From a virus: a stretch of 36,067 nucleotides of DNA. Below, in pieces: positions 1 to 36,067 of the stretch. The stretch covers positions 1 to 36,067 of IMG/VR virus record IMGVR_UViG_3300043446_001263, one strand, 5' to 3'. The notes under the pieces are model-generated. The model saw only the letters and a list, made by a program, of their open reading frames with translations. It searched no databases and was not told the DNA's origin. A program made the position numbers and the translations under genes. Each line of letters begins with the position of its first letter. Position 1 is the first letter of the stretch.

Positions 1-213
1 AAGAAGTCACCAGCGAAGAAACCAGCGTCGAAGTCTGCTGCGAAGAAGAAAGACGACGACGACAAGAAGGCAATCAAGTACGTGCGTGGTGGAGCCATCT
101 GCGACCCGAAGGAGAAGGGCGCTCGCCTAATCCGAGGAAGCGGGAACCCTGCCGTATGTCGTACAACTCCCGGCAAGGACCCCCGCCCTCGTTATCGTGC
201 CGCTGGCTCGTAG
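1..213 (+). CDS. 3' end of a Lys/Ala-rich basic protein (partial)
   Basis: An open frame runs from the first base to a TAG at 211-213 and gives 70 residues with no start codon, so the N-terminus lies outside the window. The visible part opens with a Lys/Ala/Pro/Ser-rich stretch (SPAKKPASKSAAKKK) followed by an Asp run, then a more ordinary segment with two cysteines (GAICDPKEKG and NPAVCRTTPG). The first part resembles histone H1-like or nucleoid-type tails, but low-complexity similarity alone does not set a function. It ends exactly one base before the stop codon of the leftward gene at 214, so the two are abutting tail to tail with no room for a terminator. Confidence 0.7.
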   Translation, partial: KKSPAKKPASKSAAKKKDDDDKKAIKYVRGGAICDPKEKGARLIRGSGNPAVCRTTPGKDPRPRYRAAGS

Positions 214-723
214 TCACTGAGACAGGGCGTCCTTGAGCGCCTCGTAGATCGGCACGATGTCGTAAGGCAGACCGGACTGCCCACGGAACTCAGCATCGGC
301 TGGTCGGTTCTTGAGGAAGCGCTCGGCGTCCGTTCGTTTGATCGTGATGGTCACGAGCGGCTCGGTGAGAGACGCCTGCTTTCGCATGGCGTGGTCTCGG
401 ACGATGCTGCCGACGTTGACCGGTGTCATGCCGTACTTGTCAGCCAACTGACGAAGGGTGATGCCACCGGCCTCGTACAGGCTGACGATCTCAGCGTTTC
501 GTTCGACGTTTTGTAGCGACCGACGTGGTGCTGGACGCTGCACAAGACCGTTGCGTCGAAACTGCATGATCATGATCCTGACGCTGGACTCCTTGAGCGA
601 GTACTTCGATGCAAGATCGGACAGTGACATACCGGCGTCGTAATCGGCAGCCATCTGACGGTTTCGTTCGTCCTTTGGCTTAGCGCCACGGCGCTTAGGT
701 GCGGGTGATTCGATGGTTTCCAT
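214..723 (-). CDS. DNA-binding protein with two tandem helix-turn-helix units
   Basis: A 169-residue protein with two related HTH segments, about residues 24-56 (DAGMSLSDLASKYSLKESSV) and about 80-114 (AGGITLRQLADKYGMTPVNV). Both have the pattern of resolvase/Hin-type or sigma-like HTHs, which suggests an internal duplication. The N-terminus is basic (PAPKRRGAKPKDERNRQ). The C-terminal 50 residues match nothing I recognise. The ATG at 723 is preceded by the leader AGGAGCCGCCTT that is shared with three other genes of this module. It is the last gene of the leftward unit that starts with the MoxR-like ATPase. It is a plausible transcriptional regulator of the divergent module, but its target is inferred only from position. 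Confidence 0.8.
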   Translation of the reverse strand: METIESPAPKRRGAKPKDERNRQMAADYDAGMSLSDLASKYSLKESSVRIMIMQFRRNGLVQRPAPRRSLQNVERNAEIVSLYEAGGITLRQLADKYGMTPVNVGSIVRDHAMRKQASLTEPLVTITIKRTDAERFLKNRPADAEFRGQSGLPYDIVPIYEALKDALSQ

Positions 724-735
724 AAGGCGGCTCCT
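724..735 (-). promoter_or_regulatory. Shared extended ribosome-binding leader (copy 1)
   Basis: Read on the minus strand this is AGGAGCCGCCTT directly before the ATG at 723. The same 12 bases precede the genes starting at 2276 and 2621, and a near-copy (TGGAGCCGCCCT) precedes the gene at 2909. Only the AGGAG core is needed for ribosome binding, so conservation of the GCCGCC spacer suggests shared ancestry or shared translational control. Confidence 0.7.
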
Positions 736-971
736 CAGAAAGGTGAGTCGTCTGCGACGTACTCGCAGACTTGGTGGACTAGTACTTCGTGCCGAACGAT
801 GTTGCCGTCATCGTCGGTCAGGTAGAGAGTCGACAGCGCCTTGCTGGCATTGGCGACCCATGCTGTTTCCGCAGCCTCGTAGGTGACCTTCGTACAGGTC
901 GGGCAGTCAGGCCCGCATGTCACGAGGATCACCTCGTAGCCGTAGATCGGTGTCGATAGAACAGTGGTCAT
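735..971 (-). CDS. Small cysteine-containing hypothetical protein
   Basis: A 78-residue protein of unknown function. Cysteines at about 19, 23 and 26 (TCGPDCPTC) and one near residue 69 (HQVCEY) could bind a metal. The rest is acidic with a predicted beta-rich middle (STLYLTDDDGNIVRHEVLV). Its stop overlaps the RBS of the next gene (723), so they are translationally close. Unlike its neighbours it lacks the GGAGCCGCC leader. Its own Shine-Dalgarno AGGAGA lies inside a perfect small hairpin (975-989) that competes with a longer hairpin further upstream. Confidence 0.65.
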   Translation of the reverse strand: MTTVLSTPIYGYEVILVTCGPDCPTCTKVTYEAAETAWVANASKALSTLYLTDDDGNIVRHEVLVHQVCEYVADDSPF

Positions 972-974
972 GTA

Positions 975-1018
975 TCTCCTCTCAGGAGAGGGAGGGAGCC
1001 GTGGCCCCCTCCCCTCCT
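975..1018 (-). promoter_or_regulatory. Competing hairpins over the RBS of the 735-971 gene
   Basis: On the plus strand TCTCCT (975-980), CTC, AGGAGA (984-989) is a perfect 6-bp stem with a 3-base loop; in the mRNA it would trap the Shine-Dalgarno. The same bases 984-989 also form the end of a longer GC-rich stem, 984-1000 against 1003-1018 (core GGGAGGGAGCC with GGCCCCCTCCC, one mismatch). The two folds share a strand and look mutually exclusive. No U-run follows, so this is not a normal terminator. A regulatory role is inference. Confidence 0.4.
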
Positions 1019-1031
1019 GTCTGATGTCTGA

Positions 1032-2276
1032 TCAGAACGGTTCGACCGGGTCGATGGTCGGAGCCGGTCCATTCTTGGCGACCTGCTCGTCGTTGAGCAG
1101 CATCGTGATCGACCGGTCTTGGATGATGGCCTCCACCTTGGGCTGCTCCTGCGGGGAGAACATGGCCTTGAACATCCACAGAGCCGTGTCGACCCCGTAG
1201 ACCTCCACGTCCTCGCACAGGCGGCTGAGCGCCGACGTGCCGACCGGAGTCGTGATCGACCGACCACTGCGGGCCTCACGGAGTGCCTGACCCAGCAGGC
1301 GCACGCTGGCGCTCGGGATCAGTTTCTTCTCCACGGCCTCGTCGTAGCCCCACGGAATCCAGCGGAACCGGTTGGTGAACGCCTCGTTGAGGCTGCCAGC
1401 ACCCTTGTAGCCGGGGTTCATGGTGCCGACGATCCACAGGTCGTCGCTGGCGTTGACCACGTCGGGCATGAACACCTCGGTGCCCTCGTGTTCGAAGCGC
1501 ACCGCACGCTGACGGTTGACGAACGCACGGCGGTGGTCGGTCAGGGGATGGAGGGACGACGTGACCCGCTCGGGCATCATGTTGACCTCGTCAAGGTAGA
1601 GCACACCACCGGCTCGGGCTGCGAGATCGCAGACACCGGGGAGCCACACGAGGCGCTCCTGACCGTCGGGGGTCGTGAAGGCGGTGGGCTGACCGAACAG
1701 GTCGAAGTCGGTCACACCGTTCGACCCGGAGAGGGTGAACACGGGGAGCGGCTTGCCCGAAGCGGTGCGCTTACCGGCGAGCACTGCGAGCACCTGCACG
1801 AGCAGCGTCTTTCCGGCCTGCGTGTCACCGACGAGCAGCACGTTGTCCTTCTTGTCGTAGAACGACAGCAGGAAGTCCGTGTCGCTCTGACCGTTGGGGA
1901 CGTTACGGCTGACGTAGCCCTTGAGGATCGACGGGTCCGGTCGCCACGGGTCAAGGCGTGGATCGTTCACATCGGTGATGTTGCCGGGGATGACGATGCG
2001 CTCGTTGGCCTCGGTCGGGTGGGGGACGCTGTAGCCCTGAGGCGGCAGCGAGACCACGTTGCTGGGCTGAGCGTTGTAGGTCGACGGCGACTCCAGCAAA
2101 CGGGGGAGCAGGTAGACGTGCTCTCCGTTGAAGTCGACGGTGATCTTGCGACGGCGAACCATGTCGGTGTCGGGGAAGATGGTTGGGTCCACGACGGTCA
2201 CCGTGCGACCCTTCAACTTTCCACCGGTCACGACGTAGGTGTCACCGGGCTGCATCTTGCTGGTCTTGGTAGTCAT
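1032..2276 (-). CDS. MoxR/CobS-like AAA+ ATPase with N-terminal KOW-like domain
   Basis: A 414-residue AAA+ ATPase. Walker A is GDTQAGKT near residue 148, Walker B is VLYLDEVNMM near 226-232, and sensor/arginine-finger type segments follow (VGTMNPGYKGAGSLNEAFTNRF). This architecture is typical of the MoxR/CobS/dynein-related group (AAA_5). Residues about 8-65 (PGDTYVVTGGKLKGRTVTVV with KITVDFNGEHVYLLPRLLE) look like a KOW/SH3-like barrel fused to the front, which is not usual for MoxR. MoxR proteins work with VWA-domain partners, and one is encoded divergently at 2909-5005. The ATG at 2276 has the shared leader AGGAGCCGCCTT. The substrate of the complex is unknown. Confidence 0.88.
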   Translation of the reverse strand: MTTKTSKMQPGDTYVVTGGKLKGRTVTVVDPTIFPDTDMVRRRKITVDFNGEHVYLLPRLLESPSTYNAQPSNVVSLPPQGYSVPHPTEANERIVIPGNITDVNDPRLDPWRPDPSILKGYVSRNVPNGQSDTDFLLSFYDKKDNVLLVGDTQAGKTLLVQVLAVLAGKRTASGKPLPVFTLSGSNGVTDFDLFGQPTAFTTPDGQERLVWLPGVCDLAARAGGVLYLDEVNMMPERVTSSLHPLTDHRRAFVNRQRAVRFEHEGTEVFMPDVVNASDDLWIVGTMNPGYKGAGSLNEAFTNRFRWIPWGYDEAVEKKLIPSASVRLLGQALREARSGRSITTPVGTSALSRLCEDVEVYGVDTALWMFKAMFSPQEQPKVEAIIQDRSITMLLNDEQVAKNGPAPTIDPVEPF

Positions 2277-2288
2277 AAGGCGGCTCCT
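2277..2288 (-). promoter_or_regulatory. Shared extended ribosome-binding leader (copy 2)
   Basis: Read on the minus strand this is AGGAGCCGCCTT immediately before the ATG of the MoxR-like gene, identical to the copies at 724-735 and 2609-2620. Confidence 0.7.
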
Positions 2289-2298
2289 GTTGGGGCTT

Positions 2299-2346
2299 GG
2301 TTGATCAGACGATGACGAAGATACGGGATGCTTGCGACAATTGCAA
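2299..2346 (-). promoter_or_regulatory. Leftward promoter of the MoxR gene with conserved start-site box
   Basis: On the minus strand: -35 TTGCAA (2346-2341), 17-base spacer, -10 TATCTT (2323-2318), then 8 bases and TCTGATCAACC (2309-2299) at the expected start site. The spacer end CAAGCATCCCG and the TCTGATCAACC box are repeated exactly in the promoter of the VWA gene at 2843-2889. That agreement makes both promoters much more credible than either alone. Confidence 0.72.
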
Positions 2347-2455
2347 TACGTAATTTCGGATTTCTTTCGTCAATCAAGGATTTCGTCTCATTGCCCCCTG
2401 TGTGGCCCTGTAATCGATTTGAGGCTCTCCCGGCTACAACCACCCCACCGAATGT

Positions 2456-2474
2456 CTCTCAGGCGATCTGAGAG
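2456..2474. promoter_or_regulatory. Perfect inverted repeat, operator candidate
   Basis: CTCTCAGGCGATCTGAGAG has perfect 7-base arms and a 5-base centre and sits in the middle of the divergent region. There is no following T-run, so an operator is more likely than a terminator. The double-HTH protein (214-723) is one possible ligand, but this is inferred from proximity only. Confidence 0.45.
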
Positions 2475-2608
2475 CAATCGAACTTCGGCCAAACCTTTCA
2501 ATAACGCAATAGAAATATGGCTAGATTGCACGTTTGCAGTGAGTAATAGAAACCGAGCACTTGACGCATGGTGTACTGTTTCCCCCGTCATTACTCCCTA
2601 CCCCTTGA

Positions 2609-2620
2609 AGGAGCCGCCTT
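2609..2620 (+). promoter_or_regulatory. Shared extended ribosome-binding leader (copy 3)
   Basis: AGGAGCCGCCTT directly before the ATG at 2621, identical to the two minus-strand copies. Confidence 0.7.
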
Positions 2621-2842
2621 ATGGCAACGAACCCTGAGAAGAAGATCGACTGGTCGACCGTTGAGATCGACACCGAGATCAAGGTTAAGAACGAACGAGG
2701 ACGATTCCTCTTCAAGAAGGTGCACGACAACGGAGACGTGACCGTCTTCGGAGGATCGAACGGGAAGGCGATGTTTCGCTCATTCACCGCTGACCGGTGT
2801 CGACCCATCTACCGCCGCAAGAAGCCCGACTTGAAGAAGTAG
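2621..2842 (+). CDS. Small basic protein, possible SH3-like fold
   Basis: A 73-residue protein of unknown function, basic at its C-terminus (RPIYRRKKPDLKK). The alternating hydrophobic pattern (TEIKVKNERGRFLFKKVHDNG, then VTVFGG) would suit a small beta barrel of the KOW/SH3 type, as proposed for the N-terminus of the MoxR protein; this is an impression from the pattern only. It is the first gene of the rightward unit and starts at an ATG with the shared leader. The promoter of the VWA gene begins directly after its stop codon, so the downstream gene can be expressed separately. Confidence 0.7.
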   Translation: MATNPEKKIDWSTVEIDTEIKVKNERGRFLFKKVHDNGDVTVFGGSNGKAMFRSFTADRCRPIYRRKKPDLKK

Positions 2843-2889
2843 TTGCATCTACCTCAAGCATCCCGTATCCTTGCCTTGTCTGATCAACC
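2843..2889 (+). promoter_or_regulatory. Rightward promoter of the VWA gene with conserved start-site box
   Basis: -35 TTGCAT (2843-2848), 17-base spacer, -10 TATCCT (2866-2871), 7 bases, then TCTGATCAACC (2879-2889). The segment CAAGCATCCCGTATC and the TCTGATCAACC box are identical to the leftward MoxR promoter, whereas the sequences between them differ. The -35 starts one base after the upstream stop codon. Confidence 0.72.
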
Positions 2890-2896
2890 CACCCAC

Positions 2897-2908
2897 TGGA
2901 GCCGCCCT
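2897..2908 (+). promoter_or_regulatory. Shared extended ribosome-binding leader (copy 4, two changes)
   Basis: TGGAGCCGCCCT directly before the ATG at 2909. It differs from the other three copies at two positions and fixes the start of the VWA gene at 2909 rather than at the upstream in-frame ATG at 2843, which lies on the -35 box. Confidence 0.7.
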
Positions 2909-5005
2909 ATGACTACGACACCGAAGCCACGCAAACCACGCAAGAAGCAATGGGCAAGCGAGGTCGCTCGCCAAGCGCACAGCAACACCCGTCGTCGCCT
3001 TGCTCGTGAAGCCTCCGAGCGTGAGGCCCGACGGCTCGCAGATGCCCGTCATGAGATCGCCAGCGCTGCCCGTCGTGAGCGTGACCGTGAGACAAACCGC
3101 CGAACGAACATGGTGAGCAACGGCATGACGCCCCGACTCCGTGCGGTCATGAACTCATGGGGTATCAGCCTTCCCCTGTCTATCTCTCCGGCGCACAGCA
3201 TCAGCGCCTACACCGACTTCAAGTCGATCACGGTCAACTACGACCACCGCCTCACGTCGAAGAAGAACTACGGCGACAGCGTCGAAGACACGGTCATCTC
3301 GGACGAGGAACTCCGTCAGATCGCCGCAGAGACCCGTGGCCTCTTCTACCACGAGGTCGGCCACATCCTCTTCACGGTGCCGTTCTACGGACTGCTGACA
3401 GCAGCGTGGTCCGAGGGCTACGTCGTCCCGTCGACCATCGCTCAGCCCGCTGCCCTTGACTCCGAGGACACCCCGTTGTCGTGGGCGGGAGGCAACATTG
3501 GTCGCCTTCAGATGGCATGGAACCTGCTGGAGGATCAGCGCATGGAGGCTGCCCTCGTTGAGGAGTCTCCCCACATCTCCTCCTACCTCACCGTCCTCGT
3601 CATGCGGAACATGGTCTCAAGCGCCAACGGCGGCGGTCCCGCCTCGTGGGCACTGGCTGCTGGTCGGTACTACTTGCCCGACACGGTTCGTGCTTCCACC
3701 CGCACCCTGTGGGAATCCCCGGTGTGGACTGCCGACGATGTGGAGAAGACCATCGTCTCCTACATGGTCGCCACGACGGCAACCGACATGGTCAAAGCGG
3801 TCCTCCGCATGATGGACATCCTCGGTGACATGAGCGTCCGGCAGACCGACTCACACGGTTCGTTCGAACGGTCCTCCAACGCTGCCTCGGGTACCGAGGA
3901 GACCAAGCAGCGCATCGCTGACACCGGTCAGAAGACCCAGCAGTCGATCCCGGCGAAGAGCGACAGCACCGAGCCGGAGAACAGCGGCCAGCAGGGCAGC
4001 GGAAACGACGAGCAGGACGACGAAGGCGGCCAGTCCGGCGACCAGCCTCAGGGCCTGACCGAGGCTTCCTCTTCCTCCTCGTCGACTTCGATGAGTGCCG
4101 GTGGTGGCGACGATGACCAAGAGTCGTACTCCTCCTACGAGGACAAGTGGAAGGCTAGGAACGACATCCGAGAAGCGCTCCAAGACGCTCTTGAGGAACT
4201 CAAGGACGACGAAGCGGTGTCCGAAGACGTTCAGGCCATGAACGAGGCTCACGCCACCGACAGCGGGGCGCTTCCTCAGTGGGGACAGGTGTCCTCCAGC
4301 ACCGACGAGGAGGCCGCTTCCAAGGCCCTCGCCATCGTGGACGACATCGAACGGGCCTTCCTCCTCGCCACCGAAGACTGCGCTCCCCATTGGGAGACCG
4401 GCCAGCGGCGGGGCGTGCTGGACGTGCTTCGGTACAGCACCCGCCAGCCCGGTGACGTTGAGGTCTTCCGCAACTACACCGACGACGGTGACCCCGGACA
4501 TGACCTCGCCGTCTCCCTGTTCCTAGACATCTCGGGATCGATGATGGGTACCGGCGACGAACTCGGGGCCGCAGCGTGGGCCGTGAAGGCTGCCTGTGAC
4601 CGGCTCAGCATCTCCTGCGACGTGTCGCTCTTCAACGAGAACGGGTACCGGCTGTGGGAGGCTCAGGACTCCCCCGAGTACATCCCCTACGTCGGATCGG
4701 GCGGTGGTACCGACCCGACCACGGCGTTCAATTCGATCCTCTCCGAGGAGCGCCCTCAGAAGACCCACCTCGTCATCGTCATGACCGACGGTGTGTGGAA
4801 CCACGACGGCATCAAGGTGTCGAACTGGAAGCACTCCAACGTCTACTCGGTGCTGTTCTTCTACGACCGGTACTCGTCCGACTCCAAGGACCTCCAGCCC
4901 GACAACCAGTTGGCCTCCAAGCGTGGTGCCGACGAGGCGTACGCCATCGGTGACCTGCTCAACATCCCTCAAGCACTGGAGAACATCCTGATCAGCCTCG
5001 TCTGA
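2909..5005 (+). CDS. VWA-domain protein with HExxH metallopeptidase-like N-terminal half (MoxR partner)
   Basis: A 698-residue protein. Residues 1-75 are very basic and helical. Near 148-152 is HEVGH, in LFYHEVGHILFTVPF, a zincin-type HExxH motif. Residues about 360-420 are acidic and Ser/Gln/Gly-rich low complexity. The C-terminal third is a VWA domain with the MIDAS motif DISGS at 540-544, a Gly/Thr loop (GSGGGTDPTTAF) and MTDGVWN. The layout resembles the putative metallopeptidase plus VWA-like family (DUF2201) and the CobT-type partner of CobS/MoxR ATPases. The divergent MoxR gene under a matching promoter fits that pairing. Whether the HExxH site is catalytic is unknown. Confidence 0.85.
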   Translation: MTTTPKPRKPRKKQWASEVARQAHSNTRRRLAREASEREARRLADARHEIASAARRERDRETNRRTNMVSNGMTPRLRAVMNSWGISLPLSISPAHSISAYTDFKSITVNYDHRLTSKKNYGDSVEDTVISDEELRQIAAETRGLFYHEVGHILFTVPFYGLLTAAWSEGYVVPSTIAQPAALDSEDTPLSWAGGNIGRLQMAWNLLEDQRMEAALVEESPHISSYLTVLVMRNMVSSANGGGPASWALAAGRYYLPDTVRASTRTLWESPVWTADDVEKTIVSYMVATTATDMVKAVLRMMDILGDMSVRQTDSHGSFERSSNAASGTEETKQRIADTGQKTQQSIPAKSDSTEPENSGQQGSGNDEQDDEGGQSGDQPQGLTEASSSSSSTSMSAGGGDDDQESYSSYEDKWKARNDIREALQDALEELKDDEAVSEDVQAMNEAHATDSGALPQWGQVSSSTDEEAASKALAIVDDIERAFLLATEDCAPHWETGQRRGVLDVLRYSTRQPGDVEVFRNYTDDGDPGHDLAVSLFLDISGSMMGTGDELGAAAWAVKAACDRLSISCDVSLFNENGYRLWEAQDSPEYIPYVGSGGGTDPTTAFNSILSEERPQKTHLVIVMTDGVWNHDGIKVSNWKHSNVYSVLFFYDRYSSDSKDLQPDNQLASKRGADEAYAIGDLLNIPQALENILISLV

Positions 5006-5031
5006 TCGGGATGACTCCAAAGGAGATTGAT

Positions 5032-5463
5032 ATGACTATCAACTACGCCAAACGGAACGGATTGCTTCCAAGCGCTTCCACACAGGCAGCGCTGGGGCTG
5101 GCCCAAGCGGACATCGCCTACAGGGTTGCCAAGGCTCAGGGCACTCAGGGGGTGCCCCCAGTAATCGCCGTCGACCACGCCTACCGGGCCTCGGTGGCGA
5201 TCCTGTTCTACCTGCTCTTCATCTTCCCGGTGATGATGTTCATCTCACTGTTCGTGTGGACATGGAACCCGATCATCATGCTGTGGAAGGCCGCTCAGGT
5301 AGGACTGGGCCTGCTGATCGGGCTACGCATGATCCGGTGGGTGAAAGAACCGGCCTCCAACAAACTGTCCTACGCATTCCCGACGTGGCTGCTCGTAGTT
5401 CTAGGAGCGTTCAGCATCTTCATGTTCTTCGTCTTCGCCATCGTGAAGATTCTCTCGGCCTAG
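5032..5463 (+). CDS. Membrane protein, about three transmembrane segments
   Basis: A 143-residue protein. After a soluble N-terminus of about 50 residues there are hydrophobic segments near 56-80 (SVAILFYLLFIFPVMMFISL), 85-103 (PIIMLWKAAQVGLGLLIGL) and 118-140 (FPTWLLVVLGAFSIFMFFVF). The ATG at 5032 is preceded by AGGAG at 5021-5025 with good spacing, better than the in-frame ATG at 5011. It lies 26 bases after the VWA gene and is probably cotranscribed with it, so a membrane anchor for that machine is possible but unproven. Its last 63 bases overlap the end of the leftward AP2 gene. Confidence 0.75.
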   Translation: MTINYAKRNGLLPSASTQAALGLAQADIAYRVAKAQGTQGVPPVIAVDHAYRASVAILFYLLFIFPVMMFISLFVWTWNPIIMLWKAAQVGLGLLIGLRMIRWVKEPASNKLSYAFPTWLLVVLGAFSIFMFFVFAIVKILSA

Positions 5464-5634
5464 AGGGAAGTTCAACCGAGCAGCATCGCCGTACAGAGAA
5501 AGCGCCTCCCGGTCATACGCTCGGGCGGCGCTTTCTTGCGTTGAATACGTGCCGAGATATCGACGCTTGCCGCCGTACTGAATGGCCGCCTGCCACCTGT
5601 TTCCCCACGACGTTAGGTAGACCCCACGATACAT
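5401..5634 (-). CDS. Stand-alone AP2/ERF-type DNA-binding domain protein
   Basis: A 77-residue protein that is almost entirely one AP2 domain: YRGVYLTSWGNRWQAA, YLGTYSTQESAARAYDREAL and the ending LNFP match the family consensus (RGV, W, LGT, EEAARAYD, LNFP) across residues 2-57. In phages AP2 domains usually accompany HNH homing endonucleases; here no nuclease domain is present. The 20-residue acidic tail is encoded across the 3' end of the opposing membrane-protein gene. RBS AGGA lies about 7 bases before the ATG. A strong hairpin (5497-5536) lies in the coding sequence. It could be a small regulator or the remnant of a homing element. Confidence 0.82.
   Translation of the reverse strand: MYRGVYLTSWGNRWQAAIQYGGKRRYLGTYSTQESAARAYDREALSLYGDAARLNFPLGRENLHDGEDEEHEDAERS
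5497..5536 (+). terminator. Terminator-like hairpin inside the AP2 gene
   Basis: AGAAAGCGCC (5497-5506) pairs with GGCGCTTTCT (5527-5536), and the stem continues after one mismatch with CCCG (5508-5511) against CGGG (5522-5525), leaving a 10-base loop. TTTCTT follows the GC core on the plus strand. It lies 34 bases past the end of the rightward membrane-protein gene and would end that transcript. The symmetric A/T flanks could also affect leftward AP2 transcription. Confidence 0.6.
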
Positions 5635-5650
5635 ATGCCATTCCTACCTG

Positions 5651-5665
5651 TATCAGCCTCTGATA
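5651..5665. promoter_or_regulatory. Short perfect inverted repeat upstream of the AP2 gene
   Basis: TATCAG-CCT-CTGATA, 17 bases before the AP2 start and after the stop of the 5686 gene. It could be an operator or a weak hairpin; the stem is too short and has no T-run for a convincing terminator. Confidence 0.3.
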
Positions 5666-6304
5666 GTTACTTCAGCGTTTGGAGGTCATTCATCGATAAC
5701 AGCGTCGATCACGTCTTCTGAGTCGATAGGTTGCGAAAGCATCTTGGCGTTGGTTCCAACACGATCTCCAAAGAGTCGTGAGAGAACTCCTGACCGACCA
5801 CGGGCCTCCATGGTGACCTTGACGGTGTCACGGTTGTCCATGATGTCTCGCATCTTCTCCACCGATGTGAAGAGCCTGTCCAGTTCCCTGCCGACCTCGG
5901 CAGTGAGTTCCTGACCAGTAATTTCCTCGGCAAACCGGGCCTGAAGCACCCGCTGAGTCTGCATCTCAACCATGGCCTGCATGACGCTCTGCAACTGATC
6001 CTTGGACCGAATCTCCACCGGGATTGAATACGCACAGGACGCACCGGCTTGGAATCCGGGACAGCCTGACGAGGCTAGGAAGCAGTTATCGCACTGTCGT
6101 AGCGAGGTGCTGGAGGTGTGAACGATGGCCTGCTCTTCGATGACTTCAGAGCCGTCACCGTACCGCTCAGTGGACGTAATTGATGACATTCCAATGACCG
6201 GCAGGACGGTTTGGTGCCGCCCATTAGGGGACCGCGTATCAAGAAGATCGGGTGAAGAACCACGAAAGTCGCTCATAGAATTCTCCTCCGTAGTTACTTC
6301 AGCG
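5664..6304. repeat. 14-bp direct repeats flanking the C-terminal module of the 5686 gene
   Basis: TAGTTACTTCAGCG occurs at 5664-5677 and at 6291-6304. The first copy lies just past the stop codon at 5686; the second lies just before the internal start at 6276. The two copies therefore bracket the C-terminal module. This may be chance or a trace of a duplication, insertion or fusion. Confidence 0.4.
5686..6276 (-). CDS. Probable internally started short form of the 5686-7014 protein
   Basis: An in-frame ATG at 6276 is preceded by GGAGGAG with a 6-base spacer, the best Shine-Dalgarno in this part of the window, whereas the upstream start at 7014 has none. The product would be 196 residues carrying the complete Cys cluster and helical C-terminal region. 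It may be made in addition to the long form, or the long frame may be a fusion of two former genes. Confidence 0.5.
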   Translation of the reverse strand: MSDFRGSSPDLLDTRSPNGRHQTVLPVIGMSSITSTERYGDGSEVIEEQAIVHTSSTSLRQCDNCFLASSGCPGFQAGASCAYSIPVEIRSKDQLQSVMQAMVEMQTQRVLQARFAEEITGQELTAEVGRELDRLFTSVEKMRDIMDNRDTVKVTMEARGRSGVLSRLFGDRVGTNAKMLSQPIDSEDVIDAVIDE

Positions 6305-7014
6305 CTTACTGGGAACGTCAATACATTACCTGTTGAAAGACTTTCAGCAAAGCGATTCCAACTGGTAACAGCCAGTCGTGCCGATTCATCAGGGTCGTCC
6401 ATGAGTATCAGATCGATATCGATACCCATGGATTGGATTTCTGAGGCGTATCTCGTACGTACTTCGTTTTTGCGCTCTGCGTTGAGACGGTTCATCTTTT
6501 TGCCGTCCCAAACCTGAGTTTCGCCAAACTTCATGACCGACCACCAAGCCCCCGAAACGACGATGTCGTACTTGGCGATGGTCGGATCAGTGCTTCCAGT
6601 AATCGTTCCAAGGCAGTTTCCGGCGCTGCGTGCAGCGAGAGACCTCCGGCGCAGCGAAGCGTCCTTGAACACCCGATCCGTGACAGCGAATCCGTGAGGA
6701 CGGTTCTTGGGAAGGTCACCCTCACCGTTCCAAAGAGGCAGCCAGTTGTCTCCCCACTCTGACCATGATTCAGGTCCAAGCACCCACTTGGGTTCGACCG
6801 AGGCCCTGTCGGCTACCAGATGCAGGTCTTCCAAAGAAGCGGGTCCATCGCAGTAAGCGACCCATTCATATGAGTATGGAAGGTCTAACTCCCACGAAAG
6901 AGTCTTCCTACGTAGCAGAGATGTGACATTCACAGCGATGTGAATCGCTCCACACGCTGACAGAATCTGCTGGTGGGTCGGGTTTTCGCCACCAGCGAGA
7001 TAGATGTTGGTCAT
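5686..7014 (-). CDS. Two-part phage protein with Cys cluster and internal start
   Basis: A 442-residue protein. The N-terminal part (1-240) has patches such as YEWVAYCDGPASLEDLHLV and YDIVVSGAWWSVMKFGE that recall glycosyltransferase or methyltransferase folds without clear motifs. The C-terminal part (247-442) starts with its own methionine after a very strong SD (GGAGGAG, 6283-6289). It contains a Cys cluster (CDNCFLASSGCPGFQAGASC) followed by IPVEIRSKDQLQSVMQAMVEMQTQRV and a helical end, a pattern I associate with conserved phage proteins of unknown role near packaging genes. The ATG at 7014 has no clear SD but follows the upstream stop by four bases. A GTG at 7077 is an alternative. Confidence 0.7.
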   Translation of the reverse strand: MTNIYLAGGENPTHQQILSACGAIHIAVNVTSLLRRKTLSWELDLPYSYEWVAYCDGPASLEDLHLVADRASVEPKWVLGPESWSEWGDNWLPLWNGEGDLPKNRPHGFAVTDRVFKDASLRRRSLAARSAGNCLGTITGSTDPTIAKYDIVVSGAWWSVMKFGETQVWDGKKMNRLNAERKNEVRTRYASEIQSMGIDIDLILMDDPDESARLAVTSWNRFAESLSTGNVLTFPVSAEVTTEENSMSDFRGSSPDLLDTRSPNGRHQTVLPVIGMSSITSTERYGDGSEVIEEQAIVHTSSTSLRQCDNCFLASSGCPGFQAGASCAYSIPVEIRSKDQLQSVMQAMVEMQTQRVLQARFAEEITGQELTAEVGRELDRLFTSVEKMRDIMDNRDTVKVTMEARGRSGVLSRLFGDRVGTNAKMLSQPIDSEDVIDAVIDE

Positions 7015-7018
7015 GTTG

Positions 7019-7969
7019 TTAGTTCTCGGGTTTAGGTGCTCGGATTGGTTGGACTCGTGCGGAGGGGTCAACGCCACGAGTCATACGGGTATGAACATCA
7101 CCGCCGATGTTGCCTGTAGCGGCGTCATGAGCGGAACCCCAAAGGGTCCCAGTGGTGTTCTCATGGAGAAGGTCTACCTGTCGATGTAGGCGCTCAGCCG
7201 GGGAGTTTCCTACGCCGCTCATCATTGGACCGCTTCCCCACGGCATATTGGGCTGTGCTGCCGGATATCCGATATCAGTTCCCGGTTCACTGACCTGAGA
7301 CATGTTGGGGTCGTGCCAAGGGGACGTGAATACTTCCTCAGGGCTTCGTCGGTTACGGGGCTGAATCTGATAGGGGCGAGTTTCGATTCCGTACAACGGC
7401 GCAATCTGCGGGCCACGCCCATAGAGCATTCCTCGTCCCTCTGAGGACATCTGATGCTCTATCCATGTCATGGGGGCGTACGGAGAGGGCCTGAACGCCG
7501 CTTTGACGGCCTTCATAGCCGTCGGTACGTATGGGTCGGCCTTGTCCATGCCTCGGCTTACCTTGCCGAAGAAGCCACCTCCGTTGGTCGCCGCAGTGCC
7601 TCCTCCATTGGGGGGAGGGGGGTTTCCGGGATAATAGGCAGAACTAGGGGGAGAAGACGGAGGAGGAGGGTTTCCGGGGTAGTAAGCAGACCTTGGTGCC
7701 TGCGGGTAGGAGGAGGTCGCTGAGGCACGGGTAGGACCAGCAGCGGGGGTTTCCGTAGGATCACCGAATAGTTCGTCGTACGTAAACCCTAGGTCAGTAG
7801 CCATGTCTTCTACTGTGCGGACAGGGCGTGGATTTGTGTCGTACCCCAAATATCGCTGCTCTAGTTCGGCAAACGGCCCCTTGGTGGGCATGCTGGGGTT
7901 CTTACGCTCGGCCCTAATGTCTTCCAAGGCCCTCGGGTTCAGACCGCTCTTGCGCTTCTTTCTAGCCAT
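7019..7969 (-). CDS. Proline-rich hypothetical phage protein
   Basis: A 316-residue protein with a basic N-terminus (MARKKRKSGL), a short conserved-looking acidic/helical part (VEDMATDLGFTYDELFGDP), then a Pro/Ser/Gly-rich linker that contains the unit YYPGNPPPP twice (near residues 120-145), and a mostly disordered C-terminal half. No catalytic motif is seen. The ATG at 7969 has GGAAGAAG upstream and overlaps the previous gene by 8 bases; an ATG at 8026 lies upstream in frame but within the HAD-like gene and is less likely. Its place among late genes suggests a virion-associated or assembly role. Confidence 0.65.
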   Translation of the reverse strand: MARKKRKSGLNPRALEDIRAERKNPSMPTKGPFAELEQRYLGYDTNPRPVRTVEDMATDLGFTYDELFGDPTETPAAGPTRASATSSYPQAPRSAYYPGNPPPPSSPPSSAYYPGNPPPPNGGGTAATNGGGFFGKVSRGMDKADPYVPTAMKAVKAAFRPSPYAPMTWIEHQMSSEGRGMLYGRGPQIAPLYGIETRPYQIQPRNRRSPEEVFTSPWHDPNMSQVSEPGTDIGYPAAQPNMPWGSGPMMSGVGNSPAERLHRQVDLLHENTTGTLWGSAHDAATGNIGGDVHTRMTRGVDPSARVQPIRAPKPEN

Positions 7970-8462
7970 CTTCTTCTTCCACACCCTTAGAGGCCCGTAA
8001 GAGGTTCTGTCGCTCAATAGAGTCAACTAAATCATACCATGGGCTATAGGAATGTTCGTGGGACAACCTGCCGGGGACTACTCCGGGATAAGCAACCAGC
8101 ATGGCTCCAACACCTGCTTCCAAGGCCGTTTGGACAGCCTTTGGATCGCTATCGATATAGAAGGCGACGTGATGACCGACGCCGATCAGTTCGTTTACGT
8201 GCTGGATCTTCCATTCCGAGTACGGAAACATGCTGTCCTTCGGATAGCAGTGGACATCGGCATAGCGGCTGAGGCGTTCTCTCGCCAGCCATGCCTTCAC
8301 CCGTTCCTTGGAATGATCAGATGACAGCAGTAGGACACGGGAAGTGTCCTGAATCATTCGGTAAAGAGTGCGACCGCTTCCCGAGGACTCACAAGTGAGA
8401 ATGTTCTCATAGTGAGGAGAATCGGTAAGTACACCTTCGATACTAAGGACGACGGTAGCCAT
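7962..8462 (-). CDS. HAD-like protein with altered catalytic motif I
   Basis: A 166-residue protein with the spacing of a small HAD phosphatase: motif I region VVLSIEGVLTDS (4-15), motif II LLLSSDHSKERVKAW, and a motif III/IV segment KIQHVNELIGVG followed by VAFYIDSDPKAVQTALEAGVG. The nucleophilic Asp expected in the DxDG motif is Ser7 and the second Asp is Glu9, so normal phosphoaspartate chemistry looks impossible and the protein may be a binding or structural HAD relative. The start at 8462 lies one base after the stop of the upstream gene, without a clear SD, which suggests translational coupling. Confidence 0.7.
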   Translation of the reverse strand: MATVVLSIEGVLTDSPHYENILTCESSGSGRTLYRMIQDTSRVLLLSSDHSKERVKAWLARERLSRYADVHCYPKDSMFPYSEWKIQHVNELIGVGHHVAFYIDSDPKAVQTALEAGVGAMLVAYPGVVPGRLSHEHSYSPWYDLVDSIERQNLLRASKGVEEEDG

Positions 8463-8463
8463 G

Positions 8464-10176
8464 TCAGATAGTGGTTCGACGCTTACCAGTCGTCAGCCAT
8501 TGAGCCGGGTCATCAATACCGAAAGTATTCAACAAGTAGTTCCAAGGCACCGGTCCAAAGGTCTGAGGCATGGTCACGCCTTGACCTAGCGAATATGAAG
8601 TAGAGGCAACGTCGTCAATGGGTCTATCAAACGTGAACGTAGTACTCGTTGGCGTACCGGTAATCACATGAGTCCCATCGAAGTTGGGGTCCGTGCCGTA
8701 AATGGAGATAGACGTACCTACTGTCAGGTAGTGACGTGATCCCGTGACGGCAGTTGCAACGCCGTCCGATACGGATGCACTGGCGACGTTCACACGGATG
8801 GGAGGAGAACCTTGCCGGGTATACCACACACCTTCACGCAGGTTGCTTCTTAGAACTCCCGGATAGAGAGGGCTGCCTCCAAAGGCGCTGTAACCGCTGG
8901 GTACAAACTCTCCGTCAACAAGGTCTTCTTGCTGTACGTAATTCAAATCCAACTTCTGATAGATGCCTACCATCGGCTGCTCACCGTACGGATCGGGGTC
9001 GCTCCAAACAACCGGTACATCGACTAACGGGCGCACGTTGCTAATGAGTCGGCGCATAGCAAATCCGGCGTCGTCTTCTTCAGAAACAGGACGTAGGGGA
9101 GGATTGTCGTCGTCCAACGGGTCTACGTAAAACGGATCGGCGGCGTTGACCGATTGCGTCATACGGGTTGGGGTATCGGACCACCTTACATATGCATATG
9201 AAATCAGCGAAAGAAGGTCAGCAGGATAAGCGTTGGCGAAAGACTCTTCCGGCTGATCTAGCGAAAGCCAGTTAAACGCCGGATTGCTGAAACTACTTAC
9301 CTTCCCGATACGGATCATCCTGCCCATATCGACGTAGTACTCATCGCACTTAACTACATCGATAGTGGATGAAATGTTGTCGAACACGGGCTGAGTCATG
9401 TCGAACGAGACGGTATCAGGAGATGAACTCCTGATTAGTGCCCACCCGTCAAGGCTGATGAAATTCTTTCCGTCAGCGATTGTGTTAGCAATCTCGGCTT
9501 CAATCCAACTCTTGAACAGGTTGCCATCAAGGAAGCCAGCAGGCTCGGTGGTGAGAACTCCGTGGGCCTCTTCATCAAGAGCGGTATCAGCGATATCTAG
9601 GTTCATACCCTCTTTTATTACTTTGATAGTGGTTGAACTAGGGACATCGTCAACTAAGTAAGCACCGTCAAGAACAACAACAACTTCCTCAGATTCAACC
9701 GTAGTGGTAATGGTCGCTCTGAGAACTCGCAGAATGTTTCCTACCTCAGCACCGTGGTCGCCATCAGTTGTGAAGATGACGTAACCATTGTCGTCAAAAG
9801 TGTCGACTGTCTCTGCTGATGTAATGACAAGATTCACTGGTGGAGCGTGGTAGACGTTCAATCCTTCTGAGCCATCGATGAACATGACCCAGTCATCGGG
9901 GTCATAGTTCCAAGCCGACTTGGCACGGGTGAAACTTTCTTTACGCCAGTTCTTAGCATTCGTCGGATTAGATAGAAACGAGTACTGAGAGAAGAACGAA
10001 TGCTTTGCGTTAGGGAATGAATAATCCCAATTGACGACGTACTGACGTGGGGCCTCAGCAGTGTTCACGTCCATGACGTACATGGTGTCGCAGAATGCCT
10101 TGGTCCACGTCAAAGACTTCCCAAGATCAAACTCAAGATCTCCAAAGTACGTTGAAATAATTCCGTGAATAGCCAT
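8464..10176 (-). CDS. Virion-associated protein with glycosyltransferase-like N-terminal domain
   Basis: A 570-residue protein. Residues 1-110 have a GT-A-like pattern: an opening strand (GIISTYFGDLEFDLGKSLTW), a central SFTRAKSAW and DDWVMFIDGSEGL near 91-103 in the position of a DXD motif. Two beta-rich modules follow, one near 113-185 and one near 475-540. The latter (ASVSDGVATAVTGSRHYLTVG, then DPNFDGTHVITGTPTSTTFTF) matches a repeat type common in phage tail and fibre proteins. The combination suggests a structural protein with a sugar-binding or sugar-modifying domain. The ATG at 10176 lacks an SD and lies 6 bases from the upstream stop. Confidence 0.6.
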   Translation of the reverse strand: MAIHGIISTYFGDLEFDLGKSLTWTKAFCDTMYVMDVNTAEAPRQYVVNWDYSFPNAKHSFFSQYSFLSNPTNAKNWRKESFTRAKSAWNYDPDDWVMFIDGSEGLNVYHAPPVNLVITSAETVDTFDDNGYVIFTTDGDHGAEVGNILRVLRATITTTVESEEVVVVLDGAYLVDDVPSSTTIKVIKEGMNLDIADTALDEEAHGVLTTEPAGFLDGNLFKSWIEAEIANTIADGKNFISLDGWALIRSSSPDTVSFDMTQPVFDNISSTIDVVKCDEYYVDMGRMIRIGKVSSFSNPAFNWLSLDQPEESFANAYPADLLSLISYAYVRWSDTPTRMTQSVNAADPFYVDPLDDDNPPLRPVSEEDDAGFAMRRLISNVRPLVDVPVVWSDPDPYGEQPMVGIYQKLDLNYVQQEDLVDGEFVPSGYSAFGGSPLYPGVLRSNLREGVWYTRQGSPPIRVNVASASVSDGVATAVTGSRHYLTVGTSISIYGTDPNFDGTHVITGTPTSTTFTFDRPIDDVASTSYSLGQGVTMPQTFGPVPWNYLLNTFGIDDPAQWLTTGKRRTTI

Positions 10177-10182
10177 AATTGT

Positions 10183-11271
10183 TTATGGTACTGGTACCGG
10201 CAGCGGTTCTACTTTAAGAATATCTCCAAACTGGCTGGAGAAGTTACCTGCGCCGGGTCCGGGGCTTCCTCTAGTAATTCCGGGAATTGGAATTTTATCG
10301 AAAGGTTTTGCAGCGGCCCATGGATCGTTCGGGCTTCTATTTAGGTAAGAACCCGCTTGACCGGCTTTATCTTCTCTTTCAATTTGGTTTTTACGAGATT
10401 CGTATTCTTCTTTATTCCCCTTAAACCACCCACCGTCATCGGTTTGAATCCAAGATCCGGGATTATCTATTTCTCCCTGAGGCTTTCCGGTTGACGGATC
10501 AATACGGGCGCTGCGGGCAGAATCCCCCATTTCTTGTTTCCACTTTTCATCAGACGGCGCTTCTTTAATATTTGCCCATCCTTTAATGGTGTTTCGCCCA
10601 AAGTCGTGAATACCGCCGCCGATGTCTCCCAAGAAACCGCCTGATGGCTCAATGGCATCCCAAGCACTACCAAGTGCCTTGCCTAGACCATTAGCCCCTT
10701 TTCCAAGGTTCTCGGGAATATCACCAATAAACCCACCGGAGGGTTCAATAGCGTCCCATGCGCTGCCAAGGCCCTTTCCTACGGCCCCAAGACCCTTACC
10801 AAGGGCACCGACACCGTCTCCAAGCGCACCAAGAATTCCACCACCTGCACCCTTGGCAGCGTTACCAGCACCCTTGGCAGCGATAGTGAGATCCTCTAGA
10901 CCCCCGCCGATTGCCTTCTGAGCCTGTCCAATAAAGCCACCGCCGCTTTTAGCAACATTACCAACAATAGTACCGATACTGGAGGTGGCTCCACTGGCGA
11001 TGTTGGGGATGGCCGATGCGATAGCGGTGGTTCCTGCCATGGCCGCTAAGGGAAGCATACTCCCTACAGAGGAAGGTTCGTTTTCTTTTTTACGGCGACG
11101 ACGGCGGGAGTCGTTGTCTGAACTGAACGGGTTATTGGATTGGGTTGCTCCCCCAAGCATTTCAGGAAGGGATAACGCTGCGTTGTCGCCGTAGTTGGTC
11201 CCGGTATTAATACCTCCGTGGTAAACCGGTAATGCCCCTGCTGATCCGAACTGATTAGGGTTGAGATCCAT
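10183..11271 (-). CDS. Glycine-rich protein with duplicated internal unit
   Basis: A 362-residue protein. The N-terminus is soluble with a basic patch (SRRRRRKKENE). Residues about 70-230 are Gly/Ala-rich and hydrophobic, with alternating GKGLGAVGKGLG-type repeats. A unit of about 18 residues beginning LGSAWDAIEPSGGF occurs twice, 33 residues or so apart, with differing codons, so the duplication is not recent. The C-terminal third is charged and Pro-rich. The profile is like phage internal or pilot proteins that insert into membranes during DNA entry, but no family can be named. Confidence 0.6.
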   Translation of the reverse strand: MDLNPNQFGSAGALPVYHGGINTGTNYGDNAALSLPEMLGGATQSNNPFSSDNDSRRRRRKKENEPSSVGSMLPLAAMAGTTAIASAIPNIASGATSSIGTIVGNVAKSGGGFIGQAQKAIGGGLEDLTIAAKGAGNAAKGAGGGILGALGDGVGALGKGLGAVGKGLGSAWDAIEPSGGFIGDIPENLGKGANGLGKALGSAWDAIEPSGGFLGDIGGGIHDFGRNTIKGWANIKEAPSDEKWKQEMGDSARSARIDPSTGKPQGEIDNPGSWIQTDDGGWFKGNKEEYESRKNQIEREDKAGQAGSYLNRSPNDPWAAAKPFDKIPIPGITRGSPGPGAGNFSSQFGDILKVEPLPVPVP

Positions 11272-11277
11272 GGCAAA

Positions 11278-11595
11278 TCACTTCAACATTGCATTGAAAC
11301 CGGCTGCTGCAATTTTGGGTACGGCGTCCATTACGCCGCCAATGGTTCCTTCAAGCATTGAAGTAGGACTAGGGATCTTTCCACCTTGGTCTCCACCACC
11401 GCCGCCTCCCCCAAGGAGGTTTCCAAACTGTCCCCCAGCAAGATTCTTCACCATTCCTCCAATACCGCCGCCACCTGCTGCTGCGCCTTCGGCAGCACCG
11501 GCTGCGCCAGCAGCACCTTCGGCAGCACCGGCTGCGCCACCGGCACTAGCCAGTAACTCAGGAGCCATTGCAATAAGTGGTTCAAGAAAGGCCAT
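11278..11595 (-). CDS. Ala/Gly-rich small protein
   Basis: A 105-residue protein dominated by Ala/Gly repeats (AGAAEGAAGAAGAAEGAA at about 20-38, then a Gly run at 62-69). Short hydrophobic helices lie at both ends (LEPLIAMAPELLASAGG and GVMDAVPKIAAAGFNAML). RBS GGAAGTGA lies before the ATG, and the next gene down has a similar GAAGTGATT stretch. It is probably a virion or membrane-active partner of the Gly-rich protein that follows; this rests on composition and position only. Confidence 0.6.
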   Translation of the reverse strand: MAFLEPLIAMAPELLASAGGAAGAAEGAAGAAGAAEGAAAGGGGIGGMVKNLAGGQFGNLLGGGGGGGDQGGKIPSPTSMLEGTIGGVMDAVPKIAAAGFNAMLK

Positions 11596-11601
11596 TTGTA
11601 A

Positions 11602-12213
11602 TCACTTCCGTCGTACTCGCTTGGGCATACTCCGGGCGATCTGTAACTTACTGGAGCGCTTTGGATCGTATAGACCGGCCTTGTCTCTCATTTCCTGAGC
11701 GATATAGGTCTGCATATACGGACACATGTGGCACAAGTAAGTTTGATACTTTTTCGGCACCTTGGGGCCGATCTGCTTGCTGTCGGAGCAGAAATCGATG
11801 CATTGATTACCCGGAATAGTGGGATTCTTGTGCTCATTATAACATTTGATGGCTTCGTCCTTGTAGTACGTCGCCTCCTCAAATAGCAGCCCGGTCTGCT
11901 GGTTGAGTTCCTTCTTCAGTTCGGTAACGACATCCATCTTCTCGTAGGTCTTCTGATCTACCGGAAAGACCTTGATGAAGCCCATGGCGTCGGTATCAGG
12001 TCGACCATGGCCGTGTCGACCAACGAAATCTTCCAAGATGGGGTCATACTCGGGAACCATAATGGCGGTCCCGTCCTCCATCTCAAAGGTGTAGTCCCTC
12101 TCAACTCCCATATCCATGTAGGAGATCTTGGCCGGTACATACGGCACATCGGAAGGGGGATCGGGCATGCGCTCAATCTTGGCGCACATCATGCAGGTGG
12201 CGAGGCGGGGCAC
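11602..12213 (-). CDS. Cysteine-rich zinc-binding-type hypothetical protein
   Basis: A 203-residue protein with a CxxC near the N-terminus (ATCMMCAK, Cys7 and Cys10) and a second cysteine group in the C-terminal part (NQCIDFCSDS and YLCHMCPYM), which suggests one or more metal sites. The very C-terminus is basic (SSKLQIARSMPKRVRRK). The middle (QKTYEKMDVVTELKKELNQQTGLLFEEATYYKDEAIKCY, shown in part) is helical. It starts with GTG at 12213, preceded by AGGAG with 8-base spacing. I do not recognise the family. Confidence 0.65.
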   Translation of the reverse strand: MPRLATCMMCAKIERMPDPPSDVPYVPAKISYMDMGVERDYTFEMEDGTAIMVPEYDPILEDFVGRHGHGRPDTDAMGFIKVFPVDQKTYEKMDVVTELKKELNQQTGLLFEEATYYKDEAIKCYNEHKNPTIPGNQCIDFCSDSKQIGPKVPKKYQTYLCHMCPYMQTYIAQEMRDKAGLYDPKRSSKLQIARSMPKRVRRK

Positions 12214-12252
12214 GATTCTTACTCCTGTAGTTGTAAACGGTGCGTAGAGATA

Positions 12253-12492
12253 TTACTGCTGATAGTGCTCGTATGCACGCATGTAGTCAGCCACTTCGTC
12301 TCGGCTAACTAGACCCTTGCTAAGGCCCGACCATTCATCATCAGTCATATCGAATAGGTCCTGCGCCGACTTTCCTTCTTGGTAGTGAAGGCGGGAGGCT
12401 AGGGAACCCGGCATGGCAGAGCGTTGTACCGCTCTGTTGGGGTCCGGCCCACGGTCGGGGTATTTATTGAAACCGTGAGACATGTGCGGCAT
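12253..12492 (-). CDS. Small hypothetical protein
   Basis: A 79-residue protein with a polar N-terminus (MPHMSHGFNKYPDRGPDPNRA) and an acidic helical C-terminus (SAQDLFDMTDDEWSGLSKG). The ATG at 12492 has AGAAGG upstream and lies one base after the stop of the preceding small gene. No function can be assigned; it belongs to a cluster of small virion-region proteins. Confidence 0.65.
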   Translation of the reverse strand: MPHMSHGFNKYPDRGPDPNRAVQRSAMPGSLASRLHYQEGKSAQDLFDMTDDEWSGLSKGLVSRDEVADYMRAYEHYQQ

Positions 12493-12493
12493 T

Positions 12494-12667
12494 TCAGCCC
12501 TTCTTTCTAGCCACGGCGATATTGTCTACAGCGTTCGGATAAGGACGACCGGCCTTTTTTGCACGGGCCTTGGCCTCTGACTTCTCCGACGACGAGAGTT
12601 TCTCGCTGGTTTTCTTGGGATTCTTCTTATCCCATACTGGTTTCGAAGATGATTTCTTTGCGGTCAT
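12494..12667 (-). CDS. Small Lys/Ser-rich protein (57 residues)
   Basis: This short frame starts at an ATG (12667) that overlaps the stop of the upstream gene as ATGA and ends one base before the next start. GAAGAAGAA lies upstream as a ribosome site. The product is strongly basic (TAKKSSSKPVWDKKNPKKTSE, shown in part, and EAKARAKKAGRPYP) and probably binds nucleic acid or is packaged. The perfect stop/start junctions on both sides are the main reason to accept it. Confidence 0.7.
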   Translation of the reverse strand: MTAKKSSSKPVWDKKNPKKTSEKLSSSEKSEAKARAKKAGRPYPNAVDNIAVARKKG

Positions 12668-13002
12668 TTCTTCTTCTCCGCTTCTTTCATCTTCTTTGCA
12701 CGCTCAAGATATCCCCGACCCTTGGCGACGGCAGATTCCTTGTCGCCACGGTGGCCCCATGCCTCCAGCGACAACTTGAGTCGGGTTTTCTCCCCGTTCT
12801 TCTCAAGAGGTCCGGCGCTAGAACCCATTCGTACTAGGAATGATCCTTTGCGTTTCATCTCCTCAGCACTCTTCGGCGCTCCCTTTACGGGTGCTTTCAG
12901 GTCGCTTCCGGGATTCTGCTTCTCATAAGAACGGCGACCCTTCTCATTGAGTCCACCCTTCTTGTTTTGACCTTCCTTGCGTTGCCATGCTGCTGATGCC
13001 AC
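12664..13002 (-). CDS. Basic protein of the DUF6321 type
   Basis: A 112-residue, strongly basic protein. Its opening ASAAWQRKEGQNKKGGLNEKGRRSYE and the following APVKG..., RKGSFLVRMG and TRLKLSLEAW patterns match my memory of the DUF6321 family, which is common in tailed phages and has no known role. It starts with GTG at 13002, supported by AGGAG about 7 bases upstream. It overlaps the next gene by four bases (ATGA). A high charge and late-gene setting would suit a DNA-packaging or internal head protein. Confidence 0.75.
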   Translation of the reverse strand: MASAAWQRKEGQNKKGGLNEKGRRSYEKQNPGSDLKAPVKGAPKSAEEMKRKGSFLVRMGSSAGPLEKNGEKTRLKLSLEAWGHRGDKESAVAKGRGYLERAKKMKEAEKKK

Positions 13003-13011
13003 GAGTAACTC

Positions 13012-13263
13012 CTACGGTTTGATTGTCTTTTCTGCGGCGTTGTGCGCCTTTTCTCCGGCCTCAAGAGCGGCTTTACGCTTTGCCGCTCGGCTGCCATTGG
13101 TCCATTTGAAGGTCATACGCAGAGCGTTCCTCGCAAATGGCTCCAAGCCTTCTTCGTGACGCTTGCTCTTAATGTCGATTGGCTGCTTACCGGGCTTACC
13201 CGAGTCCTCTGCGTTCGCTGCTTCAGCGTACTCAGACCCGTGCCAACGGGGCTGCCCTTTCAT
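13012..13263 (-). CDS. Small basic hypothetical protein
   Basis: An 83-residue protein, basic and helical in its second half (TNGSRAAKRKAALEAGEKAHNAAEK). The ATG at 13263 overlaps the stop codon of the upstream gene as TGATG, which implies translational coupling. No recognised family. Like its neighbours it is probably a DNA-associated late protein. Confidence 0.65.
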   Translation of the reverse strand: MKGQPRWHGSEYAEAANAEDSGKPGKQPIDIKSKRHEEGLEPFARNALRMTFKWTNGSRAAKRKAALEAGEKAHNAAEKTIKP

Positions 13264-13508
13264 CAGAGGGCAGGGTTATGCCGTGGAACGGTGTAGATGT
13301 CCCCGACAGGACCCGGCTCACGAGGAGTGATCTCCTCAAAGCAGTCACATTCGGTGTGCTTCTCAGCCTGACGGAACGTCGGCCACGAGAGGCGCTCAAC
13401 AGGAGGATTGCTGTTCAATCCCCAGTCGGGTGAAAGATGGATGTACTTACCATCTCGCAGGCCCTGCTCAAGTTCTTCGTTCATGCTTCGGCTTACATTT
13501 ACAGCCAT
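13263..13508 (-). CDS. Small hypothetical protein
   Basis: An 81-residue protein with a mixed charged N-terminus (SRSMNEELEQGLRDGKYIHLS) and a CDCFEEITPREPGP segment near the end. GGAGGAATC immediately upstream of the ATG is one of the stronger ribosome sites in the late region. Function unknown. Confidence 0.65.
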   Translation of the reverse strand: MAVNVSRSMNEELEQGLRDGKYIHLSPDWGLNSNPPVERLSWPTFRQAEKHTECDCFEEITPREPGPVGDIYTVPRHNPAL

Positions 13509-13550
13509 GATTCCTCCAAAGAGATATGGGATAAGTATGCCATATATCGG

Positions 13551-13991
13551 TCAATCTTCCCAGCCAGCCATGATTGCTTTAGTAGTCATTTCCGTGGCTA
13601 GTTCAAGATGCTCATAGTTGCGCTCCCACAGGGCATCAGCATCGGGTCCTAGAGCATGGCTATGGTAAATATCATTGTTGGTCTTGGTATCAATGAGGGC
13701 CTGCTCGGGGGCTAAGAGCACATGACATAGTTCATGTACAAGTACCTTCTCCAGTTCGGCGTTTCCATGGCGTACAGCCGAGGGTAGGTACCACTTGATG
13801 CGGGCCTGCATGTACTGCCAACGGCTCTCAGTGATAGCGACTACTTTGAAGTCTTCGCCCGTAGTGTCGTCATAGAACGAATCAAGGAACACATGTTCGA
13901 TTTCCCAATGGTCAAGACCCATGCGGCGCTGCCACATAGGGGCTTTCCTAGAGATAAAGGCTGATACTCGGTCGGTAGGATTCTTGCTCAT
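13551..13991 (-). CDS. Zincin-like putative metallopeptidase (HELCH)
   Basis: A 146-residue protein with HELCH at residues 86-90 (VLVHELCHVLLAPEQ), the HExxH zinc site of gluzincin/SprT-like proteins. A downstream Glu in LELATEM could be the third ligand. The N-terminus MWQRRMGLDHWEIEHVF resembles the opening strand seen in other small phage-encoded zincins. Possible roles are processing of virion proteins or host peptidoglycan-associated proteins; neither is shown. The start may instead be GTG at 13997, which directly follows the upstream stop. Confidence 0.72.
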   Translation of the reverse strand: MSKNPTDRVSAFISRKAPMWQRRMGLDHWEIEHVFLDSFYDDTTGEDFKVVAITESRWQYMQARIKWYLPSAVRHGNAELEKVLVHELCHVLLAPEQALIDTKTNNDIYHSHALGPDADALWERNYEHLELATEMTTKAIMAGWED

Positions 13992-13997
13992 GTGCAC

Positions 13998-14420
13998 TCA
14001 CAACATCGGATTGACCGAGGTCATGCCCCCACGCAGGGTTCCGCTCCAAGCCTGCTCCTGATAATCAGCCCGAGTATTGGGTTTGATGGTAGGAGACAGC
14101 CATGAACGGATACGGGGTGACCAACGCTCGGTGTCTAGAACGTCAATAATGGTGAGAGGTTGGTGAACGAAACCCAATTCCTCTTCGGGAAATAATACAT
14201 ATGGCACTGGCGGGCGAATCTGAGCAATCTGCTCCGACGGAATCGACATGAGTTCCATTGCCTCCGAGGCAGCAAACTCATTACGACCCTGCCACGGACG
14301 GGGAATCCATGGCTCGGGGCGTGTGCCGTCGTCATAGACATCGGCACCGCTGGACCGTTGTCCTACGGAACCGGGGTCGATGACTTGGCCGAAGCCGTCC
14401 TTGTCGACCCGAATAGCCAT
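13998..14420 (-). CDS. Hypothetical late protein
   Basis: A 140-residue protein rich in Pro, Trp and Arg (RPEPWIPRPWQGRNEF, VLDTERWSPRIRSWLSP) with no membrane segment. The ATG at 14420 overlaps the stop of the holin-like gene upstream as TAATG. I recognise no family. It lies between the zincin and the holin-like genes. Confidence 0.6.
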   Translation of the reverse strand: MAIRVDKDGFGQVIDPGSVGQRSSGADVYDDGTRPEPWIPRPWQGRNEFAASEAMELMSIPSEQIAQIRPPVPYVLFPEEELGFVHQPLTIIDVLDTERWSPRIRSWLSPTIKPNTRADYQEQAWSGTLRGGMTSVNPML

Positions 14421-14740
14421 TAGGCGCTCGGAGCGTCTGAAGAACCGCCGATACCAAAGTTGGGGGCCAACTTCTCAGGTACATCATTCGGCTTATAAAG
14501 ACCGTAGTAGGCAGCGAGAGACATACCTACACCCGCTGCAAACAGGATGAGGGCGTCTACGCTGACTACAGCGTCCCCTGTGGCCGTCTGAGAGGCGACA
14601 ACGAGGCCCTGTGCAGCGTTCAGAACGATCATAAGAGCGCCCTTCAACTTGCTGGAGGCGTCCATCTTGGTGATGAGGCCAACAAGGATGGGGATTATGG
14701 TTCCGAGGAGAAGAGTTACAGCGACAGCGCTGATGGTCAC
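14420..14740 (-). CDS. Holin-like membrane protein
   Basis: A 106-residue protein with hydrophobic segments at about 4-24 (SAVAVTLLLGTIIPILVGLI), 33-52 (KGALMIVLNAAQGLVVASQ) and 60-82 (VDALILFAAGVGMSLAAYYGL), and a short polar C-terminus. Size, segment number and the adjacent DUF2746-like gene fit a phage holin. It starts with GTG inside a GTGA overlap with the upstream gene. No endolysin was recognised in the window. Confidence 0.65.
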   Translation of the reverse strand: MTISAVAVTLLLGTIIPILVGLITKMDASSKLKGALMIVLNAAQGLVVASQTATGDAVVSVDALILFAAGVGMSLAAYYGLYKPNDVPEKLAPNFGIGGSSDAPSA

Positions 14741-15000
14741 GGGGAGTACTCCTTGTGGTAAGGATTATCAAGATGCCACTGGACATGTTGATCAATGCGG
14801 GCGTCTACTGATTTTACATCATTTTTGATTTCGGCTACATCGTCCCGAATACCGGCTAGGCGCTGCTGCACCATGCCGTGGTCTTCAATGTTCTTTTTAG
14901 CCATCTGTTTCAATGAAACGATAAGTGTGATTAGGCCAGCCACGATTGTGCCAAAGGCACCAATGGCGGCAGCGATGATCACTGCAATTTCGCCGGTCAA
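14737..15000 (-). CDS. DUF2746-like membrane/coiled-coil protein (lysis-associated)
   Basis: An 87-residue protein with an N-terminal hydrophobic segment (IAVIIAAAIGAFGTIVAGLI) and a coiled-coil tail (GIRDDVAEIKNDVKSVDARI) that ends in HVQWHLDNPYH. This arrangement matches the DUF2746/XhlA-like proteins often found beside holins in actinophages. The start is TTG at 15000, supported by AAGGAG 8 bases upstream. It probably works with the holin-like protein at the membrane. Confidence 0.68.
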   Translation of the reverse strand: MTGEIAVIIAAAIGAFGTIVAGLITLIVSLKQMAKKNIEDHGMVQQRLAGIRDDVAEIKNDVKSVDARIDQHVQWHLDNPYHKEYSP

Positions 15001-15046
15001 CAGACTGCTCCTTCAATAGAAGAAAGCATTTCAAATACTCTCCGTG

Positions 15047-15250
15047 TCATTTCTCAAATGCCGTTACGTGGAACCGCTCGTCTCGCTTCAGTTGCTGCAT
15101 GACCCACGGATTGATGATCCTATGGATACGGCCTTGATATTGATTACGGTCGATTTGACGGTGTTCTTTTTCTTGGCCCCACGAGCCGACATGTGGTGAA
15201 ACAAGTCGTCGCTTGGGAATAAGAGGAAAGGAGTGCGCTGGAAGTTTCAT
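15047..15250 (-). CDS. Small basic hypothetical protein
   Basis: A 67-residue basic protein (KLPAHSFPLIPKRRLVSPHVG, shown in part; later QGRIHRIINPWVMQQLKRDE). The ATG at 15250 overlaps the stop of the upstream gene as ATGA, which is why I prefer it to an in-frame ATG 45 bases further up. Function unknown. Confidence 0.6.
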   Translation of the reverse strand: MKLPAHSFPLIPKRRLVSPHVGSWGQEKEHRQIDRNQYQGRIHRIINPWVMQQLKRDERFHVTAFEK

Positions 15251-15765
15251 CGCCCCGGATAGGCAACAGCCATGCCCATACCTCGACCCGCCCACGGTGG
15301 GGCGAGTTTACGTAGATGACTGATACGGTCAGGGTCAACGTCCTGACGCTTCCAATCATCAGGATTCTTGCCGTAGTTGACGAGTTTCTCCCCCACCTCA
15401 AGACCAAGTCCGGGAGGAACGTATTTGAGACCCTGAGCCTGCATTTGAAGCCCAGTAAACGGGTTCATTTCTTCAGGCCAAAGATAATCGTCGGGGTCTC
15501 TCTGCTCGCCTTTATGTACACCCCTTGTATAGGGCTTGCTCGCCGTACGCTGCTTGAGACCGTTAAGAAGGCGGTCCTGACGGCGTGTATTGATGGTACC
15601 TAGGTATCCATCGGGATAAGTCGCTTCCGGCGTGGAGCGCCATTGCATACGCAACTTGTCCAAATCGTCGTGATAGAACGGCGAAGGACCCCCAACTTCC
15701 GCTGCTCGGAAGGGGGCGTCACTCTGTGGATAATCACGAGAGAGGGACTGACTGAACGATGCCAT
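15247..15765 (-). CDS. Hypothetical late protein
   Basis: A 172-residue soluble protein with many Pro, Arg and Tyr residues (PFYHDDLDKLRMQWRSTPE, DYLWPEEMNPFTGLQMQ). No motif that I recognise. It follows the fibre gene by 31 bases and has no clear SD. A role in tail or fibre assembly would fit the position but is a guess. Confidence 0.58.
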   Translation of the reverse strand: MASFSQSLSRDYPQSDAPFRAAEVGGPSPFYHDDLDKLRMQWRSTPEATYPDGYLGTINTRRQDRLLNGLKQRTASKPYTRGVHKGEQRDPDDYLWPEEMNPFTGLQMQAQGLKYVPPGLGLEVGEKLVNYGKNPDDWKRQDVDPDRISHLRKLAPPWAGRGMGMAVAYPGR

Positions 15766-15796
15766 AGTTATTACTAATCATAGCATCGGTACACCA

Positions 15797-17665
15797 TTAG
15801 GTCTTAATGATGTAATTGGTAAGAATATACGGCTGCATATTGTTGTGCTCGCCGTCCCCACCAGTATTTTGGTTAGTGGCCGTGGTGTTTTGGTTAGTGG
15901 CCGTGGTGTTTTGGTTAGTGGCTGTACTCCCGTTAGTAATAATACGGGCGTTAGGACTGCCGCTAACATATAGACCTTGGTAAGCATTCCCGCCACCCCC
16001 GTCGGTAACAATAGCGTTGTTGATACCGTTACTGCCGTCGTACGAACCAGCCGAGTGTGCGTGTGAATCCTGCGTATGTGTGTGGGCGTTCTGAGTATGC
16101 GTGTGAGCGTTCTGTAAGTGGGTGTGACTAGGCATCTCACTGACAATGAGCAAATGCTTTTCCTCACCACCTGTGCCGCCAAGAGTGTTAGACACGCTCA
16201 GTCGACCGGCATCGCTACCACCCATGTTGTCCAAAGCAACCGGGGCACGACCACGAAGGTCAGGGATATTGAAAGTAGTGGACCCATCGCCGGAACCGTA
16301 AGTGGTCCCGATTACGGAATATAGAGCGGCATAAGTAGATCTACTTACAGCCTGTCCGTAACAAAGAAGCCACCCCGTAGGAGCCTCTGAACCGGCAAAT
16401 GCTGTTAGAGCGCCGGTAGGAGAACTAGATACTGATTGGGAGATACCTACGGGATTGACCTGATCTACCCGCATATCCTCGATCTCAATGATTGAAGCCT
16501 TAACGGTATTTGAGGCTGACGTAAGAGCCTTAACGATCACTTTATATAAAGGTCGAAACTCTACGGACGGGAAGTCCCCCAAATCCATACTTGACCAGTC
16601 GTACTCCTGAACTTTTCCAAGATTGGAATTAGAGTACTGCCCCATTATGGAAAGTACTGGGTAATTCAAGTTAGTTGTCGCCACGATAAACATGGGAACA
16701 TGGTGGTTATTTGATACATCGGTGGTCGACCACGTACTACCTACAACCGTATTGTACTTAATAGTCGTAGTTCCCTGTTTCATAGGGAAATCAGTAGGCG
16801 AATCAACTACCCAGTGCGCCCCTGATCGGTACAGTACCGGAATGCGAGCAGGTCCTTGTAGATCCTGCTGCCAAGTATTAGCCGTTGGGCTATTGGAATG
16901 TGTGATATCTACCTGAAGGTCTTCATCAAAGAACGTACCATCGGCAATATCCAATTGCGCGTGAGTATTGGAAGACCCATTACCGCCTAGGACGTAGTTA
17001 GAAACCGTAAACCCGTTAGCAATAGCAGCCCCACGGGTACGGTGTAGATATTCATGAGTCTGCCAATCAAGAACAATCCCATGCCGTTCATCACCGAAGT
17101 ACTCAGCCTTATCAGTATCTGAGTTCCAGTATACGTAAGCCGTAGGTGTATCCGAATCCCAGTCAAAGTAGGAAGCCTTATAACTGAGAACACCTTCGCT
17201 TGAGTAATAAATATAATAAAAAGCAGAGGTGTCAGGAAGTACAACCGTCTCAGTGGAGATCTTCCGGTAAGCAGTTCCTACGCACCACACCTCAAAGTAG
17301 TCACCGACTGGCGAGATACTGAACGTGCGGGTGCTGTTATTGAATGAGATGACGCTTTGCGACTTATCGGTATGCCCGATGGGTTCCTTTGTCGCAACTG
17401 TTATAGCCTTATGGAGAGGCTCATCTTCTGTGTAGGACGCTGATACAGAACTAGACCCGGCCCAAATAGGGAATGCTGGATCACCGCCCTCAAATACAAC
17501 ATAACCAAACGAGCCTGCCGATGGGTAACCACCAATAGCGGCCTGCATGGTGACCTTTACGTCCCCAAACATCTGAGGGACATAGGCCGTTATCTCAGAA
17601 CCGGTTACGTTGACACACCGGGCCTTGTAGATGCCTGAATAGATCTTGGTACCCGATGCGGTCAT
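15797..17665 (-). CDS. Tail fibre/receptor-binding protein with collar domain
   Basis: A 622-residue protein. Residues 12-70 (IYKARCVNVTGSEITAYVPQ to DPAFPIWAG) look like the OB-type N-terminus of baseplate proteins. At about 415-475 is a phage tail-collar domain (PTGWLLCYGQAVSRSTYAAL, GDGSTTFNIPDLRGR). Near 512-535 four HxH motifs recur every 7 residues, and near 580-600 a heptapeptide ATNQNTT is repeated. It ends MQPYILTNYIIKT, the usual end of collar-type tips. HxH motifs in T4 long tail fibre tips bind metal ions. It is probably the host-recognition protein. Start ATG with AAGG upstream. Confidence 0.88.
   Translation of the reverse strand: MTASGTKIYSGIYKARCVNVTGSEITAYVPQMFGDVKVTMQAAIGGYPSAGSFGYVVFEGGDPAFPIWAGSSSVSASYTEDEPLHKAITVATKEPIGHTDKSQSVISFNNSTRTFSISPVGDYFEVWCVGTAYRKISTETVVLPDTSAFYYIYYSSEGVLSYKASYFDWDSDTPTAYVYWNSDTDKAEYFGDERHGIVLDWQTHEYLHRTRGAAIANGFTVSNYVLGGNGSSNTHAQLDIADGTFFDEDLQVDITHSNSPTANTWQQDLQGPARIPVLYRSGAHWVVDSPTDFPMKQGTTTIKYNTVVGSTWSTTDVSNNHHVPMFIVATTNLNYPVLSIMGQYSNSNLGKVQEYDWSSMDLGDFPSVEFRPLYKVIVKALTSASNTVKASIIEIEDMRVDQVNPVGISQSVSSSPTGALTAFAGSEAPTGWLLCYGQAVSRSTYAALYSVIGTTYGSGDGSTTFNIPDLRGRAPVALDNMGGSDAGRLSVSNTLGGTGGEEKHLLIVSEMPSHTHLQNAHTHTQNAHTHTQDSHAHSAGSYDGSNGINNAIVTDGGGGNAYQGLYVSGSPNARIITNGSTATNQNTTATNQNTTATNQNTGGDGEHNNMQPYILTNYIIKT
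15867..15922. repeat. 21-bp tandem repeat in the fibre tip region
   Basis: A 21-base unit beginning TTTTGGTTAGTGGC occurs at 15867-15887 and 15888-15908 as exact copies, followed by a 14-base partial third copy to 15922. It encodes the ATNQNTT heptads of the fibre C-terminus. Exact tandem copies suggest recent slippage or unit gain. Confidence 0.85.
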
Positions 17666-17684
17666 ATATAGACCTTACCGTACT

Positions 17685-17972
17685 TCAGCGGGCAAACGTA
17701 CGAAACACCATGGCAGAGATCTCTTTGCCCTCGGCGTTCTCAATGGTGTCAAAGCCAACCACGAAGGCTAGGTCGGTACCACGAGGCGCTACGTAGCCAC
17801 GAGCAATGGCAAGGGCCTTTACGGCCTGCCCTACTGCACCATGGCCGATTGCACGGAGCACGGGGTACCGGTGGCTATCGCTAATCGACTTACTAATAGC
17901 AGCCGCAACGGATTGTGGGGCGCTAGATGCCGAAACACGCAGAACGGTGTCGTCAGTGTATTCCTCAGTCAT
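17685..17972 (-). CDS. spoVS: SpoVS-family protein
   Basis: A 95-residue protein that matches the SpoVS family nearly end to end: LRVSASSAPQSVAAAISKSI, then LRAIGHGAVGQAVKALAIARGYVAPRGTD (read as two adjacent pieces) and a final MVFRTFAR strand. The Bacillus protein has the same AIGAGALNQAVKAVAIARG core and acts late in sporulation. SpoVS has an Alba-like nucleic-acid-binding fold. A phage copy could be a nucleic-acid chaperone or interfere with host development. RBS GAGGTAAGGA precedes the ATG. It is the last gene of the replication-side cluster, next to the fibre gene. Confidence 0.85.
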   Translation of the reverse strand: MTEEYTDDTVLRVSASSAPQSVAAAISKSISDSHRYPVLRAIGHGAVGQAVKALAIARGYVAPRGTDLAFVVGFDTIENAEGKEISAMVFRTFAR

Positions 17973-18016
17973 TTCCTTACCTCTATTAGGACAGTATGGA
18001 AATGGTATCAGAATTA

Positions 18017-18430
18017 CTAAAGTTGGTAAATAACGATTCGGGCACCTGACGGTTCGTCAGGCGTTGTATATACTTTCGTAGCCTTTATGCTCGTTACCTG
18101 CGAGTCGTCACGGTAGAGCACGCCGGTCATGGAATCGAACGTGGACCGGATGAGTTTGTCGATGTCAGGCTTCTTGTCGCAGAACAGTTTGCTCTTCGGT
18201 GCCGACTTCGGCTTCGGCATGATGAAATTGATTTCGACCCCAAGAGGTCCTTCCAAGAGTTCACCTGAAGCGATGTTTGAAGCCTCACGAGCCACTTCTG
18301 CACGCCACGAAGATAACTTTTGACGACCAGTAGTTGAGGAACCATCGACCACAACAGCACGTCCTCCACGGACAAAGGCGGTTTTAGATCCTTGCGGTGC
18401 TGGTGTCCCATAAACCCTGAACTCAATCAT
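18017..18430 (-). CDS. rusA: RusA-type Holliday junction resolvase
   Basis: A 137-residue protein. The N-terminus IEFRVYGTPAPQGSKTAF and KPDIDKLIRSTFDSMTGVLYRDDSQV (two adjacent pieces, about 87-112) are diagnostic of RusA; acidic residues D89, D91 and D108/D109 correspond to the metal-binding site. It would cleave four-way junctions or other branched DNA made during replication and recombination. ATG at 18430 has GGAAGG 7 bases upstream, better than the in-frame ATG at 18445, and overlaps the upstream gene by 8 bases. Confidence 0.9.
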   Translation of the reverse strand: MIEFRVYGTPAPQGSKTAFVRGGRAVVVDGSSTTGRQKLSSWRAEVAREASNIASGELLEGPLGVEINFIMPKPKSAPKSKLFCDKKPDIDKLIRSTFDSMTGVLYRDDSQVTSIKATKVYTTPDEPSGARIVIYQL

Positions 18431-18623
18431 TACTAAACCTTCCATAGGTTATGTTGGAAGGTTGTTTGATGTCACTATTGCGAAACGTCCAACATTCACC
18501 TGTCTCACGAACAAAGCAAACCCAGCATAGATCGTGATCAGGCCCGTAGTCTATTAGCGCTACGGCCCATGCAGCCCCTTTAGGAGTGTCTAGAGGCTGA
18601 GGAGGGTTCAGTTGCAGCATCAT
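18423..18623 (-). CDS. Small hypothetical protein
   Basis: A 66-residue protein whose centre (GAAWAVALIDYGPDHDLCWVC then FVRETGECWTFRNSDIK) has the look of a compact beta sheet and resembles small conserved phage proteins I have seen in replication regions, but no function is known. It overlaps the RusA start and follows the upstream stop by one base. Confidence 0.65.
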   Translation of the reverse strand: MMLQLNPPQPLDTPKGAAWAVALIDYGPDHDLCWVCFVRETGECWTFRNSDIKQPSNITYGRFSND

Positions 18624-18624
18624 G

Positions 18625-18825
18625 CTACTTACCTAGATATGGCTCTAAAGCCTTATCTACCTCTTCAATCTTGTACTCGTGAACCCATGTGTACTCAGAC
18701 ATAAGTAGGCGGGCGAGTTTCTTACACTCTTCCTCAAGACGCTCAATCTCTCCGGCTGCCTCGGCAAACAAGGTATCGCCGGTATGAACTGACCATGACC
18801 ACAGTCTACTAATCAAGGAGTCCAT
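18625..18825 (-). CDS. Small coiled-coil protein of the EAAxEIERL type
   Basis: A 66-residue protein with the pattern LISRLWSWSV...FAEAAGEIERLEEECKK. The same layout (LI.RL, gap, EAA.EIERL) recurs in the 64-residue protein at 21244-21438, and a looser form in the 58-residue protein at 34695-34871. These are common but uncharacterised phage proteins. Overlaps the next upstream gene by 13 bases. Confidence 0.65.
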   Translation of the reverse strand: MDSLISRLWSWSVHTGDTLFAEAAGEIERLEEECKKLARLLMSEYTWVHEYKIEEVDKALEPYLGK

Positions 18826-19301
18826 CGATCACTCCGTCTGTTCATACCTTCACGACCAACCCGGCGTGTGAGTTCACGGCTGATGAGATTCACACACCTC
18901 TCACGGTTCTCCATAGTTACCTGAAGAAGTTTCCGCTTGGCCTTAGCAGTCAGATATTCCGATCTAGCGCTGAGGACGTTCTCGTCCACGTCACGTTCGG
19001 CTCTAGCCTCAGTGACCTTCTTGCCGTTGAGCATGACAATCGCCTCTTGCGTCTTGAGATTGGCTTCCGATTCAGCCTCAATGATCTCTGCTTGAGCAAC
19101 TTGCGTTGCGAGGTAATTCTGCCAAGCAAGTTGCTTTGAGAAGTGCTCCATAAGAAGTGCATCGGATGTCTCAGTCACGTCCCAAGGTAATTCAGGAATC
19201 TCGTAGTCAGGCTCAGGATCGAAGCGCTCGGCTTCGTTTTGAAGCAGTGCTTCGTCTGACTCGTACGGAGGGTTTATTCTCCTTACTTTCTTCACTGTCA
19301 T
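18813..19301 (-). CDS. Helical coiled-coil hypothetical protein
   Basis: A 162-residue protein that is mostly long helix (residues about 50-150: AWQNYLATQVAQAEIIEAES and later LTAKAKRKLLQVTMENRE), ending basic. The ATG at 19301 has GGGGAG 6 bases upstream. That start lies 89 bases inside the end of the Cas4-like gene, an unusually long overlap for this genome. A short non-coil acidic N-terminal part precedes the coil. No family recognised; a partner of the nuclease is possible from position only. Confidence 0.6.
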   Translation of the reverse strand: MTVKKVRRINPPYESDEALLQNEAERFDPEPDYEIPELPWDVTETSDALLMEHFSKQLAWQNYLATQVAQAEIIEAESEANLKTQEAIVMLNGKKVTEARAERDVDENVLSARSEYLTAKAKRKLLQVTMENRERCVNLISRELTRRVGREGMNRRSDRWTP

Positions 19302-20190
19302 TTGTTGCTCCCCAACATGTAGTTCGGTATTCGCAGGCCAAGCAGGTTTTCCCGTCTTGGGTAGCCCAGTCAGGGCGCTCAGCGATACTAACGTCGTCAA
19401 GGCGTACGGCCTTTGCTACCTGTTCCGCTTCCCCAAGTACCCTGCTAATGAAATCGGGATTGTACTTCACGACAAACTCCTTCACCTCCTGAGTGGGCTT
19501 CCACTCATAGATGAATACGATCTCATCAATGTTGAGATCAGGATATTGAGTCTGAGCGATGTGTAGGTAGATCTGACCCTGCCTGATATGTGTGGCAAAC
19601 GGTCGTTTGATCATGAACCATAGTTCGTCCGGCGTCAGTTGCTCTGACTGGTACTTGTCGAACAGGCTGAATGCTTCAAACCTAAGAGTTGAGATACCTA
19701 CAGTCTTAATCTCAATCATTCGGTACACACCGTCATCCAGTATCACCACCCCATCGCTATGACCAGCGATCATCAGGGCGTCATCTACTAGCGAAACTTC
19801 CTTGTACCTAAAGTCAGGACTGAAACAGTTTGGGCAGGTTATTGGGGTACCGCCTACCCATGTGTGCCCGCAGGGCTTACACATCCACGTACCCCACATG
19901 ACTCCCATCTCGGTAAGCCATCGCTGATACTTGGCGTGGACGCTGTGTCCATAGTCGAAGACGTTCTCTAGACGGAACGAAGGAGAACGACCTTTGTAAT
20001 TGATCGGCTCTCCCGTAATGCGGTAGAAGTCATGGCGTCCACACCATGAAGACTTAGCCATCTCAGATGGATGCATTACGTCGTCACGTCGTGATGAGGG
20101 CTGCTGAGCCTTCTTCAGTACGTGGCGTTCGATATGAGGGAGAAGAACATCCTTCCGTCGGTAGGTGTTCTTCAAGTCCTTTAGATTCAT
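19213..20190 (-). CDS. Cas4/PD-(D/E)XK exonuclease with inserted zinc ribbon
   Basis: A 325-residue nuclease. The active-site strand is GHSDGVVI...RMIEIKTV with D146, E160 and K162, and a conserved upstream His near 82 (DYGHSVHAKYQ). Cys50 plus C-terminal CLACEYRTTC (near 288-297) are placed like the four cysteines that hold the Fe-S cluster in Cas4/AddB enzymes. Between them a CxxC...CxxC ribbon (C104, C107, C119, C122) is inserted. It probably resects DNA ends for RecA. The ATG at 20190 overlaps the upstream stop as ATGA. The last 30 residues are basic and probably disordered. Confidence 0.85.
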   Translation of the reverse strand: MNLKDLKNTYRRKDVLLPHIERHVLKKAQQPSSRRDDVMHPSEMAKSSWCGRHDFYRITGEPINYKGRSPSFRLENVFDYGHSVHAKYQRWLTEMGVMWGTWMCKPCGHTWVGGTPITCPNCFSPDFRYKEVSLVDDALMIAGHSDGVVILDDGVYRMIEIKTVGISTLRFEAFSLFDKYQSEQLTPDELWFMIKRPFATHIRQGQIYLHIAQTQYPDLNIDEIVFIYEWKPTQEVKEFVVKYNPDFISRVLGEAEQVAKAVRLDDVSIAERPDWATQDGKTCLACEYRTTCWGATNDSEESKENKPSVRVRRSTASKRSRALRS

Positions 20191-20570
20191 CGAATGAGTC
20201 GATTTAGTTCAGCGGTGTACTCGGGGCAGAACACTGGGATAGAGACGCCAAAGGTGTAACCGGCAGCCTCTTCCATACCCGCCCAAGAAGGATCTGAAAG
20301 AATGTCAACAACTGCGCCTGCTAGAGATCCAGCCTCGTCAATGGTGTCGCAGGCGGTCTGCCCTAGATCAATCAACTCGGAGCGGCTGGCTCGTGGGAAG
20401 TAGTCCCTCATGGCATCCACATAAGCGTCTACCAACGACGCCTTTGAAATGGTGGTCGTAGTCGGTCGATAAGCCGATGAGGGGGGCGAAGATGAGGTCG
20501 ATTCCGAAGAGCAAGCGCTGAGTGCCGCCGCCGCCAAAACCAAGGTGAGTGCTACAAGTAGTTTCTTCAT
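20187..20570 (-). CDS. Secreted lipoprotein, DUF732-like
   Basis: A 127-residue protein with a clear lipoprotein signal: MKKLLVALTLVLAAAALSAC, lipobox LSAC with Cys20, then a Ser/Thr/Pro linker. The domain at about 45-125 (LVDAYVDAMRDYFPRASRSE, GQTACDTIDEAG, VFCPEY) has the helical two-Cys pattern of DUF732, common in mycobacterial secreted proteins and actinophages. It would sit on the outer face of the host membrane. Such phage lipoproteins can block superinfection, but that is inference. RBS AGGA before the ATG. Confidence 0.75.
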   Translation of the reverse strand: MKKLLVALTLVLAAAALSACSSESTSSSPPSSAYRPTTTTISKASLVDAYVDAMRDYFPRASRSELIDLGQTACDTIDEAGSLAGAVVDILSDPSWAGMEEAAGYTFGVSIPVFCPEYTAELNRLIR

Positions 20571-20577
20571 TGTGTTC

Positions 20578-20898
20578 CTATTCTGCTGGTTGTGAGAGTT
20601 CTAGGAAGTCCGATTCTTCAAGAAGAACGTACGACCTACCCGCCAATTCGATGTGAAATACCGGGGTTCTTCCTTCTTGCCATGCGATCTTTCGAACTGA
20701 CTCTAGATCGGATGCCTTGATGGTGATCTGCTTTTTATCAGTTCTTTTCATTTCCCACAAGAAGCCTTCGTGGCCTCCTGATCTTACGTCGTGCTTTCTC
20801 TGCCAACCGTTACCTGATCCGGCGTTTCGGGAACCACCGGTAACCTTGGCGATGCGCTGCTCCTGTTTACGAGACCGTGAAATTCTTTCGTCAGTCAT
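20578..20898 (-). CDS. Small PD-(D/E)XK nuclease, Holliday-junction-resolvase-like
   Basis: A 106-residue protein with the archaeal-HJR-like layout: RSRKQEQRIA (E13), GGSRNAGSGN, KHDVRSGG (D37), FLWEMKRTDKK (E49, K51), then a helix and a strand (TPVFHIEL). These positions fit a complete PD-(D/E)XK active site. With RusA it gives the phage two candidate junction nucleases. The ATG at 20898 overlaps the upstream gene by 8 bases; a longer in-frame start exists but lies inside that gene. Confidence 0.75.
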   Translation of the reverse strand: MTDERISRSRKQEQRIAKVTGGSRNAGSGNGWQRKHDVRSGGHEGFLWEMKRTDKKQITIKASDLESVRKIAWQEGRTPVFHIELAGRSYVLLEESDFLELSQPAE

Positions 20899-21247
20899 TA
20901 GGATTACTTGGCGTCCAATCGAACAGGTCGTTCCATCCTGTGTTTTCAAAGTGCATGATGCCCATGATGTTCCACAGAGCCTGCGCCCAATGGTCCTCGT
21001 CGGTTTCTCCACGGCGAGCCGCCTCAATATGACGCATAGCAGAGGCTAGAAATCTAGAGCACGGAATACCCTGCGCCCAGTTGGAGTCACCGTACAGCAG
21101 ACCTCCACGGTAGTACACATCCGCTAGACGACGTAAAGGCTCGGGCGGGATGAGGTCATATCTAGGCTTATCAATGTTCGTATCACGGATGGCCCCGGAG
21201 GAAAACTCTTGAGGTTCTCCTGTCTGTAGCGTCTCATAGGAAGTCAT
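20891..21247 (-). CDS. dATP/dGTP diphosphohydrolase-like protein (DUF5664)
   Basis: A 118-residue all-alpha protein with the signature of the DUF5664 family: KPRYDLIPPEPLRRLADVYY, GGLLYGDSNWAQGI, SRFLASAMRHIEAARRGE, DEDHWAQALWNIMGI. This domain is related to MazG-type nucleotide hydrolases and includes MazZ of phages that carry 2-aminoadenine. Neither PurZ nor DatZ is visible here, so the simplest reading is control of dNTP pools. The start overlaps the upstream stop as ATGA. Confidence 0.75.
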   Translation of the reverse strand: MTSYETLQTGEPQEFSSGAIRDTNIDKPRYDLIPPEPLRRLADVYYRGGLLYGDSNWAQGIPCSRFLASAMRHIEAARRGETDEDHWAQALWNIMGIMHFENTGWNDLFDWTPSNPND

Positions 21248-21438
21248 CGTCCGACTGCTTTACGGAGTGCGAGCCATGTTGAGTGGTACACACCATCAAT
21301 ATCATTAGGGTCATCGTCGGCGTCGACCCATTCAATGATCAGGGAGCGCAGCCGCTCAATCTCCTCGGCAGCCTCCTCCATGAGCGGGTAAGGCTGCTTC
21401 ACGTCATTTCGAAGACGGTGTATGAGTTCATCAGACAT
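21244..21438 (-). CDS. Small coiled-coil protein of the EAAxEIERL type
   Basis: A 64-residue protein, ELIHRLRNDV...LMEEAAEEIERLRSLI, the best match in the window to the 18625-18825 protein. The ATG overlaps the stop of the upstream gene as TAATG. Function unknown. Confidence 0.65.
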   Translation of the reverse strand: MSDELIHRLRNDVKQPYPLMEEAAEEIERLRSLIIEWVDADDDPNDIDGVYHSTWLALRKAVGR

Positions 21439-22640
21439 TAGATCTTTAACTCTCCGTGATATCGGAAGGAATCATTCTTAACGGCAAGGAGTTGAGCCTG
21501 TACATACGGGACATCGTCCCACATAACAGTGTCAACAAGTTTTACCACTTGGAAGCGACAGTGACACTCAGGCTCGATATAAGCCCGCATTGAGGCTTCC
21601 GTGTAGTACCTGAAACTTCTCTTGTTCCAAAACGAGATATGGGTGGGATCACACCAAGCGCCGACACCATTAGTGCTCGGTACGAGAATGTCCAGCAAAC
21701 CCCCGTGAGCAAGAACACGCCATGCCTCATTCATAGTGAACACGGGGTCCCATAGATGCTCAACAATGTCATGAGCACGGAGTAATCCTACAGAGTCGTT
21801 CTTAAGATCCCAATCCATGTTGAGGTCCCCAAGTATGTCCGCATTGTGGCGGTCGTAGGATTCATATCCCGAAGGGCAACCGATTGCACCACCTAGATCA
21901 ACAAGGCGAAGACCCTGCTCACGGCTCCATTTCTCCTGCATGGGTATGAAGTACTTATCGTGGTTCTGCCACATGGTTTCGTTGATCTCCTGCTGGAGAC
22001 CTAACCATGTGTTGTTCCCATGTACCCGATACAGATAGAGGGGCTTATCGATATGCCTGATAGTGCCTTTGAGATAACTACGAGCACATAGATCGTGATC
22101 ATCGGAGATCTTCATGTCGGCGTGGCCGCCAATGCTCCAGTAGAAATCCCTACGCCAAGCACGTACGTGGTTGGGGGCAAACCAAATGCGGCTGAAGTTG
22201 GAAGGGGTTGGCTCGGGAGATACAGCCTCTAGAACCTCGTGACCCTGATACTGGTGCTTACGCCAGTCCCAACCAAAACCGTCAGCCCATGTGTAGGGAT
22301 TCCAGTCATCGTCCACTTGAAAGCAGTTTGAGTACACGAAGTCTTCAGTGCACCGGCTGATCTCATCAAGGCAATCCGGTGTGAGTTCGTCGTCATGATC
22401 AAGTTCGACAACGTAGGTACCCTGACAGTGCGATACGGCTTCTCGCTTCAGAGAACCGACCATGCCGGTGGAAGTACTTGTAAATACTTTGACTCTAGGG
22501 TCAACAAACTCAGGAGCATCGCAGTCCCCGTTGACAAGAATGATCCATTCCCAGTTGGAATGAGTCTGAGCAAGCAGGGACGCATATGCGAGATTCAGGT
22601 ACTTCGTATTGTTGGTAGGAGTGAATACGCTTATAAGCAT
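21438..22640 (-). CDS. Glycosyltransferase family 2 / methyltransferase fusion
   Basis: A 400-residue protein. Residues 1-225 form a GT-A family 2 domain: ISVFTPTNNTKYLNLAYASL, the nucleotide/metal motif DHDDE (81-85), and DMKISDDHDLCARSYLKG near the catalytic region. Residues about 240-385 resemble a class I methyltransferase of the Methyltransf_11 type (LRLVDLGGAIGCPSGYESYD, RAHDIVEHLWDP, EAWRVLAHGGLLDILVPS), with a degenerate first glycine motif. A likely function is to make and methylate a sugar on phage DNA, a virion protein or a host polymer; the target cannot be read from sequence. It lies between RecA and the dNTP-hydrolase-like gene. Confidence 0.82.
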   Translation of the reverse strand: MLISVFTPTNNTKYLNLAYASLLAQTHSNWEWIILVNGDCDAPEFVDPRVKVFTSTSTGMVGSLKREAVSHCQGTYVVELDHDDELTPDCLDEISRCTEDFVYSNCFQVDDDWNPYTWADGFGWDWRKHQYQGHEVLEAVSPEPTPSNFSRIWFAPNHVRAWRRDFYWSIGGHADMKISDDHDLCARSYLKGTIRHIDKPLYLYRVHGNNTWLGLQQEINETMWQNHDKYFIPMQEKWSREQGLRLVDLGGAIGCPSGYESYDRHNADILGDLNMDWDLKNDSVGLLRAHDIVEHLWDPVFTMNEAWRVLAHGGLLDILVPSTNGVGAWCDPTHISFWNKRSFRYYTEASMRAYIEPECHCRFQVVKLVDTVMWDDVPYVQAQLLAVKNDSFRYHGELKI

Positions 22641-22651
22641 GCTGTTACGAC

Positions 22652-23668
22652 CTACATGCCCTTAGTAATAGAACGCATCACTTCATCGCTCATGGCCCTA
22701 GCAAGTTCGGGTTCCTCTCGCAGGGATGCAAGTACTGCCTCTTTGCCCTGCCAGCGATTTCCTTGATACTCGTAGTACGCCCCCCGGCGCTCCACAAGGT
22801 CACTTGCTACGGCCAAACTGAATACTTCTTTGACTGAGTCGTACTCACCCTTGTGAAAAGGCAAACAGTCATCGAAGTAGAAATCTACGACCCCCATCCG
22901 TTGCGGAGGGGCGGTCTTGTTCTTAAGGGTTCTCGCTTTGATGGCAAGCCCGACTTTCGACTTGTCTTTCTCCAGCCACTCATCTCTCGCCACTTCGACA
23001 CGGGTGAAGTAGTGGAAGTTCTTGGCTTTTCCACCCGGCGTGGTTCGGGGGTCTCCGTAGACGATTCCGATCTTTTCTCGCCACTGGTTGATGATGAGTC
23101 CAAGACAGTTCCTTTCCTCGTCTACCAACGAACGCTTCTGAGCCTTGGAAGACTTCCGCATAAACTTTCCCGTAAGACGTGCTCCTAGACCAACGGCAAA
23201 CTGCTCCATGGTCTTCTCGTCCTCTTCTCCGGGTACAAGAGCAGGTAACGAGTCGATAACTACAGCGTCAACTGCCCGAGCATCAAGAGTGTCGATAACA
23301 ATCTGATACGCCTCTTCCATCACGTTAGTAGTGGCAAGAGTGATCCGACTTAGATCTACACCTAGAGTTTCAGCCCAGTCAGGGACGAACTCTTCAGAAG
23401 CAACCCAAAGACATTCGTAGTCAGGGTTCAAAGCCATGTTTGCAGCAATGGTCTTGAGGACCATGACTGTCTTACCGTTTGACTCATTTCCAATGATCTC
23501 GTTCCACTGGTTTAGAGGCCAGCCTCCACCGAGCATCACATCAAAGGAAAGAGATCCCGTAGTCGCCCTAGGAATAGAGGAGTGATTGACCTCGTTGCCA
23601 CGAACAAGCGTGTCACTTCCGTAACGCTTGTTTGATTTTGCGATGATTTCTTCAAGGTTTGAGTTCAC
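22652..23668 (-). CDS. recA: RecA-type recombinase
   Basis: A 338-residue RecA-family protein. Walker A GNESNGKT at 60-67, a Walker B-type strand AVVIDSLPALVPG near 134-146, and an L1/L2 region with LGLIINQWREKIG. It lacks the long C-terminal tail of bacterial RecA. It would pair single strands made by the Cas4-like nuclease. The GTG start at 23668 overlaps the stop of the upstream gene as TAGTG and has AGGA upstream. Confidence 0.92.
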   Translation of the reverse strand: MNSNLEEIIAKSNKRYGSDTLVRGNEVNHSSIPRATTGSLSFDVMLGGGWPLNQWNEIIGNESNGKTVMVLKTIAANMALNPDYECLWVASEEFVPDWAETLGVDLSRITLATTNVMEEAYQIVIDTLDARAVDAVVIDSLPALVPGEEDEKTMEQFAVGLGARLTGKFMRKSSKAQKRSLVDEERNCLGLIINQWREKIGIVYGDPRTTPGGKAKNFHYFTRVEVARDEWLEKDKSKVGLAIKARTLKNKTAPPQRMGVVDFYFDDCLPFHKGEYDSVKEVFSLAVASDLVERRGAYYEYQGNRWQGKEAVLASLREEPELARAMSDEVMRSITKGM

Positions 23669-23940
23669 TAGAATTCCTGTAGGACGATGGGTTCTGAGTC
23701 GGGAAGCACAGTGATAGCAAGACGAATTTTCTCAAGGGCCTCAGGGATCGGAATCCCCAGTTTCACCATTACTAGAAGTGCGTCAGTGTTATTGGACACG
23801 AGAACTGTCTTGCCGTTGGAAATGTCGTCAACGGCGACTTTAGAGTCGACAAACTTCTCATGTTCTAGGGAAAGATAGTGGCCTAAGAACAACGACGGCG
23901 TAAGCGCTGCCGCATCATTACTTGGGGTATTTGTCTCCAT
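23668..23940 (-). CDS. Small hypothetical protein
   Basis: A 90-residue protein with a pattern of short strands and helices (DDISNGKTVLVSNNTDALLVMV then GIPIPEALEKIRLAITVLPD). AAGGA precedes the ATG, which lies within the end of the ParB-like gene. No family recognised. It is coupled to recA by a TAGTG junction. Confidence 0.62.
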   Translation of the reverse strand: METNTPSNDAAALTPSLFLGHYLSLEHEKFVDSKVAVDDISNGKTVLVSNNTDALLVMVKLGIPIPEALEKIRLAITVLPDSEPIVLQEF

Positions 23941-24406
23941 AAGGTCCTTCTACAACGATTGCTCGGAGCGGCCTACCTTGTACAAGGGCTGCCGCAGCAC
24001 GATGGTGTCCCGAGAGGATCAGGTTTTGGGTACCTGTGCTCGGGTTGAGTGGATTGGGTTCACGACGATAGACCATTGGGAAGCGATTGCCAATAGTTGC
24101 TTCCTTGGAAGAAGTCTCACCGGTACGTTCGTAGTCGCCGGTCAGGTAATGCTCAACGTGATGCCTAAGGATATGGGGCTGAGTGGCGAGAAGATCTACC
24201 GGATCAACCTCCTGCAATTGCGGAGGTCGACGTAGAGCCTCATTAACCAGTTCTTGATTAAAGCGGCCACGATCCTTCAAGTGTCCGGCAGAACCCCATG
24301 GCGTACTTTGCCTAGATGAAGCACCCTGAGGGAACAGGCGATCAATGCCCTGACCAAAGAACTGTTCAGCCCTTAGGTTCTTGGCTACGATCTCTGCCCT
24401 GCTCAT
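23918..24406 (-). CDS. ParB/sulfiredoxin-fold protein
   Basis: A 162-residue protein ending in LILSGHHRAAAALVQGRPLRAIVVEG, the core of the ParB-like nuclease/sulfiredoxin fold (GxHR). Many actinophages carry similar stand-alone domains of unknown role. The rest is helical. The ATG at 24406 lies one base past the upstream stop; the longer in-frame start would overlap that gene. Confidence 0.7.
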   Translation of the reverse strand: MSRAEIVAKNLRAEQFFGQGIDRLFPQGASSRQSTPWGSAGHLKDRGRFNQELVNEALRRPPQLQEVDPVDLLATQPHILRHHVEHYLTGDYERTGETSSKEATIGNRFPMVYRREPNPLNPSTGTQNLILSGHHRAAAALVQGRPLRAIVVEGPYGDKYPK

Positions 24407-24407
24407 G

Positions 24408-24782
24408 TCATGCTCCCTGCCATACGGATGGGTCACCTTGGGTGAACATCCCGTTGAAACCACAAGTATAGCAAACGGGAGCAGGCGCTGGCCCTCGGGC
24501 AATCCCTTGGGATCGGCTGAAGTAGTGCCCGCTACCGCATTTAGGACATAGGTTTGTTTCAGTCCTTACAGCCTCACCTCCCTGCCACATCATTGCGGCC
24601 TCATAAAGGTTCTCAGGTGTGACCCTGATCTGCTGCTGAGGCATGGCGGTAGGGGCCTGAGGGTGCATCGGCTGTTGGTACTGAACCTGTTGCTGCTGAT
24701 ATACAGCAGGAGCCTGCTGTCGTTGAGCAGGAGCAGCGGGATTACCTAACTTCCTAGCCCACCAACCATCATCTGTAGACAT
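24408..24782 (-). CDS. Gln/Pro-rich zinc-ribbon protein
   Basis: A 124-residue protein. The opening DDGWWARKLGNPAAP and a Gln/Pro-rich linker (20-50) lead to VTPENLYEAAMMWQGGEAVR and a zinc ribbon with C79, C82, C104 and C107 (NLCPKCGSGHYFS, APVCYTCGFNG). Proteins with this W-W opening and terminal ribbon recur in actinophage replication regions; their role is unknown. The start overlaps the polymerase stop as TAATG. Confidence 0.72.
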   Translation of the reverse strand: MSTDDGWWARKLGNPAAPAQRQQAPAVYQQQQVQYQQPMHPQAPTAMPQQQIRVTPENLYEAAMMWQGGEAVRTETNLCPKCGSGHYFSRSQGIARGPAPAPVCYTCGFNGMFTQGDPSVWQGA

Positions 24783-26785
24783 TACTTAGCCTCCGACCAG
24801 CACTTTGCTATGCCCGCCTCAGCGGTGAGCGGGACCTCTCCTAGGATGGGTAGACCACCATAAATGACACCCTCCATGGTTTCCACAACCAAGGATTTGG
24901 CTTCCTCCACCATACCTTCGGGCGCTTGAACGATCAACTCATCGTGCACGTTCAGGAGAATCTGCATGGGGGTGTTCTTCGTGCGCTCATGCAAATCAAC
25001 CATCGCCAACTTCATGACATTGGCTGCAAATCCTTGAACAATAGAATTAATTACCTGACGCTCGGCTCTAGCCCGGTCCTTAATCTCCTCGGCATACAGA
25101 TCCGGCAGTCGTCGGCGGCGACCGAACGGAGGAACAACTGCGTAGGGAATGCTCTTGGCGTCTTTGCGCCTACCGGTGTTCCTAGACTGAACGATCATCC
25201 GGTCTTTCCATTCGGACAACCCAGCGAACTGCTCAAAGTATCTAGAGATGAACTCTTGGGCCTGTTCCATCGAACAGTTAGCAACCTGAGCAATCTTGTT
25301 AGGTCCAGCCCCATAGAGGGTTCCGAAGTTCTGAGTCTTCCCCACCTGACGCTGGTCTTTGGTTACCTCTTCCAAGGGAACATCCAACATGGCCGCAGCC
25401 GCCTGAGCATGAATGTCCAGTCCGTCCCGGAATACCCGAACCATCTCAGGGTCATTAGACAGGTAGGCAGCGCATCTGAGTTCGATTTGGTCATAGTCGG
25501 CAACTACTAGAAGATGACCATCGTCAGCAATAAACGCATCCCTAATTACATCTCCTCTAGGGATCTGCTGAAGATTGGGGTTCATACTGGACAGACGACC
25601 GGTGACGGTTCGATGCTGATTGAAAGAGGTATGAAGTCGACCGTCTACAAGTTTCTCGGTAAGACCTTCAATGAAGGTACCGATGATCTTGTCCTTTTCA
25701 GACCATTCAAGCATTAGTGATGCAAGTTCATTCTCTTTTGCGTAGTGCTCAAGTGTTGCCTGATTCAACTGAGGGGTATTCGTCTTCGCCGTGAAGGTAA
25801 GGGGCTTGAGTCCCTGACCGCCATCCTTCTTGGGTCCAAAGAGATACTTCCGCTTCATTGTTGGGTTTGAGATGGGGAACTGCTCTCCGCAGATACTCCA
25901 AATCCTTCCCTCGGTGGCAGCCCTCTCGTGCTCAAGTTCAGCGCCACGGCGCAAAAGAAGATCGACATCGATCTTGATACCGTTCAATTCCATATCCATA
26001 AGAACTGGATATAGAGCCATCTCAACTCGGAATGTTTCCTGAAGATCCTCGTACTGTCGAAGCAACTTCATGTGTTCCCGATAGTAGATGTAGGTGTACC
26101 AAACGTCCTTCGCTAGGTACTTGGCGACCTGATCAATTGGCTGCTCATGTACACCTAACTTACCCAAGTTAGGGTAGAACTTAGATCTGACATCAGGATT
26201 TGGCGATACCCTCAGCCAGTCCATGATTAAGTCTTTGAGACCGTACCTATCAAGGTTCTCATCAAGAACATGGGTAAGAAGAATGGTGTCCACATATGGA
26301 CCGGGGGCAATCTTCCCCTTGTAGTACTTGGCAATCGACTCTAGGTCGAACTTCAAGTTATGACCGATCTTTGTCCGGTCACTGAACATGAGAGGTCGGA
26401 GCATCTCAAACACAACGTCTTGACGAAGTTGTGGACCGGGGTCGGCAAACGTCGCTGGGATTGTGTAAGCCTTCTTGAGGTTACTCAGTTTCCCACTCTT
26501 AAGGATCTTGCGTTCTTCTTCGGGTGGAAGGCGCTTTTCCACGTATGAAGGAGTTAGAAGAACTCCCTTAGGATGACCCATAGGAATGAGTACGACACGA
26601 TCAGGAACAGCAAGTCCGATCCATGAAATCTCATTGACCTTCGGATGGGCGAAGTTTGTCTCTACGTCAACGACAAACTCGTCGTACTTAGATACGTGAT
26701 CCACTGCCGCCTGTAGTTGCTCACGGGTGCGGATCACCAAGGGGGAAGGCCGAAGCCTTCCCCCTGTGGTGGTGGACCCGTTCAT
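24782..26785 (-). CDS. polA: Family A DNA polymerase with 3'-5' exonuclease
   Basis: A 667-residue polymerase. The exonuclease domain carries VVDVETN (D40, E42), KIGHNLKFDLES and a YxxxD-type third motif. Polymerase motifs are A (DYDQIELRCAAYL, near 428), B (RQVGKTQNFGTLYG, near 476) and C (LLNVHDELIV, near 612). The residue equivalent to E. coli 762 is Phe and that of 766 is Tyr. There is no 5'-3' exonuclease domain. It should be the replicative polymerase. The start overlaps the SSB stop by one base (TGATG). Confidence 0.95.
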   Translation of the reverse strand: MNGSTTTGGRLRPSPLVIRTREQLQAAVDHVSKYDEFVVDVETNFAHPKVNEISWIGLAVPDRVVLIPMGHPKGVLLTPSYVEKRLPPEEERKILKSGKLSNLKKAYTIPATFADPGPQLRQDVVFEMLRPLMFSDRTKIGHNLKFDLESIAKYYKGKIAPGPYVDTILLTHVLDENLDRYGLKDLIMDWLRVSPNPDVRSKFYPNLGKLGVHEQPIDQVAKYLAKDVWYTYIYYREHMKLLRQYEDLQETFRVEMALYPVLMDMELNGIKIDVDLLLRRGAELEHERAATEGRIWSICGEQFPISNPTMKRKYLFGPKKDGGQGLKPLTFTAKTNTPQLNQATLEHYAKENELASLMLEWSEKDKIIGTFIEGLTEKLVDGRLHTSFNQHRTVTGRLSSMNPNLQQIPRGDVIRDAFIADDGHLLVVADYDQIELRCAAYLSNDPEMVRVFRDGLDIHAQAAAAMLDVPLEEVTKDQRQVGKTQNFGTLYGAGPNKIAQVANCSMEQAQEFISRYFEQFAGLSEWKDRMIVQSRNTGRRKDAKSIPYAVVPPFGRRRRLPDLYAEEIKDRARAERQVINSIVQGFAANVMKLAMVDLHERTKNTPMQILLNVHDELIVQAPEGMVEEAKSLVVETMEGVIYGGLPILGEVPLTAEAGIAKCWSEAK

Positions 26786-27546
26786 CAGTCGTATTCGCTG
26801 ATTTCCTGAGCGATCTCTTCCAAATCCGACTTCTTGGGGATTTGGATGATCGATGAGTCGTACTTCCCGGCAGACTTGATCTCCGCTGCCGTTGGGGGAG
26901 TGATCTCGTAATCCTCAAGGAGAGCGTTCTCACGCACCGGGATTACGTTGACCTGAGTGTTCTGCTTAACGCCGGACTTTGAAACGGCGAAGTAGCCCTT
27001 TGAGAGAGGACCAATCTTCGGGTTGTTGGCGTAAGTCTTGAGAACATTGAAGATGCGAGCACCGACATCCCAAGTCTTGAGCATCACCTGACCGTCATCA
27101 CCGACGAGGGCGACATTGAACGCCGACACGGCTTGAGGTCGATCTGCAATGGAGCAGAGCGGGCAAGTCTTGCCAACGGTTTCAAGGCAGGTGTACGCAC
27201 GCTTCTGCGGACCCTTTGCGGTCATGCGATCTACCCAGTGACGGCGGTAGTTTGCGTACGGCTGGTCATCAAGGAACTTGATGATCTGAATGTCGTTCTC
27301 CAACTTGAGAACCTGAGCGTAATCGGAGGACGAGTCCATCGTCTTCTGACCCTCAGTCCAACCACCCCGGATAGCAAGACCCGAACTATCGGACGAGTCT
27401 TCCTCTTCTTCCTTGGGTGCAGAAGAGACCCTAGGGGATACTTCTTCTGTGTCATCGTCGTCCTCAACTTCGGGGCGACGCTTCATGGTGCGAGGACGGG
27501 GTTCGAAGTCCTCGTCATCCTCGTAATCGTGTTCTTCGGTGGGCAT
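26785..27546 (-). CDS. SSB-like protein with zinc finger
   Basis: A 253-residue protein. The first 60 residues are acidic and disordered. The core has NDIQIIKFLDDQPYANYRRHW, a zinc site in YTCLETVGKTCPLCSIAD, and NVALVGDDGQVMLKTWDVGAR, which together match the single-strand-binding proteins of many actinophages (gp32-like in plan, with a CPLC finger in the OB region). The C-terminus is acidic (EEIAQEISEYD), as in SSBs that recruit partners. It is coupled directly to polymerase. Confidence 0.8.
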   Translation of the reverse strand: MPTEEHDYEDDEDFEPRPRTMKRRPEVEDDDDTEEVSPRVSSAPKEEEEDSSDSSGLAIRGGWTEGQKTMDSSSDYAQVLKLENDIQIIKFLDDQPYANYRRHWVDRMTAKGPQKRAYTCLETVGKTCPLCSIADRPQAVSAFNVALVGDDGQVMLKTWDVGARIFNVLKTYANNPKIGPLSKGYFAVSKSGVKQNTQVNVIPVRENALLEDYEITPPTAAEIKSAGKYDSSIIQIPKKSDLEEIAQEISEYD

Positions 27547-27547
27547 A

Positions 27548-28000
27548 TCAAGCGCTGTCTTTCTGTGAAAGTGTGATGTAGAGGTCAGTGACCCGCTTAG
27601 CGAATCTCTGAGTTGGTGGCTTCCCGTTGAGGATCACCTTCTCCTCGGAAGCGATGCGGAGTGTACCCTCAATCTGCTCTCGGGTCCACAACCTCTTGCC
27701 CTTTGGTTTGGTGCCGGGAAGTGATTCCCCCCGTGGACGGGGAGACCTGTAGGGAGTGTTGGGCATCAAGCCTTTGTTCTCCCAAGAACGGATAGTAACA
27801 GGAGATTTACCAAGAGCGGCAGCAAAGTGAGAAATTGTGAAAAATTCCTTGTCTTCACCACGGAACTTGTAGTGGACAGGATTCTCATCCCAGCCCTGTA
27901 GTTCCTTCTTAGGCTCATCTGCTTTACGGTTGATCGGTGCTCGCTTACCGGGCCAGTTAGGAAGGTCAGCGAAGCGATCAAGTAGGGGATCAGACATCAT
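27548..28000 (-). CDS. MerR-like HTH protein
   Basis: A 150-residue protein with an HTH of MerR plan: FFTISHFAAALGKSPVTIRS, WENKGLMPNTP and a wing/second helix KRLWTREQIEGTL, about residues 52-112. It has no effector domain. The N-terminus is basic and probably disordered. The start overlaps the preceding small gene as ATGA. It could be an excisionase-like or regulatory DNA-binding protein; the replication setting favours a DNA-binding accessory role. Confidence 0.75.
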   Translation of the reverse strand: MMSDPLLDRFADLPNWPGKRAPINRKADEPKKELQGWDENPVHYKFRGEDKEFFTISHFAAALGKSPVTIRSWENKGLMPNTPYRSPRPRGESLPGTKPKGKRLWTREQIEGTLRIASEEKVILNGKPPTQRFAKRVTDLYITLSQKDSA

Positions 28001-28140
28001 TTATTCAAGTATTCCGTGACCCGGTCATACAGTGCAATGACTGACGCCTGAGTGTTTGGATTAGCAGGATTAGAAGACCTAAGCACCTGTTGGATCAGCC
28101 TGAGATCTTTCACGGTCAGTTTAAACGGTTCCTTAGCCAT
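27997..28140 (-). CDS. Small hypothetical protein (47 residues)
   Basis: This short frame begins at ATG 28140 in a TGATG overlap with the upstream stop, has AAGGA 8 bases upstream, and ends in an ATGA overlap with the next gene. The product (KEPFKLTVKDLRLIQQVLRS, later ASVIALYDRVTEYL) is helical and amphipathic. Junctions on both sides support it as a real gene. Function unknown. Confidence 0.7.
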   Translation of the reverse strand: MAKEPFKLTVKDLRLIQQVLRSSNPANPNTQASVIALYDRVTEYLNK

Positions 28141-28544
28141 CACTTATCCTTTACTAGGATGAAGGCAAAGGACTCCTTCTCTGTGTAAAGAGTGGCGACT
28201 TCCGAATCAGGAATCAGTCCGGCGAAGTTTGCGGCAAGAAGGCCATCCTCGCTGATGACTGTGATCGTCTCTAGGCAGGTATCTTCAAGCCCATACTTCT
28301 TGATGATCTCAAGAGCGTGCTCGTCATTCATTACCTGAGATACACGGCGCTCACGCTTAACTCCCTTGATGCCATCAATAGGATCTTCTAACTCAAAGAA
28401 CCTGTTCCCCTTGTCATCAGGCTGGCCTTCTTCTGCAAGAAGATCCATAAGGGACTTCTTGATGGAGTCTTCGTTCTTCTGCAAACCTTCCCGGCCCTTG
28501 CGGAACTGAAGGTACTGCTTGATGAGATCAATCGGATTGTTCAA
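28140..28544 (-). CDS. Hypothetical replication-region protein
   Basis: A 134-residue protein with a helical N-terminus (LIKQYLQFRKGREGLQKNED) and a mixed C-terminal domain. Similar-looking proteins sit next to SSB/helicase genes in other phages, but no function is known. The start is TTG at 28544 with GAAGAAG upstream; the first in-frame ATG would remove the N-terminal helix. It overlaps the micro-gene upstream by 17 bases. Confidence 0.62.
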   Translation of the reverse strand: MNNPIDLIKQYLQFRKGREGLQKNEDSIKKSLMDLLAEEGQPDDKGNRFFELEDPIDGIKGVKRERRVSQVMNDEHALEIIKKYGLEDTCLETITVISEDGLLAANFAGLIPDSEVATLYTEKESFAFILVKDK

Positions 28545-28629
28545 CGTCTTCTTCTTTTCCCTTGAACCACCTATAGGTGGCTAGCCAACCGGCCCAAAAA
28601 CCTAATGCGATACCAAAGAGTGTCGACAT
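28528..28629 (-). CDS. Single-pass membrane micro-protein (33 residues)
   Basis: Frame ATG 28629 to TGA 28528. The product starts MSTLFGIALGFWAGWLATYR, one hydrophobic helix, followed by a short charged tail. AAGGGGG lies just before the ATG. It fills the gap between the SNF2-type helicase and the next gene and overlaps the latter. Too short for statistical confidence, but the ribosome site and clean membrane helix favour it. Confidence 0.55.
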   Translation of the reverse strand: MSTLFGIALGFWAGWLATYRWFKGKEEDVEQSD

Positions 28630-28651
28630 AGTCCCCCTTCAATCTCGGGGT

Positions 28652-28667
28652 ACGAACCATAGTTCGT
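28652..28667. promoter_or_regulatory. Small perfect hairpin after the helicase gene
   Basis: ACGAAC-CATA-GTTCGT, 6-base arms, 14 bases past the helicase stop and 22 bases before the micro-gene start. It may stabilise or process the transcript; no T-run follows. Confidence 0.3.
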
Positions 28668-28680
28668 TCTGCCATGCCTA

Positions 28681-30240
28681 TCAAGTGTTCTGTAGAAACT
28701 CCCGCAGGCTGGATAGATCCAGCACCAACTGTCCCTTGGCATCAAATTGACCATCGATAAAGGCTTCAGAAATCTTTCTTTTCTGTATAAGCATTTCATA
28801 CTGACGCTCTTCGATTGTCGATTTACAAAACATGGAGTCGATCACGATGCTCTCATGTCGTGATGATGTTCTATCGATACGGGCTACACGCTGGGCAAAT
28901 GACCCTGCCGACCACGGAAGGTCATAACTAATCAGGTGAGTACCAGCATCTAGGTTCACGCCGTAAGCCCCAGCATCGGAAGAAAGAAACACACGACATG
29001 AATAATCTGAATTAAATTTCACGATTCGCTCATCACGAATTGCAGCAGGTACATCACCGGAAAGAAGGGTGTGGCCGTATCTGCTCTTCTTAAGTTCGAT
29101 AGAGATCAGCGAAAGCATTGCCTTGAAACCCGAAAAGATCACGACCTTGTTCATCGGGTCTTCGGAAAGGATCTCGTGAACCGTATCCATAAGAGCAATG
29201 AGTTTGTTAGAGGTAGACGGAATCTTATCTAACCTCCCCGAAGCCTTTAGTTCGGACGCTAACTGAGATCCACCGTGTACCGCCTCGTCATCGAAGTCTG
29301 ATGCGCTCTTTAGAAGAAGAGCCGGGTGGCCGCACAACAGACGCATGGCCGTTACTCGGGACATGATCATCCCCTTGAACTGGTTGGCAGCCTCGTCATC
29401 CATTGACCTGCCGTAATTGGCAAGTAGATCAAATCCACCCATACCAGCCGCCATAGCCATATCAATAACGTCTAAGAGATCGACCTTCAACTCGTTGTAA
29501 AGATCAAGGCTCCAGTTATCAAGTGGAACCGGCGTCTCCATGGTCATCAAGGCAGGCAAGAACTCGGCAATGTCGGCCCTACTCCTGCGGAACATTGCTT
29601 CAGACATTTTCTGAGAGAGGGTGTCCAAATTCTTATAGAACTTAGGACGGCCCCAACTATCCCGTGTAATAAATGTCCTATCAAACTTCTCAAAGGACCC
29701 GAGCACGTCCGGGTCTACAAACTCCATGATGGAGAACAATTCCTCAGGGCGATTCTCTACGGGCTGACCTGACATACCAATCCGATAGGGAGTATGCCTC
29801 CCCAGCGCTTTTAGTCGGCGTGACTTCTTGGCTTTGAAACTCTTGATGTTCGTAACTTCGTCCGCAATAACAAAGTCGATTGGGAGATAGTCCTGAATCA
29901 GATCCCAGTCATGAATAAGGGCTTCGTAATTGAGAATCGTGTATCGATACTTATGAGCCTTACGGTACTGACCCGCCCTCTGCTGCTTAGACCCATCTAT
30001 TACATGAGCAGTAGACCCTGACCAATATTCGATTTCTCTCTTCCACTGAAACTTGGTTGAGTTCTGCACGAAGACACAGCCAGCCACGATCTTTCCCTCA
30101 GAGGCTAGTGATTCCACAGTCTCTATGGCGGTGCGAGTCTTACCCGATCCCATAGTCATAGCGAGTAGCAGGCTCCCACGACTGAGAGCCTGATCTACTG
30201 CCTGTTCCTGATAAGGACGAAGGGGAGGAAGATCACTCAT
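28681..30240 (-). CDS. SNF2-type DEAD/DEAH helicase
   Basis: A 519-residue superfamily 2 helicase. Motif I TMGSGKTRTA (29-38), motif II IADEVTN near 130 (DEVT in place of DEAH), motif III-like MSGQPVENRPEELFSIMEFV, and a C-terminal half with VVIFSGFKAMLSLI, FLSSDAGAYGVNLD and QRVARIDRTS (motifs IV-VI). This is the SNF2/Rad54-like set often found in phages. It probably remodels DNA-protein complexes in replication or recombination. ATG at 30240 overlaps the upstream gene by 8 bases. Confidence 0.9.
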   Translation of the reverse strand: MSDLPPLRPYQEQAVDQALSRGSLLLAMTMGSGKTRTAIETVESLASEGKIVAGCVFVQNSTKFQWKREIEYWSGSTAHVIDGSKQQRAGQYRKAHKYRYTILNYEALIHDWDLIQDYLPIDFVIADEVTNIKSFKAKKSRRLKALGRHTPYRIGMSGQPVENRPEELFSIMEFVDPDVLGSFEKFDRTFITRDSWGRPKFYKNLDTLSQKMSEAMFRRSRADIAEFLPALMTMETPVPLDNWSLDLYNELKVDLLDVIDMAMAAGMGGFDLLANYGRSMDDEAANQFKGMIMSRVTAMRLLCGHPALLLKSASDFDDEAVHGGSQLASELKASGRLDKIPSTSNKLIALMDTVHEILSEDPMNKVVIFSGFKAMLSLISIELKKSRYGHTLLSGDVPAAIRDERIVKFNSDYSCRVFLSSDAGAYGVNLDAGTHLISYDLPWSAGSFAQRVARIDRTSSRHESIVIDSMFCKSTIEERQYEMLIQKRKISEAFIDGQFDAKGQLVLDLSSLREFLQNT

Positions 30241-30436
30241 ATTCCGCTTCGGGGCATTCCCCATCGGCCCAAAGACGGATACCCGGAGAGCAAGGATCAT
30301 ACCCTTCTTCCCAAGCGGCCTCTTCCTCTTTGGTAGTAGGCAAACCTTCGTGAGTAGCACAAACCGGCTCGGAGCAGTACTTGTGGTCAATACCGTACTG
30401 AATCCATTCATCGATTGTCAGTTCAACTTTGTTCAT
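30233..30436 (-). CDS. Small acidic protein
   Basis: A 67-residue acidic protein (VELTIDEWIQYGIDHKYCSE, EEEAAWEEGYDPC) with several cysteines, perhaps a metal site. ATG 30436 with GTGGA upstream is preferred to the longer frame inside the membrane-protein gene. Unknown function. Confidence 0.62.
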   Translation of the reverse strand: MNKVELTIDEWIQYGIDHKYCSEPVCATHEGLPTTKEEEAAWEEGYDPCSPGIRLWADGECPEAEYE

Positions 30437-30659
30437 TTTTCCACTTTCGCATGTTGTAGAAGTTGACCGTCCACCACATAAAAGACATGGCAATGAATCC
30501 CGGCTTACCGTAGATCATGCTGTAGATGAACCATGGGACTGAATGGGTAAGAACGATTGCCCAACCCCACCACAACTTCTTACCGACAAACCACATGCCG
30601 GTAATCCCCATGAGTTCAAACAGGAATAGAACCCATGTCCAAGTGGCTTCAGCACTCAC
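30423..30659 (-). CDS. Small membrane protein
   Basis: A 78-residue protein with three hydrophobic stretches (TWVLFLFELMGITGMWFV, WWGWAIVLTHSVPWFIYSM, PGFIAMSFMWWTVNFYNMRK). The last part resembles the end of PnuC-like transporters and small actinophage membrane proteins. It starts with GTG at 30659 and overlaps its neighbours by 11 and 14 bases. Confidence 0.65.
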   Translation of the reverse strand: MSAEATWTWVLFLFELMGITGMWFVGKKLWWGWAIVLTHSVPWFIYSMIYGKPGFIAMSFMWWTVNFYNMRKWKNEQS

Positions 30660-30876
30660 GATTATCCGTGTGCAACTTGTTTGCGTGATAGTCGATCACT
30701 GCATCACAGCCGTTCTTCACATCCATGTGGCGAAGAAGGCCACGGATGTGAGTGGTGAGAAAGGCTGCAAATTCATTGCGTCCCTCTTCGTCAGTCATGG
30801 TGTAGGAACGACCGACGAGGGTGTCCCACCGACGGTTGTTTACGTAGTCGTGTACTGCTTCAGCAAGAGCGTCCAT
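30649..30876 (-). CDS. Small hypothetical protein
   Basis: A 75-residue helical protein (DALAEAVHDYVNNRRWDTLVG, shown in part; later NEFAAFLTTHIRGLLRHM). The start at 30876 has GAGGAG 6 bases upstream, an excellent site; in-frame ATGs further up would overlap the deaminase gene by 59 bases or more. Unknown function. Confidence 0.65.
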   Translation of the reverse strand: MDALAEAVHDYVNNRRWDTLVGRSYTMTDEEGRNEFAAFLTTHIRGLLRHMDVKNGCDAVIDYHANKLHTDNREC

Positions 30877-31255
30877 TTTGTACTCCTCTAAAAGTTGTTG
30901 TTCCGTATGAGTTGTCATCGATTGTCCAAATTGCTTGTCGTACGCCTGATTCAATCAGTTGCTTCTGACATCGGTTGCAGGGCTTGGCTAGACCCAGTCT
31001 CCCGGTTCTGAGAACACGGGCCACGTAGATAGTGGAGCCGTGAGACCTCTTGACCCTGCGGAGCGCAACCATTTCTGCGTGGAAAGAGCACTCTTCAAAA
31101 GGTACCCCTTCTATGCTTGCTGAGTTTCTAAGGTCGTTAGAAGCGCCTGCAAGCATTCGCCCTCCACGTACAATCACAGCACCTACAGGCCAGCGCTCAT
31201 AGTTCGATCTAGTGGCGTAGTTCTCTGCCATCTTGAGGTACTTGTTATGTCTCAT
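30860..31255 (-). CDS. Cytidine/deoxycytidylate deaminase-like enzyme
   Basis: A 131-residue zinc deaminase. HAE at 59-61 (ECSFHAEMVALRRV) and PCNRC at 92-96 are the full zinc and catalytic motif; PVGAVIVRGGRMLAGASN is the usual substrate-side strand. dCMP deaminases feed dUMP for dTMP synthesis, but the family also acts on free nucleosides or RNA, so the substrate is not fixed. ATG 31255 lies 11 bases inside the upstream gene. Confidence 0.82.
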   Translation of the reverse strand: MRHNKYLKMAENYATRSNYERWPVGAVIVRGGRMLAGASNDLRNSASIEGVPFEECSFHAEMVALRRVKRSHGSTIYVARVLRTGRLGLAKPCNRCQKQLIESGVRQAIWTIDDNSYGTTTFRGVQNGRSC

Positions 31256-31475
31256 CAGGTACGTAGGTGGGGTACGGCACGGTATCGGGATGCCGTTTGA
31301 TGTAGATACCGGAAATCGTATGTCTACCACACAGGCAGCAGAGTTCAAGCGGGAATCCTCTATGAACAGTGGGGATGGAGTATGACACCGGGACGCTTTC
31401 CCCGTCGTAGGTCTCTTCCCATTCTGAGTTCTCTTCAACCCAACAAGGGTCGCATACCGGTTGGATAGTTTTCAT
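31245..31475 (-). CDS. Small zinc-ribbon protein
   Basis: A 76-residue protein with two CxxC pairs (C8/C11 in PVCDPCW; C46/C49 in ELCCLCGRHT) ending GIYIKRHPDTVPYP. This layout recurs in actinophage genomes as a conserved protein of unknown function. GGAGACTAA precedes the ATG, which overlaps the primase stop as ATGA. Confidence 0.72.
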   Translation of the reverse strand: MKTIQPVCDPCWVEENSEWEETYDGESVPVSYSIPTVHRGFPLELCCLCGRHTISGIYIKRHPDTVPYPTYVPDET

Positions 31476-32371
31476 TTAGTCTCCAAATTCAATGAAAGGC
31501 TACGTTTCCATGCTTCATAGAGGTCAGAGTCGGATTCAACGTCACCGGGATCTTTTGCGTCTAGATCACGGTAATTGAAATCAAACACCACACACCCCCT
31601 CTTCTCTAATGCTCTGTGCAGGGCCTCCTTCGCCCTGTGACCAGCAGCATCGTTATCCATAGCAGACACTACGTACCGAAAGTGTCTACCAAGGAGATCC
31701 ATTTGAGCAGTACTAATTGCGGCACCAAAACTAGACACAGCCGGAATTCCTACTCCATACAGCCGGACAGCATCAAGTGGTGATTCGACAATCGTGATCT
31801 TGCTCTCAAACTTAAACTTATGAAACCCGAACAGGGTGGTCGACTTTTCCATACCGACAGGGTGATTGATGACAATCCCCTTCTGACGGAATTGAAACCC
31901 CATGAGTTCGCCGTCGGGTGTCCTGATAGGTATCACCCACGTCTTGTTAGATGAGTCCCATTTTATTTCAAAGAAGTCAACTGCTTCCCTTCTCAGGTTT
32001 CTCCTAAGCATCAACTTTTCGGGAAGAGAAGAGTAGTTACCAAGGGACCACTCGCTGATGGTAGGTCCCGACGTGGCCTGCTGCTTGGGCTTGTCTACAG
32101 AAAGGTTCAAAGACTTCTTGGACAACTCCCACTCAAGATCATCAGGTACCTCTCCTACCAAGTCACGATAAAGACTTGTCAGAGTTCCCGCATATCCGCA
32201 CGAGAAGCAGTGGTGAACATACGTCTTTGAGTTTATTGACCAAGACGGATGAGCGTCTTCTTTGCCGGTCCTTTGCAAGTGCATAGGACATTTGCCCAGT
32301 ACCTCGTCTCCGCTTTCACGAAGTACCTCTACACCAATGGAGTAGAGGATGCTCTCTACATCAAGCGACAT
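31472..32371 (-). CDS. DNA primase (CHC2 zinc finger plus Toprim)
   Basis: A 299-residue primase. The zinc finger is CPMHLQ...HPSWSIN...HHCFSCGYAG (about 28-65). The Toprim domain carries TIVESPLDAVRLYG (E near 195) and SAMDNDAAGHRAKEAL (DxD near 240). It lacks the helicase-binding C-domain of bacterial DnaG. GGAGGACGAGG directly precedes ATG 32371. It should prime the phage fork with the DnaB helicase encoded just upstream. Confidence 0.9.
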   Translation of the reverse strand: MSLDVESILYSIGVEVLRESGDEVLGKCPMHLQRTGKEDAHPSWSINSKTYVHHCFSCGYAGTLTSLYRDLVGEVPDDLEWELSKKSLNLSVDKPKQQATSGPTISEWSLGNYSSLPEKLMLRRNLRREAVDFFEIKWDSSNKTWVIPIRTPDGELMGFQFRQKGIVINHPVGMEKSTTLFGFHKFKFESKITIVESPLDAVRLYGVGIPAVSSFGAAISTAQMDLLGRHFRYVVSAMDNDAAGHRAKEALHRALEKRGCVVFDFNYRDLDAKDPGDVESDSDLYEAWKRSLSLNLETK

Positions 32372-33692
32372 CCTCGTCCTCCTCATCCCAATGGCTATGA
32401 AGAGACGAAGGCTTCGGCTTACCGCTTGATGATGTGACTGGCATCTGATGGTTCAGCATGTTCTCGTACTTGGATTCATCAAGTTCTTCGATCATGCCCT
32501 GACCCCAGTCGAATTGAACCCGGGCCTCACCCTTGGGGGAAGAACGTGATGCGATGACTTTAAAGTTCGATACACCCATCAACTGCTCATGTGCTTCAAC
32601 GCCGAACACGATGTCTGAGTCTTGGGCAAACGAAGACGAGTACCCAATCGACTCCATCTTCAAGCCGCCCTTGGATCGGTACAACATTGCCTGAGTGGAA
32701 ATAACAATTGGGATTCTCAATGTCTGCGCTAAGCGTTTGAAACCTCTTGTGAGGCTAGTAAGCGCTTGTGGCGTCCCCTTGTCATTACCGGCCTCGTCAT
32801 CCATCAGGTACACACCGTCGACAATGACTAGTGAAGGCCTGTACTGCTGAATCTTTGCCTGAACTCCCGAAACGGTAATCGCACTACTCACGTCACTAGT
32901 GAACGTGAACCCGGCCATCTCTTTACGTAGGTCAAGAGCCTTCTTGATGCGTTTTTCTTCTACGGGGTCAAACGTGCCGGTAAGAATCTTTGTGAGACCT
33001 ACTCCTGAGATCAGAGAGATAAGTCGATCTTCCTGTTCTTCTGTACTCATCTCAAAGGTGACAAACAGGACGTGGTGACCGTCTCTATGAGCATTGAATG
33101 CCATCTTTAGAAGAACACTGGACTTACCCGCTTTTGGCGTACCAATCATCGTGATTAGTTGCTCAGGCTGGAGACCGCCAGTGAGACGGTCAATACCATC
33201 GAAGCCAGTAGGGATGCCCTTCAAGTATCCGGGGTTCGACTTCCTCATCATCAGTCGTTCCCAAATGCGATCACGACTCAAGTAGAAGTCAGTGTCACGA
33301 CCTTGGGAAATCTCATGAGCGGCCTTCGCCATACCGTCTCTAAGGATGGCTTCAAGTTCATCACCGATGTCAGGACCCTCATCGTCATTGACACGGTCGA
33401 TGTATTCCTTGACGTACGTAGTGAGGATTACCTTCTTACGGTCCTGCTTCAGTTGGTGAAGGTAGTACGTGACAGGCTCGGGGTAGGAGTTGAACTTGTA
33501 AGTCGGATAAGCCGCATGTACAGCCTCTTTAGATGGCGGCTTGCCATATGACTTGTAGTGCTCGGTGATAAGACGCCACACCTTGAGGTGTGTCTCATCA
33601 GGAAAGAAGTCGTCAGTGATCTTCGACTCAATGAACGGTAGTAATGAGTCTTCCTCAACGATCTTGGAAATGCATGCGTTCTGAGTATCCAC
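32361..33692 (-). CDS. dnaB: DnaB-type replicative helicase
   Basis: A 443-residue helicase. A DnaB-like N-terminal domain is followed by the RecA-fold core with PTGFDGIDRLTGGLQPEQL, Walker A GTPKAGKSS (near 183), VTFEMSTEE, VIVDGVYLM (Walker B) and SYSSSFAQDSDIVFGVE as DnaB motifs. The last 30 residues are Ser/Pro-rich and acidic. The GTG start overlaps the upstream stop as TAGTG. Confidence 0.92.
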   Translation of the reverse strand: MDTQNACISKIVEEDSLLPFIESKITDDFFPDETHLKVWRLITEHYKSYGKPPSKEAVHAAYPTYKFNSYPEPVTYYLHQLKQDRKKVILTTYVKEYIDRVNDDEGPDIGDELEAILRDGMAKAAHEISQGRDTDFYLSRDRIWERLMMRKSNPGYLKGIPTGFDGIDRLTGGLQPEQLITMIGTPKAGKSSVLLKMAFNAHRDGHHVLFVTFEMSTEEQEDRLISLISGVGLTKILTGTFDPVEEKRIKKALDLRKEMAGFTFTSDVSSAITVSGVQAKIQQYRPSLVIVDGVYLMDDEAGNDKGTPQALTSLTRGFKRLAQTLRIPIVISTQAMLYRSKGGLKMESIGYSSSFAQDSDIVFGVEAHEQLMGVSNFKVIASRSSPKGEARVQFDWGQGMIEELDESKYENMLNHQMPVTSSSGKPKPSSLHSHWDEEDEDVA

Positions 33693-34126
33693 TAGAACAG
33701 CCCGCCAAACTGCGTCTCATACGCACGGATTCCGTAACGATCAAGCCTCACTGGTTCTGAGTCAACAACGTGATGCACGTTCGGCCTCCACGACAATGAC
33801 TCGCAGAAGATATCAAACGCACAGTACTCGCACGAGGAGACACGAACTTCGTACTTGTCCAACCAATCGGCAGCCATGTCTCCTACCTCGGGAGACAGGA
33901 ACGTGACAACGTCCACCGGAAGGCTCATGCGGTAAGCCTTGTCATTGATGATCTTGATGGCGTTCTTGCTCCAACCCCACTGGTCAGCAGGAAGCCATTC
34001 AACGTCCTTGTTACGACCAAACAGCCCTGATCGATTGGTCACGGGTGGAGGAACCTGAGCGAGTATTCCTTCCAGCACAACAACGATTCGGTTGTCTATC
34101 CATGCTGCAATATCCCCCTTTTCCAT
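33692..34126 (-). CDS. Cysteine-containing hypothetical protein
   Basis: A 144-residue protein with a CEYCAFDIFC cluster near residues 98-108 and an Arg/Tyr-rich end. It lies between the DnaC-like loader and DnaB, so a role in helicase loading is possible. The ATG at 34126 overlaps the loader stop as TGATG. I do not recognise the family. Confidence 0.68.
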   Translation of the reverse strand: MEKGDIAAWIDNRIVVVLEGILAQVPPPVTNRSGLFGRNKDVEWLPADQWGWSKNAIKIINDKAYRMSLPVDVVTFLSPEVGDMAADWLDKYEVRVSSCEYCAFDIFCESLSWRPNVHHVVDSEPVRLDRYGIRAYETQFGGLF

Positions 34127-34698
34127 CACCCGTTCCTAACGTCAAGACGAACAACCATGCTGTTTCGTTCTACCACAGATTTGAACCCGCTAGGCAAGTT
34201 ATCCCACAAGCCTGTCTGACACGACACAACTGTCGGTAGCGATTTGGATTCACGTAAGCGGAGAAGGTTCTCAACTTCGTAGGTATGCATCGGTGTGTAA
34301 CCACGACCTACGTCATCAAGAAACAGGAACGGCGACTCTTTCATGTTCCAAAACACACGCTCCCATTCCGTGTACTCCTTCCATAGAGCATCGTCACGGG
34401 AATACTTCTGAGTCATCTCCTCCATGCGCCAAAGGTTGCGAAGATCAGACAAGTAGTCGTACTCAGTCCAGTAGAACATCTCTACCGTGTGAACTCGGTG
34501 TATCTCTTTCAGTACTGAGATACCGGTGGTCGTCTTCCCGCATCCGGCAGCACCAATGAAGAGAAGACCTACACCTCGCTGCCAACCAGCGCTAAGGAGA
34601 TATTCGTTCAGTAGATCGTTGTCGTAAACGTCGACATTCGATGAAACAGACGGAATGTTTGATCCCGGAACAAACTGGTTCTCCCCCGACCTGATCAT
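34126..34698 (-). CDS. DnaC/IstB-like AAA+ helicase loader
   Basis: A 190-residue ATPase. Walker A GAAGCGKT (49-56) and Walker B FLFLDDVGRG (near 125) with a sensor region VVSCQTGLWDN. Size, motifs and position before DnaB match DnaC-type loaders, which place DnaB on melted origin DNA. ATG 34698 overlaps the upstream small gene as ATGA. Confidence 0.82.
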   Translation of the reverse strand: MIRSGENQFVPGSNIPSVSSNVDVYDNDLLNEYLLSAGWQRGVGLLFIGAAGCGKTTTGISVLKEIHRVHTVEMFYWTEYDYLSDLRNLWRMEEMTQKYSRDDALWKEYTEWERVFWNMKESPFLFLDDVGRGYTPMHTYEVENLLRLRESKSLPTVVSCQTGLWDNLPSGFKSVVERNSMVVRLDVRNG

Positions 34699-34871
34699 TC
34701 GTCTTCTGACTTCTTCGTGATGAGTTCAATCGCCAACTGAAGAGCGATCTCCAAACTGATGATCTCGTCTGCGGCCATGTGAAGTAGACAGCACTCATCC
34801 CCCTGAGGATGATCAGAGTCTGCTTGGTAGCGGATTCGTTCCAACAGGTCCATCATCTTCCCGTCAATCAT
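34695..34871 (-). CDS. Small helical protein (58 residues)
   Basis: Frame ATG 34871 to TGA 34695. Both ends are ATGA overlaps with neighbours, strong evidence for a real gene. The product (MMDLLERIRYQADSDH, later HMAADEIISLEIALQLAIEL) has the same LL.RI/AA.EI.xL plan as the 18625 and 21244 proteins. Unknown function. Confidence 0.72.
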   Translation of the reverse strand: MIDGKMMDLLERIRYQADSDHPQGDECCLLHMAADEIISLEIALQLAIELITKKSEDE

Positions 34872-35893
34872 CGTTCCATCCGTTCCTTGAAGCGTCGAAG
34901 TTCTTCTTTGTTGTCTACCACAACTGAGCGGTCAGTTGTTTGAGTGGAGATCTTGTACAGGCGTCCACGGTTGTACCAAAAGTCCTTCCACAGTTCATCC
35001 GACTTGAGGGGGATCTGACCGCCGTCGACCATTCGGAAAAAGACATCAATCATGGTTTCGATCTCCTTCTCGCTGTGCTGGGAAAGAAGAGCCTTCATAC
35101 GAGCCTGAAACACTTTCTGAACAGACCATGGAACAGCGAGGTTGAGGCGGGTCTCCCGAGACTGCATCCATTTCTTCTCAAAGTGGATAGTCAACCTCAT
35201 GTTGGGTCCGTACGAGGGGGCGGGCTTCTTCTTCACTTCCTTGGGCACATCGAAGTCGTCTTTGTCCTTCGAAGCACTCCATTCGTCTTCGTATTTCATG
35301 TCATCCTTTCTAGGAACGACCGAAGGTCGTGACCTATCCGTAAGGAGATGGGTATCCTCTCGGGTATATACATGGGTATGTAGTGCAAAAGTGCTGGTCA
35401 GAGCGTTGTCAATGTGACTATTTGTCACATCGATGTGACCACCTGTCACATGGTTGTGACTATTTGTCACATTTTCTACCTCATCGGAGATCTCTTCCAG
35501 CGTGTTGGGAACCCGCATGTAGACCATCTCGTGACGGTCTTGGTACCACTGCTGGCACTCCTCCATGACGTGTTCCGGTATTCCGTAACCCTTGACATTA
35601 GAGAACCTCTCGTCCACCGAGCCGCTCACAGGAACGATCAGTCCCGCTTTCCTCAGTCGGGAAAGAGTCTTTCTCAGGCTTGAATGAGACATCATCATTA
35701 TGGCGGCCCACCATTCCTGCCCGTATTTGGGAAACCATGCGAAGGCCAACTCCGGCTCATTGGTTTTCCCTCTGAGAGCAATAAACGAGAGCGTCTGTAG
35801 TTCACTAGAACTCAACCCGTGTTGCTGCGCCCACCCAAACGACAGCGCTCTCGTTAGATCCATCGTTCGGTATGACGGTTCTTGTCGTGCCAT
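34868..35893 (-). CDS. Putative replication initiator with winged-helix N-terminus
   Basis: A 341-residue protein. Residues 10-110 look like a winged helix: LSSSELQTLSFIALRG, HSSLRKTLSRLRKAGLIVPV with the recognition helix and wing. A linker (about 145-195) is encoded by the 21-bp iteron array and carries three heptads of VTxxHx type. The C-terminal 150 residues are basic and helical. Initiators of the lambda O type have the same order: DNA-binding N-domain, linker encoding the origin, helicase-recruiting C-domain, followed by the loader gene. ATG 35893 has AGGAG 7 bases upstream; a longer GTG-started frame is less likely. Confidence 0.7.
   Translation of the reverse strand: MARQEPSYRTMDLTRALSFGWAQQHGLSSSELQTLSFIALRGKTNEPELAFAWFPKYGQEWWAAIMMMSHSSLRKTLSRLRKAGLIVPVSGSVDERFSNVKGYGIPEHVMEECQQWYQDRHEMVYMRVPNTLEEISDEVENVTNSHNHVTGGHIDVTNSHIDNALTSTFALHTHVYTREDTHLLTDRSRPSVVPRKDDMKYEDEWSASKDKDDFDVPKEVKKKPAPSYGPNMRLTIHFEKKWMQSRETRLNLAVPWSVQKVFQARMKALLSQHSEKEIETMIDVFFRMVDGGQIPLKSDELWKDFWYNRGRLYKISTQTTDRSVVVDNKEELRRFKERMER
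35413..35473. repeat. Three 21-bp phased palindromic iterons; candidate replication origin
   Basis: ATGTGACTATTTGTCACAT (35413-35431), ATGTGACCACCTGTCACAT (35434-35452) and TTGTGACTATTTGTCACAT (35455-35473). The start-to-start distance is exactly 21 bases, two helical turns. The arms GTGAC and GTCAC are identical in all three. They lie in the linker of the putative initiator gene. The encoded heptads use identical codons for Val, Thr and His, so the DNA as well as the peptide appears to be conserved. Confidence 0.8.
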
Positions 35894-36067
35894 GAGTACT
35901 CCTGTCGATGAGCGGGGCGAGAAGTTAACCACAGGATTGTCCTCGTGTCACTAGCGCATCCTTGTGGTAAGATTTACTCTCAGATTTAGTTATAGTCGCC
36001 GTTCGGGTGGTAGGACCTGTAGACGTTGCGGACTGTCTATTCTGACCCGCAGACCCCCCGCCGCTAT
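35894..36067. other. Non-coding upstream region at the window end
   Basis: There is no credible gene in these 174 bases. The part before the initiator gene should hold the leftward promoter of the replication operon; GTGACA and TTAACT with a 17-base spacer is a weak candidate. The right end (36026-36052) can fold TGCGG against CCGCA. The region is cut by the window edge. Confidence 0.5.
35945..35973 (+). promoter_or_regulatory. Possible rightward promoter leaving the window
   Basis: GTGTCA (35945-35950), 17-base spacer, extended -10 TGGTAAGAT with TAAGAT at 35968-35973. Four of six bases match consensus in each box. It would drive a rightward gene beyond the window end. Confidence 0.35.

Follow-up and report, generated by a model that had tools for sequence, protein, structure and literature searches.

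Where does a phage that encodes its own putative initiator, helicase loader and replicative helicase begin to copy its DNA? The window, here the entire 36,067-base virus record IMGVR_UViG_3300043446_001263 (possibly a fragment), raises this question through three regularly spaced palindromes that lie inside the gene of the putative initiator. The answer favored below, with a probability of about 85% and from the evidence of sequence, is that positions 35316-35472 form the phage replication origin, or part of it, within the linker-coding part of the gene for its own initiator. The gene and the repeats are arranged as follows.

34868-35893, minus strand: putative initiator, 341 aa, with a winged-helix N-domain, a disordered linker and a helical C-domain (all predicted)
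35454-35472, minus strand: iteron 1 (in the sense of the gene), ATGTGAC-N5-GTCACAT with one outer mismatch
35433-35451, minus strand: iteron 2, ATGTGAC-N5-GTCACAT
35412-35430, minus strand: iteron 3 (in the sense of the gene), ATGTGAC-N5-GTCACAT, closest to the second module described below

The three copies of ATGTGAC-N5-GTCACAT occupy 35412-35472 at a pitch of exactly 21 and 21 bp, within the linker-coding part of the gene and more than 400 bp inside it. An earlier note on this DNA had placed the array at 35413-35473; the array is real but lies one base to the left, and the exact 21-bp interval it gave is borne out by all three copies. The same note described 19-bp palindromes of GTGAC, five bases and GTCAC. 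This core measures only 15 bp, and it is with the AT flanks that the palindrome reaches 19 bp; two of the three copies are then perfect, and the other is mismatched only at its outermost base. Its statement that the codons are the same across copies holds for GTG, ACA and CAC, which are constant, but not for the two spacer codons (AAT AGT, GGT GGT and AAT AGT in the three copies) or for the codon after CAC. The whole window contains three exact matches to the core, all of them in the array. A role of DnaA was considered and rejected, as only 10 sites resemble its box at up to one mismatch where chance would give 19.8.

The relatives of the initiator start at an ATG equivalent to that at 35893, and a GTG at 35932 is an alternative open start in the window. 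The protein divides into the N-domain (residues ~9-127), the linker (~136-221) and the C-domain (~230-317). In a full-length model (mean pLDDT 61) the blocks of the N-domain score 45-84 and those of the C-domain 64-92, and the linker, below 50 at 136-221, is predicted to be disordered. The N-domain model resembles MarR-type regulators; its best match among known structures is 2d1h_A (Z 9.0, rmsd 5.4, 102 residues aligned), and the scores lie within the range expected of common folds. The Pfam family MarR_2 matches the window initiator at E 0.0056 and 17.3 bits, under its curated cut-off of 27, and is matched in one of the six members of the initiator family. Modeled alone, the C-domain is predicted confidently (mean pLDDT 83); nothing exceeds Z 4.4 among the 83 PDB chains aligned with it, where no known replication fold stood out, and the viral structure library yields no match at E 0.001. 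The initiator profile likewise gives no match to PDB sequences at E 1. Five full-length matches to viral structures at E ≤0.001 (two named helix-turn-helix, three nameless) were set aside at TM 0.18-0.23. A disordered linker is where an origin would be expected if the constraint on the DNA is to cost the protein little.

Relatives were collected by five IMG/VR scans with the initiator, DnaB and loader, which yielded six relative contigs. The initiators of L001 and L002 are identical, so that five distinct relatives are considered and L002 enters contig-level counts only; L004 and L005 (the window itself) and L006-L008 and L012-L019 (the same six contigs again) are outside all counts. Identity to the window initiator is 70% in L001, 67% in L003, 60% in L011, 41% in L010 and 40% in L009. 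Two further contig scans gave 19 and 68 candidate stretches with no relatives among them, and a tblastn search of 50,697 phage records with the initiator was also negative at E 0.01. For DnaB, the Streptomyces phages pSt2308 and BRock are among the closest in the phage collection (35.0% and 33.3% identity); each has one gene of similar size upstream of the loader, which proved no relative by hhalign and enters no count. Within the partial coverage of the literature, no paper on this phage group was recognized.

Alignment of the homologues, which the earlier note had named beforehand as a check, reveals that the array persists in all five distinct relatives while both peptide and motif change: each has three palindromes in this linker, 21 bp apart, in different letters. 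That note had named as counter-evidence relatives without repeats or with only the peptide conserved, and the opposite is found in each of the five, which supports its reading of the array. The half-sites are TGTGAC (window and L001), TGTGA (L011), ACGATTC (L009) and TTGTCCT (L010, which has an extra fourth palindrome with two mismatches); in L003 each of the three copies pairs a TGTGCC half-site with a TGTGAC one, a single change that is present in all three at once. Over 19 bp, the mean identity of copies within a phage is 0.86 in the window, 0.93 in L001, 1.00 in L003, 0.96 in L009, 1.00 in L010 and 0.75 in L011, compared with 0.28 to 0.83 between phages; the exception is L011, whose own copies are 0.75 alike and 0.76 alike to those of the window. 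Each phage's motif, at up to one mismatch, is confined to its array (7/7 contigs). The predicted recognition helix comprises residues 70-82 of the model, and the stretch around it is near-identical in the window, L001 and L003 and different in L011, L009 and L010. The recognition-helix region thus appears to vary in step with the half-sites, a correlation across six sequences.

The genes downstream of the initiator, all on the same strand, encode a replication apparatus.

34126-34698, minus strand: DnaC-like helicase loader, an AAA ATPase (phrog_50, E 1.7e-9)
33692-34129, minus strand: 145-aa protein between loader and DnaB, with no family match and a conserved position
32361-33692, minus strand: DnaB-like replicative helicase (PF03796, E 1.9e-27)
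31472-32386, minus strand: DNA primase (Toprim, zinc finger), assigned by family matches

Loader and DnaB had been said to follow the initiator, which is correct, with the 145-aa gene sitting between the two; the primase comes after them, and Pol I and RecA homologues lie farther on. Loader and DnaB are downstream of the initiator in the window and in every relative read, the order of initiator, loader, a 144-aa gene and DnaB is identical in 5/5 distinct relatives, and the primase is also beside DnaB in L001 and L003, the two read for it. Neither Pfam nor PHROG has a family that the 145-aa protein matches at E 0.1. Its counterparts in L001 and L003 share 74-76% identity with it, and it holds the same position in the relatives read; it is possibly an unrecognized replication factor. 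Other genes of the window include one for a cytidine/deoxycytidylate deaminase-type protein (30860-31438, minus strand, E 1.6e-14). Toward the other end, an AAA_5 ATPase (1032-2276, minus strand, E 6.9e-14) is next to a 720-aa protein (2843-5005, plus strand), in which motifs resembling HExxH and the DISGS of VWA are visible by eye and for which Pfam gives no match at E 0.01 over the residues from 2912 on; the two are presumably a MoxR/VWA pair. A 77-aa ORF at 5401-5634 (minus strand), which overlaps an ORF on the opposite strand, matches the AP2 domain just below the cut-off (32.7 vs 33.3 bits).

Two further elements follow the array in the sense of the gene; the first of them goes unmentioned in the earlier note.

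35338-35383, minus strand: second module, three ATACCC copies with a 12-bp period and then TTACGG, with high synonymous-codon identity in four sequences
35316-35330, minus strand: short inverted repeat ACGACC-TTC-GGTCGT, with weak evidence of conservation

The second module reads TACATACCC...ATACCC...ATACCC...TTACGG. The distance from its first ATACC to the center of the last iteron is 42 bp in the window, L001, L003 and L011 and 43 bp in L009 and L010, that is, two array periods in 6/6 genes, and it is kept although the iterons differ. The module scores 18/18 in the window, 17 in L011, 16 in L001 and L003, 13 in L009 (in another register) and 11 in L010; it is degenerate in the last two, and in L009 it is read in another frame. 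When the peptide is fixed and synonymous codons are redrawn, the score is reached per 1000 resamples in 2 (window), 9 (L011), 26 (L010), 29 (L001), 67 (L009, other register) and 89 (L003). The module is not AT-rich, and no AT-rich opening region follows the array in any of the six genes (AT 0.38-0.62 for 40-bp stretches sampled up to 40 bp on). It is conceivable, though doubtful, that the second module replaces such a region as an origin element of a novel kind: a sequence-specific site of opening or helicase loading, whose reader (the C-domain, the loader or a host factor) would stay constant while the iterons change. If so, recognition helix and array would form a single cassette within one gene and change their specificity jointly.

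The inverted repeat has equivalents in L001, L003 and L011. As a third conserved element it was rejected, because comparable stems arise in 30-180 of 2000 resamples outside L010 and it is absent from L009, where no stem of at least 5 bp is present. In detail, the stems of 6, 7, 7 and 6 bp are matched within the same 60 bp in 116 (window), 44 (L001), 30 (L003) and 180 (L011) of 2000 resamples. The equivalent in L010 is far stronger: overlapping perfect hairpins with 11- and 10-bp stems lie at 4496-4538, just past the array in the initiator gene, and a stem of 11 is reached in 0/2000 peptide-fixed resamples. The flanking DNA also folds into a TACAT/ATGTA mini-hairpin in the window, L001, L003 and L009; with z from -2.38 to 0.07 over the six genes and -2.84 in lambda, folding of the flank was not used as evidence.

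Could the array instead be an operator, through which a winged-helix transcription regulator controls its own operon or an internal promoter, with the origin elsewhere? The likeness of the N-domain model to MarR-type regulators would suit this role, and initiators often repress their own genes. However, the array lies far inside the gene, and a search confined to sigma-70-like promoters found none in 34800-36067. Since the motif recurs nowhere else in the seven contigs at up to one mismatch, there is no second operator, for example at the start of the operon. The fixed distance of the second module, together with the loader, DnaB and primase that follow, argues in the same direction, and an operator with the origin elsewhere is unlikely. 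The roles of operator and origin are not exclusive.

Iteron arrays also act as centromeres and packaging sites, and the array might serve partition, packaging or another structural function of the DNA, its place in the initiator gene being accidental. Against such an accident, the adjoining genes are replication genes and the array-bearing gene itself encodes a fold of the DNA-binding type, which makes this explanation improbable.

A different possibility is that the repeats serve the protein as a repeated heptapeptide and that the repetition of the DNA is a by-product. The 21-bp unit does correspond to whole codons, and the window peptide is histidine-rich. Nevertheless, the peptides of the relatives (VPSGHID, VKYSHTD, NDSDGIV and PQDNTVC) share no common chemistry and fall in the part of the protein predicted to be disordered. 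Neither do the palindromes follow from the peptides. The center of the L010 palindrome is in another codon phase, and the second module is in a changed frame in L009. With the peptide fixed, the palindrome score at the array site is reached in 0/2000 resamples for the window, L001, L009 and L011 and in 1/2000 for L003 and L010; when the entire gene is scanned, L003 reaches it in 6/300 and the other five genes in 0/300. Copy-to-copy identity is reached per 5000 resamples in none (window, L003, L010), one (L001, L009) or three (L011). As the period and arm offsets were fixed after viewing the window, the independent tests are those on the relatives.

Codon usage points the same way. In the window, L001, L003 and L011, the codons of shared residues are identical at 0.84-0.95 in sliding windows within residues 137-191, compared with ~0.40-0.69 in windows clear of this peak and of the second one listed below, barring one window of 6 codon pairs. 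Fisher tests that compare residues 139-190 with the rest, one for each of the six pairs of these four closer sequences, give p 1.5e-3 to 8.2e-6; the pairs have common ancestry and are not independent, and the residue range, like the array geometry and the ATACCC motif, was picked after reading the alignments. This conservation spans the array and continues beyond it, into the second module. The four other pairs with L010 have a weaker synonymous excess (p 0.0042-0.068), and the five pairs with L009, in which few residues are shared, have none (p 0.63-0.95). The stretch TACATACCCATGTA is common to L009 and the window but in different frames (TYPC vs LHTHV), and BLAST recovers it as DNA at E 1.5e-7; a DNA search with this region of the window matched 5/6 relative records, with no match in G005, the record of L010. 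A further peak lies upstream in the gene.

35540-35620, minus strand: second synonymous-conservation peak, codons 92-118, with windows up to 0.87 and p 0.0023 to 0.17 over six pairs

No repeat or motif accounts for this peak (codons ~92-118), which may or may not be part of the origin. The changed letters on a kept array, the resampling, the codon conservation and the frame shift in L009 together indicate that the DNA, not the peptide, is under selection. From these comparisons a DNA-level function of the array region is close to certain, and a purely peptide role is highly improbable. Neutral tandem duplication by replication slippage would account for the L003 and L010 copies, identical over 19 bp like fresh duplications, but the same pitch and place in 6/6 genes, with different letters that are palindromic each time, are unexpected for neutral copies, and this explanation is scarcely credible.

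If the region is an origin, its anatomy suggests how it would operate. The winged-helix N-domain would bind each palindrome as a dimer, and the 21-bp pitch, equal to two helical turns, would set three dimers on one face of the DNA. The resulting initiator complex may then open or distort the DNA at the second module, 42-43 bp from the center of the last iteron. By analogy with lambda O-P-DnaB and SPP1 gp38-gp39-gp40, the helical C-domain would recruit the DnaC-like loader and DnaB, and then the primase. GC skew offers weak support for an origin here: it is more positive to the right of the initiator than to the left in 6/6 relative contigs (z 1.1-2.7), a count in which the contigs of L001 and L002 are near kin. 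In one contig (G004) nearly all genes are on one strand on both sides of the initiator. Five contigs have their cumulative skew minimum at a distance of 4 to 21 kb from the initiator and G002 has it at its far end; the window extends only 174 bp to the right of the initiator.

With gene and site on one piece of DNA, each phage would offer an initiator already paired with its origin. Since five types of half-site occur on a single geometry, how the two change specificity together could be tested by swapping N-domains and arrays.

Three known systems come closest. DnaD N-domains align with the N-domain model (2v79_B, Z 7.8, rmsd 3.5, 94 residues; 2vn2_C, Z 7.9, rmsd 8.3, 95 residues), at scores that many unrelated winged helices equal; the PHROG DnaD-like loader family gives a weak match in 2/6 members (best E 0.032), and the C-domain of the model has no clear match (best PDB Z 4.4). 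In phage SPP1, gene 38 contains oriL and encodes a protein that acts together with the loader gp39 and the helicase gp40 (PMC6316719). SPP1 is thus like the window, as read here, in having a repeat-bearing origin inside the initiator gene and a phage-coded loader and DnaB-family helicase (PMC6316719). It differs in its second origin, oriR, and its AT-rich unwinding element (PMC6316719), whereas here there is one array per contig.

The layout had been called lambda-O-like, and the lambda record agrees, with iterons in the middle of gene O and the loading gene downstream. As in the window, the palindromic iterons of lambda are ~19 bp long and sit midway in the initiator gene (PMC7466680), and the helicase-loading gene comes next downstream; another source describes the iterons as four, of 18 bp each, with an attached AT-rich sequence of 38 bp (PMC3349717). 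The four lambda iterons are spaced at 20, 24 and 23, compared with exactly 21 in the window, and AT is 0.78-0.80 over the 40 bp directly after the lambda array, whereas the window and its relatives have no AT-rich stretch. Past that stretch lambda has an inverted repeat with 12-nt arms, 92% complementary, and the window likewise has one past its array. Lambda relies on host DnaB (PMC3640518), and the phage of the window encodes its own DnaB and primase. Alignment of the six-member profile with lambda O by hhalign gives a probability of 0.1% at E 0.6, and, within what HMMER's filters let through, the Pfam matches at E up to 5 include no phage O family for any of the six members. The layout is best read as that of the lambda ori in gene O and of SPP1 oriL in gene 38. 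It would extend the placement of an origin within the initiator gene to phages that lack an AT-rich region and in which no relation to lambda O can be detected from sequence; a search for AT-rich intergenic repeats would miss such origins.
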